Assembly: GCF_024300625.1 (NCBI RefSeq) | Contig: NZ_CP101322.1 | Location: 943,992-1,007,991, forward strand | Source of the DNA: Halovivax gelatinilyticus | GTDB lineage: Archaea; Halobacteriota; Halobacteria; Halobacteriales; Natrialbaceae | Length of the DNA stretch: 64,000 bases | Reading direction: 5' to 3' | Part shown: positions 1 to 64,000 of the stretch, piece by piece | Layout of the letters: every line of letters starts with the position of its first letter | Numbering within the stretch: the stretch's first letter is position 1 | Program-made: the position numbers and the translations under genes | The notes under the pieces: generated by a model | Told to the model about the DNA's origin: nothing | The model's input: only the letters and a program-made list of their open reading frames with translations | The model's database searches: none

Positions 1-1
1 C

Positions 2-337
2 TCGTACCTCGAGTCGAGCCTGGCGGCTGCCGTTGCCGACCGACCGGATCCCGGTTGGACGGGCCCGCGGTGGTCGGCGAACGCCGATCCGGAAATGACG
101 GCCGTCAACGCCGCGTTCGCGCTCGCACTCGCAGAACGTCACGATCTCGTCGAACCCGATCACCGCCTCTACGACCTCGCTCACGCGGCTGAGATGGACG
201 CGACAGGCGTCGACGTCGCCGCCTACAGCGAGCGGTTTCGCGAACTTTCACACGATCCCGATCCGAGTTCGTATCGGCGCCAGCTGGTCGAGACGACCCG
301 GTCGTACGCCGAAGGAACGCGGCTGGCGGCCGATTGA
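2..337 (+). CDS. C-terminal part of an unrecognised protein (5' truncated by window edge)
   Basis: The reading frame is open from base 2 and ends at TGA 335-337, leaving the last 111 residues. It is acidic and helical in composition with no zinc ligands, membrane segment or motif I recognise. A Met codon at 95 could start an 80-residue protein, but the same frame continues upstream without a stop and with typical haloarchaeal codon use, so the gene most likely begins outside the window. It converges on the MFS gene, with 21 bases between the two stop codons. Confidence 0.6.
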   Translation, partial: SYLESSLAAAVADRPDPGWTGPRWSANADPEMTAVNAAFALALAERHDLVEPDHRLYDLAHAAEMDATGVDVAAYSERFRELSHDPDPSSYRRQLVETTRSYAEGTRLAAD

Positions 338-358
338 CCGGTATTCCGGGGAGATTAG

Positions 359-1612
359 CTACGATTCCGCGGACGCCGGCGAACCGCGCGACGTCACCAC
401 CACCGGCCGTCGACGGGCGGCGATGACGAACGCGACGAGCAGGAAGGAGAGTCCGAGCAGCGCCACGGTCGACAGCGGTGACGTCGTATCGGCGACGAAC
501 CCCGCGACCGGTTTGAGCGGCGCGCGAACGAGCGCGAAGCTCATCGACGTCGCGCTCAACACGGTTGCCCGGTTGGCTCCGCCGACGAGATCGTTGACGT
601 ACTGCGCGACGAGCGGCTTCGACAGCGCGTACGCGCCCTTCATCAGGACGAACACGGGGATCGCGAGGAGGGCGAACATCCGCGGCGTCACGAGCGCCAC
701 AGCGACGACGACCGGAATCCAGACCAGAGCGGTTCGAAGGCCAAACCACCGGCGGACCGATCCCGCTCGGTCGCTGGCGATGGCCCCGACGACCGCAAAC
801 GTCGCGTACAGCACGCCGAGCAACGCCGGCTCCGGTACGTCCCTGCCAGCGACGGTCACCGACTCGAGTAGGTCGGCGAGCACGGCTTCGGTAATCGGCT
901 GGATGTAGGTGTCCGTCGCCTGAACGACCGCGAAGAAGCAGGCGACGAAACAGACGAAGAGCCGCAACTCGCGCGAGAACAGCACCGATCCGGTGATCGA
1001 CACCGTCGTTCGAACGCCGGGTCGCGCGTCGGGATCGCCGTCACGATACCGCGCGTTCTGAGGCATCGACGCCACTACCACGATCCCGAGCGCGTGCAGC
1101 GCGGCCGACGCGAGAAACGGATAGACCGGATCTACGACGTACAGGAACCCGCCGACGATCATCGTCGTCGCAGAGGTCCACTCGTAGACGGCTCCGCCGC
1201 GTCCGCGGACCCGGGCGAACTCAACTTCTCGGAGCGACTCGCGAAGGGTTTCGTACAGCCAGGCGTCGGCAGTTCCCGAGTGAAACGCCATCGAGATCGA
1301 CCAGAGCCCGTATAGGACGACGAAGTGCGCGAAGGTCTCAGCTACCACGAACCCCAGAAGTGAGACCGTCATCGCGACCAGTCCGATTAGTAGGGCGTTT
1401 CGCCGGCCGATGCGGTCGGCCACGTACCCCGACGGGATTTCGAAGACCACGACGAGGACGGCCGATACGGCGCTCAATAGCCCGATCTCGGTGTACGAGA
1501 GGTCGTTCGCGAGCAGGAACAGCGTGAAGATCGGCCAGATGAACCCGACCGAGTCGGTGGCCATGAAACCGTAGTATCTCAGGATCGTCGCGTCGGTTCG
1601 GCGGTCCGTCAC
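359..1612 (-). CDS. MFS family transporter
   Basis: Predicted 12-helix inner-membrane secondary transporter of about 417 residues, the usual MFS length. The loop between helices 2 and 3 carries the MFS signature GYVADRIGRRNAL (about residues 60-72), and a central cytoplasmic loop rich in Arg and Asp separates the two six-helix bundles. I place the start at a GTG (1610-1612, VTDRRTD), because the N-terminal extension before it is Arg-rich with frame-shadow composition; ATG 1562-1564 (MATDSV) is the alternative but would remove part of the first helix region. The substrate is unknown; such single proteins are usually drug or metabolite exporters. It is divergent from the AIR-synthase-like gene. 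Confidence 0.85.
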   Translation of the reverse strand: MTDRRTDATILRYYGFMATDSVGFIWPIFTLFLLANDLSYTEIGLLSAVSAVLVVVFEIPSGYVADRIGRRNALLIGLVAMTVSLLGFVVAETFAHFVVLYGLWSISMAFHSGTADAWLYETLRESLREVEFARVRGRGGAVYEWTSATTMIVGGFLYVVDPVYPFLASAALHALGIVVVASMPQNARYRDGDPDARPGVRTTVSITGSVLFSRELRLFVCFVACFFAVVQATDTYIQPITEAVLADLLESVTVAGRDVPEPALLGVLYATFAVVGAIASDRAGSVRRWFGLRTALVWIPVVVAVALVTPRMFALLAIPVFVLMKGAYALSKPLVAQYVNDLVGGANRATVLSATSMSFALVRAPLKPVAGFVADTTSPLSTVALLGLSFLLVAFVIAARRRPVVVTSRGSPASAES

Positions 1613-1802
1613 GGGTACTGATCGAGATTCCCGTCCAGCAGGACATAGTCGCTCCCTGAGACGAGCTTTTGTTACAATAAATTCATTTCCCGGTCGGTGG
1701 CCACCGAGCGAAGCGTCCCGACACGTACCGCCCCGAGACGACCGGTGCGCGACGCGGCCGGCGATCCACACCGCTAAGACCGCGGCGGCCGACGCTCCGG
1801 AC

Positions 1803-2816
1803 GTGACCGACCTCGGAAAGATCGATCGGCCGTTCTTCGAGCGCACCATCGCGTCGAACCTCGGCGCCGACCGTGCGGACGTCCCGCTCGGCCCGACTCA
1901 CGGCGTGGACTTCGGCGTCGTCGACGTCGGCGGTCGGGCGCTCGTGACCGCGACCGACCCGCTCTCTATCTTGCCCGATCTGGGCTACGAGCGAGCGGCC
2001 CGGTTCGCGTTGGACCTCGTTCTCGCGGACGTGGCCGTCAGCGGCGTGGCGCCGACGCACCTCTCGATCTGTTTCACCCTGCCGGAGACGATGACCGACG
2101 AGACCTTCGCGACCGTCTGGGAGACGATCGACGCCGAGTGTACCGACCTCGGCGTGTCGGTCGTGACGGGCCACACCGCACGCTACGGCGACGTCTCCTA
2201 TCCGTGGGTCGGCGCGGCGACGGCGATGGGCGTCGGCGACCACGACGACATCGTCCGCCCGGACGGGGCGCGCGTCGGCGACAGATTGCTGCTGACGTCC
2301 GGACCCGCCGCGGAGGCCGTCGGGCTCCTGAGTACGTGCTTTCCCGACCAACTCGATCTTCCGGCCGAAATCATCGCAGACGCCCAGGCCCGCCTCGACG
2401 AGGTTTACAGCGTCCGCGACGCGCTGACGGCCGCCGCGGCCGGCCCCGTGACGGCCATGCACGACGTCACCGAGGGCGGCCTCGCCGGCGCGTTGAACGA
2501 GATGGCCGACGGCGCGGGCGTTCGCTTCTCGATCGACCGCGAGGCCGTCCCGGTGCGCCCCGGCGTCGACGCGGTCTGTGGGTCCCTCGAGATCGACCCC
2601 TGGGCGGCGACGAGTTGCGGCGCGCTCGTGATCGCCGTCGAGCCGAACGGTGTCGATGCCGTCCAGGACGCGCTCGCAGATCGCGGGACGCCGGTGGCCG
2701 AAATCGGCCGCGTCGAACGCGGTTCGAGCGTGTTCGTCGACGGCGAGCGCCTCGAACACCCTCGCGTCGACCCATCCTGGGACGCGTACGCTCGGCTCGC
2801 CGAAAAGTCAGGCTAA
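1803..2816 (+). CDS. AIR synthase-related protein (HypE/ThiL/PurM fold)
   Basis: A 337-residue member of the PurM/ThiL/HypE superfamily, which binds ATP and phosphorylates or dehydrates small substrates. An N-terminal AIRS domain is shown by the acidic Asp-rich stretch around residues 45-75 (TDPLSILPDLGYERAA and the following DVAVSG, which bind Mg-ATP in the family). A C-terminal domain contains the HDVTEGGLAGAL motif (about residues 220-231), typical of HypE and ThiL. No hydrogenase genes are nearby, so hydrogenase maturation is unlikely; the substrate is unknown. The start is GTG 1803. It is single, divergent from the MFS gene, and ends 149 bases before the converging rpsG. Confidence 0.85.
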   Translation: MTDLGKIDRPFFERTIASNLGADRADVPLGPTHGVDFGVVDVGGRALVTATDPLSILPDLGYERAARFALDLVLADVAVSGVAPTHLSICFTLPETMTDETFATVWETIDAECTDLGVSVVTGHTARYGDVSYPWVGAATAMGVGDHDDIVRPDGARVGDRLLLTSGPAAEAVGLLSTCFPDQLDLPAEIIADAQARLDEVYSVRDALTAAAAGPVTAMHDVTEGGLAGALNEMADGAGVRFSIDREAVPVRPGVDAVCGSLEIDPWAATSCGALVIAVEPNGVDAVQDALADRGTPVAEIGRVERGSSVFVDGERLEHPRVDPSWDAYARLAEKSG

Positions 2817-2965
2817 CCCAGACTTCCGTGCGGTCAGCGATCGCACCGACACCCTACGTGAGTAGTAGGCCTGAGAGACGGCTCCGACGTCCGTGGCAAG
2901 GAGAACGGCCGCCCGAACAGCGAGGAAGACGGTACGTACAGCAGAAAACGATCCGATTCGGCGAG

Positions 2966-3580
2966 TTATCTCGCGGCCGCGGCGACGCGCTCTTTCTCTT
3001 CTTTCTGTCCGACGGCGTAGCTGTTGACGTCACCGTTCGCGGCGCCGATGAGCTGGGTGGCGATGGCCTCTTCGGCCGGGGTTGCGGATTTGAACGAGGC
3101 GCTCTGAGCGCCGTCGGCGAGGAACTTCAGCGCCTGGTCGACGCGGCGCTGTGGGGCGACGTCGACGGCCTTCGGGACCGAAATCCCTCCGTACTTCAGG
3201 CGGACGGTCTCCTCACGCGGCGCGGCGTTCTCGACGGCGCGAACGAGAATCTGGACCGGGTTCTCGTCCGTTCGCGAGTGGACGATGTCGAACGACTCGC
3301 GGACGATATTCAGCGTCTGCTGTTTCTTGCCCGTGTTCTCCTCGGTCTGCATCAGCCGATTGATAAAGCGCTCGACGATGGAGATCTCGGACTTCTGGAA
3401 CTGCTTCGACGCGTGACGGCCCGCGGTGTGGGCGACGGGCGTGACGTTGATGTAGCGTTGGGTCGATGGATCGGTGTACGAGATTTCGCTTACGTCCCAG
3501 CGGCCAAAGAGCTTCGCGGTGAGATCCGACTCGTCGTCACCGGCCGGCGCTTCGGGTTCTGGTTGGTCTTCGGCGCTCAT
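2966..3580 (-). CDS. rpsG: 30S ribosomal protein S7
   Basis: Archaeal/eukaryal-type S7 (uS7), 204 residues, which nucleates folding of the 3' major (head) domain of 16S rRNA. An acidic N-terminal extension of about 30 residues is typical for halophiles. The conserved core includes SIVERFINRLMQ, NIVRESFDIVHSRTDENP and the tail motif KEEKERVAAAAR. It follows rpsL with a one-base gap (rpsL stop at 3582) and is cotranscribed with it. The gene usually found next, fusA (EF-2), is absent; a converging AIR-synthase-like gene lies there instead. Confidence 0.97.
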   Translation of the reverse strand: MSAEDQPEPEAPAGDDESDLTAKLFGRWDVSEISYTDPSTQRYINVTPVAHTAGRHASKQFQKSEISIVERFINRLMQTEENTGKKQQTLNIVRESFDIVHSRTDENPVQILVRAVENAAPREETVRLKYGGISVPKAVDVAPQRRVDQALKFLADGAQSASFKSATPAEEAIATQLIGAANGDVNSYAVGQKEEKERVAAAAR

Positions 3581-3581
3581 G

Positions 3582-4010
3582 TTATCGCACCGGTTTCTCC
3601 GCGTTGCCGCGAACGAGTTCGATGAGCGAGACGCCGTTTACCTTCTCGACTTTGTAGTTGACGCCGGAGATGTCACCCATGGCACGACCCTTCGCGCCAC
3701 CGATGCCGGCGATGGTGACCTCGTCGTGTTCGTCGATGAACGAGATCGCCCCGTCGCCGGGACAGAACGCAGAGACCTGCTTTCCGTTCTTGATGAGCTG
3801 CACCCGGACACACTTTCGGATGGCCGAGTTGGGCTGTTTCGCTTCGATGCCGATCTTCTCTAGGACGATGCCGCGGGCCTGTGGCGCACCCTCGAGCGGG
3901 TCCGACTTCTCGCGCAGGCCGCGAGCGCGTCGCGCGTAGTCCGAGTCGGACCACCGCTGTGACTGGCGGTCCTTCTTCAGCTTCCGCGCGGCGTATTTGC
4001 CGTTTGCCAT
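3582..4010 (-). CDS. rpsL: 30S ribosomal protein S12
   Basis: Archaeal S12 (uS12), 142 residues, part of the decoding centre. The universally conserved loop [15 protein letters not shown], which contacts the A-site codon-anticodon helix, is present near residues 60-75, as is the C-terminal motif [18 protein letters not shown] chose ATG 4010 ([10 protein letters not shown]) because this is the family N-terminus and a TATA-like box sits at 4033-4042, so the mRNA would be leaderless. First gene of the rpsL-rpsG unit; upstream genes are signalling proteins rather than nusA. Confidence 0.97.
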
Positions 4011-4032
4011 GGGGAAGGCTATCCGACCCGAC

Positions 4033-4042
4033 CACTTAAGCA
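4033..4042 (-). promoter_or_regulatory. Promoter TATA-like box of rpsL-rpsG
   Basis: On the minus strand the element reads TGCTTAAGTG. Its centre lies about 27 nt before the ATG of rpsL, the spacing expected for a leaderless haloarchaeal transcript. No Shine-Dalgarno sequence precedes the ATG, which supports this reading. Confidence 0.6.
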
Positions 4043-4171
4043 CCCCGTTTCGAGATCGAAACGAGGCGACGAGCGGGCTCGACGGGGGGCCGTTACGGAA
4101 TCTGCGGGCGTTTCGCGACTCGAAGGAGATTCTGTACGCGCGAGATCGCTCGGTTCACCGAGAGGCGACAA

Positions 4172-4372
4172 TCACTCTGACCGAGGTTCGAGCCACGATT
4201 GCTGACATTCCTCGCCACAGAACGGGTACAGTTCGAGCGAGCCGTCGTCTGCACGGTCCTTGCTCACCGGATACCACGTGCCGGTGTCGATCGGCGCGTT
4301 ACACTGCGTGCACCGCTCGGCCGAAATCTGGCTCGTGTGCGTCGTTGGCTGGGGCTCGTCGTCACTGTCCAT
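4172..4372 (-). CDS. Small zinc-finger protein (probable DUF7576 type)
   Basis: A 66-residue acidic protein with four cysteines arranged as C21-x2-C24 and C52-x3-C56 (CTQC and CGEEC), expected to bind one zinc ion. This is a common haloarchaeal small zinc-protein layout, which I recall as DUF7576. The start is ATG 4370-4372 (MDSDDEPQ); the upstream in-frame extension is Arg-rich and looks non-coding. It lies between rpsL and the HalOD1 gene on the same strand. Function unknown; possible nucleic-acid or protein interaction. Confidence 0.8.
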   Translation of the reverse strand: MDSDDEPQPTTHTSQISAERCTQCNAPIDTGTWYPVSKDRADDGSLELYPFCGEECQQSWLEPRSE

Positions 4373-4476
4373 TGACGGCCCTCGGTGTGTCGATTCTCGA
4401 CCTGATCGGCGGCCGCCACGCTCGTCCGTCGACGTCGGCGTGTGGCGCCCGTTCGACGTTCGTGAACGCAAGCATT

Positions 4477-4788
4477 TCACCTGTCCTTGCTCATAACCGG
4501 TGCCGTGGGCGCTTCGTCCGTTCCGGGCGGTGTGACGAGCACCTCTCCGTCACCGCGGACGACGACCTCACAGCCAGCCATCGAGAATCGGAGATCCATC
4601 GGCGCCGGCGGCGAACCGACCGACGGCTGAAACAGACTATTGAGCGCGTCGGGGTCGATAACGTCGTAAAGCGGATCGAGCTCGAGCGGGTCGACGCCCT
4701 TCGCTTCGGCGACCGTCATCACGACCGTTTCGCTCACGTCACCGCTACGACAGACGTTGGATACCGCACCTGAAGGCGTATCAGTCAT
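4477..4788 (-). CDS. HalOD1 output domain protein
   Basis: A 103-residue protein made almost entirely of a HalOD1-like domain, an output or effector domain found alone or attached to haloarchaeal response regulators. The pattern SETVVMTVAEAKGVDPLELD followed by PLYDVIDPDALNSLF (about residues 17-55) and a C-terminal GCEVVVRGDGEVLV beta hairpin is typical. ATG 4788 is chosen; ATG 4797 (MEAMTD) is equally possible. It lies downstream of the Rec-GAF-HTH_10 gene on the same strand, consistent with a local signalling unit. Its regulatory target is unknown. Confidence 0.8.
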   Translation of the reverse strand: MTDTPSGAVSNVCRSGDVSETVVMTVAEAKGVDPLELDPLYDVIDPDALNSLFQPSVGSPPAPMDLRFSMAGCEVVVRGDGEVLVTPPGTDEAPTAPVMSKDR

Positions 4789-4879
4789 TGCTTCCATACA
4801 CCCCGTACTGGAGGCCGATGGATAGGGGATTCTCCAACACTCGTAGTATGTTGGCAAACGACCACCTACATGTGTTGGG

Positions 4880-7039
4880 TTAGTGCTCTGTCGCGGCCTC
4901 GGGGCCGAAGATGACCGCACACAGCTTGCGTTCTGCCGCGCGAAGGTGACCGTTGAACGTCGGCTGTGTGATGTCGAGCGACGCGGCGACTTCCTCGCCC
5001 GTCCGGTCGCGCGGCCACTCGAAGTAGCCGCTGTGAAACGCCGTCTGGAGAACTTCCAGCTGGCGGTCGGTCAGTTCGGTCGTCAGAATCGTCTCGATCG
5101 CCTGGTGAGAGCGATCGGACCGCTCCTTGTCGCGACGAGCGATGAGTTCGGTTTCAGGATACGTGTTCTCGAGTCGATCGATGAACGTTCTGATGTCGGT
5201 CGTGTCGGGAAGTTCGACGACGATATCGACCGTGGAACCGGTGGCGACGACCGACCGGGTGATCGCACCGACTTCGACCAGCGTCGACGGGATCGTCTGT
5301 CCGGACGCCGTTACCTCGAACCGGTGTTGCTCGGTCCCGCCATCGGCCTCGGCGCCATCGCTGATCCAGTCGACGGACTGGATGCTCGGGACGTCCGCCG
5401 CGACGTCCTGGATCGTCTCCGCAGAGGCGCCTGCCGCGGTGAAAAAGAGTCGGTTCGAGCCGTCAGCCTGTGGGACGATACCGCCGTACTCGATCCGACA
5501 GTCGGCCTCTCGCGCCACGCGAACGAGCAGATCGTCCGGTTCCGAGATCGTGAGTTCGAGTTCGACGACCGTATCGGTCAAAAGCGCCTGACGAGTCTCG
5601 ACGGCGTTCATCGCGTTGGCGATGGTCTCACCGAGTTCGGCGAACATCTCCGCCGACCGGTCGTCGAACGCGTTCGGATCGGTGGCGAAGACGGTCAACA
5701 CGCCGTAGGTGATCTCCGCGTACGTGAGCGGAATGGCGATGACCGACTGGAAGTTCCGGGCGAGGGCGGCTTTTCGCCACGGGGCGCTTCCTAACTCGGC
5801 ACCGATGTTCGCCGTCTGGGTGACCGATCCGGTCGTCATCGCCTCGACCGACGGCGGTGGGTTTGCCTCGGCCAGCGAGAGCGAAATCGCATCGAGGTAG
5901 CCGTCGTCTACGCCGGCCCAGGTTCGCGGGGAGATGTCCGCGCCACCGGAGTCGTCACCGATCCAGGCGAACTCGAACCGCTCGTCGCGAGTCAATCGAT
6001 CGCAGACCGCTCCCTCGATCTCCGCGCGCGTCGTCGCTTCGACGAGTACCTGGTCGATCTCCCGGATGAGCCCGTTCATCCGGTTCAACGCCTCCAGCTT
6101 CCGGTTCTGCTGGGCGAGTTCGCGCTCGTGGCGCCTGACGGACTGTTCGCGTTCGACCCGGTCGAGGGTCGCCTCGGCCGTCGCCGCCAGGTGGTCGGCT
6201 AGTTGCTGGGTCTGCTGGTCGATACCGCCGATGGACTCGGAGACGATCGTAAAGACGCCGTGATCGCCGAGCGGAATCCAGATACCGCTTCGGAACGGCG
6301 AGTCACGACGGTGGACGTGCGGTGAGTCCAGAACGTCTTCGTGGGCGATCGTCTCGTCCGTGATGAACGACTGCCACGTGATCGCCGTGTCGTTCGGTCC
6401 GAACGACGGGACCGTCCCCAACCGGTCGCTGACGTACTCCGTGAACGCCGCGGGACGGAGTTCGTTCGAGGCGTCGTCGTAGAGGTAGATCGCAACCGAC
6501 GGAAGATCCAGCGCTTCGACGGCCGTGTCCACGACGAGCCGACAGACGTCGCCGGCCGACTCCGCCTGGATGAGATCGCGACTCGCGTCGTGTAACGCCG
6601 TCTGCGTTCGCTCGAACTTCTTGCGTTCGATCGCGTGGCGGAGCGACCGACCGAGCAGCGCCGGCGTGAGTTCGTCCTTGACGAGGTACTCCTGTGCACC
6701 CCTGGTGACCGCCTGGACGCCGACGGTCTCGTCGTCGAGGCCCGTCAGGACGACGATCGCCGTATCACGCGACCGCTCGAGGACACGTTCTAGCGTGGCG
6801 ATTCCCGTACTGTCTGGCAATCCGAGATCCAGGAGCACGACGTCGACGGCGTACTCGTCCAGGCGTTCGATGCCGTCGGCCAACCGATCGGCGTGGTAGA
6901 CGGCGTGGGTCTGGTTCTCCTCTCGCTCGCCGGTGACGACCGGATGATCCATCGCCTCTTCGAGCAGTTCTTCGATGAGTCGAACGTCGCCGGGATTGTC
7001 CTCGACGACCAGGATATCGAGTGGATCTGTTCGCGTCAT
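4880..7039 (-). CDS. Rec-GAF-GAF-HTH_10 transcriptional regulator (Bat-like)
   Basis: A 719-residue multidomain regulator. Residues 7-125 form a response-regulator receiver with the acidic pair E13/D14, phosphoacceptor D71 (VVLLDLGLP), T99 and K121. Two GAF-like sensory domains follow (about 140-305 and 330-480), separated by a coiled-coil linker (around 300-330). A Bat-associated domain (about 490-645) precedes a C-terminal HTH_10 DNA-binding domain (about 660-712, containing LTDRQLEVLQTAF and the GYFEWPR motif). It lacks the PAS domain and Cys ligands of classical Bat. Its start overlaps the stop of the upstream response-regulator gene (ATGA), so both are cotranscribed. A close architectural paralogue lies at 18182-20299. 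Ligand and target genes are unknown. Confidence 0.9.
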   Translation of the reverse strand: MTRTDPLDILVVEDNPGDVRLIEELLEEAMDHPVVTGEREENQTHAVYHADRLADGIERLDEYAVDVVLLDLGLPDSTGIATLERVLERSRDTAIVVLTGLDDETVGVQAVTRGAQEYLVKDELTPALLGRSLRHAIERKKFERTQTALHDASRDLIQAESAGDVCRLVVDTAVEALDLPSVAIYLYDDASNELRPAAFTEYVSDRLGTVPSFGPNDTAITWQSFITDETIAHEDVLDSPHVHRRDSPFRSGIWIPLGDHGVFTIVSESIGGIDQQTQQLADHLAATAEATLDRVEREQSVRRHERELAQQNRKLEALNRMNGLIREIDQVLVEATTRAEIEGAVCDRLTRDERFEFAWIGDDSGGADISPRTWAGVDDGYLDAISLSLAEANPPPSVEAMTTGSVTQTANIGAELGSAPWRKAALARNFQSVIAIPLTYAEITYGVLTVFATDPNAFDDRSAEMFAELGETIANAMNAVETRQALLTDTVVELELTISEPDDLLVRVAREADCRIEYGGIVPQADGSNRLFFTAAGASAETIQDVAADVPSIQSVDWISDGAEADGGTEQHRFEVTASGQTIPSTLVEVGAITRSVVATGSTVDIVVELPDTTDIRTFIDRLENTYPETELIARRDKERSDRSHQAIETILTTELTDRQLEVLQTAFHSGYFEWPRDRTGEEVAASLDITQPTFNGHLRAAERKLCAVIFGPEAATEH

Positions 7040-7536
7040 TCCTCAGTACACGGGGGAAGTCGGACGATCGAGAGCCAGAACTGCTGAAACGACTTGATGA
7101 CACCGATGAACTCGTCGGGGTCGATCGGCTTGGTCAGGAACGCGTTCGCCCTGAGATCGTAGGACTTCGCGACGTCCTCTTCGGCCTGCGAACTCGTGAG
7201 TACGATGACCGGCAACCGCTCTAAGCCCGGATCGGCGCGTATCTCGTCTAACACCTCGTCACCGTCTTTTCTCGGCAGGTTCAGATCGAGCAGGACGATG
7301 TCCGGACGCGGCGCGTCCTCGTACTCGCCGCGCCGGTGGAGAAAGTCGAGCGCCTCGACGCCGTCGGTCGTCACGTGCAGCGTATTATCTATGGCGCCGT
7401 CTTCGAACGCCTCCCGCGTGAGACGGACGTCTCCCGGGTTGTCCTCGACGAGCAGGATGTCCGCGGGCCGACCCGTACGCCGTGGTTCATCCACCGTGCT
7501 CACCGTCGACGACGGCCACCGATTCGACCCGCTCAC
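7036..7536 (-). CDS. Single-domain response regulator (Rcp1 type)
   Basis: A 166-residue stand-alone receiver protein with no output domain. Key residues are visible: E31/D32, phosphoacceptor D84 (IVLLDLNLPRKDG), T114 and K136 (FLTKPID). The sequence NPGDVRLTREAFEDG is typical of the Rcp1-like receivers that accept phosphate from bacteriophytochrome or PAS/GAF kinases. No histidine kinase is encoded nearby. It overlaps the Rec-GAF-HTH_10 gene by 4 bases, so the two receivers may be part of one phosphorelay. The 20-residue N-terminal extension is poorly conserved and the start is less certain. Confidence 0.88.
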   Translation of the reverse strand: MSGSNRWPSSTVSTVDEPRRTGRPADILLVEDNPGDVRLTREAFEDGAIDNTLHVTTDGVEALDFLHRRGEYEDAPRPDIVLLDLNLPRKDGDEVLDEIRADPGLERLPVIVLTSSQAEEDVAKSYDLRANAFLTKPIDPDEFIGVIKSFQQFWLSIVRLPPCTEE

Positions 7537-7616
7537 GTCGCTCGAACCGCGAACTCGAACACGGCCGCCCGTTCCGGCACGATCCAGGCCTGAGAGAGTC
7601 GTGAACAGTGTCGCTC

Positions 7617-7642
7617 ATAGGTAGTGCTATAGGTAGTATAGG
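7617..7642. repeat. Direct repeats of ATAGGTAGT upstream of the response-regulator operon
   Basis: ATAGGTAGT occurs at 7617-7625 and 7629-7637 with a 12-base period, and a third partial copy ATAGG follows at 7638-7642. On the minus strand the block contains CTATACTACC and CTATAGC, which resemble TATA elements. It lies 81-106 bases before the start of the response regulator, so it could be a promoter with an embedded operator. Confidence 0.45.
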
Positions 7643-7947
7643 CCGCCTGCGTCATCAGTGTCTCGGTATCAAAAGCGAGCGGGACGGGGACGATACATTC
7701 GTAAAATGATACGGCCACACTCTCACGAATTCCCGAATTTCGTTCGCGAGTGTCTACGTCAACACCAGACGCAGCGAGCTGTCGGTGGCGAATCAGCTCG
7801 CCCGTCCAGGTAGGGAAGTACCCGAGTTTGAAGGATAAGTACGACGGCGACGGTGACGTATCGCACCGGTTATCGCTTCGTCACCGATCGCCCCGACAAA
7901 CGTATCGTGTACGAATCCCGGGCCACCGGATGCTGTTCCCAAGTAAT

Positions 7948-7969
7948 GGTATTTCGATATACGAATACC
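7948..7969. repeat. 22-base quasi-palindrome in the nusA-response regulator gap
   Basis: GGTATT at 7948-7953 is matched by AATACC at 7964-7969, with an A/T-rich centre (TCGATATACG). The arms are perfect for 6 bases and the centre is imperfect. It may be an operator or the stem of a terminator for the polymerase operon. Confidence 0.35.
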
Positions 7970-8116
7970 AGGCCCGTTCATCGGGCGATTTGGGCCGTGT
8001 CCAACCGCTAATCGGTTGCGAAACTAGCCACGAGATGCGTTGAAAAGAACGATCACGATCGACCGAACCAGCGTCAGCTACCGATTCAAGAATCACAGCC
8101 AGTCCCGCAGGACCGT

Positions 8117-8536
8117 CTACGTCAACTGCACGTCGTCGATCCCGAAGTGTCGATCGGCCAGCGTCCGCGCCGCCTCGATCGTCCGGCCGTCCGTTCCGAT
8201 CGCCACGCCGCGATCCTCGTCCGCGACCTCGACGTAGGCGACGAGGTCGTCGTTCTCGCTCATCGTGACGTTGTAGACGGCCGCCGGAGCCAGCGCGTTC
8301 GCGACGAAATCCGCCGGCTCGTCTGCGTACTCGACGAGTCGAACCGAGTAGCCGACGCGATCTTCGAACCGGCCGACCGTCTCCCCACCCGGGCCGATCG
8401 CCTCGGCGATCTGTCCGCGCGCGACGACGACGAGCAAGCGGTCGTCGCGAACCAGACAGTCCCGCCCGGACACCCCCGTGACGTCCTCGAAGAGCGCGAG
8501 GTACCGCCTGGCCTCGTCGTCGAGCGTGAGCGCCAT
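8117..8536 (-). CDS. nusA: NusA-like KH-domain transcription factor
   Basis: The archaeal NusA homologue, 139 residues, consisting of the two KH domains without the N-terminal and S1 domains of bacterial NusA. The first KH core is VVVARGQIAEAIGPGGETV (about residues 36-54, with the GxxG loop in IGPGGE) and the second is RGVAIGTDGRTIEAARTLA (about 108-126). It is thought to bind RNA and affect elongation or termination. It sits 2 bases after rpoA2 as the last gene of the polymerase operon, as in other archaea. What follows is atypical: a 580-base gap and signalling genes rather than rpsL. Confidence 0.93.
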   Translation of the reverse strand: MALTLDDEARRYLALFEDVTGVSGRDCLVRDDRLLVVVARGQIAEAIGPGGETVGRFEDRVGYSVRLVEYADEPADFVANALAPAAVYNVTMSENDDLVAYVEVADEDRGVAIGTDGRTIEAARTLADRHFGIDDVQLT

Positions 8537-8538
8537 CG

Positions 8539-9744
8539 TCAGTCGGCCCTGGAGTCGCCGCCCGTCGACCCCATCCGCAGGTCGACGTCACCGGTCCCGA
8601 TCTTGATCGGCTTGCCGACGATCACGTTCTCGATGACGCCCTGCAGCCGGTCGACCTCGCCGTGGATCGCGGCGTTTAACAGGTGGTTTACGGTCACCTC
8701 GAACGCCGCCCGGGCCAGTACCGACTCCTTCGATCCGGAGATGCCGTGCCGGCCGATCGCCTCGATCGTTCCCTCGTTCGTCATCATGTCGGCGACCAGC
8801 ATGAGGTGTCGAACGTTGACGTCGCCGAGACCCTGCTCGGCGAGCGCGTTGTACGTCTCCTCGATGATCGACTCGCGCGCGGCCTCGACGCCGAGGTTCC
8901 GGTATATCTCGTGGAGGTTGTTACACGTCGTCCGCGAGTCGTCGACCCCCTCGATCTCGAGGACGTCGCCAAAGGCCGACCCTTCGGTGTAGAGGACGAA
9001 CTCCTCGTCGGCGCCGGAGGGAGCGTCTTCTATCTCCTCGCGCCGAATGACGACGCGTGAGACGTCCTCGATTCCCTTGAACGTGATGTCGCGCAACTCC
9101 TCAACCAGCTGGAGCAAGTCGCGGTAGGACGGCTCTTCGGGGCCGAACTCGACCGTCGTCCCGTTCTGGACCGTCTTCACACCCAGGTGATCTTCGATCG
9201 TCTCGGCGACCTGCTCGGCCGTAATCGCCCGCTCTTCGAGCGTCTCGGAGTTGAGCGAGATGACGACGCGCATGTCCGCGACGTTCGTCGAGACGTCACC
9301 CAGCGCGAGGATCTTCGTCGCCTCGATCTTCCAGACCACCTCGTGGGCCATCTCCCGCTCGGTCGCGTACTCCGGTTCGAGGTAGACCGTCATCATCGGC
9401 GTGTCGGGGGTCTTCCTGGCGTCGACCAGTTCGATCAACCGGGGAAGCCCCTGCGTGACGTCCATCTCCGCGACGCCGGCGTAGTGGAACGTGTTCATCG
9501 TCATCTGCGTTCCCGGCTCGCCGATCGACTGGGCGGATACCGTACCGACGGGATCGAGCGGATCGACCCGCGAATCGAGATACTGGTTTTCGACCGCCCG
9601 GACGATCTCGTCGGCCTGTTCGACCGTCACGTCGCCGTTGTCTTCGATCGTCTCGTAGACCCGGTCTTTCAGCCGGCGAGGAAGATCTGTATCCTCGACG
9701 AGGGCCGCGACGTCGTCCGAGACGTCGAATTCCTGGACCATCAT
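8539..9744 (-). CDS. rpoA2: DNA-directed RNA polymerase subunit A''
   Basis: C-terminal part of the split largest subunit, 401 residues, equivalent to the end of bacterial beta'. It carries the trigger loop and its flanks: [20 protein letters not shown] and [20 protein letters not shown] (about residues 68-107), then the jaw and clamp regions, ending with [17 protein letters not shown] 9742-9744 overlaps the stop of rpoA1 by 4 bases (ATGA), indicating translational coupling so that A' and A'' are made in equal amounts. Length is usual for haloarchaea. Confidence 0.97.
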
Positions 9745-12695
9745 CGGTCCCCACCTCCGTCGGTGCGAACCGGACGTTCACTTTGCTCGGAGATGTTCGT
9801 CACCTGCGAGCGCTGCGGTTCGAGGAACGCCCGCTTTTCTTCCTCGTTCTCGAACTCGTCGTCTAAGATCGTGTCTGCGATCCCCTCGACGTCGATATCG
9901 TAGTCGAGTTCGGACGAGACCTTCACCGGCGAGGTGCCGTCTTCACCGTACTCGAACTGGACGATTCGATCGCCCGAGCTTCGGACGGTGCCGTCGTACT
10001 GGACCGACAGTTCCGACAGCGCGTTCATCAGCCGTCGGTGGAGGTACCCCGACTTCGAGGTTCGAACCGCCGTGTCGACCAGCCCTTCGCGGCCACCCAT
10101 CGCGTGGAAGAAGAACTCCTTCGGCGTGAGTCCGGTCGTGTAGGAGTTCTCGACGAAACCGTGGGCCTCCGCGGAGAGGTCGTTTGGCTTGTAGTGACTC
10201 AGTGTGCGGTGTTCGTACCCGCGGTTGATCCGCTCGCCTCTGACCGCCTGCTGGCCGACGCAGCCGGCCATCTGCGTGAGATTGAGAATCGACCCACGCG
10301 CACCGGATTCGGCCATGATGACCGCCGAGTTATCGTCACCGAACTGCTCTTCTGCGATCTTCCCGGCGTTGTCGCGGGCGCGTGAGAGTCGCTGCATGAT
10401 CTTCATCTCGAGCGTCTCGTCGATCGTCCGCCCCGGAAGGCTCTCTAAGTCGTCTCGCTCGTAGGCCTCGATCAGCTCGTTGACGCGATCGTAGGCCTCG
10501 TTGATCGTCTCTTCGATTTGGGTGCGCGATTCGACGTCGATCGTCTCGTCGTCGATCCCGATCGAGAAGCCAAAGTGCATGATCGTCCGCATCGCGAGCG
10601 TCGACAGTTCGTTGATGAATATGCGGGCGTCGACGGGACCGTACTCCTTGGTGATCGTGTCGACGACCTCACCGCCGAAACTGCCGACTTCGTTTTCGGC
10701 GATCGTCCCGGAGACGAGCTGTCCGTCCTCGATGAGGACGTCGCCGACGGTCCCCGAGAACTCGAGATCGAGGTCGTCCGGCAGGAGTTCAGAGAAGATG
10801 GTCCGGCCGGTCCAGTACTCTTCGCCGGCGTCATCGATGCCGTCGGCCTCGGGAAGCTCGTCGACTCGAGTCGCCCGGAGGAGATCGAGCGCCTGCGTCT
10901 CGTTGAACTGCGGGTTGTCGTGCGTGAGTAGATACGTTCCCGAGATGTGGTCCTGAATCGCACCGATGATGTTGCCGCCGAATCGCGGGCTCAGGATCTG
11001 CTCTTGAACGCGCATGAGAACGCGCGCCTCGGCGCGAGCTTCCTCGTTCTGGAGGGCGTGCATGTTCATCTCGTCACCGTCGAAGTCCGCGTTGTACGGC
11101 GGACAGACGACGGTATTCAGCCGGAACGTCTTGTACGGCATGACGACGACCTCGTGGGCCATGATCGACATGCGGTGCAGCGACGGCTGCCGGTTGAAGA
11201 TGACGATGTCGCCGTCGACCAGGTGCCGGTTGACCTCCCAGCCGGGACCGACGGTCTGTACGCCCTCTTCTTCGGCCTGCTCGGTCATGCCGGCCAGCGC
11301 CTCGGCGTTCTTCTCGGTGACCTTCAGCCGGCGACCGTCGGGTCGGCGGACGTAGTTCGCACCGGGGTGGGCGTTCGGCCCGTTCGCGACGTACTGGCGA
11401 GCTTCCTCGACGTTTCGCTCGGTGACGAGCATCGTCTGCGTCATCTCCTTGGCCACGCGGTCGGGCACGCCGACTTCGTTCAGGCTGAGCGTCGGGTCCG
11501 GCGAGATGACGGTTCGCGCGGAGAAGTTGACGCGCTTTCCCGAAAGCGAGCCACGGAACCGACCCTCCTTGCCCTTGAGCCGCTGGGAGAGAGTCTTGAG
11601 TGGACGACCGGAGCGGTGACGCGCCGGCGGCGTCCCGCTGATCTCGTTGTCCATGAACGTCGTGACGTGATACTGCAACAGCTCCCAGAGGTCCTCGATG
11701 ATCAGCTGGGGTGCACCGGCCTCGCGGTTCTCCATGAACCGCTGGTTGATCCGGATGATGTCGACCAGCTTGTGCGTGAGGTCGTCTTCCGATCGCTGGC
11801 CGTTGTCGAGCGTAATCGACGGTCGCGCCGTCACCGGCGGGACTGGCAAGACGGTGAGGATCATCCACTCCGGACGCGAACGCTCCGAGTCGATGCCGAG
11901 CACCTCGATGTCCTCGTCCGGAATCGCCTCGAACCAGTCGCGGATGTCACTCGGCATCAACTTGTTCGTGTCCTCGTCGGTGAGGTCGATGCCGAGAGCC
12001 TTCTCGATCGCCTCTCGTTGCTCTTCGCGCGGTCGGAACGAGCCGGAGAGGATCTCGTTGATCCGGGTGAGGTCGATTTCCGTCTTCTCGGCGAGCTGAT
12101 CTGGCGTCGTTCGCTCGATTCCTTCCTCCTCGTTGCCCTGCATCGCGCCGGCGATGCGCTGGGAGTACTCGCTCGCGAGCACCTCCTGGACCTCGTAGTA
12201 CGTCGTCGGCTTCTCGTGTTCGATGTCGTACTGGATCTCGGCGCAGAACGGACAGCGATCTTTCTTTCGCGCCTGACGAATCGCCGCCTTCGTGACGTCG
12301 TTCAGATCGCGACCGAGCTTTCTCGACTGGTCGATCTGTTCGCGGAACTCGTCGCGCTCGTCTTCGGTGAGCAGTAGCTTCGAACACTCGCGGCACGTGC
12401 CCCGGAGCAGCCGACGGATGAGCTTCGTAAAGCCGACGTGGATGACGGGTGCGGCCAGCTCGATGTGGCCGAAGTGACCGTTACACGATCCGGAGTGCTT
12501 GCCGCAGGTCTTACACTCGAGGCCGGGGTCGATGACGCCCAGTCGCGGGTCCATCAACCCCATGTCGATTGGGAAGCCGTCGTCGTCGTAGGTGTCGGCC
12601 GTGATGATCTTCGTCGCGCTCATGTCCCGGTACTCCTCGGGCTCCATCAGCCCGAAGTCGATCGATCCGATCTCCTTTGGTGTGCTCTGTCGCAT
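9741..12695 (-). CDS. rpoA1: DNA-directed RNA polymerase subunit A'
   Basis: N-terminal part of the split largest subunit, 984 residues. It contains the clamp zinc site ([17 protein letters not shown], about residues 61-77), a second zinc motif (CREC and CPFC, about 107-150), the lid and rudder regions, and the catalytic Mg-binding motif [12 protein letters not shown]. The bridge-helix region lies near the C-terminus ([20 protein letters not shown]). It follows rpoB1 by 2 bases and overlaps rpoA2. Length is typical for haloarchaea. Confidence 0.98.
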
Positions 12696-12697
12696 GA

Positions 12698-14527
12698 TTA
12701 GATAGCGTCCTCCAGTTCGAGCCGCGGCGCGATTCCGAGCGCCTTCATCTCGTCGAGCAAGAGCTTGAACGCGTAGCTCATCTCGATCTCGTGGATGTCC
12801 GTTTCCTCGCCGCAGTTCGGGCAGTACACCCGGCGTTGATCGATGTTCTCGACCGCGCTCATGCCACAGGCCCCACAGACGTGGATGAACTCGCGGTCGG
12901 ATTCGTCGAGTAACCGTTCTTTGAGCGTCAGCGCTGCGCCGTGACCGATCAGCACCTCGCGCTCCATCTCACCGATCCGCAGACCACCCTCGCGGGCGCG
13001 CCCTTCCGTGGGCTGGCGGGTCAGCACCTGCACCGGCCCGCGCGATCGGGCGTGCAGTTTGTTCGAAACCATGTGATAGAGCTTCTGGTAGAAGATGACG
13101 CCGACGAAGATCTCGGCCTCGATCTTCTCGCCGGTGACGCCCGAGTACATGACCTCCTTGCCCGCGGAGTTGAACCCGGACTCCTCCAGGCCGTCGCGAA
13201 GCTCGTCTTCGTCCTCGCCGAGGAACGGCGTGCCGTCGACCCGGCGACCTTCCATCGAGCCGAGCTTTCCGCCGATCATCTCCAGGATGTGGCCGACGGT
13301 CATCCGCGAGGGGAGCGCGTGCGGATTGACGACGAGGTCGGGCACGACGCCCTCTTCGGTGAACGGCATGTCCTCCTGCGGGGCGAGGTGGCCGACGACC
13401 CCCTTCTGGCCGTGGCGACTCGCGAACTTGTCGCCGAGTTCCGGAATGCGCTCGTCGCGAACGGAAACCTTCGAGAGTTTCGAGCCGTCTTCGCCCTCCA
13501 TCAGCGTCACCGTGTCGACGACGCCCGATTCGCCGGATCGCATCGTCACGGACGTCTCGCGACGTTTCTGGGGCGAGAGTCCGCCCATATCGTCAGGCTC
13601 TTCGAGGAATCGCGGCGGGCTCGTCTTGCCGAGCAGGACCGAGTTCTCGTCGACGACCGTCTCGGGGTTGACCAGCCCGTCCTCGTCGAGGTGGGTGTAG
13701 GCTTCCTCGCCGCGTGCGCCGCGAACGTCCTGGGAAGGGATTTCGAATCGGTCTTCCTGTCCACCGGGATACCGTCGTTCTTCGCCCTCGTACGTTCGGA
13801 AGAAGTGCGAACGGGCGAGTGCACGCTCGACGCTCGCTTTGTTCATGACGAGCGCGTCCTCGATGTTGAACCCCTCGTAGCTCATGACGGCGACGACGAA
13901 GTTCTGGGCCGCCGGACGCCTGTCGAAGCCGATCTGTTCGGTCGTCTGGGTCTTGACCATCGAGAGCTGCGGGTAGTGAAGCAGGTGCTGGCGCGTGTCC
14001 GGTCGAATCCGATAGTTCGCACTCGGTAATCCCAGCGACTGCTTGACCATCCCCGCACCCATCGTAATCCGGGGCGAGGCGTTGTGTTCCGGATACGGGA
14101 TCATACCCGCACCGATCCCGAAGATCAGTTGTGGGTCGATCTCCAGGTGGGTGTGGTCTGCGGTCAGTTCGTCCTCGTCGACGGCGACGTAGATGTCCTC
14201 TTCTTCCTCGGCGTCGATGAACTCGATGTAGCCGTGGGCGACGAGGTCCTCGAAGTCGAGGTCGCCGGCTTCCAGCGCGTCGATCTCAGCCGGCGTGATG
14301 CGCGGCTCTCCGCCGTCGACGACGATGAGCGGTCGCCGGGCGCGTCCGGCGTCTGCGTTGACGATTACTTCGCGCGTGCGGTCTTTCACCGAGACGTTCA
14401 CCATCTCGCTGACGTCGCCGACGCGGCGAGCCTCGCGGATCTGTTCGGCTAGCTCGTTCGGGTCCGGGTGCGTGCCGACCAGCGACCCGTTAACGTACAC
14501 CTTCGCTTCTCGTTGTCCTGTTGCCAT
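12698..14527 (-). CDS. rpoB1: DNA-directed RNA polymerase subunit B'
   Basis: C-terminal half of the split second-largest subunit, 609 residues, equivalent to the hybrid-binding and wall/anchor regions of beta. Visible motifs are [34 protein letters not shown] (active-site loop), [17 protein letters not shown], and the C-terminal zinc site CGACGM with CPNCG. It begins one base after rpoB2 ends and is followed by rpoA1. The split position matches that of haloarchaea and some methanogens. Confidence 0.98.
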
Positions 14528-14528
14528 A

Positions 14529-16097
14529 TTAGTCGTCCGCCGGTGTTCGGTTGGCGTGTTCGAGGCCCGGAATACCCTCGACCCCCATCGACGCCAGTTC
14601 TCGTTTGAGTGCCTGTTCGTCCGCGACGTTCTGTGAGAGCTCCATCGCCTGTGCGAAGTTCTTGACCAGTCCGCAGTTGGGCCCCTCCGGCGTTTCCGAG
14701 GGACAGATGCGACCCCACTGCGTCGCGTGTAAGTCCCGGGCTTCGAAGTGTGGTTGGGACCGGGAGAGCGGCGAACGAAGCCGACGCAGGTGGCTCAGTA
14801 CGCCCATGTAGTCCGTTCGGTCGACCAGCTGACTCACGCCGGATCGACCGCCCACCCAGTTGCCCGTCGCGATCGGGTGCTCTAAGCGCTCGGTGAGCAC
14901 GTCCGATCGGACCACCGTGTTCACCGAGAGGTTCCGGTTTCGCATGTTAGCTCGCTCGAGCTGGTACTTCACGTCGCGTGCGAGTTTGTTGAGTGCCGTC
15001 CTGAAGAGGTCCTTCATCAGGTCGCCCGAGACTTTGAGACGCTTGTTCGCGTAGTGGTCCTTGTCGTCGGCCTCTCGGCGGCCGAGTGCGAGTTCGAAGC
15101 AGGCTTCGGCCATCCGACAGAGGTAGTGAGCCTTGTTCGTGCGAACGGCCTCCTCCTCGACGCCCTCTTCGTGGAGGTGAGGCAGGAGGTACCGATCGAT
15201 GACGTAGTTCGCCCGTTTTAACTGGTAGTTCTTGCCCTGTCCCGAGGCGACGCGCTTGCCGAGCGCCTCGATCGCCTCTTCTTCGGTCTGGACCTCGGCT
15301 TCCTCCAGATTTTCGAGCATGTACTTGACGATCTCGGGGTCGTTCGAGACCTTGTGGACGATCTCCTCGTCTGACTCGAGACCGAGCGCACGAACGAGCG
15401 TGACGAAGTTGATCGAACCCGAGACCGACGGGAACGAGACCTCGAGCAGCCCGTTTCTGGTACGCTCACAGAGGACGAGCGCGCGGTAGCCTCGACGCTG
15501 GGAGAATGTCTTCGCGACCTGGATATCGTCGCCGTACTTGGTGTCGTGCTCGGCGAGGATCTTATTCGGTGCGAGGTCTTCCGACGTCATCAACACGCGC
15601 TCGGAGCCGTTGACGATGAAGTAGCCGCCGGGGTCGGCCGGGTCTTCGCCGATCTCGATCAACTCCTCGTCGGTAAAGCCTGCGATGTTACACTTTTCGG
15701 AGCCGACCATGATCGGCATGCGGCCGATCTTCGTCTCGGTCTGGTCGACGACCCGCTCGTCGCCCTCCTCGCCCTTGACGATGGCCATCTCCATGAAGAC
15801 GGGCGCCGAGTACGTGATGTTTCGCAATCGCGCTTCCTGCGGGTAGAGCAGTTCCTCGCTGCCGTCCGCTTCACGCACGCGCGGAGTTACAACGCGAACG
15901 TCGCCGAGCTCGACGAAGACCGGCTCTTCGCCTTCCTTGTCGCCGATGTCGGTGTCGATCGTCTCCTTCTCGTCGACGACCTGTTGCATGCCGCGGTTGA
16001 GAAACGAGTTGAACGAGCGAAAGTGGTGTTCTGCGAGCCGATCCGCCGAGAAGTACTCCCGGGAGATCGTTCGTCGTGCCGTTCGGTCGACGCTCAT
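14529..16097 (-). CDS. rpoB2: DNA-directed RNA polymerase subunit B''
   Basis: N-terminal half of the split second-largest subunit, 522 residues, covering the protrusion, lobe and fork. Conserved segments include [40 protein letters not shown] and the fork motif [20 protein letters not shown] near the C-terminus. The gene starts one base after rpoH ends. The end sequence ANRTPADD is a short halophile-type tail. Length agrees with haloarchaeal B''. Confidence 0.98.
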
Positions 16098-16098
16098 A

Positions 16099-16326
16099 TC
16101 AGTCCACCACCAGTCGATAGACGACTGCCTGGTCGGTCGTGCGCGAGTCGCGAACGATCTCGATCACGTCGCCGATCTCCGCGTCGTCGGGGAGCGCGGG
16201 ATCGGTCCGCTTGATCTTTGGTAAGTCGGTTCGGTCGATGTCGTACTCGTCGAGCACCGTCTCGATCGTCGACTCATCGAGGACGGAGTGCTCTGGAACG
16301 AGCGTGTGATTTGTTACGTCTACCAT
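16099..16326 (-). CDS. rpoH: DNA-directed RNA polymerase subunit H
   Basis: The 75-residue archaeal H subunit (homologue of the C-terminal domain of eukaryotic Rpb5). Motifs are [12 protein letters not shown] at residues 7-18, [20 protein letters not shown] and the tail [12 protein letters not shown]. It is the first gene of the polymerase operon. The mRNA leader is likely about 60 nt, judged from the TATA-like element at 16405-16417. Confidence 0.96.
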
Positions 16327-16404
16327 GTATGGGTCAGGGGCTGGCTGTCAGCTATCGGGAGAGAAGTGGCTGTCACGAGATACTACAGTCAGGTATCGGC
16401 CCCG

Positions 16405-16417
16405 GGCATTTAAGAAT
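16405..16417 (-). promoter_or_regulatory. Probable promoter of the RNA polymerase operon
   Basis: The minus strand reads AATTCTTAAATGC, a TATA-like element about 85 bases before the rpoH start, giving a leader of about 55-65 nt. A second A/T-rich element (GTATATATCC, plus strand 16502-16511) further upstream could be an alternative distal promoter. Confidence 0.45.
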
Positions 16418-16667
16418 TACTACCTGGATCGAAGGGCACCGCAGCTATCCGTTCGGGCAGGCCGAACGTGGAGGGCGTCACAGGAGAGGGTACCGGGCGG
16501 TCGTATATATCCTTTTGGGAGATCCGAGTCCGGTGAAAAAGCTCTCGACCGGGTGATGACGCCGCGTGCGTTCGTTTTCGCGTATCCGTCATTTTCGACA
16601 AAAGTGCGGTACCCGACGACGAAACGTGTCGCGGTTTCGCCTACCACACCGCCGTCGATTGGAAAGC

Positions 16668-16675
16668 CTTATACA
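16668..16675 (+). promoter_or_regulatory. Promoter TATA-like box of tRNA-Asp
   Basis: CTTATACA lies about 27-34 bases before the mature 5' end of tRNA-Asp. It is the clearest TATA element in the interval and has the expected position. Confidence 0.6.
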
Positions 16676-16701
16676 TCCATCCCGGATACCAAAGAGTGCA
16701 G

Positions 16702-16774
16702 GCCCGGGTGGTGTAGTGGCCCATCATACGACCCTGTCACGGTCGTGACGCGGGTTCAAATCCCGCCTCGGGCG
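16702..16774 (+). tRNA. tRNA-Asp (anticodon GTC)
   Basis: Full cloverleaf of 73 nt without intron and without encoded CCA. The acceptor stem GCCCGGG pairs with CTCGGGC with one G-U pair; the anticodon stem CGACC/GGTCG closes loop CTGTCAC with anticodon GTC; the T arm is GCGGG-TTCAAAT-CCCGC (16750-16766); the discriminator base is G at 16774. A nuclease gene follows 220 bases downstream. Confidence 0.97.
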
Positions 16775-16776
16775 CT

Positions 16777-16838
16777 TCTTCGATTTCTACTCCATGAGCG
16801 ACCGGCGTAGCCGTGTCGCGAACACCCGAAATCGAAGA
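16777..16838. repeat. Perfect 11-bp inverted repeat just after tRNA-Asp
   Basis: TCTTCGATTTC at 16777-16787 is exactly complementary to GAAATCGAAGA at 16828-16838, with a 40-base loop that itself contains GC-rich complementary bits. It starts 3 bases after the tRNA. It could be a tRNA-precursor processing stem or terminator, or the left end of a small mobile element. Confidence 0.6.
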
Positions 16839-16849
16839 GCGGCGAACTA

Positions 16850-16859
16850 GGGATTTGAA
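16850..16859 (-). repeat. Inverted 10-base copy of the tRNA-Asp T arm
   Basis: GGGATTTGAA is the exact reverse complement of TTCAAATCCC in the T loop and stem of tRNA-Asp (16755-16764). Ten bases can match by chance, but T-arm sequence near a tRNA gene is a usual trace of integration or tRNA duplication. The phrase TGAGCGAACGAAGTGAGCG follows at 16869-16887. Confidence 0.4.
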
Positions 16860-16994
16860 TTACGGAACTGAGCGAACGAAGTGAGCGTAGTTCAGGTGGT
16901 CATTTCCCGCCTCGAAAGTCAGTTCCACGAACAACTTCGACGACAACCGGGTGGGTCATGGTTCAAATACAAAGACGAGACAGCAACCGGTACG

Positions 16995-17420
16995 ATGAAT
17001 TCAAAACAGGTCGGGGACGTCACGGAGGTTCGCATTCTAGCCCGATTGATCGCAACGGGTTACTCGGTCGCGATCCCGTACGGAGACAACGATCCATACG
17101 ATTTACTCGTCGATACGGGATCGTCGATTTTGAAGGTACAGTGTAAGACAGGATGGGTAGAAGGCGAGGTAATACGATTCAAAACCGCGAGTAAGACGAC
17201 TTGCGACGGTCAAGTGACGATGGTTGACTACGGCGACAAAATCGATGCATTCGCCGTGTACTGTGAGAGTGAAAACAAGTACTACTGGGTTCCCATTGAC
17301 GATGCCGGCGCGAAGAGTACCTACCTCCGGCTCGCTGAGCCAGCGATCGACCATCCGAGCGTAAACAGAGCCAGTGAGTACACGTTCTCCAGTCAGCTCC
17401 CATCGATCGGGCCCGAATAA
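16995..17420 (+). CDS. PD-(D/E)XK nuclease-like protein (group I intron-associated endonuclease family)
   Basis: A protein of 141 residues from ATG 16995 (MNSKQVGDVTEVRILARL). The layout matches PDDEXK_5, originally described for group I intron endonucleases: a GDVTE helix (E11), then GDNDPYDLLVDTG with the conserved Asp, a short hairpin, and ILKVQCKTGW with Q-x-K in place of E-x-K. Later strands include VTMVDYGDKIDAFAVYC. Such proteins cleave or nick DNA, but many stand-alone archaeal copies are uncharacterised. A longer in-frame start (GTG 16881) would add residues encoded by the repetitive post-tRNA sequence and is unlikely. Codon use is visibly less G/C-biased than neighbours, suggesting transfer. 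No integrase lies nearby. Confidence 0.8.
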   Translation: MNSKQVGDVTEVRILARLIATGYSVAIPYGDNDPYDLLVDTGSSILKVQCKTGWVEGEVIRFKTASKTTCDGQVTMVDYGDKIDAFAVYCESENKYYWVPIDDAGAKSTYLRLAEPAIDHPSVNRASEYTFSSQLPSIGPE

Positions 17421-17460
17421 TTCGTTGGCTGCACCGTCGTATGAATCGCATTCGACACCC

Positions 17461-17470
17461 ATATATTTTT
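17461..17470 (+). promoter_or_regulatory. Promoter TATA-like box of the 17497 membrane protein
   Basis: ATATATTTTT lies 27-36 bases before ATG 17497, fitting a leaderless or near-leaderless mRNA. Confidence 0.6.
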
Positions 17471-17496
17471 TATCCAAGGGCCCGGAATATACGCCG

Positions 17497-17955
17497 ATGG
17501 CTGACGTTTTCCGGTCGGATAATTCGTGGCCAAAGTGGAAGCAGTTTCAACTGACATATGTGGTCATTGGTACGGCTCACGCAATCGCCGTGCTCTGGGT
17601 TCATAGCTACATTCGCGGTGGCCAGTTCGTCAGAGAGATGGTGGATGCACTCACTTCGTCGTCCGCAATGCTCGTTGTCTACCTCGTCATCGGACTGGGG
17701 ATCGTCGGCTACGCACTCGCACTGACGGTGATCCGACATCACCTTGTGCTCCCTGCAAGCGTCACAACCCTCGCATATGGGTATGCGAGTTACACTAGTT
17801 GGCAATCTTTCTCCGCCGCCCGGGAAGCTAGCGTACAACCGCTGTTAACCTGGCGCACCGACGACATCTATGTATTCGCCTGGTTCATCCCGCTGGCAGG
17901 GATACTACTCTTGAGCTATGTCGAACTACGTGTGAGAGAACTGCTCGCTGAATAG
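17497..17955 (+). CDS. Small multi-pass membrane protein of unknown function
   Basis: A 152-residue protein with about four hydrophobic segments (approximately residues 18-37, 55-78, 80-98 and 124-145) separated by short polar loops, with no family motif I recognise. The ATG at 17497 is fixed by the strong TATA element at 17461-17470. Base composition resembles the adjacent nuclease gene more than the ribosomal or polymerase genes. It may belong to the same acquired segment, but the separate promoter argues against an operon. Confidence 0.7.
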   Translation: MADVFRSDNSWPKWKQFQLTYVVIGTAHAIAVLWVHSYIRGGQFVREMVDALTSSSAMLVVYLVIGLGIVGYALALTVIRHHLVLPASVTTLAYGYASYTSWQSFSAAREASVQPLLTWRTDDIYVFAWFIPLAGILLLSYVELRVRELLAE

Positions 17956-18129
17956 GGAGACCACTCTACTGTCTCCCGGGACGATTCGGCAATCGGTCTC
18001 CGACCAAGCAGTCACTAACTGAGTCCAGTAAGAGAAGGACGCGATCCAACATCTGCAGGATCACAGCGTGACGTCACCGACAGAAAATTCAGTGAAAACC
18101 TAGCTACTTAGACGAGTAACACCCGGCCC

Positions 18130-18141
18130 CTAATATATTAG
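18130..18141 (+). promoter_or_regulatory. Palindromic TATA element of the 18182 regulator
   Basis: CTAATATATTAG is a perfect 12-base palindrome containing a TATA core. It lies about 41-52 bases before ATG 18182, giving a leader of about 15-25 nt. A symmetrical element at the promoter could also be bound by a dimeric regulator. Confidence 0.5.
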
Positions 18142-18181
18142 TCACTCCGGGACCTCGTGTCGGACCGATACCACTCTCGCC

Positions 18182-20299
18182 ATGCCAGCCGATATCGACG
18201 TCCTGCTCGTCGACAACGAGCCCAGTTTCGCCCAGTTAGCAGCTGAGATGCTCACGCGGGCAGACGACTCGCTCTCCGTGACCACCGTTACGAGCGCGTC
18301 GAACGCGCTCGAGACCGTCGAGGAAACCCCGATCGACTGCGTCGTCAGCGATTACGACATGCCCGGACTGAGCGGGCTCGAACTGCTAGAGGCAGTCCGC
18401 GAGGACAACGAAGACCTTCCGTTCGTGCTCTTTACCGGAAAGGGATCCGAGGAGATCGCGAGCGAGGCGATCGCCGCGGGCGTGACGGGCTACCTCCAGA
18501 AGAAATCCGGTCGCGAGCAGTACACCCTGCTCGCCAATCAGATCAGAAACGCCGTCGCCCAGTACCGCGCGGAGACGGAGCTTCGAGAGAGCGAAAAGCG
18601 CTACGAGCGAACCCTGACGGGGTTACACGAGACGACGCGCGACCTGATGCGCGCGGGGACGAAAGGGGAGATCTTCCGCGCGGCAGTCGACACCGCAGAC
18701 GAGATACTCGGCGTGCCGATCGTCGCGACCTACCGGTTCGATCCCACCGAGCGAAACCTCCAGCACGCCGCGTCGGTGTCGGCGACGGCGGAGGCGCTCG
18801 ATCCCGACCGGACGTACGAGCACGACGAGGGCCACGTCTGGGATATCTTCTCGACCGGCGAGATGGGGTACGTTCCGGACGTCCAGGCCGAGGTGGGTGA
18901 AGACACCGAACTCAGACGGCGGAGCGAAGTGATCGTCCCGCTCGGAACCCACGGAATGCTCGTCGCCGGCAGCGAGGCGCGCGACGGCTTCGACGAGACG
19001 ACTATCGAGCTGATCCAGATCCTGGCGGCGAACACCGAGGCGGCGCTCGACCGTGCAGAGCGCGAGCAGCTGCTTCGAGATCACGACCGGCGGCTCACCC
19101 ACCAGAACGAGGAGCTGACCCGGCTCAATCACACGAACGAACTCGTCAGGGAGATTACGCGGGGCGTCGCCCAGGCGACGACGCGCGAGGAGATCGAAAC
19201 CACGGTCTGTGACCGGCTGGTCGGCGGCGAACGCTACCTCGGCGCCTGGATCGCGCCGACGGACGATCCCTGGTCGCCCACCGCACGGAGCGGCATCGAG
19301 ACCGCGTACGCAGACCGCATCAGCGCAGACGGCGAGTCGGCACCCGAGGCCGACCTCGCCCGGCGAGCGATCGACGACGAGCGCGTCCAGGTCGTCCGGA
19401 ACGTCCTGGACGAGCCGGCCTGGGAGCCGCGGCGGTCGGTCGCGCTCACGGCGGGATTTCAGACCGTCCTCGCCGTGCCACTGATCGGACGGGACCGACG
19501 GTACGGCGCGGTCGTCGTTCACGCGCCGGCGGCAGACGCGGTGACCGACCGGGAGCGAGAGGTTCTCGCCGAACTCGGCGAAACGATCGGACACGCGATT
19601 CGGACGGCCGAACGAACGCGAGCGATGGTGACCGACGAGCGAGTCGAACTCGAACTCTCGTGTACGGACGAACAGTTGCTTTTCACCCAGCTCGCCCGGG
19701 TCCTCGATCGAACGATTACGCTCGAAGGCATCGTCGACCGCGCAGACGGACGGATCGTCTGTTTCGTTCGCGTTCCGGCGTACCCGGCCGACGAGGTAGA
19801 CTCGATTGCCGACGAGCTGGCGGTCGTCGAGAGCGCGGCCGCCATCAGTGAGGCTGAGGAGTCGGTTCTGGTCGACGTGACGATCACGTCGACGCCGTTG
19901 CTCGATATTCTCGCGGAGTTCGACACGCGTTTGCGTTCCGTAACTGCCGACGGTGAAATTAGTTCGATGACCGTTCAGCTTCCCCAGGGTGTGGACGCTC
20001 GATCGGTCATCGAGGGAATTCAGGAGGCCTACCCCACCACCGAACTCACCGCGCGCCGGGAGACGACGCGAAAACACTCCGGCGGACACGTAAACGGGAA
20101 AATCGAGTCGACATTGACGGCCAAACAGCTCGAAGCCCTGCAGTCTGCGTACTACAGCGGGTTCTTCGAGTGGCCTCGAGAGAGTACCGGCGAAGATCTC
20201 GCCGAGACGCTCGACGTCTCCGCTCCGACGCTTCACTATCACCTCAGGGCGGCCCAGCGCAAGCTGGTCGATCTGACCTTCGACGACGGTTCTAATTAA
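18182..20299 (+). CDS. Rec-GAF-GAF-HTH_10 transcriptional regulator (Bat-like), second copy
   Basis: A 705-residue regulator with the same plan as the 4880-7039 gene. The receiver (residues 6-125) has phosphoacceptor D57 (VVSDYDMPGLSGLE), T85 and K107. Two GAF-like domains (about 145-295 and 320-470) follow with a coiled-coil linker (REQLLRDHDRRLTHQNEEL), then a Bat-associated domain and an HTH_10 domain at the C-terminus (LTAKQLEALQSAY, GFFEWPR). Matching blocks in both proteins, such as TREEIETTVCDRL against TRAEIEGAVCDRL and VELELS against VELELT, show they are paralogues. The receiver here is of the DYDMPGLSG type, different from the first copy. No kinase is adjacent. Confidence 0.9.
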   Translation: MPADIDVLLVDNEPSFAQLAAEMLTRADDSLSVTTVTSASNALETVEETPIDCVVSDYDMPGLSGLELLEAVREDNEDLPFVLFTGKGSEEIASEAIAAGVTGYLQKKSGREQYTLLANQIRNAVAQYRAETELRESEKRYERTLTGLHETTRDLMRAGTKGEIFRAAVDTADEILGVPIVATYRFDPTERNLQHAASVSATAEALDPDRTYEHDEGHVWDIFSTGEMGYVPDVQAEVGEDTELRRRSEVIVPLGTHGMLVAGSEARDGFDETTIELIQILAANTEAALDRAEREQLLRDHDRRLTHQNEELTRLNHTNELVREITRGVAQATTREEIETTVCDRLVGGERYLGAWIAPTDDPWSPTARSGIETAYADRISADGESAPEADLARRAIDDERVQVVRNVLDEPAWEPRRSVALTAGFQTVLAVPLIGRDRRYGAVVVHAPAADAVTDREREVLAELGETIGHAIRTAERTRAMVTDERVELELSCTDEQLLFTQLARVLDRTITLEGIVDRADGRIVCFVRVPAYPADEVDSIADELAVVESAAAISEAEESVLVDVTITSTPLLDILAEFDTRLRSVTADGEISSMTVQLPQGVDARSVIEGIQEAYPTTELTARRETTRKHSGGHVNGKIESTLTAKQLEALQSAYYSGFFEWPRESTGEDLAETLDVSAPTLHYHLRAAQRKLVDLTFDDGSN

Positions 20300-20303
20300 T
20301 TAG
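20292..20303. repeat. Perfect palindrome at the 3' end of the regulator gene
   Basis: CTAATTAATTAG is a 12-base perfect palindrome covering the stop codon of the 18182 gene. It echoes the palindrome at its promoter (18130-18141). A T-rich tract (TTATTTTTAACC) follows near 20338-20349 and may terminate transcription. Confidence 0.5.
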
Positions 20304-20401
20304 TGTTGTCCATCCGACACTGCTAAACAGATAGAAGTTATTTTTAACCACCCCGCGGCCATACCACTATTTGGCGCTACGACGGTACTAGTCGCCATCC
20401 A

Positions 20402-20422
20402 CCCACCCCACCCCCCAATCCC
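20402..20422 (-). other. Potential G-quadruplex motif
   Basis: On the minus strand the segment has runs of at least three G separated by loops of 1-3 bases (GGG-ATT-GGGGGG-T-GGGG-T-GGG). This meets the usual four-run quadruplex pattern. It lies in the 246-base gap between the converging regulator and PIMT genes. Confidence 0.55.
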
Positions 20423-20545
20423 TTTACTGCGGTGGACCCCCCAACGCCCCTGACAGGTACGGCTACGTGCCGGGTCGGGTACGATATACACTGACTCCTC
20501 AGATCTATCCACACGGCGAACTATCGAGGCGCCAACCGACGCCGA

Positions 20546-21280
20546 TCAATCCGACTCCCACTCGATCCACTCGTGTTCCCACCCGCGATGGGCACCGGCG
20601 CGCTGGAGGGCGAACTCGCCGTCTTCGCGCATCGTTCGATTGCGCTCGATCGCCCCCGATTGCTCGCCGCGAACGAGCAACGGTTCGAACGAGACCGGAC
20701 CGTGTTCGACCCGTCCCGTCGACGTGACCGTGAGCAACCGCTGGGTGCTCGTTCCGCACGGAAAGACGAGTCGACCCCCGTCGGCGAGTTGCGCCCGGAG
20801 GGGATCGGGAACCGCAACGGCACTCGCCTCCAGGAGAATGCGATCGAACGGGGCGTACGCCGGTAGCCCCCGCACGCCGTCGCGACAGTCGACCAGGACG
20901 CCGTCGTACCCGGCCTCAGCCAGGTTCGAGCGAGCGGCGTAGACGGCCGGGCGAGCGATGTCCACCGCGTGGACGTTCGTTTCGCCGACGAGTTCGGCGA
21001 GCACCGCCGACGTGTAGCCGACACCCGCGCCCACGACGAGGACCGAGTCGTCGGGCTCAGGTGAGAGCGCCTCCAGCAACCGGGCAACATCGCTCGGGGC
21101 GAGAACGGTCGTTCCGAGGTGGTCGTACTCGCGGTCGGCGTAGGGGTCGACGCCATCCGGGACGAACGCCTCGCGCGGGACCGCCTGCATCGCCGCTGCG
21201 AGCGAGGCGTCGGTGAGAACGCCTTTCGACTCGTGCTGGAGCCCCTCGATCATGTCCGCCCGTACCACCGCCGGATCCAT
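20546..21280 (-). CDS. PIMT-like methyltransferase, divergent copy
   Basis: A 244-residue relative of protein-L-isoaspartate O-methyltransferase. The SAM-binding motif I reads VLVVGAGVGYTSAVLAEL (canonical VLEIGTGSGY) and the N-terminal PREAFVPD motif is present. The active-site segment that normally reads TxSAPH is TVLAPSD here, so isoaspartyl repair activity is doubtful. The start is ATG 21280 (MDPAVVRADM). It follows the canonical pcm gene by 93 bases on the same strand and probably shares a transcript. This tandem arrangement, with one conventional and one divergent copy, suggests a subfamily with another substrate. Confidence 0.85.
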   Translation of the reverse strand: MDPAVVRADMIEGLQHESKGVLTDASLAAAMQAVPREAFVPDGVDPYADREYDHLGTTVLAPSDVARLLEALSPEPDDSVLVVGAGVGYTSAVLAELVGETNVHAVDIARPAVYAARSNLAEAGYDGVLVDCRDGVRGLPAYAPFDRILLEASAVAVPDPLRAQLADGGRLVFPCGTSTQRLLTVTSTGRVEHGPVSFEPLLVRGEQSGAIERNRTMREDGEFALQRAGAHRGWEHEWIEWESD

Positions 21281-21373
21281 AGGGCGAGTATCCGACCGAC
21301 CGTTATCAAAGACGCGCTTGCACCGAGTCGGCTCGCTCACTGGTGGACAGCAGGCCGGCGACCGCTCGGTGGC

Positions 21374-22015
21374 TCATCCTCGAACCGAGACGAATCTGAC
21401 GGCGCCGTGTTCGCTTCGCTCGAACTCGTCGGCCGACGTCCGCGCTAGCCGGACGAGCGTCTGTCTGGCCGTTCCGATCGGGGCAAGAAACGTCCCGTCG
21501 TGACGAAGCTGGTCGAGAACGGCGGTCGGCGCCGTTCCGAGCGCACAGGTCGCGTACGCAGCCCGGTACGGTACGTTTTCCTTCCAGCCGTCGCGGCCGT
21601 CCCCGACGCGGATCGAAATCCCGTCGTAACCGAGCGCAGCGAGCCGGTCGCGCGCCGTCTCGGCCAGCGACTCGCTGTACTCGACGCTGTAGACGTTCTG
21701 GGCACCGACGAGTTCGGCCGTCACGGCCGCGTGGTAGCCACACCCCGTCCCGATCTCGAGGACTCGATCGCCGGGCTCGAGATCGAGCAATTCGGCCATG
21801 ATCGCCACTATGTGCGGGGCGCTCACAGTCTGACCGTCCCCGATCGGAAGCGGACGGTCTCGGTAGGCGTCTGTGCGTCGGGACTCGGGGACGAACGCGT
21901 GGCGCGGAACCGCCTCCATCGCGTCGAGTACGCGTTCGTCGTCGACGTGTCCGGCGAGCGTGTCCCGAAGGTCGCTACGGGCGGACGCGAACGGATCGGA
22001 ATCTGGGTCTGTCAT
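21374..22015 (-). CDS. pcm: Protein-L-isoaspartate O-methyltransferase
   Basis: A 213-residue canonical PIMT, which uses SAM to methylate isoaspartyl residues as the first step in repairing damaged proteins. Visible are PRHAFVPE, the substrate-binding GDGQTVSAPHIVA and motif I VLEIGTGCGYHAA, followed by VYSVEYSESL and LGYDGISIRVGDG. ATG 22015 (MTDPDSDP) is preferred; ATG 22045 would add ten residues. It lies directly upstream of the divergent PIMT-like gene and 57 bases downstream of the zinc-ribbon gene. Confidence 0.92.
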   Translation of the reverse strand: MTDPDSDPFASARSDLRDTLAGHVDDERVLDAMEAVPRHAFVPESRRTDAYRDRPLPIGDGQTVSAPHIVAIMAELLDLEPGDRVLEIGTGCGYHAAVTAELVGAQNVYSVEYSESLAETARDRLAALGYDGISIRVGDGRDGWKENVPYRAAYATCALGTAPTAVLDQLRHDGTFLAPIGTARQTLVRLARTSADEFERSEHGAVRFVSVRG

Positions 22016-22072
22016 GAAGTCGGATCGAGCGTTCAGCTCGGTCACCAGTCCGGTGTGAACGCGGCTCAGTCG

Positions 22073-22726
22073 CTACCAGGCCGACCACGCCGTCGAGGTC
22101 TCGTCCCAGGCGTAGACGCGTTTTGCGTCCTTCGCGAGAACCACGTCACCGTCCATCTCGTAGCGATCGCGATCGTAGCCTGCCGCGTCACCGCGAACGA
22201 CGACGGCGTCGATCGAGAACTCCTCGCTCTCGGCCGCCTCGGTCTCGCCGATCGTAAACTCGTAGTCGCCGGGAACGTACATCGTGATCGATCTGCTGTC
22301 GTCGCGACGGCCGTCTTCCGGGTGGATCGTGACGTTGACGGCGACGTTATCCACCTCCCGCGTCCAGACGGTTTCGATCTCGTCGGCGCGAGCCGACTCC
22401 CGTCGGCGCTGCTCGTCGAGTTCGACGCTCGTCACGCGGACCGTCGCGAGCACCTCGTCGGTCTCTAAGAGGAACTCGTCGCCGACCTCGACGCGCTCGT
22501 CTTCGGGCGTCGTCACGTTCGCGGTGAACGACTCGCCGCCCTGGGAAACGACGACGTCGAGGGTAACCTCGGGCGTCGACTCGGGCTGAATCTTGTGGAC
22601 GTGACCACACTCCCCACAGCGGACCGTTATCGATCCCTCGCCGGGTGAAAGAACCTCGTGGACCGTCTCCAGCTTTGGCGAACAGGCCGGACAGGGAACG
22701 CCGAGGCGGTCCTGAATCTCGCTCAT
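22073..22726 (-). CDS. Zinc-ribbon protein of the HVO_0476 type
   Basis: A 217-residue protein with an N-terminal zinc ribbon, CPAC at residues 12-15 and CGEC at 37-40, followed by an acidic beta-rich domain. The ribbon and the segment GSITVRCGECGHVHKIQPE match the haloarchaeal family I know by the locus name HVO_0476. Function unknown; such ribbons often bind RNA or protein. It shares its strand and close spacing with the PIMT pair and the aminopeptidase upstream, so the four genes may form one transcript. Confidence 0.8.
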   Translation of the reverse strand: MSEIQDRLGVPCPACSPKLETVHEVLSPGEGSITVRCGECGHVHKIQPESTPEVTLDVVVSQGGESFTANVTTPEDERVEVGDEFLLETDEVLATVRVTSVELDEQRRRESARADEIETVWTREVDNVAVNVTIHPEDGRRDDSRSITMYVPGDYEFTIGETEAAESEEFSIDAVVVRGDAAGYDRDRYEMDGDVVLAKDAKRVYAWDETSTAWSAW

Positions 22727-22768
22727 AGCCCCATTTACGGCTTCGCAGGTAAAAGGCGATTGGACCGA

Positions 22769-23725
22769 CTACGGCTCGGGCAACTCGATTTCGGTGTCGT
22801 CGGCGTAGACCGTAACGTCGCGAATGATACCGTCTAGGTGAATCGGCGCCTCGACGTCGCCGCCGATCCCCATGTCGTCACCGATCGCGATGTGGACCGT
22901 CCCGCCCGCTTTCTCGTCCAGGAGAACCGATCCGACCAGTTCCGTGACCGCGACGTTCGTCCCGATGCCGAGTTCGGCCAGGTTGTACGCCGCGTCGCCG
23001 ACGTCCGCCGCGGCCGCCTCGACCGTCTCGCGGATTTCGTCGTCGCTAATGTGCGTGACGAGGCCGTCTTCGACCTCGAACGTCAGCGCCTGTCCGTCGG
23101 CGAGACGGCCGTGCGGACGCATCGTCCCGTCGACTACGTACGTACCGTCGGCCGATTCAGGACTGACGAAGACCTCGCCGGCCGGCAGATTCGACATTTC
23201 ACCCGGCTCGTGGACGATTCCCGTATCGGCGTTCCACTCCCGGGTTGCGACGTCGAACGTGATGTCCGTCCCGCTCGGGCTCGTCACTCGCATCTCGCTC
23301 GCGCCGTCGACCTGCGCCAGGACGTCCGCACAGTGGCCTTCGATCTCCTCGTAGTCGGCGTCGAGGCCGGTCGTGAATACCTCGGGGGTGATCCCCGGAA
23401 GGGTCGCGACGCGCGCGCCGGCTTCGTTCGCGTCGCCGCGAGCGCGCGTATGACTCAGACTCTTCGTCGTCGGGGCGAGGACCACGTCCGAAGCCGCCAT
23501 CGCCGACGCTACCGGTTTCGGTGGCTCGCTCCCGTGGGTCGCTCCCGGCGGGTACCGAACCACGACCGCGTCGCTCGTAATTTCGCTCGCGACCTCGTAG
23601 AGCGCCTCGCCGATCGGTTCCCGTTTGTCGTCGGTGACGATCGAACACGACTCGTGTGACTCGAGCGCGAGACACTGTTCGACCGCCGTTTTACTGGCGT
23701 CCCGAAATGCGGCGTCTGATTCCAT
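22769..23725 (-). CDS. M29-like aminopeptidase (thermophilic metalloprotease family)
   Basis: A 318-residue protein related to the AmpS/aminopeptidase T group. It contains the C-terminal metal-site region with YNLAELGIGTN (about residues 244-254), EKAGGTVHIAIGDD (about 273-286) and APIHLDGIIRD, which supply Glu, His and Asp ligands for two metals in the family. Some relatives act as dioxygenases on pyridines, so the peptidase assignment is by family only. It is the first gene of the minus-strand group 20546-23725 and divergent from the PAP2 gene. Confidence 0.85.
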   Translation of the reverse strand: MESDAAFRDASKTAVEQCLALESHESCSIVTDDKREPIGEALYEVASEITSDAVVVRYPPGATHGSEPPKPVASAMAASDVVLAPTTKSLSHTRARGDANEAGARVATLPGITPEVFTTGLDADYEEIEGHCADVLAQVDGASEMRVTSPSGTDITFDVATREWNADTGIVHEPGEMSNLPAGEVFVSPESADGTYVVDGTMRPHGRLADGQALTFEVEDGLVTHISDDEIRETVEAAAADVGDAAYNLAELGIGTNVAVTELVGSVLLDEKAGGTVHIAIGDDMGIGGDVEAPIHLDGIIRDVTVYADDTEIELPEP

Positions 23726-23859
23726 ACGCCGATGTGTGCGGAGTGATCAGAAAGCCCTTCCCACTCGTCGACGGAAGTATAACGAGCGTAACTAGTTTTA
23801 TTCAGAATAGTTTCATATCGGCGATAGATTGTTGTAGCGGGAATACGACGCCAGAACGA

Positions 23860-24858
23860 ATGGTCCGTGACATCGTCCGCGAGACGTTCTGGGATGAGTC
23901 GACGAATCAGGCGTTCAGAGATACGACGCCGGATCCGGTCGTCTCCGCGCTCGAAGTGCTCACGCACCTCGGCGACGGTGCGGTCATCGTCGGGCTCGCC
24001 GTCTTACTCTACTGGTTCGGCGCGACCGATCGCCGCCGCGACCGCATCTTCGTCATCGCCGTCGGCCTCGCCGGAATGGCGATCGTCTCGGGTATCAAGG
24101 GGATCGTCGCACTCGAGCGGCCGACGGCGGCGCTTGCGTTCGCTCCCGTCGATTACCCGGGCTACACGTTTCCGAGCGCCCACGCGCTGGGGACGGCGGT
24201 CGTCTACACCGCCCTCGCGGCGGTCGCGACGATCGGCACCGCTCGTCAGCGCTACGCCGTCGCCGCCGTCATCATCGTCCTCGTGGCGTACTCCCGGGTC
24301 GTCATGGGCGTCCACTACCTCGGCGACGTGATCGTCGGCGTCGGGCTGGGACTGGCGTTCATCGCGCTCGTCATACGCGATCCCGATCCCGAAATCTCAG
24401 TGCTCTTCTCGCTCGCCGGCGCGACCGCGATCCTGGCTTACCTGCTCGGCTCGACGCAGTTCGTCACGCTGACCGTCGGCGCCTCGATCGGCGGCCTTGC
24501 GGGCTGGGCGTACGTCAAACCGCGGCGTCCCGATCCCTACGGCGCCTCCATCCTCGTCCTCGGCGTCCTCGTCCTGGGACTGTTCCTCGCGCTGCGGTGG
24601 CTCCAGGTCCTGGGCGCGCTCGAATGGACCGTCGACGCGCTCGGCTCCACCCTCGGCGTCGCACCAGCCATCGAAGTCGTCGGCTACGCGCTGGCCACCG
24701 CGGCCGCGGTCGCAGTCCCCAACGCCGCCGAACGGCTCGACGACTGGCCGGCCGTCCAGCGTCTGCAGGCCGTCCTCCCGTTCAGCGGTCGCACCGTCGA
24801 CCCGGAAAAGGTGTCGCTTCCAGGAGTCGACTCGGAGGACGATTCGGTGAGAAGCTGA
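23860..24858 (+). CDS. PAP2-family membrane phosphatase
   Basis: An integral membrane phosphatase of 332 residues with the three PAP2 motifs: K80-x6-R87P88 (KGIVALERP), PSAH at 105-108, and SRVVMGVHYLGD at 145-156 with the catalytic His and Asp. About eight further hydrophobic helices extend over the C-terminal half. Likely substrates are phosphatidate, polyprenyl diphosphate or other lipid phosphates on the outer membrane face. ATG 23860 is chosen since upstream codons cross the divergent promoter region. An A/T-rich element (GTTTTATTC, around 23796-23804) precedes the gene. Confidence 0.9.
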   Translation: MVRDIVRETFWDESTNQAFRDTTPDPVVSALEVLTHLGDGAVIVGLAVLLYWFGATDRRRDRIFVIAVGLAGMAIVSGIKGIVALERPTAALAFAPVDYPGYTFPSAHALGTAVVYTALAAVATIGTARQRYAVAAVIIVLVAYSRVVMGVHYLGDVIVGVGLGLAFIALVIRDPDPEISVLFSLAGATAILAYLLGSTQFVTLTVGASIGGLAGWAYVKPRRPDPYGASILVLGVLVLGLFLALRWLQVLGALEWTVDALGSTLGVAPAIEVVGYALATAAAVAVPNAAERLDDWPAVQRLQAVLPFSGRTVDPEKVSLPGVDSEDDSVRS

Positions 24859-25030
24859 GCCGGGACGTGACTCCACGGACTGGACGACACCCACGCTCCC
24901 GAATTCACGTTCACCTGCTACAGGCCTCCCGTTCGGCTGAGAGTGCCTGTGCCCACACCCGTGTTGACTGCCAACAACCTGAACACTCCAGTCCGACGGA
25001 AACCTCGAAACGATTAACCGCGTCGGTGCA

Positions 25031-25035
25031 GGAGG
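25031..25035 (+). promoter_or_regulatory. Shine-Dalgarno sequence of gap
   Basis: GGAGG lies 7 bases before ATG 25043. Most first genes in this window lack such a site, so this gene likely has a short leader instead of a leaderless mRNA. Confidence 0.6.
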
Positions 25036-25042
25036 TTCGCGC

Positions 25043-26056
25043 ATGATACAGGTCGCGATAAACGGGTACGGGACGATCGGAAAACGGGTCGCAGACGCCG
25101 TCACCGCACAGCCGGACATGGAAGTACTCGGCGTCGCGAAGACGCGGCCGAACTACGAGGCGCAGACGGCGATCGATCGGGGCTACCCGCTCTACGCCGC
25201 GATCGCCGATCGGGCCGACCAGTTCGCGGAGGCCGGGATGGATATCGCCGGACCGGTAGAAGAGCTCCTCGAGGTGGCCGACGTCGTCGTCGACGCCACG
25301 CCAGGCGGAATCGGCGAGCAGAACAAGTCACTGTACGTCGACCACGACGTGCCCGCGATCTACCAGGGTGGCGAAGACGCCGAGGTCGCCGACGTGAGCT
25401 TTAACGCCCGGTCGAATTACGAGGACGCGATCGGCGCCGAGCACGTCCGCGTCGTCTCCTGTAACACGACGGGACTCTCGCGCGTCATCGCGCCGCTTTC
25501 AGAAACCTACGGGATCGAGAAGGTGCGTGCGACGCTAGTGCGCCGCGGCGGCGACCCCGGCCAGACCTCCCGCGGACCGATCAACGACATTCTGCCGAAC
25601 CCGGTGACGATCCCGTCACACCACGGCCCCGACGTGAACACCATCTTCCCCGACATCGATATCGATACACTCGGGATGAAAGTGCCGGCGACGCAGATGC
25701 ACATGCACAGCCTGAACGTGACGCTCGAATCCACCCCGGACGCGAGCGAGGTTCGGGACCTGTTCGCCGACGAGCGCCGACTGTTCTTGATCCCCGAGTC
25801 GTTCGACATCGACGGTAGCGGCAAGTTGAAGGAGTACGCTCACGACGTCGGTCGGCCGCGCGGCGACCTCTGGGAGAACTGCATCTGGGAGGAGTCGATC
25901 TCGGTCGAGGGCGACGATCTCTACCTCTTTCAGGGGATCCACCAGGAGTCAGACGTCGTCCCGGAGAACGTCGACGCGATTCGGGCGATCACCAGCACGG
26001 CCGACAAGGCCGAAAGCGTTCAGACCACCGACGACGCGATAGGCGTCGGCTTCTGA
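25043..26056 (+). CDS. gap: Type II glyceraldehyde-3-phosphate dehydrogenase
   Basis: Archaeal phosphorylating GAPDH, 337 residues, interconverting glyceraldehyde-3-phosphate and 1,3-bisphosphoglycerate with NAD(P). The dinucleotide fold starts with [14 protein letters not shown] (residues 7-20), and the catalytic cysteine is C140 in SCNTTGLSR. The archaeal motif [15 protein letters not shown] and [14 protein letters not shown] follow. It is a single gene with its own Shine-Dalgarno sequence and is followed by hsp20. In haloarchaea the type II enzyme is generally linked to gluconeogenesis; that role is inferred here. Confidence 0.96.
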
Positions 26057-26141
26057 GATCGGGTCGATTCTCCCACGGCGGCCGTCGTCACAGCTGTCCG
26101 CCGACAGAAAGTTTTTGCACGGGCGGACGCTACCTGTCCGT

Positions 26142-26540
26142 ATGAGACGAGACGACCGCGACGAACCCTTCGACGATCTCTTTCGCGAGATCGAACGGAT
26201 GATGAACGATATGATGAAGGGTGCGAACGTCGAGTTCGACTCCTCGGCGACGACGGTCGAGAACGGGTTCGGTGCCGACACCCACGTCGACATCCACGAT
26301 ACGGACGACGAGATTCGCGTCGTCGCCGACCTTCCGGGCGTCGAGAAGAAGAACATCGAACTCGAGTGCGACGGAAAGACGCTCACCATCTCGGCGCGAA
26401 GCGACCACCGCGAATACGACGAACGCGTCTCGCTTCCCCGGCGGGTGAACGAACACACCGCGAGTGCGACCTACAACAACGGAGTTCTCGAAGTCGTCTT
26501 CGAACCCGCAGAACAGAGTTCGGGAATCAGCCTGGAGTGA
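26142..26540 (+). CDS. Hsp20/alpha-crystallin small heat-shock protein
   Basis: A 132-residue small chaperone. A charged N-terminal segment with MMNDMMK is followed by the alpha-crystallin domain (about residues 48-125), containing VVADLPGVEKKNIELECDG and the conserved VFEPA region near the end; a short tail, SSGISLE, includes an I-x-L-like C-terminal anchor. ATG 26142 lies about 30 bases after the weak T-rich TATA element GTTTTTGC. It prevents aggregation of unfolded proteins in the cytoplasm. Transcribed alone. Confidence 0.9.
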   Translation: MRRDDRDEPFDDLFREIERMMNDMMKGANVEFDSSATTVENGFGADTHVDIHDTDDEIRVVADLPGVEKKNIELECDGKTLTISARSDHREYDERVSLPRRVNEHTASATYNNGVLEVVFEPAEQSSGISLE

Positions 26541-26592
26541 GGCCGCGGTACTGAATTCTCTCGATTCGACACACTGACGAGCGTGGCGTGTG

Positions 26593-27486
26593 CTACTGTG
26601 ACCCAGATTGGGGTCCGGACGTCGCACGCGACCGGATCACCGCGGCCAGCCGATCGTAGAAGTCGGGTTCGTACTTCGTCGCGGCGTCGATCGTCGGTCG
26701 GGCGTTCGTCTCGTTCACCACGACACGATCGTCCGTCGCGAGGAGGTCGACTCCCAGGACGTCGATTTCGAGCGTCCGCGCGACTGACTCGGCGAGTTCG
26801 CGAAGCTCGTCGGGGAGATCGACGCCGCGTGCTTCGGCTCCGCGATGGACGTTGTGCTTCCACTGGCCAGCCTCGCGTTCGGCGTCGGGAAGTCGGCGTT
26901 CGACCGCGCCGGCGTACTCGCCGGCCAGGACCATCACGCGATAGTCGGTCGCCCCTGGAACGAACTCCTGGACGAGAAACGACTTGTCGCCGGTCGCGCG
27001 ATAGTCCTGAACCAGTCCGAGGTAATCGCAGATGCCGAGAAACGAGTCGAGGTCGTGGGCCTTCGCGACGCCGACGCCGCGCGTCGTCGAGTTCGGCTTG
27101 ATCACGACGGGCGGGTCGAGCCGTTCGAACGCCTCCCGAAGCTCGTCCTCGTCGACGGGATTCGAGACGTAGACGGACTCCGGGATCGGGAGACCGCCAC
27201 GTTCGAGTCCGGCGAGCACCCCCGCCTTGTTTCGCGACGTGAGGACCGCCTCCAGTCCGTTTACCCACGGCACGTCGAGCATGGCGTCGGCGACGCCGCC
27301 TTCCATCACCCGGCCGGGGTAGACGAAGCCGACGTCGTAGGCGTCGGAATCGAACGGAGCGTCCGCACCGAGCGGGAAGACGCCCTCGCGGACCGGGACG
27401 TGGTGACATCGTATACCGCGCTCTGCGAGGGGCGGTCGCATTCGCTCGAACGTCTCCTTTCGGTTCGCCACCGCCAGATCGATCAT
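26593..27486 (-). CDS. RimK-family ATP-grasp ligase
   Basis: A 297-residue ATP-grasp enzyme that forms amide bonds through acyl-phosphate intermediates. The nucleotide-binding pieces are VVIKPNSTTRGVGVAK (about residues 126-141), SFLVQEFVP, and the metal-binding end VLGVDLLA followed by VVVNETNARPTID. RimK relatives add glutamate to ribosomal protein S6, F420 or tetrahydromethanopterin, or act in lysine biosynthesis (LysX); the substrate here cannot be read from the sequence. Its nearest same-strand neighbour upstream is rpl10e, 446 bases away. Confidence 0.88.
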   Translation of the reverse strand: MIDLAVANRKETFERMRPPLAERGIRCHHVPVREGVFPLGADAPFDSDAYDVGFVYPGRVMEGGVADAMLDVPWVNGLEAVLTSRNKAGVLAGLERGGLPIPESVYVSNPVDEDELREAFERLDPPVVIKPNSTTRGVGVAKAHDLDSFLGICDYLGLVQDYRATGDKSFLVQEFVPGATDYRVMVLAGEYAGAVERRLPDAEREAGQWKHNVHRGAEARGVDLPDELRELAESVARTLEIDVLGVDLLATDDRVVVNETNARPTIDAATKYEPDFYDRLAAVIRSRATSGPQSGSQ

Positions 27487-27743
27487 TCGAGTGTAACTCG
27501 GCGCGGCGGTGACGTAAACGTGACCACCGAGAGCGCGAAAGTGGGGTCGTCGAATCGCGTCCCACGGACCGGTGACGTCGGCGATCCCGTCGAAGACCGG
27601 CGTCGGCCGGGGTGGCGGAGGAGAACGACCGCCGCCTGTCGAAGACGGTTACTCGTGCGTGGCCGCGAGCGCGTGATCGCGCCAGCGATCCGCGCGACCC
27701 GGGGAAAGGCTGGTCTTCCTGAGAACGCTCTCCGCGAGCGAAG

Positions 27744-27770
27744 CGCGGTCCGAACGCGGCGAGGACCGCG
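27744..27770. repeat. Hairpin 1 of the post-rpl10e array
   Basis: CGCGGTCC (27744-27751) pairs perfectly with GGACCGCG (27763-27770) across an 11-base loop. Confidence 0.6.
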
Positions 27771-27779
27771 AAAACGCGA

Positions 27780-27792
27780 ACGGTGAAACCGT
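27780..27792. repeat. Hairpin 2 of the post-rpl10e array
   Basis: ACGGT (27780-27784) pairs with ACCGT (27788-27792) across the triloop GAA. It is short, but it is the second of four successive stems. Confidence 0.4.
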
Positions 27793-27834
27793 GAGCGAAC
27801 GGACGTGAGCGAGCGGGCCGACGAGCGACCGAGA

Positions 27835-27853
27835 AGCCGCGCGACGCGCGGCT
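27835..27853. repeat. Hairpin 3 of the post-rpl10e array
   Basis: AGCCGCGCG (27835-27843) and CGCGCGGCT (27845-27853) are perfect 9-base complementary arms around a single A. Confidence 0.6.
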
Positions 27854-27884
27854 GGCGGGGAGCGAGGAGTGCTTTTCATCAACG

Positions 27885-27925
27885 TTTTGCCGAGGGCGCG
27901 GCGCAGCCGCGCCCACAGCGCAAAA
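27885..27925 (-). terminator. Large hairpin 8 bases after the rpl10e stop, candidate terminator
   Basis: An inner perfect 9-bp stem GGGCGCGGC/GCCGCGCCC (27894-27902 and 27906-27914, loop GCA) is enclosed by TTTTGC (27885-27890) and GCAAAA (27920-27925). The two stems form one interrupted hairpin beginning just after the rpl10e stop codon on the transcribed strand. It may terminate or protect the rpl10e mRNA. Confidence 0.55.
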
Positions 27926-27932
27926 GGTTGGT

Positions 27933-28463
27933 TTACGAAACCAGTTCCTGTTCGCCCTTCTCGACGACGATCCGACACGGCGGCGTGATCTTGTTGTAGG
28001 CGCGTCGGAGCGCGTCTTTCGCGAACTCGGCGTCGTCGACGTCACACCAGATGGTGAAGATGCGATCGCCGGCGTCGATGCGTGCGGCGGTGCCGACGAT
28101 CTTGCCGAACGACTGGCGCATTCCGTCGGAGACACGGTCGGCGCCGGCCCCGGTCGCCTGCTTGTTCTCCCGGATGACGTGGTGGGGGAACTTACGGAGG
28201 ATCATCTTGTAGTTGCCCTCGCCGGCGTTCTTGATCATGTGTCGGTTACCCGAAAGCCGTGAAGCTTCGAGGCTGCCGTGTCGGATCTGGACGGCTTCTT
28301 CGGTCACGAGGCTGATCTGGACGGGGTAGTCGTCGGGATCGGCGGTGACGTCGCCCATCTTGTGCTGTGCGATCTTCGAACCCGGGATGCCGGTGATGTA
28401 CTCGCGTCGCGTGTACGCCGGTTTGTCAATATCCCGGTACATCGAGGCGGGTTTGTCGGACAT
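27933..28463 (-). CDS. rpl10e: 50S ribosomal protein L16/L10e
   Basis: Archaeal uL16 (L10e), 176 residues, located near the peptidyl transferase centre and the A-site tRNA. Signature segments are [21 protein letters not shown] near the N-terminus, [20 protein letters not shown] and [21 protein letters not shown] in the middle, and [20 protein letters not shown] near the end. It stands alone on the minus strand, divergent from the M50 protease gene, with a large hairpin directly downstream. Confidence 0.97.
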
Positions 28464-28598
28464 GGTTGTGATTACTTACCGGAACCGAAGCCCAGAACGC
28501 GGATAAAGGCTTCGAACCGCGAACGCGCCGACGAACCCTGCGAATAGCTACCGACCGCCAGCGTGTGTACAGCCAGACGACTGGAGAGACCGTCGGGT

Positions 28599-28606
28599 CG
28601 TTTAAG
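28599..28606 (+). promoter_or_regulatory. Promoter TATA-like box of the M50 protease gene
   Basis: CGTTTAAG lies 25-32 bases before ATG 28631, consistent with a leaderless transcript. Confidence 0.55.
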
Positions 28607-28630
28607 GGGACAGCGAGGCTATCAGTCGGT

Positions 28631-29812
28631 ATGTGGAAGAGTTTCCGGATCGGTTCGCTCTTCGGGATTCCGATCAAACTAGATATCACGTTCTTGCTGA
28701 TCCTGCCCATCTTCGCCTACCTCATCGGTGCCCAGATCGAAGTGGCAGGCGAGCTGTTCAACGAGACGATGGGAGCCGGGATCGACGTCGCCGCGCTCAC
28801 CGGCGGGACGACGCCGTACCTCTGGGGATTGCTCGCCGCCATCGGGCTCTTCATCGGCGTCGTGTTACACGAACTGGGCCACTCGCTGACCGCCCAGCGC
28901 TACGGCTATCCCATCGACTCGATCACGCTCTGGCTGCTCGGCGGGATCGCCGCCCTCTCGGAGATGCCCGAAAACTGGCGACAGGAGTTCGGCATCGCGA
29001 TCGCCGGACCGATCGTCTCCGTCCTGGTCGGTATCGGTTCCTACGGCCTGTTTCTGGCCACGCCCGAGAGCTTCGACGGGGCGCGATTCATCTTCGCCTA
29101 CCTGGCCATCTTGAACATCGCGCTCGCCGTCTTCAACATGCTCCCGGCGTTTCCCATGGACGGCGGGCGGATCCTCCGGGCGCTGCTGGCGCGAAACCAG
29201 CCGTACGCGAAGGCGACCCAGCAAGCGGCCGCCATCGGCAAGGGCTTCGCCGTGTTGATGGGGCTGTTCGGACTGTTCGCCTGGAACCCGGTGCTGATCG
29301 CCGTCGCGCTCTTCGTCTACATCGCCGCCTCCGGCGAGTCACAACAGGTGACGATGAAGGCCGCCTTCCAGGACGTCTCCGTCGCCGACATCATGACGCC
29401 CGCCGGTCGCCTCCAGACGGTCACGACGGACACGAGCGTCGAGCAACTCGTCCAGCGCATGTTCCAGGAGCGCCACACCGCCTACCCGGTCCTCGAAGAC
29501 GGCTACCTGGTCGGGATCGTGACGCTCACCGACGCGCGCAACGTCAAACCCGTCGAACGAGACGCCTACACGGTCGAGGAGATTCTGACGAGCGACCTCG
29601 AGACGATCGGTCCCGAGGCCGACGTGATGACGGCCATCGAGCGGATGCGCGAGCGTAACGTCGACCGACTGCTCGTCATCGACCGCGACGAAGGATGGGG
29701 CGACGACAACGGCGACCTGATCGGCATCATCTCGCGATCCGACGTCATGACGGCGCTGAACGTGGTCCAGCAGAGCGGGTCGGTGACCCCGAGCGCCCAG
29801 CGGGTCGCCTAA
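28631..29812 (+). CDS. M50-family intramembrane metalloprotease with CBS domains
   Basis: A site-2-protease-type membrane enzyme of 393 residues. The zinc site is H80-E81-x2-H84 (VVLHELGHS), with the third ligand D177 in NMLPAFPMDGGR. Around six transmembrane segments fill residues 12-240. Two CBS domains follow (about 245-300 and 305-385), which usually bind adenine nucleotides and regulate the protease. ATG 28631 (MWKSFRIG) is supported by the promoter position. Substrates are unknown; relatives cleave membrane-anchored regulators. The stop codon lies in a palindrome shared with the converging HNH gene. Confidence 0.92.
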   Translation: MWKSFRIGSLFGIPIKLDITFLLILPIFAYLIGAQIEVAGELFNETMGAGIDVAALTGGTTPYLWGLLAAIGLFIGVVLHELGHSLTAQRYGYPIDSITLWLLGGIAALSEMPENWRQEFGIAIAGPIVSVLVGIGSYGLFLATPESFDGARFIFAYLAILNIALAVFNMLPAFPMDGGRILRALLARNQPYAKATQQAAAIGKGFAVLMGLFGLFAWNPVLIAVALFVYIAASGESQQVTMKAAFQDVSVADIMTPAGRLQTVTTDTSVEQLVQRMFQERHTAYPVLEDGYLVGIVTLTDARNVKPVERDAYTVEEILTSDLETIGPEADVMTAIERMRERNVDRLLVIDRDEGWGDDNGDLIGIISRSDVMTALNVVQQSGSVTPSAQRVA

Positions 29813-29823
29813 GTTAGGCGACC
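29803..29823. repeat. Perfect 21-base palindrome containing two converging stop codons
   Basis: GGTCGCCTAA (29803-29812) and TTAGGCGACC (29814-29823) are exact complements around a single G. TAA at 29810-29812 ends the M50 gene and TTA at 29814-29816 is the stop of the HNH gene on the other strand. The element could act as a bidirectional terminator. Confidence 0.75.
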
Positions 29824-30656
29824 TCCGTCGGACCCGCTGGTGCGGACGTCGACCGATCGATCCCGGTCAATTCCCGGAGCCGATCCGGGTCGATGTGGCC
29901 GAAATCGGCCTTCCGGTGACAGGGCGGACACAGCGTCGCGACGTTGTCGAGTCTGTGGGCGTCGACCTTCTCGAACTCGTTGGACTCGATATACACCCGA
30001 ACGGGTACGAGGTGGTGAACGTCGGGATTACGACCGAGGTCCTCCCGGTCCGTTCCACAGCGGACGCACGCGTAGTCGTCTCGTTCGAGCGCGGCCCGTC
30101 GGGTGGCGTACCACCCGGTTCCGTACGCTTCGTTGCCCCCTCCCTTCCAGTTCGGATGCCCCTCGCCGGTGAACGAATCGGAGAGCCACGACCGCCGGCA
30201 CTCCTCGCTACAGAGGACCGCTTCGCCGGTCGCATTGCTCGGGTAGCGCCGGATCAGTTCGGCACAGACGGTACACTCGAGTTCGAGTTTCCCGCCGGAC
30301 CAGCGTGGATTTCGCTTTCCGTCGAGTGATGGTGGTTTACGCCACGCCTCAGATTCGACGCAGTCAGCACAGTACAATCCGACTTTCTCTGACGGATAGT
30401 ACTCGAACGTGGCCCCACAGAGGACACATTGCGTCGATCGCTTCTTCCCCTGGAAATTGGGCGCGTTTTCACCCTCGAACGAAATCTCGTCGAGACAGGC
30501 CTGGGTACAATATTTCTTCTCATATTCGCTGTGAAAACGGTCACCGCAACGCGCACAGGTTCGGTTTGGAAGGCGCTCCCCGTGTCCCTGGCTGTGGTGT
30601 ACGGCGCGGCCGCGCTTGCTATCGAACGACCGGTCACAGGACGGACAATCGTACAT
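29814..30656 (-). CDS. HNH endonuclease with four additional zinc knuckles
   Basis: A 280-residue protein with five successive Cys-rich units: C4/C7-H20/H25 (C2H2 type), C34/C37-C50/C54, C77/C80-C96/C99, C128/C131-C149/C153, then the HNH domain at residues 187-250. The latter has C197/C200, the catalytic pair H214/H215 (DVHHLVPV), N238 and C243/C246-H247 (CPPCHRKAD). HNH nucleases cut DNA, usually as homing, restriction or phage enzymes. There is no methyltransferase or terminase nearby. The upstream end is 123 bases from tRNA-His. Base composition is slightly less G/C-rich than neighbours. Confidence 0.88.
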   Translation of the reverse strand: MYDCPSCDRSFDSKRGRAVHHSQGHGERLPNRTCARCGDRFHSEYEKKYCTQACLDEISFEGENAPNFQGKKRSTQCVLCGATFEYYPSEKVGLYCADCVESEAWRKPPSLDGKRNPRWSGGKLELECTVCAELIRRYPSNATGEAVLCSEECRRSWLSDSFTGEGHPNWKGGGNEAYGTGWYATRRAALERDDYACVRCGTDREDLGRNPDVHHLVPVRVYIESNEFEKVDAHRLDNVATLCPPCHRKADFGHIDPDRLRELTGIDRSTSAPAGPTEVA

Positions 30657-30779
30657 TGGATTACCATCGTCGGTAGGGGATAAAACCGAGACGGGTCCGT
30701 TTCCGATTCCGATAGTACCGCATCAATTTGGCGTGACGAACAGTCTCCTGGATCGGAATTGATGTCAGAAAAATTATGA

Positions 30780-30852
30780 GTCCGGGTGCGAGAATCGAAC
30801 CCACTTCTCAGCCTCCACAAGGCTGAAGGATAACCATTACCCCAACCCGGAC
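30780..30852 (-). tRNA. tRNA-His (anticodon GTG)
   Basis: A 73-nt tRNA on the minus strand including the genome-encoded G-1 that pairs with C73, the histidine identity element. The anticodon stem CAGCC/GGCTG closes loop TTGTGGA with anticodon GTG; the T arm contains GTTCGATTC; the acceptor stem is TCCGGGT/ACCCGGA plus the G-1:C73 pair. No intron and no encoded CCA. Confidence 0.96.
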
Positions 30853-30884
30853 ACGTCTGCACTCGACAGTAATCACCGAGGAAG

Positions 30885-30893
30885 TGAAATACG
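30885..30893 (-). promoter_or_regulatory. Probable promoter of tRNA-His
   Basis: On the minus strand CGTATTTCA lies about 33-41 bases before the mature 5' end. It is the only A/T-rich element in this interval. Confidence 0.4.
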
Positions 30894-31024
30894 TTACGCC
30901 TCGATTCCACCCCTGCCACCAGCTATCACTCTATCGGAACTGTCGGCACGCGTTCGTCCTGATCTGACCCGAAGGATCTGACCCGAATCACTTTTCGCCG
31001 TGTGCGCGTTAGGACGACCAACGC

Positions 31025-31480
31025 GTGGCCATCACCGAGAAGATCTACCTCAAGAATCACCGCCAGCTCTGTTCGCAGCTAGAGACGAACGTCCCGAAAG
31101 GGGCGTTCAAAGGGGCGACGTTGGACCTGCTCTTTCAGGGCGACGGACTCGAGAAGGTGGACGACGCGACCCGCGAGCGGGTGCTCGATTTCGCGAGTGA
31201 CTTTCTCGACTGTGATTGCCAGGACAATCCCTACTGTGGCTGTCCGGAGCGAAAGTTCATCCGGTACCTGCTAGAGCTTCGGGCGCAGGGGCTCGGACCG
31301 GCCGCCATCGTCGACGTCATGAGCGACGACTACCTGGTGTACGCCTACGAAGGGGACATTCTCTCGTTTCTCGACAGCGGCGTCCGCACGCTCGAAGCGG
31401 CCGAAGGCCTGGCTCGCGTCGACGGACGACCGGACGATCAGGAATCGATCCGTCGGGCAAAGCAGGATCTCGCGCGGTAA
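31025..31480 (+). CDS. DUF5814-like Cys-cluster protein
   Basis: A 151-residue protein with a tight cysteine cluster C63-x-C65-x5-C71-x-C73 (LDCDCQDNPYCGCPERK) in its middle, then a helical acidic C-terminal half. The N-terminal segment ITEKIYLKNHRQLCSQL and the cluster match a haloarchaeal domain I recall as DUF5814. The related domain also appears in helicase-like proteins, but no helicase motifs are present here, so function is unknown. The start is GTG 31025. Four close cysteines suggest a zinc or iron-sulfur site. Confidence 0.75.
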   Translation: MAITEKIYLKNHRQLCSQLETNVPKGAFKGATLDLLFQGDGLEKVDDATRERVLDFASDFLDCDCQDNPYCGCPERKFIRYLLELRAQGLGPAAIVDVMSDDYLVYAYEGDILSFLDSGVRTLEAAEGLARVDGRPDDQESIRRAKQDLAR

Positions 31481-31535
31481 GTGACCTCGGCCTCCTTCGG
31501 CGAGCTGACCGGACCCAGCAGGAGCGTTCGGTCGG

Positions 31536-31931
31536 TCAGCCGATCTGGTAGGGCTCGTCCTCGTCCAGGTCGTCGAGCAGGAGCACCTCCTCTTCGTCGT
31601 CCTCGACGCGGTCGCGCAGGTCGGTGACGTAGGCCTTGTGCTCTTCTAACTGTTCGCGCAGGTGCTCGGTTTCGAGTTCGAGTCGTTCGTGTTCTCGAAG
31701 GAAGCTCTTTGGAACCTCGACCGTCGGCGGGAAGGAGGCCTCGTCACCCTCGCTCGCCTCGAGCTCGGATTCGGGCACCACGGCGACTTGCCCGTCGTGT
31801 TCGATGAGCGTATCGACGTAATCGCGAAAGACCGCAGACAGAGAGATGTCGCGCTCCTCGGCGATCTGCTGGAGCGCCTCGAAGGCGTCCTCGTTAACCC
31901 GAAACGAGATCGTCTTGTTCTTGTTACCCAT
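31536..31931 (-). CDS. Ribbon-helix-helix protein with coiled-coil tail
   Basis: A 131-residue protein. Residues 4-45 (KTISFRVNEDAFEALQQIAE and following ISLSAVFRDYVDTL) form an RHH (Arc/CopG) DNA-binding domain, and residues 75-115 a charged heptad-like coiled coil. The acidic tail EDDEEEVLLLDDLDEDEP ends the protein. The tail suggests dimer or higher-order assembly or a partner protein. It is likely a local transcription or chromosome-associated regulator; targets are unknown. Convergent with the upstream DUF5814-like gene. Confidence 0.8.
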   Translation of the reverse strand: MGNKNKTISFRVNEDAFEALQQIAEERDISLSAVFRDYVDTLIEHDGQVAVVPESELEASEGDEASFPPTVEVPKSFLREHERLELETEHLREQLEEHKAYVTDLRDRVEDDEEEVLLLDDLDEDEPYQIG

Positions 31932-32032
31932 CCTGAGAGGCTAGTTGTCGTGAATTCACTTAACCCTTCGTCAGACGAACTGCTCTCCGTTCGGCCGTTC
32001 CGAGAGCGACGGTCGAACGCTCACTCGATCCG

Positions 32033-32569
32033 ATGAGTCTTAGGGTGGGAGGTCGTAGCGATCGACATGGACCGGCGACCGCGTCCACGGAGGCTGTCGT
32101 GATCGAAGAGATCGACGCGTTTCTCGACGAGGTCGGCTTCGATCCAGATGCGAGCGTGCTGACGCGTCGACAGGCGCAGGTGCTGGCGCTACGCGAACGC
32201 GGCGAGTCACAGGCGACGATCGCCGAGGCGATCGGCTCTTCGCGGGCGAACGTCTCGTCGATCGAGGCGAGCGGGCGGGAGAACGTCGAGCGCGCCCGGG
32301 AGACGGTCGCGTTCGCCGAGGCACTCCACGCACCAGTTCGCGTACAAATTCCGGCGGGGACGGACCTCTACGACGTTCCCCAGAAGGTGTTCGAAGCCTG
32401 TGACGAAGAAGGCGTCAAGGTCTCGCACACGGCACCGGATCTGATGAAGGTCGTAAGCGACGCCGCTGGACCGGCCGTCAGCGGTCGACAGGTCGGGTCG
32501 GATCTCGTCGTGGGCGTAACGGCCACCGGTTCGGTCCGAGTCCGGACGTCAGAGCGAACCGACGAGTGA
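32033..32569 (+). CDS. Tfx-family DNA-binding protein
   Basis: A 178-residue protein of the archaeal Tfx family. The N-terminal helix-turn-helix (about residues 40-85) has VLTRRQAQVLALRERGES followed by TIAEAIGSSRANVSSIE. The C-terminal domain contains LYDVPQKVFEACDEEGVKV, thought to be a ligand- or metal-sensing part. Tfx in methanogens binds the fmd promoter in a molybdenum-dependent way; no molybdopterin enzyme is nearby, so targets are unknown. GTG 32099 (VIEEIDAFLDEVG) is a plausible alternative start, since the first 22 residues are low-complexity. Confidence 0.85.
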   Translation: MSLRVGGRSDRHGPATASTEAVVIEEIDAFLDEVGFDPDASVLTRRQAQVLALRERGESQATIAEAIGSSRANVSSIEASGRENVERARETVAFAEALHAPVRVQIPAGTDLYDVPQKVFEACDEEGVKVSHTAPDLMKVVSDAAGPAVSGRQVGSDLVVGVTATGSVRVRTSERTDE

Positions 32570-32619
32570 GCGGGAGACCCGCCCCCGAACCTATGTCTCC
32601 TGCTGTGGTTGACGACGCT

Positions 32620-33405
32620 ATGGACCTCGGAATCGACGGCAACGCCGCGCTGGTGACCGCGAGTTCGGCGGGGCTCGGCAAGGCGAGCGCGCTCGCGCTG
32701 GCGGCGGAGGGAGTCGACGTCACGATCTGCGGTCGGGACGGCTCGCGACTCAGCGCCGCGGCTGACGACGTCGACGAAGCAGGGTCGGGCGACGTCCATC
32801 CCGTTCGGGCGGACGTGACGGATCCGGACGACGTCACCCGGCTAGTCGACGAGACGGTCGAGGCGTTCGGCGGGCTGGATCACCTGGTGACGTCGGCCGG
32901 AAACCCGCCGAGTACGACGTTTCTCGAAACGACCGAGCGCCAATGGTACCAGGCGTACGACCAGCTGGTGATGAGCACCGTCTGGACGATCGAGCGCGCC
33001 TGCCCGCACCTGCGCGAGTCGTCCGCCGGGACGATCGTCTGTCTCACCTCGCGGACGGTCACCGAGGCCGTCGACGGGCTCTTGCTCTCGAACACGGTCC
33101 GCAGGGGCGTAAGCGGGCTCGTCCAGACCCTCTCGCGCGAGTTCGCTCCCGAGATCCGGGCGAACAGCGTGCTGCCGGGCCTGATCGAGACGGATAGCGT
33201 CGTCGACCTGCTCGAGGCGGGCGTCGAGCGCGGCGAGTACGCCGACTACGACGAGGGGCTCGCGGCGCTCTCGGCGGACGTGCCGCTGGGCCGGATCGGC
33301 GACCCGGCGGAACTCGGTGCGGTCGTGGCGTTTCTCAGCAGCGAACGGGCGAGCTACGTCAACGGCGCGGAGGTGCCGATCGACGGCGGGACGATTCGCG
33401 GGTAG
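32620..33405 (+). CDS. SDR-fold oxidoreductase with atypical active site
   Basis: A 261-residue short-chain dehydrogenase/reductase. The Rossmann signature is TASSAGLGKASALAL (about residues 11-25) and the segment LVTSAGNPPSTTF replaces the usual NNAG. The catalytic Y-x3-K is missing: where YSASK would be expected the sequence reads LSNTVRRG (LLLSNTVRRGVSGLVQTLSR), giving Leu for Tyr and Arg for Lys. A known SDR subgroup (beta-ketoacyl-reductase-like) has this pattern. The family tail SSERASYVNGAEVPIDGG is intact. ATG 32620 is chosen. Substrate unknown. Confidence 0.88.
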   Translation: MDLGIDGNAALVTASSAGLGKASALALAAEGVDVTICGRDGSRLSAAADDVDEAGSGDVHPVRADVTDPDDVTRLVDETVEAFGGLDHLVTSAGNPPSTTFLETTERQWYQAYDQLVMSTVWTIERACPHLRESSAGTIVCLTSRTVTEAVDGLLLSNTVRRGVSGLVQTLSREFAPEIRANSVLPGLIETDSVVDLLEAGVERGEYADYDEGLAALSADVPLGRIGDPAELGAVVAFLSSERASYVNGAEVPIDGGTIRG

Positions 33406-33486
33406 TGATGGCCGCGTTGGCTGGCGGACGGTGGGATTGCCGCCCAGCGGCCTTTGCGCCCGTCCGTCGACGTCGCGAACGGGACG

Positions 33487-33696
33487 ATGATCGTAACTGA
33501 ACACAAGTTGTTCCTCGAACGACTCCGAGAGCTGACGACGATAGAGCAGGAACTGGAGGACCAGCGCACCGTGCTGGCCGACGCGGCGACCGACGAGGAG
33601 CTCCCGACCGAGGCCCGTGAGCAACTGGAGACGACGCAGGCCGAAGACGAAAACGGCCTCAACCGGTTACAGGAGTGGTCGTACGTCGCGAATTGA
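33487..33696 (+). CDS. Small acidic helical protein
   Basis: A 69-residue protein made of two predicted helices with heptad-like hydrophobic spacing (KLFLERLRELTTIEQELEDQ). There are no Cys residues, membrane segment or recognised family. ATG 33487 has only a weak upstream signal, and an in-frame GTG lies upstream, so the start is uncertain. The distance to the SDR gene is 81 bases on the same strand. Codon use fits a real gene. Confidence 0.6.
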   Translation: MIVTEHKLFLERLRELTTIEQELEDQRTVLADAATDEELPTEAREQLETTQAEDENGLNRLQEWSYVAN

Positions 33697-33745
33697 GAGA
33701 GATCGGCACCGTTCTCAAACCGGCGATCGCTACTTAGGAGTACTC

Positions 33746-35020
33746 TCAGCGTCGGCGGAGGATCGACTCGGGATCGTTCTCGTACAGTTCCCACATGGTG
33801 ACCTCGGCGTTTCTGATCTCGTCAGATTTGGGGTGAGACGAGGCGACGAGGTCGTCCCAGACGAGGATACCGGGGAAAACGAGCGGAATGGTGTAGCCGT
33901 CGATCTCGCGCCAGTCGGGGCGGTCCTCGACGTGCGTCGCGACGAGTTCGGTCGTCCCCGCCGTGTGTCGGTCGCCGACGTAGTCCGGTTCGACCCCGAG
34001 GCCGAGTTTGTACGGGTAGCCGACCCAGTGCCACCGGGTTCCGGCACCGTGGTGGACCGCGGGAGTCCAGGTGTACACTCCGCCCGGTTCGAGCTGTTTG
34101 GTGTCCGCGGGATGGTCGGTTGTCAACTCGCGCCACATCTCGACGGTCCACTCGCCGTCCGCCCAGGTGCCGGTGGCCCGCCAGTCGGCAGCGCTTCCGC
34201 GGGGTTGCTGGAGGGGTCGGCGCGGGATCATCGCACCCTCCCACTCCGCGACGGCGGGGTCGAACGGGACGGCGTCGTCGAGTTCCAGCGCGTACGTGTC
34301 GACGCCCTGTTCTGGGATGTCACCCGCTCTGATGGACCCGTAATCCAGCGCACCATCAGCCACGACCGCCGGGTCCCACATGTATTCCGGACCCGCTTTC
34401 GGGTCCCACGACTGGGAGGTGTACGTGTTCCGCCCCTGGTCACCGTGTCGATAGTCGAGGACGTGGTGGTCGGTCCCGTAGCCGAGCGGATCGCTTCGGT
34501 GGGCCCGCCACATCGGCAGGTCGAGGAAGACCCCGTCGGCTTTTAGTTGGTCGAGTTCGCCCTGCGGGCGGACTGTTTTCCAGTCGTTTTCCCACCACTC
34601 GCCCGCACACGCCTGCGGGATGAACTTTCGAACGTCAGACTTCCCCAACCCGTCCGAGCCGAAGTGACCGTGCCCGTCGACATCGGTGGCTGAAACGGCG
34701 CTTGGCAGCGATCGTATCCCCGAGTGGGCAGTGAGCCAGCCACCGAACTCCTCGAACCCGGTCACCGAACCGTCGTCCAGCAAGAAGCTCACCCGGTCTT
34801 CGTAGAATCCCGTGTGGTCGTCACGATCGTCACTCGTCACCCACGGTGAGGGATCGGCGAACTGCTGCCAGCGACCGTCCCGATAGACGAGCATGTCGTG
34901 AATCCAGCCGCCGGGGTCCGGTTGAGCCCACCGAAACCGAACGTAGATCCGCCGATCGGTGTACGCGATCTTAGTGTGGAGATTCTTGCGCGCGGTTTTC
35001 GGGTACCAGTCGCGGCTCAC
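33746..35020 (-). CDS. Ethylbenzene dehydrogenase-related heme-binding protein, apparently orphan
   Basis: A 424-residue protein resembling the gamma subunit of ethylbenzene/dimethylsulfide dehydrogenases (EB_dh domain), which carries a heme b and passes electrons from a periplasmic molybdoenzyme. Evidence is the Trp/Asp-rich beta-sandwich pattern: RRIYVRFRWAQPDPGGWIHD at the start, MWDPAVVADG, WRATGTWADGEWTVEMWREL and the final YTIPLVFPGILVWDD. The start is GTG 35020; the frame has a stop about 11 codons upstream and no signal peptide can be added, although the family is normally exported. No molybdoenzyme alpha or Fe-S beta subunit is adjacent. It may be N-terminally truncated. Confidence 0.7.
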   Translation of the reverse strand: MSRDWYPKTARKNLHTKIAYTDRRIYVRFRWAQPDPGGWIHDMLVYRDGRWQQFADPSPWVTSDDRDDHTGFYEDRVSFLLDDGSVTGFEEFGGWLTAHSGIRSLPSAVSATDVDGHGHFGSDGLGKSDVRKFIPQACAGEWWENDWKTVRPQGELDQLKADGVFLDLPMWRAHRSDPLGYGTDHHVLDYRHGDQGRNTYTSQSWDPKAGPEYMWDPAVVADGALDYGSIRAGDIPEQGVDTYALELDDAVPFDPAVAEWEGAMIPRRPLQQPRGSAADWRATGTWADGEWTVEMWRELTTDHPADTKQLEPGGVYTWTPAVHHGAGTRWHWVGYPYKLGLGVEPDYVGDRHTAGTTELVATHVEDRPDWREIDGYTIPLVFPGILVWDDLVASSHPKSDEIRNAEVTMWELYENDPESILRRR

Positions 35021-35097
35021 GGGGTATCGATCGGATGGTGATGGCTTGTATCATCCGGTCGCGACGGTGGCGCGACGAATCGGCACACTACCGGCGA

Positions 35098-35319
35098 TCA
35101 ATCTTCCTCCCAGTAGAACAGTACCTCCCGCGGGGCCGCACACGCCGGACACTCGGCGGGCAGCGAATCGGCGAGCGCTCCCATTTCGCCGCAGTCGCCA
35201 CACCGCCAGAGCGTCGAGCCGCGCGTTTCCGGCTCGCTGGATTCGCCGATCGGAAGTTCGGTCTCCTCCTTGTTTCGCAGTTCGTCGCGCTGGGTCGGCC
35301 CTTCGGGTGGGGTGGACAT
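35098..35319 (-). CDS. Rubredoxin-like zinc-ribbon protein (DUF7130 type)
   Basis: A 73-residue protein with four ligands as C40-x2-C43 and C57-x2-C60, RCGDCGEMGALADSLPAECP followed by AC, then APREVLFYWEED. The spacing and tail resemble the rubrerythrin C-terminal rubredoxin module without its diiron domain. I recall similar haloarchaeal proteins as DUF7130. It would bind one iron or zinc ion. No partner can be named. Confidence 0.75.
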   Translation of the reverse strand: MSTPPEGPTQRDELRNKEETELPIGESSEPETRGSTLWRCGDCGEMGALADSLPAECPACAAPREVLFYWEED

Positions 35320-35433
35320 CGTGAGGTCACTACGACCCGAGCCGTGTTAAGCAATGGCACACGCGTCGGAATCGTGAACGACCCGCCGATCCGAACGGAG
35401 CCACCGCCCGATCGTAACCACCCGACGGCCGGC

Positions 35434-35745
35434 TCACCACGTTTCGATCCGACCAGCCCGGACGTCCTCGACGCAGCCCTCGCAGTCGGGGTGGTCGGCT
35501 TCGTAACACGCGGGTCGGTACTCCTCGTCGAGCATAACGGCCCGGCGCTCGGCGTAGCGCCGGCAGACGATTTTCGCGCGCCCTTCCTCGTCGCTGGGGA
35601 GTCCACGGGCGTTCCTGGCCGTCCGGTAGGCCTCCTTGGCTTCGGCCAGCTGACCGTCGGCAGTGGTTCGGATCGAGGCGTACTGCTCGCCCGCTTCCTG
35701 GAGTTTCGATCGGAGAAATCGATCGAGCCGGCGCCGGTTGGACAT
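35434..35745 (-). CDS. Small conserved haloarchaeal protein (probable DUF7091)
   Basis: A 103-residue basic-N-terminal helical protein (MSNRRRLDRFLRSKLQEAG) with a C-terminal Cys motif C80-x7-C88-x2-C91 (CYEADHPDCEGCVEDVRAG) and an isolated C61. It matches a conserved haloarchaeal family that I recall as DUF7091. Function unknown; it could bind zinc and nucleic acid. ATG 35745 chosen; the upstream in-frame extension is a shadow of the neighbouring secreted-protein gene. Confidence 0.75.
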   Translation of the reverse strand: MSNRRRLDRFLRSKLQEAGEQYASIRTTADGQLAEAKEAYRTARNARGLPSDEEGRAKIVCRRYAERRAVMLDEEYRPACYEADHPDCEGCVEDVRAGRIETW

Positions 35746-35816
35746 GTCGTACCCGAAATTCGGGCGCCACTCACATAGGCTCGTCGCCGATTCGTGACGC
35801 CGAGGCGACCGTCGGC

Positions 35817-36668
35817 TCACTCGGATCGTCGCCCTCGGTGGGAGCGAACGACCGCGTCGGGGAGCGTCTCCCAGCCGAGGGTATCCTCGCCGGGGACGGC
35901 CGCCGTGTCGAGGCCCGTCTCCGTCGCGACCGGTTCGTCTCGGTACTCCGGGGGCGGTCCGCCGTGCGCGTGCACGCCATCGGGGTGCTCGACCGTCCAG
36001 ACGTGCATCATACACGGCGTCCGGCACGGGAGCCGTGAGGACGGGAGACCATCCCCGTCGTGGACGTTCTCGTAATACCACCAGGCTTTCCGCCCGGGGA
36101 GGCCGGCGTGATAGTGCCAGGGCGAACACCGGTTCTCGTCGGGTTCGCCCTCGCCGTAGAGCGACGGGGGCTCGACCGGCTCGCCGTCGATAGTCGCGAC
36201 GAACATCACGCCGATGGCTCGCCAGCTGTGGTTGTCGACGAGGATCGACTCCGGCCGGTCGGGATCGAGGATCGAATCGTCACCGACGTAGTCTGGGTTG
36301 ATCCAGTGTGACCAGCCGTCGGCGCTCCGGTCTAACGTGTCGAAGTACGGGAAAAATCCGTCGTCGACGATGTCCCCGACGGTTTCGTAACGCTCGTCGA
36401 GAACCTCCTTCACTTCGGTCTGGATCGCGATGGTTTCGGGATGATCGTCTGCACAGCCGTCCATCGTCGCCCCGTCACAGTGTCCGTGACTCGGCCGGAT
36501 CGTGGCGTCGGGACAGCGCCCGGACAGCCGCCCCGATACCGACGACTCGCCCTCGCTGGCACCGACTCGCCCAGCCGCGACGGCGAACGCCCCGCCGGAG
36601 GCGGCCAGCACACCCCTCCGAGAGACCGTCGTCCGACGCTCCGATCGGTTCGTCTCGTCTGTGCTCAT
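35817..36668 (-). CDS. Tat-secreted protein of unknown function, His-rich
   Basis: A 283-residue protein with a twin-arginine signal (R17-R18 in SRRGVLAASGGAF, hydrophobic core to about residue 36). The mature part has several Cys and His residues: CDGATMDGCADDHP, SPWHYHAGLPGRKAW, and RLPCRTPCMMHVWTVEHPDG. The pattern suggests a folded, metal-binding or disulfide-rich extracellular protein. I recognise no catalytic family. ATG 36668 chosen. Confidence 0.75.
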   Translation of the reverse strand: MSTDETNRSERRTTVSRRGVLAASGGAFAVAAGRVGASEGESSVSGRLSGRCPDATIRPSHGHCDGATMDGCADDHPETIAIQTEVKEVLDERYETVGDIVDDGFFPYFDTLDRSADGWSHWINPDYVGDDSILDPDRPESILVDNHSWRAIGVMFVATIDGEPVEPPSLYGEGEPDENRCSPWHYHAGLPGRKAWWYYENVHDGDGLPSSRLPCRTPCMMHVWTVEHPDGVHAHGGPPPEYRDEPVATETGLDTAAVPGEDTLGWETLPDAVVRSHRGRRSE

Positions 36669-36995
36669 GTCGATGCAACCGCACACCGACCCCGCTCGTA
36701 AACCCCTGTCAACGACGATTGGACAGTCACAACGACTAACCGGAGAACTGCATCTCACTCTCCTCGTACCACGTTTACCGTCACGTTCGCGACCTCGCTA
36801 CGTCTACCGCCAACGGTACTGGACCACCACGACCACCGCCGTCCGCGCCGCCACTACTTCCGCCGCCGTTCTCGCCCCACCGACCGAGCGACGGAACCCG
36901 TACTCGACGCGGTCTGCGGCGACCGCGCGTCCCACCTCGAGAACACTTTCGCCCCGCTGACGTCACTTTAAATACGATCGGGAGCCAACCGACGT
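36669..36995. other. Divergent intergenic region upstream of RPA
   Basis: No gene seen. A short pyrimidine-rich and GC-rich stretch (about 36800-36900) gives only frame-shadow ORFs. The RPA promoter element TTTAAATA is at 36967-36974. The secreted-protein gene must have its promoter in the left part, but I see no clear TATA box. Confidence 0.4.
36967..36974 (+). promoter_or_regulatory. Promoter TATA box of the RPA operon
   Basis: TTTAAATA is a near-consensus archaeal TATA element. Transcription would begin near 36996-37000, so ATG 37032 would have a leader of about 35 nt that contains a Shine-Dalgarno sequence. Confidence 0.65.
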
Positions 36996-37018
36996 ATGCC
37001 TCCCGTTGAAACACAAGA

Positions 37019-37023
37019 GGAGG
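37019..37023 (+). promoter_or_regulatory. Shine-Dalgarno sequence deciding the RPA start
   Basis: GGAGG lies 8 bases before ATG 37032 and would be inside the coding region if translation began at ATG 36996. This favours the downstream start. Confidence 0.6.
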
Positions 37024-37031
37024 CGAGCACT

Positions 37032-37961
37032 ATGAGCGACGTAAGCCAGCATGCGGACGACATACACGCGCAGTTTTCAGACCATCTCGACGTCGACGTG
37101 AGCGACGTCGAGGACAGACTCACGACGCTGATCGACGAGTACAAGGTCCCCGTCGAGGAGGCCCGGCGTAGCGTCACGAACCACTACCTCGAACAGGCCG
37201 GGCTCGAGCGCGAGGACATCGCCAGCGGCTCCAGCCAGCGCGTCGAACTCGCCGAGATAGACGAACCGGAGCAGTGGGTGGACGTCACGGTGAAGGTCAT
37301 CGAACTCTGGGAGCCCCGGAGCGACGCCGTCGCGCAAGTCGGTTTGCTCGGCGATCCAAGCGGGACGATCAAGTTCACCAAGTGGGCGAAATCGGAGCTA
37401 CCCTCGCTCGACGAGGGCGAGGTCTACTCGCTCAAGAACGTCGTCACCGACGAGTACCAGGGCCGGTACTCGATCAAGCTCAACAAGACGACCGTCATCG
37501 AGGAACTCGACGACGACATCGAGGTCGGCGACGACACCTCCGAAATCGAGGGCGCGATGGTCGCCATGCAGAGCGGCTCCGGGCTGATCAAGCGCTGTCC
37601 CGACGACGACTGCACCCGCGTCATCCAGAACGGACGCTGTTCGGAACACGGCGAGGTCGAAGGCGAGTTCGACCTCCGCATCAAGGGCGTCGTCGACGAC
37701 GGAATCGACGCCCACGAAGTCATCTTCGACGAGGCGTCGACGGAGGCGCTCACGGGTATCTCGCTCGAGGAGGCCAAGGAGATGGCGATGGACGCCCTCG
37801 ACACGACGATCGTCGCAGACGAGATCGCAGACGAGATCATCGGAAACTACTACCGCATCGAGGGCCCGACGTTCGGACGATACGTCCTCGCAGACGAGGT
37901 CACGGAGCTGACCGAGCCGGCGGATCCCGATCCCCTGCTGATCAGAGCGAGGTCGATGTAA
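37032..37961 (+). CDS. rpa: Replication protein A (single-stranded DNA-binding)
   Basis: A 309-residue archaeal RPA. An N-terminal helical segment (residues 1-65) leads to an OB-fold (about 70-165, WVDVTVKVIELWEPRSDAVA and GTIKFTKW), followed by a C4/C3H-type zinc motif (RCPDDDCTRVIQNGRCSEHG, about 188-208) and further OB-like sequence. It binds ssDNA during replication and repair. The overlapping partner gene begins one base after its stop, as for RPA-RPAP pairs in haloarchaea. ATG 37032 is preferred over 36996 because of the Shine-Dalgarno site. Confidence 0.92.
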   Translation: MSDVSQHADDIHAQFSDHLDVDVSDVEDRLTTLIDEYKVPVEEARRSVTNHYLEQAGLEREDIASGSSQRVELAEIDEPEQWVDVTVKVIELWEPRSDAVAQVGLLGDPSGTIKFTKWAKSELPSLDEGEVYSLKNVVTDEYQGRYSIKLNKTTVIEELDDDIEVGDDTSEIEGAMVAMQSGSGLIKRCPDDDCTRVIQNGRCSEHGEVEGEFDLRIKGVVDDGIDAHEVIFDEASTEALTGISLEEAKEMAMDALDTTIVADEIADEIIGNYYRIEGPTFGRYVLADEVTELTEPADPDPLLIRARSM

Positions 37962-37962
37962 C

Positions 37963-38589
37963 ATGAGTCAAGCAGATCTCACCCGCGAAGTCGCCCGACG
38001 CGTCTTCGCCTCGGAATTCAACGACGCGACGTACACGTTCAAAGAATCGGACGACGAGCGCGCGCCCAACTACGCGCTGTTGCCCACCGGCGATCGCGCC
38101 AACCGCGTCTTCGCCGTCGGCACTCTCACCGAGACCGAGGACGTCGGCGACGAGAGCGAGTACTGGCGCGGCCGCGTGGTCGATCCGACGGGCACGTTCT
38201 TCGCCTACGCCGGCCAGTACCAGCCCGAAGCCGCCGCAATTCTCCGCGATGCGGAACCGCCGGAATACGTCGCCGTGGTCGGCAAGCCGCGCACCTACGA
38301 ACCGGACGACGGCTCGATCACCGTCTCGCTGCGTCCGGAATCGATCACGATCGTCGACGAGGCGATCCGCGACCGCTGGGTCGTCGAGACCGCAACCCGC
38401 ACCCTAGACCGGATCGAGGCCTACCAGGAGTGGGAATCGACGCGCGAGGACCCCGACGGCGGATCGACCGCCCCGACGAACGAGTACGCCCAGCTCGCTC
38501 GCGAGCACTACGACTCGCCGGTCGAGAACTACCGCCAGGACGTCATCCAGGCCGTAGAGAGCTTAGACGAACTCGAAGCGACGGCCTGA
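37963..38589 (+). CDS. RPA-associated protein
   Basis: A 208-residue protein that begins one base after the rpa stop codon. The segment YWRGRVVDPTGTFFAYAGQYQPEA (about residues 65-88) is an OB-fold typical of the haloarchaeal RPA-associated family (RPAP, COG3390). The C-terminal segment has a helical EYAQLAREHYDSPVENYRQD pattern. It is expected to form a complex with the upstream RPA. Genetic data in Haloferax show that such pairs work in DNA repair; this copy is inferred to do the same. Confidence 0.9.
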   Translation: MSQADLTREVARRVFASEFNDATYTFKESDDERAPNYALLPTGDRANRVFAVGTLTETEDVGDESEYWRGRVVDPTGTFFAYAGQYQPEAAAILRDAEPPEYVAVVGKPRTYEPDDGSITVSLRPESITIVDEAIRDRWVVETATRTLDRIEAYQEWESTREDPDGGSTAPTNEYAQLAREHYDSPVENYRQDVIQAVESLDELEATA

Positions 38590-38676
38590 GTTCGGCCGGA
38601 TCGGTCCGCACCGACCGAAATATGTTCGAATTACTCAGCAATAGTAATTACGGGTACGATCCGATATCGGGGTGAG

Positions 38677-39564
38677 ATGTCGTCTGACGGACAGCAGTGG
38701 TCGCTGACGCCCCAGACCCGGTTCGGGCGGGCGGTGGCGCTGTACGCACCACTCGCACCGCTGGCCGGGGCGTTCGTCCTCGTCGCGGTGGGGCTCGCCT
38801 CGCTGCCCGTCTTCGGAATTCTCACCGGCGACGGCGGGCTCGCGCTCTTTGGCATCGTCATGCTTTGTATCGGCGGCGTATCCTCGGTTCTCTATCTCGG
38901 CGCGATGGCTCGCTACGGCGAGAACAACGCGAAGTGGGTCGAACCGTGGGTCCCCACGGAGCACATCGACTGGCGGGTGCTCGGCGGAACCGGGCTCGCC
39001 TCTGCCGCCGTCATCGTCCTCGCCGTGCTGGCCGACCCACGGCTGTTCTACGTGGCACTCGCCGGCGTCGTCTTCGCACCGACGGCGAGCTGGTGGTTCG
39101 ACCGGTCGTACGCACTCGACGAGACGACGCTCGCCGTCGAGTACGCTCACCCGTACCGCGAGGACTCGTCCATCCCGCTCTCGTCCGTTATCACGGCGCG
39201 CTGGCTCCCGGTCGGCATTCGGGGCTACCGGCTGGGGTTCTGTCGACGCGTCGACGGCTGGCCCTTCGTCGTCCCCGTACCCGCAGACCGCGTCGAACCG
39301 TTCGACCGCGTGGTCGAGCAGACGCCGATCGACCGATCCGAATCGCCGCACCCGACGACGACGAGAGCGATGCGCATCATCTGCTATCTGGTCGGTCTGG
39401 GAATCGTCGCCCTCGGTGTGGGGGTCGCGGTGCTGATCGGCGGAGAACTGGAGGCGGGGCTCGTCCGGACGGTGCTGGCGGCGCTCGTCGTCGGCTGGGT
39501 CGGCCTGCTGGTCGTCGGCTACGCGTTGCGCGAATCGATACGGGCGCGACGGATCGGCGCGTGA
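38677..39564 (+). CDS. Multi-pass membrane protein with central PH-like soluble region
   Basis: A 295-residue protein with about four N-terminal hydrophobic segments (residues 22-45, 53-76, 97-116, 118-135), a soluble region of about 100 residues (DETTLAVEYAHPYREDSSIP, LSSVITARWLPVG) and two C-terminal helices (about 238-260, 263-283). The soluble part has the pattern of bacterial PH-like (bPH) domains found in membrane proteins. No enzyme motif is present. It follows the RPA operon with 87 bases between, but has its own A/T-rich element near 38640. Confidence 0.7.
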   Translation: MSSDGQQWSLTPQTRFGRAVALYAPLAPLAGAFVLVAVGLASLPVFGILTGDGGLALFGIVMLCIGGVSSVLYLGAMARYGENNAKWVEPWVPTEHIDWRVLGGTGLASAAVIVLAVLADPRLFYVALAGVVFAPTASWWFDRSYALDETTLAVEYAHPYREDSSIPLSSVITARWLPVGIRGYRLGFCRRVDGWPFVVPVPADRVEPFDRVVEQTPIDRSESPHPTTTRAMRIICYLVGLGIVALGVGVAVLIGGELEAGLVRTVLAALVVGWVGLLVVGYALRESIRARRIGA

Positions 39565-39688
39565 GCCGGCGGTTTGGCTGGCATTGGTGTGGGCGAATCA
39601 TTGCGCCAGCTGGCGCCGAAACGACGAACCCCCTCGCCAATCGGGCCGTCTCGGTGAAACGGTTCGCGCGAGACGTGTAATCCAGTAC

Positions 39689-39697
39689 GTATTAATT
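39689..39697 (+). promoter_or_regulatory. Promoter TATA-like box of lipoprotein gene 39720
   Basis: GTATTAATT is centred 27 bases before ATG 39720, fitting a leaderless mRNA. Confidence 0.55.
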
Positions 39698-39719
39698 CGG
39701 GGTGGTAATCTACCACGGT

Positions 39720-40166
39720 ATGAAGCGTCGCGAACTTCTCGTCTGTGGTGGACCGTTACTGTCGACGTCCCTGGCCGGATGCGTCGACGTTTTCGGCGAC
39801 GAGGAATTCGAACTGTGCAGCGTTACGGTTAGAAACGGTCATCCGGAATCGATCGAAGCAACCGTCCGCATTCGCGAAGGTGATGAGACCCGCTTCGAGC
39901 ACACCGAAACGTTCGGTTCACCCGAGGATGGCTATACCGTTCCGGAAACGAACCTGCCGGACGGTCCGGGCGAGTACCTGATCGAGATGAAAATAGCGGA
40001 CAGAGCGTGGGAGCGACTCGAGGCCGCCGACGTCGATGCCGATCGAACGCTCGTCGAGGGGATAATTTCGGAGAGAGGAGACGGCCCGGGACTCGTGGTC
40101 GTTTCGATCCCCGAACTCTGTGCCCACGTCGATGCAGCCGACGGGACGACGCGGTCGCGGGTGTGA
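39720..40166 (+). CDS. Small haloarchaeal lipoprotein
   Basis: A 148-residue protein with a twin-arginine-type lipoprotein signal (KRRELLVCGGPLLSTSLAGC; lipid-modified C21). The mature part is a short beta-sandwich-like domain: FELCSVTVRNGHPESIEATV and VRIREGDETRFEHTE, then a C-terminal Cys that may form a disulfide with the first. Many haloarchaeal lipoproteins share this layout, and the 61691 lipoprotein is similar in style. Function unknown. Confidence 0.8.
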   Translation: MKRRELLVCGGPLLSTSLAGCVDVFGDEEFELCSVTVRNGHPESIEATVRIREGDETRFEHTETFGSPEDGYTVPETNLPDGPGEYLIEMKIADRAWERLEAADVDADRTLVEGIISERGDGPGLVVVSIPELCAHVDAADGTTRSRV

Positions 40167-40202
40167 GCGGCTCCGCGGGACGATAGCGACCACGAGACGT
40201 TC

Positions 40203-40703
40203 TCACTCCTCGGCCAGATACTCGTCTTGTACCGCCACCACCTCGGTCGAATCCTCGCACGCGGCGTACCGGCGCAGTGGTTCGGCGTTCATCTCGAGAA
40301 ACGTCTCGCCCCAGCGAAACGGTTCGAGCACCGATTCGGCGTGGTCGGGTTCGCCGAGGATCCACAGCCCGGCCGCGATCGCCTCGGCGGTCGTCAATTT
40401 GAACGGTCGGCCGAAGTTGACCGGGTTCGCGGCGACGAGAAACGGCAGGGCGCGGTGTTCGCCGGGCATCGAGAAGGCGGCCTCCTCGGCCGATTCCCAC
40501 GAGCAATCGAGGGCGACGAGGGTGTCAAGGGCGGCCTCGCGGTCGGCCGGTGAGAGCGCCCGCTCGGCGTGTGGATTGAGGACGACTCCGTAGGGAACCG
40601 CCTTCATCTGCCGGTGGAGGACGGTCTCGTCGAAGCGTTCTAGCCGTCTGGCCGTACACTTCTTCGGGTCGTCGTCACCCTCGTAGTAGACGTGGACTTC
40701 CAC
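40203..40703 (-). CDS. tsr3: 16S rRNA aminocarboxypropyltransferase Tsr3
   Basis: A 166-residue Tsr3 (DUF367), which transfers the aminocarboxypropyl group from SAM to the hypermodified uridine near the 16S rRNA P site. Evidence: [14 protein letters not shown] near the N-terminus, the motif VALDCSWES (about residues 63-71) and the core [20 protein letters not shown] (about 84-103). The start is GTG 40703 ([11 protein letters not shown]); upstream codons in the same frame lack family similarity. Its 5' end is 58 bases from the stop of the oligopeptide ATPase gene, and it may be read from that transcript. Confidence 0.92.
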
Positions 40704-40761
40704 ACACGAGCTGGGCGGTGACGGGACAAAATTGGTCGGGTTCGTCGCCGTCGGTTCGAGA

Positions 40762-42069
40762 TCAGTCAGACGCGCCGACGTCGTAGGGGCCAGCCTCGTC
40801 GTGGAGGATGCACTTCGAGCGCTGAACCTCGGTCGCCTGGTAGGTCGGAATCGGTTCGCGCTCGCAGGGACTCTCGAGTTCGGTCCGGAGCCGGTCGATC
40901 GACTCACCGTCGTCGCCCGTCAGTTCGAGTAGCGCGTCGGTGAGAATCGTTTGCGTCCGCTCGTCCAGTCGATCGAGCGGAATCTCGTAGTCCGCCAGCA
41001 CGGCGGGCGGCTCCGCGACCGACTCGTCGCCGACGGCCAGGTCGCCGGCGAGAATGTCCTGTCTGAGCGTCGCGACCGACCGCCAGACCGATTGGTCGAG
41101 GTCGACGTCTCTCGGTGGGACGACCTTCGGACAGCGAGGGTTGAACCGACAGCCGGAGGGAACGGAAATCGCGTCGGGTACCTCGCCGACCAGTTCGACG
41201 CGCTCGCGCTCGACGTCGGGGTCGATCCGGGGAACGGACGAAACGAGCGCCTGCGTGTAGGGGTGCTGTGGGTTCGAGATGATCTCCGCTGCGGGCCCAA
41301 CCTCGACGAGCTGGCCGAGATACATGATGCCGATCCGATCGCAGATGTGTTTCAACAGCGAGAGATCGTGGCTGATGTACAGCGCCGTCAGTCCGAGATC
41401 GTTCTGGAGCCGTTCGAAGACGTCGAGGATGCTCGCCCGGATGGAGACGTCGAGCATGCTCGCCGGTTCGTCGGCGAGCAGGAACGATGGCTCGAGAACC
41501 AGGGCGCGCGCGATGCCGACGCGCTGGCGTTCGCCCCCGCTGAGTTCGCTCGGATACTCCCTGGCGTACGCTTCGGCGGGCTCGAGGCCGGCCATCTCGA
41601 GCGTCCGGAGGACGCGTTCGTCTCGCTCCTCGCTCGATCCGATGCCGTGGACGATCAGCGGTTCTTCGACCCACTCGTAGACCGTAAACCGGGGGTTGAT
41701 CGACTCGTAGGGATTCTGTTGGATGACCTGCGCCTCGCGGCGGAACGCCTTCAGCTCGTGACCGCTGTAGTCGGTGATGTCCTCGCCGTCGAAGATGATT
41801 CGGCCGTCGGTCGGATCGTGGAGTCTGATCGCGGTCTTTCCGAGCGTCGTCTTCCCACAACCCGATTCCCCCGCGAGACCGAACGCTTCGCCCTCGGCGA
41901 TATCGAGCGACACGCCGTCGACGGCGTGGACGTACTGCGAGGACTCGCCGCGAAAAATGCGCGAGAGCACGCCGCGGTTGACGGCGAAGTGTTTATCGAC
42001 GCTCTCTAGCCGGAGTTTTACGTTCTCCTGACTCCCGACCGATTCGTCCGTCTCCGAGACGAGCGACAT
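40762..42069 (-). CDS. Peptide/nickel-type ABC transporter ATP-binding protein (DppF type)
   Basis: A 435-residue ABC ATPase. Walker A is [13 protein letters not shown], the Q-loop is [14 protein letters not shown], the signature [15 protein letters not shown], Walker [13 protein letters not shown] and the switch histidine ISHDLS. The C-terminal oligopeptide-transporter domain (about residues 255-330) has [15 protein letters not shown] with its Cys pair, followed by a 100-residue extension. It starts with ATG in the sequence TGATG that also ends the previous gene (one-base overlap). Energises import by the upstream permeases. Confidence 0.93.
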
Positions 42070-43121
42070 CACTCCTCACCTCCCTGTAACGGGTGAGCGA
42101 CCCGGCTATCCGCGTCCATCCACGTCTCTTTCCGTTCGGCGCGTTCGCGCAGTTCCTCGGCCTCGTCCGCCCGGTGACACCTGACGACGTGGCCGTCTTC
42201 GAACTCCTCCGGCGGCGGCGTGACGTTCCAGCACTCCTCCTGGGCGAACGGACACCGCGGTGCGAACCGGCAGCCTTCGTCCGGGTCGACCAGGTTGGGC
42301 GGCGTTCCGGGAATCGAGATGAGCTCCTCGTCAGTATCGCCGATGTCGGGGAAGGCGTTTCGCAGCCCCATCGTGTAGGGATGGCGGGGCGCTTTGATGA
42401 TCGTAGCCGCGTCGGCCTGCTCGACGATCCGGCCGCCGTAACAGACGGCGATCCGGTCCGACGTCTCGCTGACCACCGAGATGTCGTGGGTGATCAGGAT
42501 CATCGCGCTGTCGATCTCGGCTTGCATGTCCTTGATCGTCTCCAGAATTCGGTCCTGAATAACGACGTCCAGCGCCGTCGTGGGTTCGTCGGCCAGGATG
42601 AGCTTCGGCTCGAGACACAACGCCAGCGCGATCATCGCACGCTGGGCCATCCCGCCGGAGAACTGGTGTGGGTAGTCGTCGACGCGATCGGCCTCGATTC
42701 CGAGATCGTCGAACAGCTCGCGAGCGCGCGCCTTCGCTTCGGCCTTCGAGACGTCGTCTTCGTGGTAGGTGATCGCCTGGACGATCTGTTGACCGACGGT
42801 ATAGACCGGGTCGAACGAGTTCATCGCGTTCTGGGGAATCATCGACGCCTGGGTCCACCGGACCCGCTTTCTGAGTTCGGGATCGCTCAACTCGGTGATT
42901 TCCGTCCCGTCGAGTTCGATCGAGCCGTCTATAATCTCGGCGTTGTCCGGAAGCAGTCGGATGATCGAGCGGGCGATCGTCGTCTTGCCGGAGCCGCTCT
43001 CGCCGACCAGTCCGAGCGTCTCGCCCCGGTCGAGTTCGAAACTGACGTCGTCTGCGGCGCGCACGTAGCCCTCCTCGCTCCCGTAGTACATCCGGAGACC
43101 GTCGATCGTGAGTAGTGTCAT
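42069..43121 (-). CDS. Peptide/nickel-type ABC transporter ATP-binding protein (DppD type)
   Basis: A 350-residue ABC ATPase. Walker [15 protein letters not shown]-loop [14 protein letters not shown], signature [15 protein letters not shown], Walker [13 protein letters not shown] and [10 protein letters not shown]. The C-terminal domain has [16 protein letters not shown] (a four-Cys/Fe-S-like motif in the DppD family). It pairs with DppF as the heterodimeric motor. It overlaps the DppF gene and follows the permease gene by 18 bases. Confidence 0.93.
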
Positions 43122-43139
43122 CGTTGAATCAGTAGTGGA

Positions 43140-44117
43140 TTAGTTTGCCGTGTGTCTCAGTTCGGGGTTGACGACCTTCTCCAGCGAGCGCCCGATGAAG
43201 AACACCGACATCACGAACAGCATGATGCAGATGCCGGGCGGGAAGGCCCACCACCAGGCCTCGCGAAGCGCGCCCTCCGTGCGAACGTCGTAAATCATCT
43301 CGCCCCAGGAGATCATCCCCGGCGGACCGAGTCCGAGAAACGAGAGGCTCGCTTCGGCGATGACGGCCCAGGCGACCGCGAACGCGGCGTACAGCGAGAT
43401 CAGCGGCAAGACGTTTGGCATGATCTGGACGTACATGATTCGGCCGTGGCTCGCCCCGATCGCTCGGGCGCTCTCGACGTAGGGTCGTTGCTTGTGACTC
43501 AACACCTGCGATCGCACCACCCGGGCGGTTCCGCGCCAGAGGATCAGGACGATCGCGATGATCACGTTGGTGAGGCTCGCACCGAGGATGAACACGAGCG
43601 CGATCGCGAACGGCAGGAACGGGATGCCGTAGATGACGTCGGTGATCCGCATCAGGATGTCGTCGACCCAGCCGCCGAAGTAGGCGCTGACGATCCCGAC
43701 GTTCGCGCCGATGAAGACGGCCATGAACGCCGCGACCGAGCCGACGATCAGCGTTACGCGCGTCGCCGCCAGGAGTTGCGAGAGGACGTCTCGACCCAGA
43801 CTTGTCGTCCCGAGCGGGTGCGACCAGGTCGGTCCGTGGAATCCGTCCGCCGGTCGAGCGCTCGGCTCGTACGGCGCCAGCGAGAAGGGCTGGAGCGTCA
43901 CGTAGGCGGGACCGATCGACACCTCGATCGGCCGCGCGAAGATGCCGACGAAGACGAAGACGGCGAGGATGAGCAAGCCGATCTGTCCGAGGCGATCCTC
44001 CTTTACCGCCCCGGCCCAGCTCCGCAGCGCGTTGATTCGTCGACGCCATCGAATTCCGCGCGAGTCGACGGCGTCGACCTGCTGTTCGGTCGTATCTGAC
44101 GGTGTTTCGAGGCTCAT
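43140..44117 (-). CDS. Peptide/nickel-type ABC transporter permease (DppC type)
   Basis: A 325-residue permease. A cytoplasmic N-terminal segment and first helix (GLLILAVFVFVGIFA), an extracellular loop (about residues 60-105) with HPLGTTSLGRDVLSQLL, the DppC family signature, and five further helices follow. The coupling EAA loop reads ARAIGASHGRIMYVQIMPNVL. It overlaps the preceding permease gene by 4 bases (ATGA). It forms half of the transmembrane channel. Confidence 0.93.
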   Translation of the reverse strand: MSLETPSDTTEQQVDAVDSRGIRWRRRINALRSWAGAVKEDRLGQIGLLILAVFVFVGIFARPIEVSIGPAYVTLQPFSLAPYEPSARPADGFHGPTWSHPLGTTSLGRDVLSQLLAATRVTLIVGSVAAFMAVFIGANVGIVSAYFGGWVDDILMRITDVIYGIPFLPFAIALVFILGASLTNVIIAIVLILWRGTARVVRSQVLSHKQRPYVESARAIGASHGRIMYVQIMPNVLPLISLYAAFAVAWAVIAEASLSFLGLGPPGMISWGEMIYDVRTEGALREAWWWAFPPGICIMLFVMSVFFIGRSLEKVVNPELRHTAN

Positions 44118-45094
44118 TCGTAGCTCACCCGCGGGTCGAGATAGAGGTACGCCATGTCGGCGACGAAGTTCATCACGATGACCGCCGTTCCCATGAAGAA
44201 GAACGTCGCCATCGCCATCGGGTAGTCGTTTCTGGTGACCGAATCGACCATCTCGCGCCCGATTCCGGGCCAGTTGAACACGGTCTCGATGATGACAGAC
44301 CCGCCCATGGCCGCGCCGGTCGCGATCGCGACGACGGTGACCAGCGGCAGGACCGAGTTACGTGCGGCGTGTTTGTAGAGGACCGTTCGCTCCGGAAGGC
44401 CCTCCGCCTTCTTCATCTCGATGAAGTCGGCTTTCAACACCTCCAGCATCGTGTTTCGCATCAAGAGCGCGGGCGTCGCCATGTAGAAGATGGCGCCTGT
44501 CAGCGCCGGCAGGATGAGGTGTCTGAGAAAGTCGACGTTGAGATACCGGTCGGCCAGGTTCATCGTCAGCGTTCCGCCGTAGCCGCCGATGCCGGCGCGC
44601 GGAAGTAGCCCGAGCTGGAAGACGAAGATCCAGATCAGGATGATCCCGATCCAGAACTCGGGAGATGATCTCGCGACGAGCGTGGCGACGATACCGCCGC
44701 GTTCGAACCGGCTTCCCCGGAACCAGCCCATCGCCGCGCCGAACAGGACGCCGATCGTGTAGGCGATCAGCAGGGCGGTGAACATGAGGACGACCGTGTT
44801 CAAAAACAGCGGGAAGATGAGTTCGCTGACCGGGCGGTTGTAGTACGTCGAGTCGCCGAAGTCGCCGCGCGTGAGCGCGGTGATGTACTCGAAGTACTGG
44901 ACGTAGAGCGGCTGATCGAGGCCGAGTTCCTCGATGCGAGCGTCCCGTATCGCGGGATCGGGGTAATCCATCAGAAAGCGCGTCGTCGGATCGCCGGGGA
45001 CCGCCCGAAACAGGACGAACAGGACGGTAATAAAGGCCCACAGCGTCAGCACGAGCTGGAAGACCCGTCGAAGTACGTATTCTCTCAATCCCAT
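44114..45094 (-). CDS. Peptide/nickel-type ABC transporter permease (DppB type)
   Basis: A 326-residue permease with the DppB N-terminal signature LRRVFQLVLTLWAFITVLFV and GDPTTRFL, followed by about five more helices. The coupling loop reads KKAEGLPERTVLYKHAARN (ADxIEMKKAEGLP pattern). It follows the binding-protein gene with a 162-base gap on the same strand, and overlaps the DppC gene. Confidence 0.93.
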   Translation of the reverse strand: MGLREYVLRRVFQLVLTLWAFITVLFVLFRAVPGDPTTRFLMDYPDPAIRDARIEELGLDQPLYVQYFEYITALTRGDFGDSTYYNRPVSELIFPLFLNTVVLMFTALLIAYTIGVLFGAAMGWFRGSRFERGGIVATLVARSSPEFWIGIILIWIFVFQLGLLPRAGIGGYGGTLTMNLADRYLNVDFLRHLILPALTGAIFYMATPALLMRNTMLEVLKADFIEMKKAEGLPERTVLYKHAARNSVLPLVTVVAIATGAAMGGSVIIETVFNWPGIGREMVDSVTRNDYPMAMATFFFMGTAVIVMNFVADMAYLYLDPRVSYE

Positions 45095-45256
45095 CGGTTA
45101 CGAGTGGTGTCGCGTTCGTTCATCGTGTCAAATTTCGTTGGTAGCGTGTTCGATGTCGCGTTCTCGTCCGCTCCAACCGCCCGTTCGGCCGGGAACCCAT
45201 CCCGTAACCGACGAGGCGGTCTCGGAACGCTGGTCCGCCCGCTCGTCCCGCTCGAA

Positions 45257-46849
45257 TTACAGGTATCCACCTTCCTCAAGTTCGTCTCTCGCCGCGTCGA
45301 GATCCTCCGTGTACTCGCGAACGTCGGGATTGTGCCAGGTCTCGACGGCCGGCGAAATCGGCGAGTGCGTCACCGTTCCCATCCCGCCCCGGATCGTCTC
45401 GACGAAATCCTCCTTCGGGACGCAGTAGGAGATGGCACGGCGGATGTGGACGTCGTCCATGTGGTCGCGACGCATGTTGTACGAGAGTTTCGCGTGTCCG
45501 ACCGCGTCGAAGCTCGCGAGGTCGACGTGGTCTGCGTCTCGCAATCGTTCGAGCTGGGTCACGGTCGGATCCTGGCCGGCCATGTCCAGATCACCCGTTT
45601 CGATCTCGTCCATGATCGTCGCCTCGTCTCCCGGTACGCGGATGAGCCGCCCGATGTTCGGCGGCTGGAAGTGGTCGTCGTACCGGTCTAGTTGGAGCTC
45701 GACTTCGCGTTCCCAGTCGACGAACTCGTAGGGCCCGCTACCGACGTACTCGTCGTCGGTGTACTCCGTGGGATCGTCGACGTCACCCCAGACGTGCTCC
45801 GGGAAGACGTAGATCTGTGCCAGCGCGTTTCGCTCGAACGTCGCGTCCGGTTCGCTGAGATAGAACGTGACCTCCTGGCCATCGATCTCCATCTCTTCGA
45901 TCGGGTCTAAGTACACCGAGTACGTCGGCGAGTATTCGCCGAAGAGTTCGTAGGAGAACACGACGTCTTCGGGCGTGACCGGCTCTCCGTCGTGGAACTC
46001 GTGATCGTCTCTGATCTCGACGGTAAATTCCGTCCCGTCGTCGGAGATTTCCGGTTCGTCCGTCGCGATCCAGGGCATCGGATCGCCGACGTCGTCGAAC
46101 CGGTAGAGCTGGTCGTAGATGAGCCGGATGAACTGCCGGTCCGGCGTCGCCATGTCCTGCATCGGATTCAGCGAGATGATGTCGGCGGAGTAGCCGAAGG
46201 TGACCTGGTCGACGCCGTCGGCCGGCTGGGCGTCCATGAAGTTCCAGAAGCCGTTGAGCCCTTCACCGAGCGTCGCGTTGACGCTCTCTAACGTTTCGGT
46301 GTTCCACGGGTGGTCGCCACCTTCGTTCGCGATGTAACAGCGCGGCTGGTCTTCGGCGAGGATCTCCTGAGCTTCGAAGACGAGTTCTTGTCGAGCCTCC
46401 TGGTCGGTCTCTTGTGCCTGTGCCTCCGCGATCTCGTCGTACTCCGGATTCTCGTATCCAGGTGTATTACGACCACCGGGATCGGTGAAATCCGAGTGGT
46501 GCATGTCCATGAGGAAGATGTGCGGGTCGATTCGTTCGGGGGTCCCACCCCAGCCCAGCAACGAGATGTCGTAGTCCCGGTCGCCGAATAGCTGATCGAC
46601 GTGTGGATCGAACGGTAACTCCTCTACGTCGACGTCGAACCCGACTTCTTCCATGTTCTCCGCGATGAGGTGACCGATTTCGTTCCGGTCGGGATTCGCT
46701 CCCGACGTCGGAATGATGAACTGTAGCTCATCGACGCCCTCTAACTCGTCGTCGTCTCCGAACCCGATGCATCCCGCCATCGCCGACATGCCGATAGCAC
46801 CACTGGCACCAACCGCGCGCAGGTATGACCGCCGCGAATGTGAACGCAT
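45257..46849 (-). CDS. ABC transporter substrate-binding lipoprotein (family 5)
   Basis: A 530-residue extracellular solute-binding protein of the peptide/nickel family. The signal is twin-arginine and lipobox type, SRRSYLRAVGASGAIGMSAM followed by AGC with lipid-modified C27. The mature protein has the two-lobe SBP_bac_5 signature with FTVEIRDDHEFHDGEPVTPE and DVVFSYELF (about residues 270-298). A 200-residue N-terminal portion (residues 50-210) resembles the C-terminal half of the family, so the order of lobes may be permuted. ATG 46849 is chosen from the TATA position. Substrate unknown. Confidence 0.88.
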   Translation of the reverse strand: MRSHSRRSYLRAVGASGAIGMSAMAGCIGFGDDDELEGVDELQFIIPTSGANPDRNEIGHLIAENMEEVGFDVDVEELPFDPHVDQLFGDRDYDISLLGWGGTPERIDPHIFLMDMHHSDFTDPGGRNTPGYENPEYDEIAEAQAQETDQEARQELVFEAQEILAEDQPRCYIANEGGDHPWNTETLESVNATLGEGLNGFWNFMDAQPADGVDQVTFGYSADIISLNPMQDMATPDRQFIRLIYDQLYRFDDVGDPMPWIATDEPEISDDGTEFTVEIRDDHEFHDGEPVTPEDVVFSYELFGEYSPTYSVYLDPIEEMEIDGQEVTFYLSEPDATFERNALAQIYVFPEHVWGDVDDPTEYTDDEYVGSGPYEFVDWEREVELQLDRYDDHFQPPNIGRLIRVPGDEATIMDEIETGDLDMAGQDPTVTQLERLRDADHVDLASFDAVGHAKLSYNMRRDHMDDVHIRRAISYCVPKEDFVETIRGGMGTVTHSPISPAVETWHNPDVREYTEDLDAARDELEEGGYL

Positions 46850-46869
46850 GTGTATTGGCATCAACCCAC

Positions 46870-46880
46870 ATTATATAATA
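46870..46880 (-). promoter_or_regulatory. Promoter TATA box of the peptide ABC operon
   Basis: The minus strand reads TATTATATAAT, centred about 26 bases before ATG 46849. This is one of the strongest TATA elements in the window. Confidence 0.7.
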
Positions 46881-46898
46881 CTATTGCAGATTTTCATG

Positions 46899-46929
46899 AA
46901 TATCCAGCCATTTATGATGGCCGAATATT
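46899..46929. promoter_or_regulatory. 31-base inverted repeat upstream of the ABC operon promoter
   Basis: The arms AATATCCAGCCAT (46899-46911) and ATGGCCGAATATT (46917-46929) match at 11 of 13 positions across a 5-base spacer (TTATG). It lies about 18 bases upstream of the TATA box, a position suited to an activator, or to a repressor that blocks TFB. Confidence 0.6.
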
Positions 46930-47064
46930 ACATGAGTTTTACACAGCGATGAAGTTCTTCATAAATTGGTAAATTTTGTGAGCGTTGGGTGCAATATGGC
47001 ACCACAGCGAACGAGGAGGCGAGACAAAACGTCGCCTATCCACCGTCGAATCCGACGAATCGAG

Positions 47065-48897
47065 CTATGCTTCGTGAATTCGCTCGCCGCGGTTCAACCG
47101 CGTCGCGATCGAGAACGTCTGTTCGGCCTCGCGTCGCGTCGGGGTGTGAGCAGCGACGTACCTGGCGGTCGCGATCAACGGGAGTCGACGGTCTCCCTCC
47201 GTCTCTGCGAGATCGTGTTGAGCGAACGCCGCCTCGACGTTCTGCAGCGTGTGGAACCCGGCGTCCTCGCGGAGGAGACCGTGGCCGAGCGTCCGCTTCA
47301 GATCGGTAACGTCGCCCCCGCAGTCGACGTGTTCGGCGACGAGTCGACCGGCCTCGTTCACCGCACCCTCCTCGTCGAACGTGTCGAGGAGATCCGCACG
47401 GATCGTCTCCGGGTCGCGACCCGTCTCGTTGTCGCCGGGTTCCGGAATCGGCGCCGGCGGCGCGTTCAAGAAGCGATCGAGGTAGACGCTCATCGCCGCG
47501 TCGAACACGCCGCGGTAGAGCCCGACGGCGTCGGTCCGCCGGGTCGCCCGGTGAACCGCGTTCGCGTACGTGAACGTGTGGTGGACGGTGTTCCAGTCGG
47601 AGAACTCGTTCGCCGTGGCGAACCGCGCGACGCGGGTCGCGGCCGCCCTGGCCACCGCCGCGGCGAGCGCCTCGGCGTCGGCCCCCTCGCCGATCGCCGT
47701 CGCGAGCGCGTCGACGATTCGTTCGGGGTCGTCACCAAGCAGCGCTTCGTGGAAGTCGTCCGGTTGCGACCACGCCTCTCCGTCGCCGTCAGCCATCAGC
47801 GCCTCGACGCCAGCGGTGTCCATCACGTCCTCACCGTAGACGTCGGCGAGCAATTCGACGAGGTCGACCGGCCGCCGCCAGGACGACGTCTCGTCGCTGC
47901 GCGTCGCCGTCGCCAGCGGCTCGACGAGCGAGGCGAGCGTATCCGCGACGAGCCCGTCGCCCGCGGCGGTCGCTCCCGGCTCGGTTCCACGACCGCCGTC
48001 CGGCCAGCCCACCGCGTCGAGGCTCTCGAAGGCCTTGTTGGCGAAGTCGAGCGTGTGACCGGTCGAGAGGTACGGATGATCCGTCGCCGCCGTGAAGACC
48101 AGGTCGGCCAGGGCGGCGTCGTCGTAGCCGGCCGCGACGGCCGTCCGGAGACAGCGCTCGGCGCCGTCGACGTCCCTGACCTCGATGCAGTCGCGAAACC
48201 ATGATCGAAGCCGGTCGAGCGACGGTTCGCTCGTCGAAAAGGACGGCTGATCGAAGTGGGGCGCCTCGCCGGCGCAGTCGCTCGCGACGTGGCGCACGCC
48301 CGTGAAGAGCGCCCGTTTTCTATCCTCGGGGTCGAGCGTCTCGAGCAGGTTCGCCATACAGCCGAGGATCGTCAGTCCCGACGACCAGCCCGTTTCGCGG
48401 TAGGTCGTCCCGAACGCGAGCGTCGAGGCGATCGGCTCTCGCGGATCGACGCCGGCGTCTGTCAATCCGATCGTCGATTTGGCGACGACGAGCCGGAGGT
48501 TCTCTTCCATCCCGCTCTCGAGGCGGTCCGCCCAGTGGTCGGCCGGTGGTCGTTCAAGCGGCGGATCCGGATCGACGTGGACGGTTCCGTCGCGGACCAA
48601 GACCGGATACGTCCGAACGTCGTCAGCCCACGGATCGAAGGTGTCCCCGCAGGAGAGTTCGAACCGTGCGTGGTGCCAGTGGCAGGTGAGGATTCCGTCC
48701 TCGACGGTCCCATCCGAGAGTGGAAAGCCCATGTGCGGACACCGGTTGTCCACCGCCCGAACCTCGCCCTCGTGGTGAAAGAGCGCGATCGCCGTTCCCT
48801 CGGGCGTGACGAGTTTTCGGCCCTCGGCTTCTAATTCGACCGCGTCCGCAACCGGGACGTACCGATCGTCCCCGGTTTCGCTCGAGTCGGTTGCCAT
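47065..48897 (-). CDS. Rieske [2Fe-2S] protein fused to a large domain of unknown function
   Basis: A 610-residue cytoplasmic protein. Residues 12-105 form a Rieske ferredoxin-type domain with C53-x-H55 (NRCPHMGFPL) and C72-x2-H75 (TCHWHHARFE) binding the 2Fe-2S cluster. The remaining 500 residues are mostly alpha-helical, with motifs FTGVRHVASDCAGEAPHFD, AATDHPYLSTGHTLDFANKA and NTVHHTFTYANAVHRATRR. The recurrent His and Asp residues suggest a metal- or substrate-binding helical repeat domain, possibly related to oxygenases of the questin oxidase type. No oxygenase or reductase partner lies nearby. Confidence 0.75.
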   Translation of the reverse strand: MATDSSETGDDRYVPVADAVELEAEGRKLVTPEGTAIALFHHEGEVRAVDNRCPHMGFPLSDGTVEDGILTCHWHHARFELSCGDTFDPWADDVRTYPVLVRDGTVHVDPDPPLERPPADHWADRLESGMEENLRLVVAKSTIGLTDAGVDPREPIASTLAFGTTYRETGWSSGLTILGCMANLLETLDPEDRKRALFTGVRHVASDCAGEAPHFDQPSFSTSEPSLDRLRSWFRDCIEVRDVDGAERCLRTAVAAGYDDAALADLVFTAATDHPYLSTGHTLDFANKAFESLDAVGWPDGGRGTEPGATAAGDGLVADTLASLVEPLATATRSDETSSWRRPVDLVELLADVYGEDVMDTAGVEALMADGDGEAWSQPDDFHEALLGDDPERIVDALATAIGEGADAEALAAAVARAAATRVARFATANEFSDWNTVHHTFTYANAVHRATRRTDAVGLYRGVFDAAMSVYLDRFLNAPPAPIPEPGDNETGRDPETIRADLLDTFDEEGAVNEAGRLVAEHVDCGGDVTDLKRTLGHGLLREDAGFHTLQNVEAAFAQHDLAETEGDRRLPLIATARYVAAHTPTRREAEQTFSIATRLNRGERIHEA

Positions 48898-49280
48898 GTG
48901 ACGAACCAGCACGGAGAGGTACAAAATCGTTCCCTGAAACGGTTTTTTGTCTATGATTTGATAGGCGGCAGTCGATCATCCCTCGCTCGGGAAGCGACCG
49001 AATCCGTGCGATCGGTTCTCGGCAGAAACGATGGCACAACGGTGTGTACCAGCTGCCCTTCGTCAATTCAGCGCCGAGCTGCCAGACCGGCACGTATCGC
49101 CCCGTCCGCCACCGCGACCGTCGAATACCACCGGTCGACCGAGTTCGCGGGTATCCCGGCGCCGACTCGATCGGCGGGTTCGCAGGGTCGAACCGGCAAC
49201 AGCGTTCGTCGTGGTACCTGAAACACTCGTGCCCGCGCCAGCGTCCATATCCAGAGAATCGTCGATCAAGATCTCGCGGC
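48898..49280. other. 383-base intergenic region between the Rieske gene and threonine deaminase
   Basis: I see no gene here that I can support. A 61-68 codon minus frame (49063-49269) lacks family features. A TGATTTGATA element near 48953 may belong to the Rieske gene promoter. The G/C content is near the window's average. Confidence 0.4.
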
Positions 49281-50492
49281 CTAGGCCACCTGTGCGACGG
49301 TGTATCCGGCGCGTCTGATATCCGCCATCAGTTCCTCGGCGTGCTCGTGACCGCGCACCTCCAGGTCGAGTTCGACCTCCGCGTCACTGAGTTCGATGTC
49401 GCGCGAGGTTCGGTCGTGGTGGATCGAGTAAATGTTCGCGCCGTGAGAGCTGGCGATCGCGAGCAGTTCCTCCAGCGAACCGGGCCGATCCTTGAGGACG
49501 GTTCGGATCTTGAGATACCGGCCCATCTCGACCAGCCCGCGCATGATGACCGTCGTCAGGGTGTTCATGTCGACGTTGCCGCCCGACAGCAGCGGAACGA
49601 TCACCTCGTCGTCTGCATACTCGAACCGCTCGAAGATGGTCGCCGCCAGGCCGACGGCCCCGGCCCCCTCGACGAGCGTCTTCGACCGTTCGAGCAGGTA
49701 GACCATCGTGACCGCGATTTCCGCGTCGGAGACGGTGACGACCTCGTCGACGTACTCGCGGATGTGAGCGAACGTGCGCTCGCCGATCGAGCGCGTCGCG
49801 ATGCCGTCGGCGATCGTCTCGACGCCGTCGATCGTGACTCGCTCGCCCTTCTGGAGCGATGGCGCGGCGCTCGAGGCGCCCTCCGCCTGGACCCCGACGA
49901 CGCGGACGTCGGGATCGATGCCCTTGACCGCGGCGGCTATTCCGCTGATCAACCCGCCGCCACCGATCGGGACGACGACCGTGTCGACGTCCGGACACGC
50001 TTCGACGATCTCGAGGCCGATCGTTCCCTGGCCGGCCATCACGGCCTCGTCGTCGAAGGCGTGGACGTAGGTTCGGTCCTGCTCGCGTTCGATCTCGTGA
50101 GCCTTCTCGGCGGCCGCGTCGTAGTTGGGACCGAAGAGGACGACCTCCGCGCCGTAGTTTCGGGTGGCCTTGACCTTCGCCGTCGGCGCGTGCTCGGGCA
50201 TGACGATCGTCGAGTCGACCCCGACGCGCGTCGCCGCCAGCGCGACGCCCTGAGCGTGATTTCCCGCGCTCGCGGCGACGACGCCGCGAGCTTTCTCCGC
50301 CTCCGAGAGGGTTGCGATCCGGTTCGTCGCCCCGCGAATCTTGAACGCACCCGTCCGCTGGAAGTTCTCGAGTTTGAGGTGGACCTCCGCGCCCGTCATG
50401 GCGCTGTAGGTGTGTGAGTACTCGAGCGGGGTCTCGCGCGCCGTCTGCGCGACGCGGTCCCTGGCGGCCTCGACGGTCTCGAGATCGAGCAT
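49281..50492 (-). CDS. ilvA: Threonine ammonia-lyase (threonine deaminase)
   Basis: A 403-residue PLP enzyme that converts threonine to 2-oxobutanoate and ammonia. The PLP lysine is K51 in NFQRTGAFKIRGA; SAGNHAQGVAL follows, and the phosphate-binding loop is PIGGGGLISGI. A C-terminal ACT domain (about residues 325-400, DRPGSLEELLAIASSHGANI) offers amino acid feedback control. The length and ACT domain match catabolic/biosynthetic threonine deaminases of archaea. Likely feeds isoleucine synthesis or threonine breakdown. Transcribed alone. Confidence 0.93.
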   Translation of the reverse strand: MLDLETVEAARDRVAQTARETPLEYSHTYSAMTGAEVHLKLENFQRTGAFKIRGATNRIATLSEAEKARGVVAASAGNHAQGVALAATRVGVDSTIVMPEHAPTAKVKATRNYGAEVVLFGPNYDAAAEKAHEIEREQDRTYVHAFDDEAVMAGQGTIGLEIVEACPDVDTVVVPIGGGGLISGIAAAVKGIDPDVRVVGVQAEGASSAAPSLQKGERVTIDGVETIADGIATRSIGERTFAHIREYVDEVVTVSDAEIAVTMVYLLERSKTLVEGAGAVGLAATIFERFEYADDEVIVPLLSGGNVDMNTLTTVIMRGLVEMGRYLKIRTVLKDRPGSLEELLAIASSHGANIYSIHHDRTSRDIELSDAEVELDLEVRGHEHAEELMADIRRAGYTVAQVA

Positions 50493-50822
50493 GCGAGAGG
50501 CTACTCAGGGGGTCGATTTAAGGATTGTAGTCGAGTGCGGCCGTTCGAACGGCGGCCCACCCGGGTGTGACAGGTGCCGGGGTCGACTCGAAAGGGAATA
50601 CACGGATGCACGGCGCGTGACGTGCAATCGTACTCGGGCGGGGATAGCACATAAACGTAGGGAAGGCGGAGTGAAAGTGAAAACGATAGACTGCGGCGAG
50701 GTGAAATCGCCGTCAGACGGCAGGCAGACGGACGTCATTCGGCGGGTTCGTCGCGAACCGGGCGGCGCATCACGTCCGGTCGACGATCTCCGAGACGTCA
50801 ACCCGCGACGGTCTCCGAGGCG
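50493..50822. other. 330-base intergenic region upstream of ilvA
   Basis: No gene seen; short ORFs have shadow composition. A duplicated 25-base unit (50781-50830) covers its right end. A/T-poor; I see no obvious TATA element for ilvA except a short AAGGATTG near 50520. Confidence 0.4.
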
Positions 50823-50830
50823 TCAACCCG
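50781..50830. repeat. Tandem 25-base repeat at the 3' end of the cyclotransferase-like gene
   Basis: CGACGATCTCCGAGACGTCA plus ACCCG at 50781-50805 is repeated at 50806-50830 with two substitutions (23 of 25 identical). The right copy contains the stop codon of the 50823-51263 gene. Confidence 0.75.
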
Positions 50831-51263
50831 ATTTGTCGGTAACGTGCACGCGAGACGGGCCGACGTGCGTTCGAACGCGATCTTCGAACGATCCGGAACC
50901 CGGCCACGTGCCGGGTGCGTCGAGTCGGCCGGGATCGCCGACGTAACACCAGACGGCGTCCGACGCGACCGAGGGGTGGTCTGCGGTGACGGGGACTCGA
51001 ACGTACAGTCCGCGGTCGACGCCCTCGTAGGCGTCGAGCGCGCCGAGGCCGGTCTCGTCGACCGCGAGCAACCGGCCGTCGGTCGATCCTCCCGGTACGA
51101 GCGTCGGATACTCGCCGTCGACGCGATCGAGTCCCGAAAGCGCGGCCGATCCGCGAAATTCGTACCGCCCTGGGCCGACGACGGCCGCCGCCCGGTCCGG
51201 ATCGGTCAGCGTGCCGTAGACGAAGACGATGGGATCGCCAGCGGGTGATCGTTCGGGTGTCAC
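50823..51263 (-). CDS. Gamma-glutamylcyclotransferase-like protein (AIG2 family)
   Basis: A 146-residue member of the GGCT/AIG2 superfamily. The characteristic glycine-rich loop is VYGTLTDPDRA (residues 15-25). The putative catalytic Glu is E80 in LDAYEGVDRGLYVR, followed by a beta strand VRVPVTADHP. Members release 5-oxoproline from gamma-glutamyl compounds or repair gamma-glutamylamines. The start is GTG 51263. Divergent from the MATE gene. Confidence 0.85.
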   Translation of the reverse strand: MTPERSPAGDPIVFVYGTLTDPDRAAAVVGPGRYEFRGSAALSGLDRVDGEYPTLVPGGSTDGRLLAVDETGLGALDAYEGVDRGLYVRVPVTADHPSVASDAVWCYVGDPGRLDAPGTWPGSGSFEDRVRTHVGPSRVHVTDKSG

Positions 51264-51334
51264 GGGTTTCGTTTCGCGGGCGAACGCCTTTCCGTTATCG
51301 GGACGCTTTAGCTCCGGCCGGAATTTCGATTCGT

Positions 51335-52717
51335 ATGCGCAACGTCGGCGTTCGCTCGCGGACGCTCGCCGTCTGGTGGCGAGTGCTGCGACTCGCGTGG
51401 CCGATCATGGCCGAGCAGACGACGCGAACGCTGATGCGGACGGTCGACATTCTGGTGACGGCCGCGTTCTCGCCGGCGGCGATCGCCGCGATCGGCCTCG
51501 CCGACCTCTACGCCAGACTGCCGCTTCGAATCGGCCTCGGCCTCGGCGGCGGGGCGATCGCGCTGTCGAGTCAGGACACCGGTGCCGGCGCGACGCGAAC
51601 GCGCGACGAAGCCATCACGCAGGCCATCGCGATCGGTGCCCTCGCCGGAATCCCGTTCGTGATCCTCGGCTTCCTGCTGAGCGACGTCGCGATCGAGATT
51701 CTGGGTGCCGAGTCGGACGTCGTCCGGTACGGCTCGCTCTACCTGATGATCATCATGGCGACGGCACCGGCTCGCCACGTCGGCCTGATCGCCGCCCGCG
51801 CGCTGCAAGGAACCGGCGACACGGTGACGCCGATGGTCGTCAACGTGATCGCGAACCTGGCCAACGTGTCTGGCTCGGTCGTGCTCGGGCTGGGCCTTCT
51901 CGGCGCGCCGCGACTCGAGATCGTCGGCGTCGGCATCGCGACGGCAGTCGCGAACGTCTTTACCGCCGTCGTCCTGATCGTCGTCATCGCGAGTCCGTAC
52001 CGGCAGGGATCGTTCGTCAGGCCGACCGACGGGGTGATCACGAAACAGCTGGTGGCCGTCAGCACCCCGCGAGTGGCAGAGGGGCTGGTCGCGACGGCGA
52101 TCGAGTTCCCGTTCAACGCGCTGTTGCTCGCCCTGGGAACCGAGGTAAACGCCGGCTACCAGGTCGGGCGGCGCGTCTACCAGCAGATCACGAGCCCGCT
52201 GGGGCGCGGGTACAACGTCGCGGCGAGCATCGTCATCGGCCAGTCTCTCGGCGCCGGCGAACCGGCGAAGGCACGGTTCGAAGGGTGGGCGATCGCGGGC
52301 CTCGGGCTCGCGACGGTCGGGGTGATCGGCCTCGCACTCGCGTGGTTCGCGCCGGAATTCGTCGCCATCTTCGATCCGGACGATCCGGAAACCGTCGACC
52401 ACGCGATCACCTTCGCGGTCGCCTACGGACTCGGCGCGCCGTTGCTCGTCTCCTACATCGTCATCGCCGGCGCGCTGCAGGGAGCGGGCGAAACCACGAT
52501 TCCGTTCCTGGCACGGGTGAGCGGTCTCTTTCTGTTCTATCTCTGCTTTTCCTACATCGCCGCGATCGAACTGGGCCTCGGTGCGGTCGGCGTCGCCATC
52601 GGGATCGTCTGCTACTTCGGCTGGTCGCTGGGCGTCGTCGCCGTCGGGTTCCGGTACAGCGACTGGGCCGGAAAAGCGGCCAGAATGATGGCCGAACGCG
52701 GCAGCGCGGGCGACTGA
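51335..52717 (+). CDS. MATE-family efflux transporter
   Basis: A 460-residue membrane protein with 12 predicted helices in two homologous bundles. MATE patterns are visible: RLAWPIMAEQTTRTLMRTVD at the N-terminus, ARALQGTGDTVTPM in the first repeat and IVIAGALQGAGETTIP in the second. It uses Na+ or H+ gradients to export small organic molecules. ATG 51335 is about 30 bases downstream of CGCTTTAGC, a possible leaderless promoter. It ends 107 bases before the next same-strand gene. Confidence 0.93.
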   Translation: MRNVGVRSRTLAVWWRVLRLAWPIMAEQTTRTLMRTVDILVTAAFSPAAIAAIGLADLYARLPLRIGLGLGGGAIALSSQDTGAGATRTRDEAITQAIAIGALAGIPFVILGFLLSDVAIEILGAESDVVRYGSLYLMIIMATAPARHVGLIAARALQGTGDTVTPMVVNVIANLANVSGSVVLGLGLLGAPRLEIVGVGIATAVANVFTAVVLIVVIASPYRQGSFVRPTDGVITKQLVAVSTPRVAEGLVATAIEFPFNALLLALGTEVNAGYQVGRRVYQQITSPLGRGYNVAASIVIGQSLGAGEPAKARFEGWAIAGLGLATVGVIGLALAWFAPEFVAIFDPDDPETVDHAITFAVAYGLGAPLLVSYIVIAGALQGAGETTIPFLARVSGLFLFYLCFSYIAAIELGLGAVGVAIGIVCYFGWSLGVVAVGFRYSDWAGKAARMMAERGSAGD

Positions 52718-52824
52718 CCGAGATGGGGACCGGTAGGTGGATCGAGATCCGCCCGCACTCGGTGATTCGGATCGGTTCGCCCGGTGGGGAAAGGTTTTCG
52801 ACCGGGCCCCCCTAACGATGGGCC

Positions 52825-54081
52825 GTGCGCGTCGAAATCCGACCGCGAACGGCGGTCGCGCTCCTGTTTGCGGTGCTCTTGCTGACACTTGCCGGTTCGA
52901 TCGCCGGATCGGAGATCAGCAGCGACGGCGGCTCGCAGGCGACGATCCAGACCGAAACCTTAGACGACGGAGCGGAGCTGTGGCCCTACACCAGTCGGGC
53001 GGAGACGACGAGCCAGCGAACGCTCGCGCTCAACGTCCTCATCTACGGCGACGCTGACGCGACCGAGCGCTTCCTGCGCGAACAGACGGTCGGCGAGTGG
53101 GAGGAACTCGACGAAGACGAGATGGACATAGACCCGGATGAAGAACGCGTCGGCGGCGGAGACAACGAGTCGACGATCGCCTGGGGGAGCGCCGACGGGG
53201 CGATCCGGTACACCTACGTCGATCCCCCGAACGGTGAGCCACAGTGGCTCGACGAATCCTATCAGCTCAAAGACGGTACCTACCTGGGTGACCGACACCA
53301 CATTAGAGCCTACACCGACCCAGAAGAGAACAACTGGACGGCCATTCAGGCTCACCGCGAACACTGGGACTGGTTCCACCTGCGCCACACCGTCCACAGC
53401 ATCGAAGAGTCCCAGTCCTACGTCGAATCCGAGTTCCTGGACAGCTGGTACGTCGACCAGCTGAGTCGGGAGTGGGTCGGAAACGACCGTAGCTCCGACT
53501 CCGACGGCTGGATGACCGTCGTCCACCTGCGTGACGGACTCATCCCGGCGCTCTTGGGCGCACTGCTCGTCGGCTCGCTCGGCTTGCCATCCTGGCAGCG
53601 ACAGCACCAGGTTCGCGACGTCTGGAACGACGACAACGTCCAGATGACCGTCCGCGCCCTCCTCGTCGCGACCGTTATCATCGCGTTCTTCTCGTTCGTA
53701 CGGGTCGGTGCGGTCGAAGCCGAACTCTACTTCGCCGACGCCAACCCGAAAACGATCGCCGCCTTCTTCTACCCGCTTCTGGTCCTCGGGTTACCCATCG
53801 TCACCTACCTGGGCGCTCGTCAACTGGAGGGCACGCCAGCGTTCACGGCGGCGGCGCTCGGCTTCGTCGTCGCGATGTTCTTCGACTACACGCACGTCGG
53901 CGTCACCTCCCTCCCGCTACACACGTTCATCCACCGAATCACGCTCGCCGCCGCCCTCGGGTTCATCGCCGCCGGTGCGTCCCAGACCGCACGCTCGCCG
54001 GACGTCGAGCCCGGCCACGTCCGAACCGGCGTCCTGCTCTGGGTAGTCGCCGTCAGCGTGCCACTCTTGCAGTTCCTGTGA
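52825..54081 (+). CDS. Membrane protein with large exported N-terminal domain, unknown function
   Basis: A 418-residue protein. A signal anchor (residues 8-27, TAVALLFAVLLLTLAGSIAG) is followed by a hydrophilic domain of about 200 residues (LNVLIYGDADATERFLREQT and REHWDWFHLRHTVHSIEESQ). About six transmembrane segments fill the C-terminal half. The soluble part begins with a pattern (NVLIYGDADATERFL) reminiscent of LssY-type domains, but this is weak. GTG 52825 is the likely start. No neighbour suggests a role. Confidence 0.7.
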   Translation: MRVEIRPRTAVALLFAVLLLTLAGSIAGSEISSDGGSQATIQTETLDDGAELWPYTSRAETTSQRTLALNVLIYGDADATERFLREQTVGEWEELDEDEMDIDPDEERVGGGDNESTIAWGSADGAIRYTYVDPPNGEPQWLDESYQLKDGTYLGDRHHIRAYTDPEENNWTAIQAHREHWDWFHLRHTVHSIEESQSYVESEFLDSWYVDQLSREWVGNDRSSDSDGWMTVVHLRDGLIPALLGALLVGSLGLPSWQRQHQVRDVWNDDNVQMTVRALLVATVIIAFFSFVRVGAVEAELYFADANPKTIAAFFYPLLVLGLPIVTYLGARQLEGTPAFTAAALGFVVAMFFDYTHVGVTSLPLHTFIHRITLAAALGFIAAGASQTARSPDVEPGHVRTGVLLWVVAVSVPLLQFL

Positions 54082-54170
54082 ACCGAACGGTTTCGCACAT
54101 TCGACAGGGTGCTCGCATTCGAACGTGGACGATCCAACCCGCTACCCGTATCCCGACCGGAGGAGATGGA

Positions 54171-54413
54171 CTAGTCCGGACTTTCGTAGGGTCGCTCCCA
54201 GGTCGGCGTAATCTGTGCGTAGAGGACGACGCCGGTGAACAACACGACGTACAACAACCAGGTCGGCTGATCGAGCCGATTGAATATCGCCGTCGCGCCG
54301 AAGATCCACACGAGCAACAGCGAAGCGTCGACGACGATGCGGCCGCCGTTGTGACGCAGGTACGACTCCAATCGTCGAGCGCGCGAGTCGATGACCGGTT
54401 GGTCTGCGTCCAT
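54171..54413 (-). CDS. Small two-helix membrane protein
   Basis: An 80-residue protein with two hydrophobic helices (about residues 28-46, VDASLLLVWIFGATAIFN, and 50-69, TWLLYVVLFTGVVLYAQI). The charged N-terminus (RARRLESYLRHNGG) suggests it faces the cytoplasm. Its tail ends TWERPYESPD. Similar short proteins are common in haloarchaea; I recognise no function. It lies 70 bases downstream of the citrate synthase gene on the same strand. Confidence 0.7.
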   Translation of the reverse strand: MDADQPVIDSRARRLESYLRHNGGRIVVDASLLLVWIFGATAIFNRLDQPTWLLYVVLFTGVVLYAQITPTWERPYESPD

Positions 54414-54483
54414 GGGAGAATCGTGGGATCGAATCGATAAAGGCGTATCGGGGCGGGCGGTTCGATTCGGACGCCGAACCGAT

Positions 54484-55632
54484 CTATCGCTCGTCGATCG
54501 GGACGTAGTCGCGATCGTCGGGACCGACGTAGCGACCCCGCGGGCGGATGAGGCGGTTATCGGCCTGGTACTCCAGGACGTGCGCCGTCCAGCCGGCCGC
54601 CCGGCTCATCGCGAAGATCGGCGTGTACATGTCGATCGGAATGCCGAGCTGGTAGTAGACCGAGCCGGAGTAGAAGTCCACGTTCGGCGCGATCCCCTTC
54701 TCGACGAGGCCTTTCTCCTCGGTGAGGTAGTCCTCGATCGTCGTCGTGATCTCGTACCAGGTGTCGTCGCCCGACGCGGCGAGTTCCTCGCTGCGGGCCT
54801 GGAGGATTTTCGCGCGTGGATCCTTGACGTTGTAGACGCGGTGACCGAAGCCGGGGATGCGCCGCCCTTCCTCGGTCGCCTGCTCGACCCACGCCAGCGG
54901 ATCCCGGTCGCTCTCGTCGATCTCGAAGAGAACCTCCATCACGTCCTGATTCGCGCCGCCGTGAAGCGGACCGGAGAGGGCGCCGATGCCGGCCGTAACC
55001 GACGCGTAGAGGTCGGCCATCGTCGAGCCGACGACCATCGCCGTGAACGTCGAAGCGTTGAGACCGTGGTCGGCATGTAAGATGAGCGACTGATCGAACG
55101 TCTCCGCGGCGATCTCGTCGGGGCGCTCGCCGGTGAGCATGTAGAGGAAGTTGGCCGCGAGACCCAGGTCGGGATCTGGGTCGATCGGTTCTTCGCCCTG
55201 GCGAACGCGATCGTATGCCGCCAGGATGGTAGGGATCTTCGCGGTGATGCGTCGAGCCTTCCGGCGAGCGGCTTCGTGGTCCTGGGCGGCCGCGTCGGCG
55301 TCGGGATCCGTCGACGAGAGCATCGAGACGGCAGTGCGCATGGCCGCCATCGGCCGTTCGTCGGAGTCGGCCAGGCGCCGGACCGTCTCGACGATCGACT
55401 CGTCGACGACGCGCTCTGCGGTCATCGCCTCCGTGAACGAATCCAGTTGCGAACGCGTGGGGAGATCGCCGTGCCAGAGCAAGTAGACGACCTCTTCGTA
55501 GCTGGCGTGTCGCGCGAGGTCTTCGATGTCGTACCCGAGGTAGATCAATCGGCCGGCGTCGCCGTCGATCGAGCTCAGCTCGGATTCCGCGGCGAGTACA
55601 CCCTCTAGCCCTTTGATGAGCTCGTCAGCCAT
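54484..55632 (-). CDS. citZ: Citrate synthase
   Basis: A 382-residue type I short citrate synthase, condensing oxaloacetate and acetyl-CoA at the entry to the TCA cycle. Active-site segments are LILHADHGLNASTF (His), SGPLHGGANQDVMEVL (His), PGFGHRVYNVKDPRA (substrate His/Arg) and IAPNVDFYSGSVYYQLG (catalytic Asp). The N-terminus ADELIKGLEGVLAAESELS is typical of the archaeal enzyme. ATG 55632. Monocistronic or with the small membrane protein. Confidence 0.96.
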   Translation of the reverse strand: MADELIKGLEGVLAAESELSSIDGDAGRLIYLGYDIEDLARHASYEEVVYLLWHGDLPTRSQLDSFTEAMTAERVVDESIVETVRRLADSDERPMAAMRTAVSMLSSTDPDADAAAQDHEAARRKARRITAKIPTILAAYDRVRQGEEPIDPDPDLGLAANFLYMLTGERPDEIAAETFDQSLILHADHGLNASTFTAMVVGSTMADLYASVTAGIGALSGPLHGGANQDVMEVLFEIDESDRDPLAWVEQATEEGRRIPGFGHRVYNVKDPRAKILQARSEELAASGDDTWYEITTTIEDYLTEEKGLVEKGIAPNVDFYSGSVYYQLGIPIDMYTPIFAMSRAAGWTAHVLEYQADNRLIRPRGRYVGPDDRDYVPIDER

Positions 55633-55737
55633 ACCCTTGACTTTCGGTCGGTAGTGGAAAAGGGTTGCCGTTCGCCAGGCGGAGACGACCGGGATCGGTG
55701 GCGTTCGCGTCGGGAGGCCGCCGCGATTGATGGGTGC

Positions 55738-56247
55738 TCACCCGACCGGAGACGCCGGCACGCCGGCGACCGTCGTCTCGGCCGGCACGTCCGACGTGAC
55801 GACGCTTCCGGCACCGATGGTCGCCTCGCGTCCGACTCGAACGTCGCCGAGCACCGTCGCGTTCGCCCCGATCGTCACCCCCGATTCGATCGTCGGGTGA
55901 CGCTTCACTCGCTCGTTTACGTCCCCGCCGAGTGTCACGCCGTGGTAGAGGTGGACGTCGTCGGCGACGACGGCTGTCTCGCCGATGACGACGCCCATTC
56001 CGTGATCGATCGTCACCCGACGCCCGAGATCGGCGGCGGGGTGGATCTCGACGCCCGTGACGGCCCGAGCGGCCGTCGCGAGGAGTCGAGCACTGAGACA
56101 GTTTCCGCGGGTCCACCGCTCGTGAGCCAGGCGATGGCTCCAGACGGCGTGCAACCCGGGATACGTGAGCGCGACGGTGAGCGGATCGGTCGCCGCCGGA
56201 TCGCGCTCGCACATCGCCGAGACGTCTTCGCGAACGGCCGAGAGCAT
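55738..56247 (-). CDS. cysE: Serine O-acetyltransferase
   Basis: A 169-residue enzyme acetylating serine for cysteine synthesis. The C-terminal half is a left-handed beta helix of hexapeptide repeats (VTIDHGMGVVIGETAVVADD, YHGVTLGG, TIGANATVLGDVRVG). The catalytic pair is visible as D81/H82 and H102. The N-terminal helical domain (residues 1-60) is shorter than in E. coli, as in other short archaeal/bacterial SATs. ATG 56247 (MLSAVREDVS) is chosen; the upstream extension is encoded by tandem repeats. Confidence 0.93.
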   Translation of the reverse strand: MLSAVREDVSAMCERDPAATDPLTVALTYPGLHAVWSHRLAHERWTRGNCLSARLLATAARAVTGVEIHPAADLGRRVTIDHGMGVVIGETAVVADDVHLYHGVTLGGDVNERVKRHPTIESGVTIGANATVLGDVRVGREATIGAGSVVTSDVPAETTVAGVPASPVG

Positions 56248-56293
56248 TTGCGGGGCTACGACGACGAACGCCGAAAGCGTTCGGGACGGCTCA

Positions 56294-56386
56294 GTTCCGG
56301 CCGGCCCGTTTCCACGCCGACGCGGTTCCTGCCGGCCCGGTTCCACGCCGGTGCGATTCTGGCGTGTACGCGTTCACGCCGACGCG
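56294..56386. repeat. Three tandem 31-base repeats between cysE and the SpoIIM-like gene
   Basis: Units run 56294-56324, 56325-56355 and 56356-56386. The first two differ at only a few positions (consensus begins GTTCCTGCCGGCCCGGTTCC and ends ACGCCGACGCG); the third is degenerate but keeps GTTC-ACGCCG-GCG in its second half. The array lies in the divergent promoter region. Confidence 0.7.
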
Positions 56387-56412
56387 GTTTCAGTCACGAG
56401 ACGCTTCGGTTC

Positions 56413-56419
56413 GTTTAAC
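56413..56419 (+). promoter_or_regulatory. Promoter TATA-like box of the 56443 gene
   Basis: GTTTAAC lies 24-30 bases before ATG 56443, fitting a leaderless transcript. Confidence 0.55.
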
Positions 56420-56442
56420 TATCCGGTCGGAGAAGGACCCGT

Positions 56443-57969
56443 ATGCGCCTGGGAGCCGCCGTCAATCTCGTTGGCAGGGTGTTTCGAAGACGCCCGACGG
56501 ACCTCTTGCCCTTCTACGTCCTCGGCATGGGAATTACGGCCATCGTGCAGGTGATGGTCTTTCTCTCCGTCGTCCTCGTCGGACTCTACCTCTACGCGAC
56601 GAACCGACTCTCCGCGATTGCGGAGAACGTCGAGGCGCTCGACGAGCCGCCGAGCGTCGGCGCCGACGAGGAAGCGCTCGAAGCGTGGATCGAAGACGCG
56701 GTGGTCGCGATCGATCCGGCGCTCACGCTGACGAGCGGGGCGATCGTCGTTCTGGCGGCCCTCCTCACGATCGTCGCCGTCCTCGTCGCCTGGTCTGCCA
56801 TTAGCGCGGGCCAGATCGCCACCTGTTTCGGCCGGCTGCGATCCGAACGCGGGCTCGTCGCCGGCGTCGCCGGCGCTCGTCGCTACTGGAAGTCGTTTCT
56901 CGGGCTCTTCGTTCTCGAACTGTTCACCTGGATCGCCATCTCGATCGGTGCGATGGTGCTGGCGATCGTCGGCGCCATCGCGTTCGCGTTCGGGTCGATC
57001 GGCGTGGTACTCGGCCTGCTCGTCCTGCTCGTATCGATATTCGGCTGGCTCGCGGCGGCGATCTTCGTCCGGCTGACGTTCGCGTTCGCGCCCGTCGCCG
57101 TCGTCGTCGACGAGGTCGGGGCCTACCGCGGGGCGAGAAACGCCGCCGGATACGTTCGATACCGGAAACTCGAAGCCGCGTTCTACGGGCTGTTCGTGAT
57201 CGGCGTGCTGATCGCGTTCGGCGTCTTTACGTCGGCGCTCGGCTGGTTCGGCGTGCTCGCGGGAACCGGAATTATCTACGCGCTCGGAGTCGTTCCGGCG
57301 TTCGACCTGCTGAAGACGACGCTGTACGGCGGCGGTCGCGGACGCCTCTCGCCGCCGGAGCCGGTCGAACGGTCGGTGATCGGTCAACTTCGCGGAGGGG
57401 TAAGACGGGGGATGGCCGAACTCGTCGCGTTCGTCCGAATCACGCCCGGGCTGCACGCGATCGCGACCGGCGCCTTGGTCGGTGGTGGCGTCATCGGCTG
57501 GTTCCTGGCTGCGCCAGCCGAAGGCGTCATCGAGACGTCGATCAACGCTCGTCTCGAGGGGCACAATCCCATCGTCGCCACGCTCGAATTCTTCGGCAAC
57601 AACTGGTCGGTCGGGCTCACGATGGCCGCGAGCGGCGTCATGCTCGCCGTCCCCGCACTGTCTATCTTGCTCTTCAACGGCGTCATGATCGGGTTTCTGG
57701 GTCGAACCGAAGCCGATCCGCTCGACCTGCTCGCGTTTATCGTCCCCCACGGCGTCGTCGAACTCCCCGCAATCATCATAGCCGGCGCCGTCGGACTCTA
57801 CTTCGGCCGGAGCTTCTGGCGGACCTGGCGCGGGTCGGCGTCGCGGACGTCGCTCGCGGACGCCCTCGAACGAGGTACATGGGTCCTCGTCGGCGTTGGC
57901 GTCCTTCTCTTCGTCGCCGCCGTAATCGAGGGGTTCGTCAGTCCGTACTACTGGCGAATTCTCTTCTAG
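56443..57969 (+). CDS. Membrane protein with SpoIIM-like C-terminal domain
   Basis: A 508-residue protein with about 12 hydrophobic helices. The N-terminal half (to about residue 300) resembles the membrane domain seen in glycerophosphoryl diester phosphodiesterase-like proteins: several long helices, one with GIVVLAALLTIVAVL. The C-terminal half (about 330-500) resembles stage II sporulation protein M (DUF95), with NNWSVGLTMAASGVMLAVPA, FNGVMIGFLGR and PHGVVELPAI, the last being characteristic. In archaea such proteins have no assigned function; a role in membrane or envelope remodelling is conjecture. ATG 56443 fits the promoter. Confidence 0.8.
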   Translation: MRLGAAVNLVGRVFRRRPTDLLPFYVLGMGITAIVQVMVFLSVVLVGLYLYATNRLSAIAENVEALDEPPSVGADEEALEAWIEDAVVAIDPALTLTSGAIVVLAALLTIVAVLVAWSAISAGQIATCFGRLRSERGLVAGVAGARRYWKSFLGLFVLELFTWIAISIGAMVLAIVGAIAFAFGSIGVVLGLLVLLVSIFGWLAAAIFVRLTFAFAPVAVVVDEVGAYRGARNAAGYVRYRKLEAAFYGLFVIGVLIAFGVFTSALGWFGVLAGTGIIYALGVVPAFDLLKTTLYGGGRGRLSPPEPVERSVIGQLRGGVRRGMAELVAFVRITPGLHAIATGALVGGGVIGWFLAAPAEGVIETSINARLEGHNPIVATLEFFGNNWSVGLTMAASGVMLAVPALSILLFNGVMIGFLGRTEADPLDLLAFIVPHGVVELPAIIIAGAVGLYFGRSFWRTWRGSASRTSLADALERGTWVLVGVGVLLFVAAVIEGFVSPYYWRILF

Positions 57970-57990
57970 GCGGAATTGCCGGCTCCGCTT

Positions 57991-59391
57991 CTAGGATTTG
58001 TACGCCTCGAACTCCTTGCCGAAGAGGAGGAAGTACGCCGTTCCGACGAGGCCGATGATCGTCGCGATGACGAAGGCGACGGTGGGCGAGCCGGCGAAGA
58101 GTTCCTCGCCGGTCAGCGGATTCGAGATTCCGGCCCAGAGAAAGCCGCCCAGGGCCGCGCTGGGAATGACGATTACGTTTCTGAGGAGGTAGTACGAGCC
58201 CGTCACGCGACCGCCCGCTCCCATCTCCGCGGGTCCGACGATCAACGCCTTGTGCGCCGGGAGGCCGGCGAACCTGAGACCGGAGAAGGCAAAGAGGAGC
58301 GCGAGAACGGCCGCGCTCTCCGGGGCGCTGATCAGCATGATCGGGAAGACGGCGTAGACGAGAAAGCCGGCCGCGACGACCGGTTTCAGTCCGACGCGCT
58401 CTGCGAGCTTCGCCGCGGGGACCATCACCAGCAGCGCGACGAACATCTCGAGCGCCAGTAATAGGCCGAAGAAGGCCTGCGGAGAGAGCGAATCGCCGAC
58501 GACCGGCAACGAGAACGGCAGGTCGAGCCCGACGGCGAGAAACTGGGTGACGACGAGGACGAAGAAGACGTAGACCATCCCGTTGGCGAAGCGAACGAGC
58601 GTGTCGCCCACCAGCAGCGGCTTGAGTTCGGGCGGCAGGTCGCGCAGGTCCCGGCGAATCTGGGAGACGCCCTCGAACGTCTTGCCGAAGCTGTCCCCGC
58701 TCGGATCGTAGAGGACGTGCTGAGCGATCGTCCCCAGGACGGCGAAGACGATGGCGATCCCGAGGATCCACTGGAACGCGGTGACGACTTCCGCGGACGT
58801 GAGCTCCTCGGCGACCGTGTCCGCCCCGATTACGAGAAAGACCATCGCGGCGAGCAGCGGACCGACGAGGAAGGCCGTCCGCCTGAAGCTCTCCGTGCTG
58901 GCGAATCCGGCCGCGAGTCGCGACGGCGCGACCGATTGCTTGACGATGGCGTACGTCGCCCCGAGGCCGAACGACTTCCAGGCCTGCGAAAAGAGCAGGC
59001 CGACGAAGATCGCGACGATCGCGAGCGAGGTCGGACCGACCGTCACGTCGGAGACGAGCGGCGCGGCCAGCCAGATACCGAAGCCGATCGTCGAACACAG
59101 CCCGAACGCGGTCAGCGCGTAGCGCGAGCCGATCCGATCGGAGATCGCCCCGCCGGGATACGGGTAGACGGCCGCGATGACGTTACCGAACGTCCCGAAC
59201 AGCCCGACGGCGACGGCGCCGGCGCCGAGCGCGACCATGTACTCCGCCATGTAGCGGTTTGTCATCTGAAAACCGAGACTGAACGCGAACATGGCGAGCG
59301 AGAGGACGAGCACGTCCCGCTCCAGCGCGAAGAACTGCCTGACCGGGTGCAACGGATCCGGCTCCTCCGTCGCTTTCTCGTCGAGACTCAT
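57991..59391 (-). CDS. MFS family transporter
   Basis: A 466-residue secondary transporter with 12 predicted helices. The cytoplasmic loop between helices 2 and 3 reads GGAISDRIGSRYALTAFG, the MFS signature A, and a second, weaker copy LAERVGLKPVVAAG lies in the second half. ATG 59391 (MSLDEKATEE) is preferred to 59400. The substrate is unknown. Convergent with the SpoIIM-like gene and divergent from the aspartoacylase-like gene. Confidence 0.88.
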   Translation of the reverse strand: MSLDEKATEEPDPLHPVRQFFALERDVLVLSLAMFAFSLGFQMTNRYMAEYMVALGAGAVAVGLFGTFGNVIAAVYPYPGGAISDRIGSRYALTAFGLCSTIGFGIWLAAPLVSDVTVGPTSLAIVAIFVGLLFSQAWKSFGLGATYAIVKQSVAPSRLAAGFASTESFRRTAFLVGPLLAAMVFLVIGADTVAEELTSAEVVTAFQWILGIAIVFAVLGTIAQHVLYDPSGDSFGKTFEGVSQIRRDLRDLPPELKPLLVGDTLVRFANGMVYVFFVLVVTQFLAVGLDLPFSLPVVGDSLSPQAFFGLLLALEMFVALLVMVPAAKLAERVGLKPVVAAGFLVYAVFPIMLISAPESAAVLALLFAFSGLRFAGLPAHKALIVGPAEMGAGGRVTGSYYLLRNVIVIPSAALGGFLWAGISNPLTGEELFAGSPTVAFVIATIIGLVGTAYFLLFGKEFEAYKS

Positions 59392-59516
59392 GGCGGCCAC
59401 TCTCGCACGGAGGTACTTTTCCGTTTGCCTCGCAGAACGTTCGGGCCGGCCGGGAGTCGGTCCTGTCGGTCACCGAGACCGAACCAGTAAAGACACGCCG
59501 CCGCATCGTCCCTGCC

Positions 59517-60473
59517 ATGACGAGGCTGGGAACGGCGATGGCCTCCCCCGGCGAGATGGATACGGGCCGCCTCGAGGTGGGAGAGACCCGGGACGGCTCG
59601 CCGGTCGGACTGCCGGTCGCCGTGATCGACGGAGCCGAATCGGGACCGACGCTCTACGTGCAAGCGGCGAGCGACGGGGACGAACTGAACGGCGTCGGCG
59701 TGATACAGCGGGTGGTCCCGCGGCTCGACCCCGCGGAGATTTCCGGGACGATCCTGGTCGTCGGGATCGTCAACTATCACGCCTTCCAGGTCGCCGAACA
59801 CCGAAACCCGATCGACGACCGGAAGATGAACCGGACCTATCCCGGCGAGGCGTCGGGGACCTCGAGCGAGCAGATCGCGGCCGCGACGTTCGAGGCCGCC
59901 AGCCGAGCCGATCTGATTCTCGATCTCCACCAGGGGTCGACGAGCCGGATGATCGACGAGGTCAGGGTGCGCTGCGGGCCGCGTCACCGACTGCACGGGG
60001 AGTGTCTCGAGCTGGCGAAGGTCTTCGGAGCGGGCTACGTCCTCGATCAGAAGGGACCCGACGGCCAGCTCGCCCGGGCCGGCCCGGACGAGGGCATCCC
60101 GACGATCGATCCGGAACTCGGCGGCTGCGTCGGCTGGGACGAATCGAGCATCGAGACCGGCGTTACGGGCGTCTTCAACGTCCTCAAACACTACGGCTTT
60201 CTCGACGGCGACGTGACGACGTCGCCCCAGACCCGAGCCGGCGACTTCGAGCAGTACAGCGCACCCGCCGGTGGGCTGGTCTCGTTCGAGGTTGCCCTCG
60301 GCGACGAGGTCGAACGCGGCGACACCCTGTTCACCGTGACGACGCCCTTCGGCGAGCCGAAAGAGTCAGTGACCGCCGAGTCCGACGGCGTCTTCTGGCG
60401 GACCCGCCGGCTCCCGCAGGCCGCCACCGGCGAGTACGTCTGCTCGGTCGGAATCGAGGTGGACACCTACTGA
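59517..60473 (+). CDS. Succinylglutamate desuccinylase/aspartoacylase-family enzyme
   Basis: A 318-residue member of the AstE/ASPA (M14-like) zinc deacylases, which remove acyl groups from N-acyl amino acids. The substrate arginine motif is MNRTYPGEASGTSSE, the zinc His is H138 in ILDLHQGST and the catalytic Glu is E200 in IDPELGGC. The first zinc site usually reads HGDE but here is D53-G-D-E56 (AASDGDELNGVGV), replacing His with Asp. It overlaps the PLP-enzyme gene by one base (TGATG), so the two functions are coupled. Substrate unknown. Confidence 0.85.
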   Translation: MTRLGTAMASPGEMDTGRLEVGETRDGSPVGLPVAVIDGAESGPTLYVQAASDGDELNGVGVIQRVVPRLDPAEISGTILVVGIVNYHAFQVAEHRNPIDDRKMNRTYPGEASGTSSEQIAAATFEAASRADLILDLHQGSTSRMIDEVRVRCGPRHRLHGECLELAKVFGAGYVLDQKGPDGQLARAGPDEGIPTIDPELGGCVGWDESSIETGVTGVFNVLKHYGFLDGDVTTSPQTRAGDFEQYSAPAGGLVSFEVALGDEVERGDTLFTVTTPFGEPKESVTAESDGVFWRTRRLPQAATGEYVCSVGIEVDTY

Positions 60474-61675
60474 TGGCCGCCGACCTCTACTGTCCGGCCT
60501 GCGACGCCGAATACGAGGGCCGGTCGAGCGAGCCCTGGCGGTGTGGCTGCGGTCACGCCCTCGAGTTCACCGAGCGACCCTATCCCGAGGGGGCGCCGCT
60601 GCCGCTCTCGAAGCTCGACACCACGCGCGGCCTCTGGACGTTCTTCGAGTTCCTCCCGATCGAACAGCACGTCACGTTCTTCGAGGGCTTTACGCCGCTC
60701 GTCGAGGCAGATGGCTGGAACGCCGACTTCAAACTCGAGTACGTCTTTCCGACGGGATCGTTCAAGGATCGCGGTGCGACGACGACGCTCTCGCGGGCGG
60801 TCGAACTCGGCGTCGAGAAGGTAATCGAAGATTCCTCCGGCAACGCCGGTGCCTCGATCGCCACGTACGCCGCGCGGGCGGGCCTCCCGGCCGACGTCTA
60901 CGTCCCCGCCGACGTCAAGCAGTCGAAGCTGATGGCGATCCAGCGAGTCGACGCCCGCCCGGTCCGCGTCGAGGGGTCGCGCGAAGACGTCACCACCGCC
61001 TGCATCGATGCCGTCGAAGGCCACGAGGACCACGGCGATAGCCGACAGGACGGTGCGGAGGGCGACGGAACCGAAGCGCCAGATTCCGACGGCCACCCCG
61101 ACGCCCCGTATCAACACGGGACGGGCTGGTACGCCAGCCACGCCTGGAACCCGGCCTTCTACGCGGGGACGATGACGTTCGCCTTCGAGGTGGCCGCCCA
61201 GCGCGGGTGGACCGTCCCCGACGCGATCGTCTCGCCGATCGGCCACGGCACGCTCTTTCTCGGCGCCTACCGGGGCTTCGAACTGCTCTACGAGGCCGGT
61301 ATCACCGACCGACTCCCGCGGATGCTCGGCGTCCAGTCGGTCGGCTACGACCCGATCGTCCACGTCGTCGGCGGCGAGCGCGTCGTCGACGGCGGCGAGG
61401 AGCGCGCCGACATCGCCGACGGCATCCAGATCAGCGAACCCGCCCGCGGGTCGCAGATCGTCGACGCGATCGAGGCGACCGACGGCACCGCGATCGCGGT
61501 CGGCGAGGGCCCCGTCGAGAACGCGCTCGATCGCCTCCACCGCGACGGCTTCTACGTCGAACCCACGACCGCGGTCGCGCCCGCCGGGCTCGCCCACCTG
61601 CGCGAACTCGGCCACCTCGACCGCGACGAGGACGTCGTCGTGCCGCTGACGGGATCGGGACTGAAGACGATGTGA
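60473..61675 (+). CDS. Threonine synthase-like PLP-dependent enzyme
   Basis: A 400-residue beta-family PLP enzyme with an N-terminal zinc ribbon C7-x2-C10 and C24-x-C26 (CPAC and CGC). The PLP lysine is K98 in FPTGSFKDRGATTTLS, the substrate loop is DSSGNAGASIATYAAR and the phosphate loop near SPIGHGTLFLGA. The ribbon and lysine context are those of archaeal threonine synthase, but an acidic insertion (EGHEDHGDSRQDGAEGDGTE, about 185-204) is unusual. The gene overlaps the AstE-like gene by one base. Whether it makes threonine or acts on an amino acid released by AstE cannot be decided here. Confidence 0.85.
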   Translation: MAADLYCPACDAEYEGRSSEPWRCGCGHALEFTERPYPEGAPLPLSKLDTTRGLWTFFEFLPIEQHVTFFEGFTPLVEADGWNADFKLEYVFPTGSFKDRGATTTLSRAVELGVEKVIEDSSGNAGASIATYAARAGLPADVYVPADVKQSKLMAIQRVDARPVRVEGSREDVTTACIDAVEGHEDHGDSRQDGAEGDGTEAPDSDGHPDAPYQHGTGWYASHAWNPAFYAGTMTFAFEVAAQRGWTVPDAIVSPIGHGTLFLGAYRGFELLYEAGITDRLPRMLGVQSVGYDPIVHVVGGERVVDGGEERADIADGIQISEPARGSQIVDAIEATDGTAIAVGEGPVENALDRLHRDGFYVEPTTAVAPAGLAHLRELGHLDRDEDVVVPLTGSGLKTM

Positions 61676-61690
61676 TTCGCTCGTCCCGTC

Positions 61691-62107
61691 TCAACTGCAT
61701 CTATTCTGTTTGAATTCGATCTCGTCGCCCTCGAGTATTTCGATAAACAGTCCGTCCTTCGGGTCCATATCGAACGCGGACTCGGCTTCAGCGCACTCGA
61801 ATTGAAACGTATACTCGTGAAGTTGGCCCGCGCCCTCTAGTTCGCATTCGACGAAAAACTCGTCACCGTTTCGTCCGTGAAAGATATCTTTGAGAAAGAT
61901 TTCATGCTCACCCGAGAGCGAGGGGACGTTAAATATCGATTCGAATACCGTCTCACCGTCGTGTTCGACGTGAACGGTTAGCCGTCGAACGTCGTCACTG
62001 CGGTTAATGATCGACAGATAACCGGTCCCGGAGTCTCTGCGTAAGACGCAGCCGGAGAGGCCGACAGCAGGGACCAACACCAGACGGGCAAAATTTCGAC
62101 GGAGCAT
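61691..62107 (-). CDS. Haloarchaeal lipoprotein of unknown function
   Basis: A 138-residue protein with a lipoprotein signal (RRNFARLVLVPAVGLSGC; lipid-modified C20). The mature part is a beta-rich domain (DVRRLTVHVEHDGETVFESI, GHEDEF-like acid strands, EYTFQFECAEAESAF). The layout resembles the 39720 lipoprotein. It is the last gene of the minus-strand A/T-rich cluster. Its C-terminus FKQNRCS offers a second Cys for a disulfide. Confidence 0.75.
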   Translation of the reverse strand: MLRRNFARLVLVPAVGLSGCVLRRDSGTGYLSIINRSDDVRRLTVHVEHDGETVFESIFNVPSLSGEHEIFLKDIFHGRNGDEFFVECELEGAGQLHEYTFQFECAEAESAFDMDPKDGLFIEILEGDEIEFKQNRCS

Positions 62108-62164
62108 CTATTTACCACCTATATTCGAACATAATAAAAATTTCTTTCCATCAGCAGACAGGAG

Positions 62165-62911
62165 TTAATGATTCGGTGTGACGATATCCACAGTGATCGC
62201 GTGGAACGTTTCGCTGTCGGTTTCAGAATAGATTGGGCCGGTGCTTCTGTCCCCGATTCGATAAATATTCCAATCCATGTGAGTTTCTGCCGAAATAGTC
62301 CTCGATTCGATGTCGTGGTTAGCGTCAAGATCAAAATGGACGCCGACAGCGTTCTCCTGACTGGACGGGAGTGCTGAAAAACATTGGCCGCCGTGACACT
62401 CGGCAATGTTCAAATCCCACTCAGTGTAGTGGTACGACCTCGATTCGACGGATACATCAGACGTATTCAACTCGAAGATGGACGCGGATATTCCCGCAGA
62501 GACTGGAGGGAAACCAGTCCCAACGCTCAGGCCAAAGGACTGCTTGGACGTCTCATCTGCCGGGTACTCGTTAGAAATTGTTAGGTTATTTTGGTCAGAT
62601 GGAGAATCTGCGAGAATGACCTTGAAGTTGGCATTCATCCCAGCAACCATGTGTCCACACTGCCCCTCGCATTCTACTGGCCTCGGTCGTTCCGGATAGA
62701 ACTTCAAGAAGGACCATCGGTTACGAGAGCCGGCGGGAACTTCGTCGTGCTCGTGCACTTTTTCGCCGTCCGCATTGTAATTCTCGTCGTCCGCAACGAG
62801 ATAGGACGCGTGTCGGTACCAGTTTTCGACGTATTCGTTTGGCGGGTAGCTAGTCGTACGACTTCGGATTCTCTCGAACTCACCATCGATCGGTTCCCAA
62901 TCAGTCGCCAT
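62165..62911 (-). CDS. Unrecognised protein of the A/T-rich cluster
   Basis: A 248-residue protein with no recognised family. It has no signal peptide of its own and starts 3 bases after the stop of the Tat-signal gene. The central region (about residues 105-150) alternates polar and small hydrophobic residues (QSFGLSVGTGFPPVSAGISA) in a manner seen in beta-hairpin or beta-barrel proteins. Cys residues occur at ECEGQCGHM and ECHGGQCFS. Codon use is A/T-richer than neighbours. Confidence 0.7.
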   Translation of the reverse strand: MATDWEPIDGEFERIRSRTTSYPPNEYVENWYRHASYLVADDENYNADGEKVHEHDEVPAGSRNRWSFLKFYPERPRPVECEGQCGHMVAGMNANFKVILADSPSDQNNLTISNEYPADETSKQSFGLSVGTGFPPVSAGISASIFELNTSDVSVESRSYHYTEWDLNIAECHGGQCFSALPSSQENAVGVHFDLDANHDIESRTISAETHMDWNIYRIGDRSTGPIYSETDSETFHAITVDIVTPNH

Positions 62912-62914
62912 CCG

Positions 62915-63412
62915 TTACCGACCTCCCTGTAACTCTCGAAGGAATCGTTCGGCTTCGGATCTGCGTCGGCCCCCGCTCTCTACCATCACGAGCCCATCTC
63001 TGCTCAGCGATGTGGGGGTTCGAACGAATCCGGTCACCCAGCCAGAACCGCCATCACGTAACTCGACTAACCGAGGATACGTTTCTCCCAGCTCGGTCCG
63101 CTTGTCGTCGGTACTTCTGAACGTTTGCATTGTGTACTCGCCGCTAGTCGTCACTCGTTTCGGGCTGACAGAATCGATTTGCAGGTCGTACTCGCCGATA
63201 TCGAGATCACCGACCATCGTACCGGTAGCGGAATCGAATCGACCCACCACCTCACGCTTGATATCGAAGGTCTTCGGGTCGTACCTGAATCCGACGTACC
63301 GATCGGATCGACTCGCACTCCCGACGCCGGCAACTCCGACTGGAATTGCCGTCGTGGCGCCGATTCCTTTTAGCAGCGTTCGTCTCGACGTGTTACGGGT
63401 TCGTTCACCCAT
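62915..63412 (-). CDS. Tat-exported small protein of unknown function
   Basis: A 165-residue protein with a twin-arginine signal (R10-R11 in SRRTLLKGIGATTAIPVGVA). The mature part (about residues 35-165) is beta-rich with many Arg, Thr and Gly residues (DRYVGFRYDPKTFDIKREVV, GEYDLQIDSVSPKRVTTSGE). It is the first gene of the cluster, with a TATA-like box at 63428-63439 giving a leaderless transcript. No family recognised. Confidence 0.75.
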   Translation of the reverse strand: MGERTRNTSRRTLLKGIGATTAIPVGVAGVGSASRSDRYVGFRYDPKTFDIKREVVGRFDSATGTMVGDLDIGEYDLQIDSVSPKRVTTSGEYTMQTFRSTDDKRTELGETYPRLVELRDGGSGWVTGFVRTPTSLSRDGLVMVESGGRRRSEAERFLRELQGGR

Positions 63413-63427
63413 GGTCAGAGGTTATAG

Positions 63428-63439
63428 CAAATAAGTATT
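63428..63439 (-). promoter_or_regulatory. Promoter TATA-like box of the A/T-rich cluster
   Basis: AATACTTATTTG on the minus strand lies 16-27 bases before ATG 63412, consistent with a leaderless or nearly leaderless mRNA. Confidence 0.5.
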
Positions 63440-63544
63440 ACTATTTTATATTTGTTTTGGGTTTAATATTTAAAGGTTATTGGTGGAATATTTTTTCGCA
63501 TGCGGTCCATCAGCGGTCGATCGTTATTTGATGAAGAACTAACG

Positions 63545-63558
63545 GTAACCGCGGTTAC
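63545..63558. repeat. 14-base perfect palindrome upstream of argS
   Basis: GTAACCGCGGTTAC is its own reverse complement. It lies about 50 bases before the likely argS TATA element (CTATAC at 63607-63612). Confidence 0.5.
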
Positions 63559-63577
63559 GAATCTGAGCGGATCGCGA

Positions 63578-63597
63578 GTTCGGTAGGCTATCCGAAC
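63578..63597. repeat. Inverted repeat upstream of argS
   Basis: GTTCGG (63578-63583) pairs with CCGAAC (63592-63597) across an 8-base spacer. It lies just before the argS promoter. Confidence 0.4.
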
Positions 63598-63606
63598 CCG
63601 ACATTC

Positions 63607-63612
63607 CTATAC
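63607..63612 (+). promoter_or_regulatory. Promoter TATA-like element of argS
   Basis: CTATAC lies 24-29 bases before ATG 63636, fitting a leaderless mRNA. Confidence 0.45.
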
Positions 63613-63635
63613 CCGCGCCGGAAAAACGAACGTCC

Positions 63636-64000
63636 ATGTTCCCAGCGCTTCGCGACGAGGTCGCGTCGGCGCTCGAAAGCGCCCTGGCGGCGCGCGAGTT
63701 GCCGACCGACGACCTCGGCATCGAGGAACCGCCGGACGACGTGGAGAGCGTGCTCGCATCGAGCGTCGCCTTCCGGCTGGCCGGCGAGGTCGGGGCCGCC
63801 CCGCCGCAGGTGGCCGCCGAGCTGGCCGAAGAGATCGACGTCGAGGAACTGACCTACGTCGGCGAAATCGAAACCCAGGGACCGTACCTGAACTTCCTGC
63901 CGAGTGCGGCGTACTACGAAGAGACGCTCGCCGCCGCGAGCGAGTCCGACTACGGCCAGCGTCCCGACCGCGAGGAGTCGATCGTCGTCGAGCACACGAG
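63636..64000 (+). CDS. argS: Arginyl-tRNA synthetase, N-terminal part (runs off window)
   Basis: The first 121 residues of a class I aminoacyl-tRNA synthetase. The N-terminal Add1-like domain (MFPALRDEVASALESALA to about residue 100) includes VGEIETQGPYLNFLPSAAYY, a segment shared by ArgRS (the GxYINF/NF motif). The final visible residues SIVVEHTS match the start of the conserved HTSANP segment just before the HIGH-like motif. ATG 63636 lies about 27 bases after a weak TATA element. The rest of the gene is outside the window. Confidence 0.93.
   Translation, partial: MFPALRDEVASALESALAARELPTDDLGIEEPPDDVESVLASSVAFRLAGEVGAAPPQVAAELAEEIDVEELTYVGEIETQGPYLNFLPSAAYYEETLAAASESDYGQRPDREESIVVEHT

Follow-up and report, generated by a model that had tools for sequence, protein, structure and literature searches.

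A small nuclease gene located behind an intact tRNA-Asp gene of a haloarchaeon is probably a free-standing homing endonuclease of the I-Ssp6803I family, specialised on a single tRNA gene which it would cleave in recipient chromosomes. Comparison of its relatives across the order revealed a close association of the nuclease with tRNA genes, a nearly constant tRNA species for each nuclease clade, and a joint change of nuclease clade and tRNA anticodon-stem allele between close relatives.

The window (the whole stretch of 64,000 nucleotides that was analysed) belongs to a haloarchaeal chromosome; its genome (G000, 3.70 Mb) contains one copy of the PF11645 family. The following features were identified at the locus:

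16702..16775, + strand: tRNA-Asp(GTC) gene (ARAGORN); linked, presumed partner tRNA of the nuclease
16729..16745, + strand: anticodon arm CGACC-CTGTCAC-GGTCG, the default allele, read from the sequence
16730 (G) and 16744 (C): second anticodon-stem pair, 28:42, which switches with the nuclease clade
16753..16773, + strand: tRNA 3′ half from T loop to acceptor, array copy one, with exact repeats behind the tRNA-Asp of congeners; separate feature
16776..16899, + strand: remainder of a lone array unit, closely like unit 1 of the nuclease-less genome G001; separate feature
16777-16787 and 16828-16838: arms of an exact 11-bp inverted repeat (hairpin 16777-16838) within the array unit
16850-16859: inverted T loop GGGATTTGAA, an exact inverted copy of tRNA bases 16755-16764
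16870-16887: GAGCG phrase GAGCGAACGAAGTGAGCG within the array unit
16900..16914, + strand: degenerate second tRNA 3′ half at the right end of the unit, 13/15 identical to 16756-16770 in direct orientation; separate feature
16995..17420, + strand: PDDEXK_5 nuclease of 141 aa, clade B (Pfam, PDB sequence and fold match, conserved residues)

The initial annotation of this DNA had listed the tRNA-Asp gene, the 11-bp inverted repeat, the inverted T-arm copy, the repetitive phrase and the nuclease frame, all of which are present where it placed them; it overlooked the degenerate third copy of the tRNA 3′ half at 16900-16914. We regard this copy as being above chance because four congeners carry similar units behind tRNA-Asp. 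The nuclease gene is also less G/C-rich, as had been noted for its codon use, with a G+C of 0.51–0.53 compared to ~0.62 in the upstream rpo genes.

The reported absence of an intron was borne out: Rfam matches at the locus are to tRNA only and tRNA-Asp is intact, so a group I intron was rejected here. The window ORF is free-standing beside this intact tRNA, which also removes an intron-encoded homing endonuclease from consideration at this locus, although one relative (L116, see below) does reside in an intron. In agreement with the annotation, no tRNA 3′ copy was found in the window to the right of the nuclease, and no recognisable integrase among the window ORFs read; an integrase-driven element targeting tRNA was discarded on these grounds.

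Directly after the nuclease lies a small hydrophobic ORF of 152 aa (17497-17955); scans of the window ORFs against Pfam, NCBIfam and PHROGs gave no Pfam match and insignificant NCBIfam and PHROG matches for it. The sequence downstream of the array or nuclease differs from this among the congeners read.

The window gene encodes a PDDEXK_5 nuclease under purifying selection

The identification of the protein as a PDDEXK_5-type nuclease was confirmed by a PF11645 match of 157 bits (Pfam cut-off 26). The nearest solved protein by sequence is I-Ssp6803I (E 1e-7), and a fold search with the nuclease model (pLDDT 86) returned the I-Ssp6803I structure 2ost as the top match (E 1e-10). The active-site residues E11, D36, Q49 and K51 are all found in the window nuclease; across 39 sequences D36, Q49 and K51 are invariant and E11 is nearly so, and the E, D, Q-x-K pattern is kept. 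By profile, fold and active site, the window protein is thus a member of the I-Ssp6803I-like PD-(D/E)XK nucleases. The gene is under purifying selection, with dN/dS values of 0.02–0.33 in 10 out of 11 computable homologue pairs (0.64 in L123/L124, a barely differing pair) and pN/pS = 0.17 between the nucleases of G000 and its congener G004.

Within the order, 143 of 293 genomes contain PF11645, and a 61%-identical homologue of the window nuclease was found in Halovivax sp. KZCA124. A search for plasmid spread of the window clade yielded nothing beyond weak, partial matches to four plasmids of haloarchaea, and a search for viral spread gave haloarchaeal tailed viruses with relatives at only ~31% identity. 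PDDEXK_5 ORFs on phage contigs are situated in tRNA arrays, and several of these contigs have the ORF within what looks like a tRNA interrupted by 429–483 nt. The IMG/VR contigs with an ORF inside interrupted phage tRNA genes are L257, L258, L261, L263 and L265. In the interrupted phage tRNA genes, Rfam gave no match to a group I intron, and little non-coding sequence is left for one.

The nuclease is linked to tRNA genes and specialised by clade

The annotation had tied the nuclease to tRNA genes, and this linkage proved to be strong. A tRNA gene lies within 600 bp in 104 of the 108 best-scoring haloarchaeal homologues with a fetched locus, i.e. in the upper-scoring part of the matches, and on the same strand in 104/104; ~1% would be expected on our assumption of about 50 tRNA genes per 3.8 Mb. 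Among the 108 loci, 26 were fetched by a tRNA-Asp pattern and weigh less as linkage evidence, while the loci from L057 onward, retrieved through the nuclease alone, are linked to the same degree. The linkage was seen again on named genomes, some of them identical to those in the main set. We rate tRNA-targeted mobility, one of the possibilities raised initially, as the best explanation.

The four exceptions are L135, L141 and L079, with a tRNA gene at 760, 853 and 1152 bp, respectively, and L078 without a tRNA. Eleven loci lacked a tRNA in the first scan; nine of them adjoin an intron-bearing tRNA once ARAGORN permits introns, and in L116 the ORF is internal to a tRNA-Lys intron. We therefore dropped the reading of these loci as homologues unlinked to tRNA, L078 being the one left. 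There, a Pro-clade nuclease is located behind an ORF that resembles, by eye, a tyrosine integrase. The lowest-scoring haloarchaeal matches are mostly unlinked to tRNA (L237-L239, L241), as are several matches in Acidobacteria. Outside Halobacteria, the ORF adjoins Thr(TGT) in two Pacearchaeota and one Parcubacterium.

Clades of the protein tree hardly vary in the tRNA to which they are linked. There are three Asp clades (A, B and C), one Pro(TGG) clade, one further clade located by Lys(TTT), Arg(TCT) and Met/Asn tRNAs, and a Ser(TGA) pair. tRNA-Asp is the neighbour of every clade A, B and C nuclease, and flanks the nuclease on both sides at 28 loci. Pro(TGG)-clade nucleases often have another nuclease-like ORF or domain, more diverged than the first, immediately downstream; loci of this kind are L071, L072, L077, L090, L108, L125, L129, L132, L133 and L136.

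Nuclease clades co-segregate with tRNA-Asp anticodon-stem alleles

Of the 293 genomes, 174 have the tRNA-Asp anticodon stem CGACC/GGTCG and 89 have CAACC/GGTTG. The default CGACC/GGTCG allele is found beside all 31 nucleases of clade A (n=13) and clade B (n=18). Beside clade C nucleases (n=46) we observed CAACC in 43 cases, CGGCC/GGCCG in L102, TCACC/GGTGA in L131, and CGACC only in L079. A non-default stem therefore accompanies 45/46 clade C carriers, mostly with A-U at pair 28:42, where clades A and B have G-C. Carriers of the window's clade B share the tRNA linkage, but their allele is the common one, unlike that of clade C, Pro and Lys carriers.

Clade and allele switch jointly in all ten genera that hold both kinds (g1, g2, g5, g18, g19, g39, g48, g49, g57 and g59; sign test, p ~0.002 by our own arithmetic). 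Relatedness is handled only in this ten-genus contrast, and the other allele tests ignore kinship. In the window's own genus, G003 alone has a clade C nuclease and alone has CAACC, at an rpo-linked locus common to the congeners.

Two genomes contain both alleles: G166, without a PF11645 match, and G182, with a nuclease remnant only; this remnant (L038) lies between two tRNA-Asp genes. The A-U allele occurs without a nuclease in 31 genomes, which, if the nuclease spreads by homing, must be relics or independent changes.

Pro, Lys and Arg carriers have altered stems or anticodon-loop introns

Among the matches listed, 15 of 16 carriers but 9 of 46 others have a Pro(TGG) stem other than the usual CGGGC/GCCCG (Fisher 2e-7, kinship ignored). 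These counts cover families f5, f6 and f12 plus G289, with classes assigned by hand among the ~150 matches listed. In G289 the nuclease adjoins a default-stem tRNA-Pro. Since non-default Pro stems are common in family f4 without a known Pro nuclease, the Pro association is not universal.

Ahead of the Lys-clade nucleases there is a tRNA-Lys(TTT) gene with a short anticodon-loop intron of 19–39 nt (ARAGORN calls), and Arg carriers likewise have an anticodon-loop intron. Intronless Lys(TTT) is present in most genomes, yet in 0/9 counted carriers, two of which (G133 and G187) were entered on their second PF11645 match and not on fetched loci. At L116 (2205-2731), a PDDEXK_5 ORF fills the 451-nt anticodon-loop intron of an archaeal tRNA-Lys(TTT). 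The 3′ end of this intron, GAAGACA, is shared with ORF-less Lys and Arg introns elsewhere.

The tRNA 3′-half array is a separate feature

An exact tRNA-Asp 3′ half, GGTTCAAATCCCGCCTCGGGC (21 bp), is repeated in tandem behind tRNA-Asp in the four congeners every 144–160 bp, with two units in G001, three in G002, two in G003 and one in G004. Besides a new tRNA 3′ half, each unit contains a hairpin, an inverted T loop and a phrase resembling GAGCG. The window holds a single unit, which closely resembles unit 1 of G001. No nuclease accompanies the array in G001 and G002. Units of the same plan were found behind Thr(CGT), Thr(TGT), Gly(GCC, TCC, CCC), Val(GAC) and Ile(GAT) tRNAs and, where read, bear the sequence of their own tRNA. 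Thus, the repeats are not part of the nuclease element, and the array and the nuclease are two independent features. The annotation had counted the inverted repeats, the inverted T arm and the GAGCG phrase as parts of that element; this is refuted by the units behind other tRNAs and by the post-tRNA inverted repeats of nuclease-less G001 and G002, an observation which it had itself named in advance as contrary.

The ends of the element were to be sought by comparison with a strain lacking the nuclease, and this comparison was made between G004 and G001. G004 carries a 503-bp nuclease-bearing insertion behind the array, for which G001 represents the empty site. The insertion is flanked by a 15-bp direct repeat, CAGGGCACAGCCGAC, which is single in G001 (14/15 bases) and unrelated to the tRNA. 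It begins outside the array, and the moving unit there is little more than the ORF. Conservation of the sequence surrounding the nuclease was also looked for: between the closest carriers, G000 and G004, no conserved sequence was seen by eye outside the ORF.

Proposed mechanism and alternative explanations

We propose that the recognition site of each nuclease clade is the pseudo-palindromic anticodon arm of the cognate tRNA gene, of which non-resident alleles would be cut. The break in a recipient would then be repaired from donor DNA, whereby the nuclease gene and the uncut tRNA allele would be copied together (intronless homing with co-conversion). Carriers would be spared, their own tRNA gene being no substrate through either compensatory stem changes or an anticodon-loop intron. 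In the window, by analogy with I-Ssp6803I, the anticodon arm (16729..16745) is the putative cleavage target region. Because clades A and B stand beside the commonest tRNA-Asp allele, the notion of an unusual resident allele fails for them and their substrates are guessed. For clade B the predicted substrate would be a non-default tRNA-Asp allele, e.g. the one with 28:42 A-U or another rarer one; with carriers that have the commonest allele, this choice is a guess.

A wider reading, which we find quite possible but hold tentatively, is that PDDEXK_5 nucleases may be gene drives which target essential tRNA genes, with each clade cutting the anticodon arm of a single one. Compensatory stem changes and anticodon-loop introns in haloarchaeal tRNA genes would then be escape alleles of an arms race, and clades A/B and C might balance the two tRNA-Asp alleles against each other.

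The nuclease might instead serve defence: when a virus or integrative element enters with a tRNA gene, or an attachment site derived from one, whose sequence differs from that of the host, the nuclease would cut that sequence and spare the host allele. This would need the same allele discrimination, so linkage and co-segregation fit, and both tailed viruses of haloarchaea and phage contigs rich in tRNA genes are known. However, relatives are located within tRNA genes and in the tRNA arrays of phages, as mobile genes would be, the gene stands alone with no defence neighbourhood in the Pfam, NCBIfam and PHROGs scans, and its presence is patchy with many decayed copies; we consider a defence role unlikely. 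Domestication as a tRNA amplifier, in which breaks near tRNA-Asp promote its duplication and raise its dosage for aspartate-rich haloarchaeal proteins, appears less probable still. It leaves the allele co-segregation and the Lys, Arg and Pro clades unexplained, and tandem tRNA-Asp is also present in many nuclease-less genomes, although the 28 loci flanked by tRNA-Asp on both sides, the many with 2–4 tRNA-Asp copies, and the similar amplification of tRNA genes by phage SegB (PMC13096335) would suit it.

We see just as little chance that the nuclease merely settled at a hotspot, with tRNA genes drawing all insertions and their sequence having no role. tRNA genes are common integration sites and the G004 insertion lies behind the array, outside the tRNA, but a passenger would not account for the single tRNA species per clade, the constant strand, the joint allele switch in ten genera, or the copy inside an anticodon-loop intron. 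To the idea that the inverted repeats, the inverted T arm, the GAGCG phrase and the nuclease form one compact mobile element we give almost no credence: the parts are adjacent in the window, but the idea is refuted within the window's genus by the congener comparisons (nuclease-less arrays in G001 and G002, a G004 insertion starting outside the array), with units behind other tRNAs also against it.

Relation to known systems

I-Ssp6803I of Synechocystis (PDB 2ost) resembles the window nuclease in Pfam family, fold, length and active-site residues, and shares with the haloarchaeal nucleases the tRNA gene context and the anticodon region. It resides, however, in a group I intron of tRNA-fMet, whereas the window gene stands by itself downstream of a tRNA-Asp that is intact and has no intron, and its target is predicted. 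T4 SegB and other free-standing phage homing endonucleases are similar in that the gene lies near tRNAs and spreads with the neighbouring tRNA region. These differ in being GIY-YIG enzymes of phage genomes with no tRNA isotype preference (PMC13096335), while the haloarchaeal nucleases are PD-(D/E)XK enzymes of archaeal chromosomes with one tRNA species per clade.

Phages are known to contain free-standing nucleases that home without an intron, including ones near tRNA genes (PMC2988022, PMC13096335), so the initial statement that the mechanism would be new was too strong. Each trait on its own has been described: homing nucleases of the PD-(D/E)XK type directed at tRNA anticodons, and homing by free-standing genes near tRNAs (PMC1995217, PMC2988022, PMC13096335). 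None of the open-licence literature searched describes archaeal PD-(D/E)XK nucleases linked to tRNA genes, or the two traits united in archaeal chromosomes with one tRNA per clade and matching anticodon-arm alleles or introns.

According to the hypothesis of Randau and Soll, as cited in two papers (PMC4390854, PMC4090602), interruptions of archaeal tRNA genes protect against mobile elements. Their proposal dealt with viruses and plasmids that integrate, whereas we suspect a nuclease as the attacker, and one copy of the nuclease itself lies in an intron of this kind. If our proposal holds, essential archaeal tRNA genes are attacked by dedicated selfish nucleases. This would provide a testable cause for two poorly explained facts, the coordinated anticodon-stem changes between close relatives and the anticodon-loop introns of archaeal tRNAs, and would make available natural nucleases that discriminate between alleles and come with both resistant and sensitive substrates.

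Behind the E. coli tyrT gene there are tandem repeats that contain the tRNA 3′ end. They parallel only the unit at 16776-16914 of the window, and the haloarchaeal units differ from them in having an inverted T loop and two hairpins, in occurring behind many tRNAs, and in being archaeal. A description of tRNA 3′-half arrays was not found in the open-licence literature searched. The array loci are the window (16753-16914), L023-L026, L013, L015-L017, L019, L276-L278, L281 and L283. Their units, of ~113–160 bp with two hairpins and the inverted T loop, occur behind Asp, Thr, Gly, Val and Ile tRNAs and look shuffled between arrays and species.
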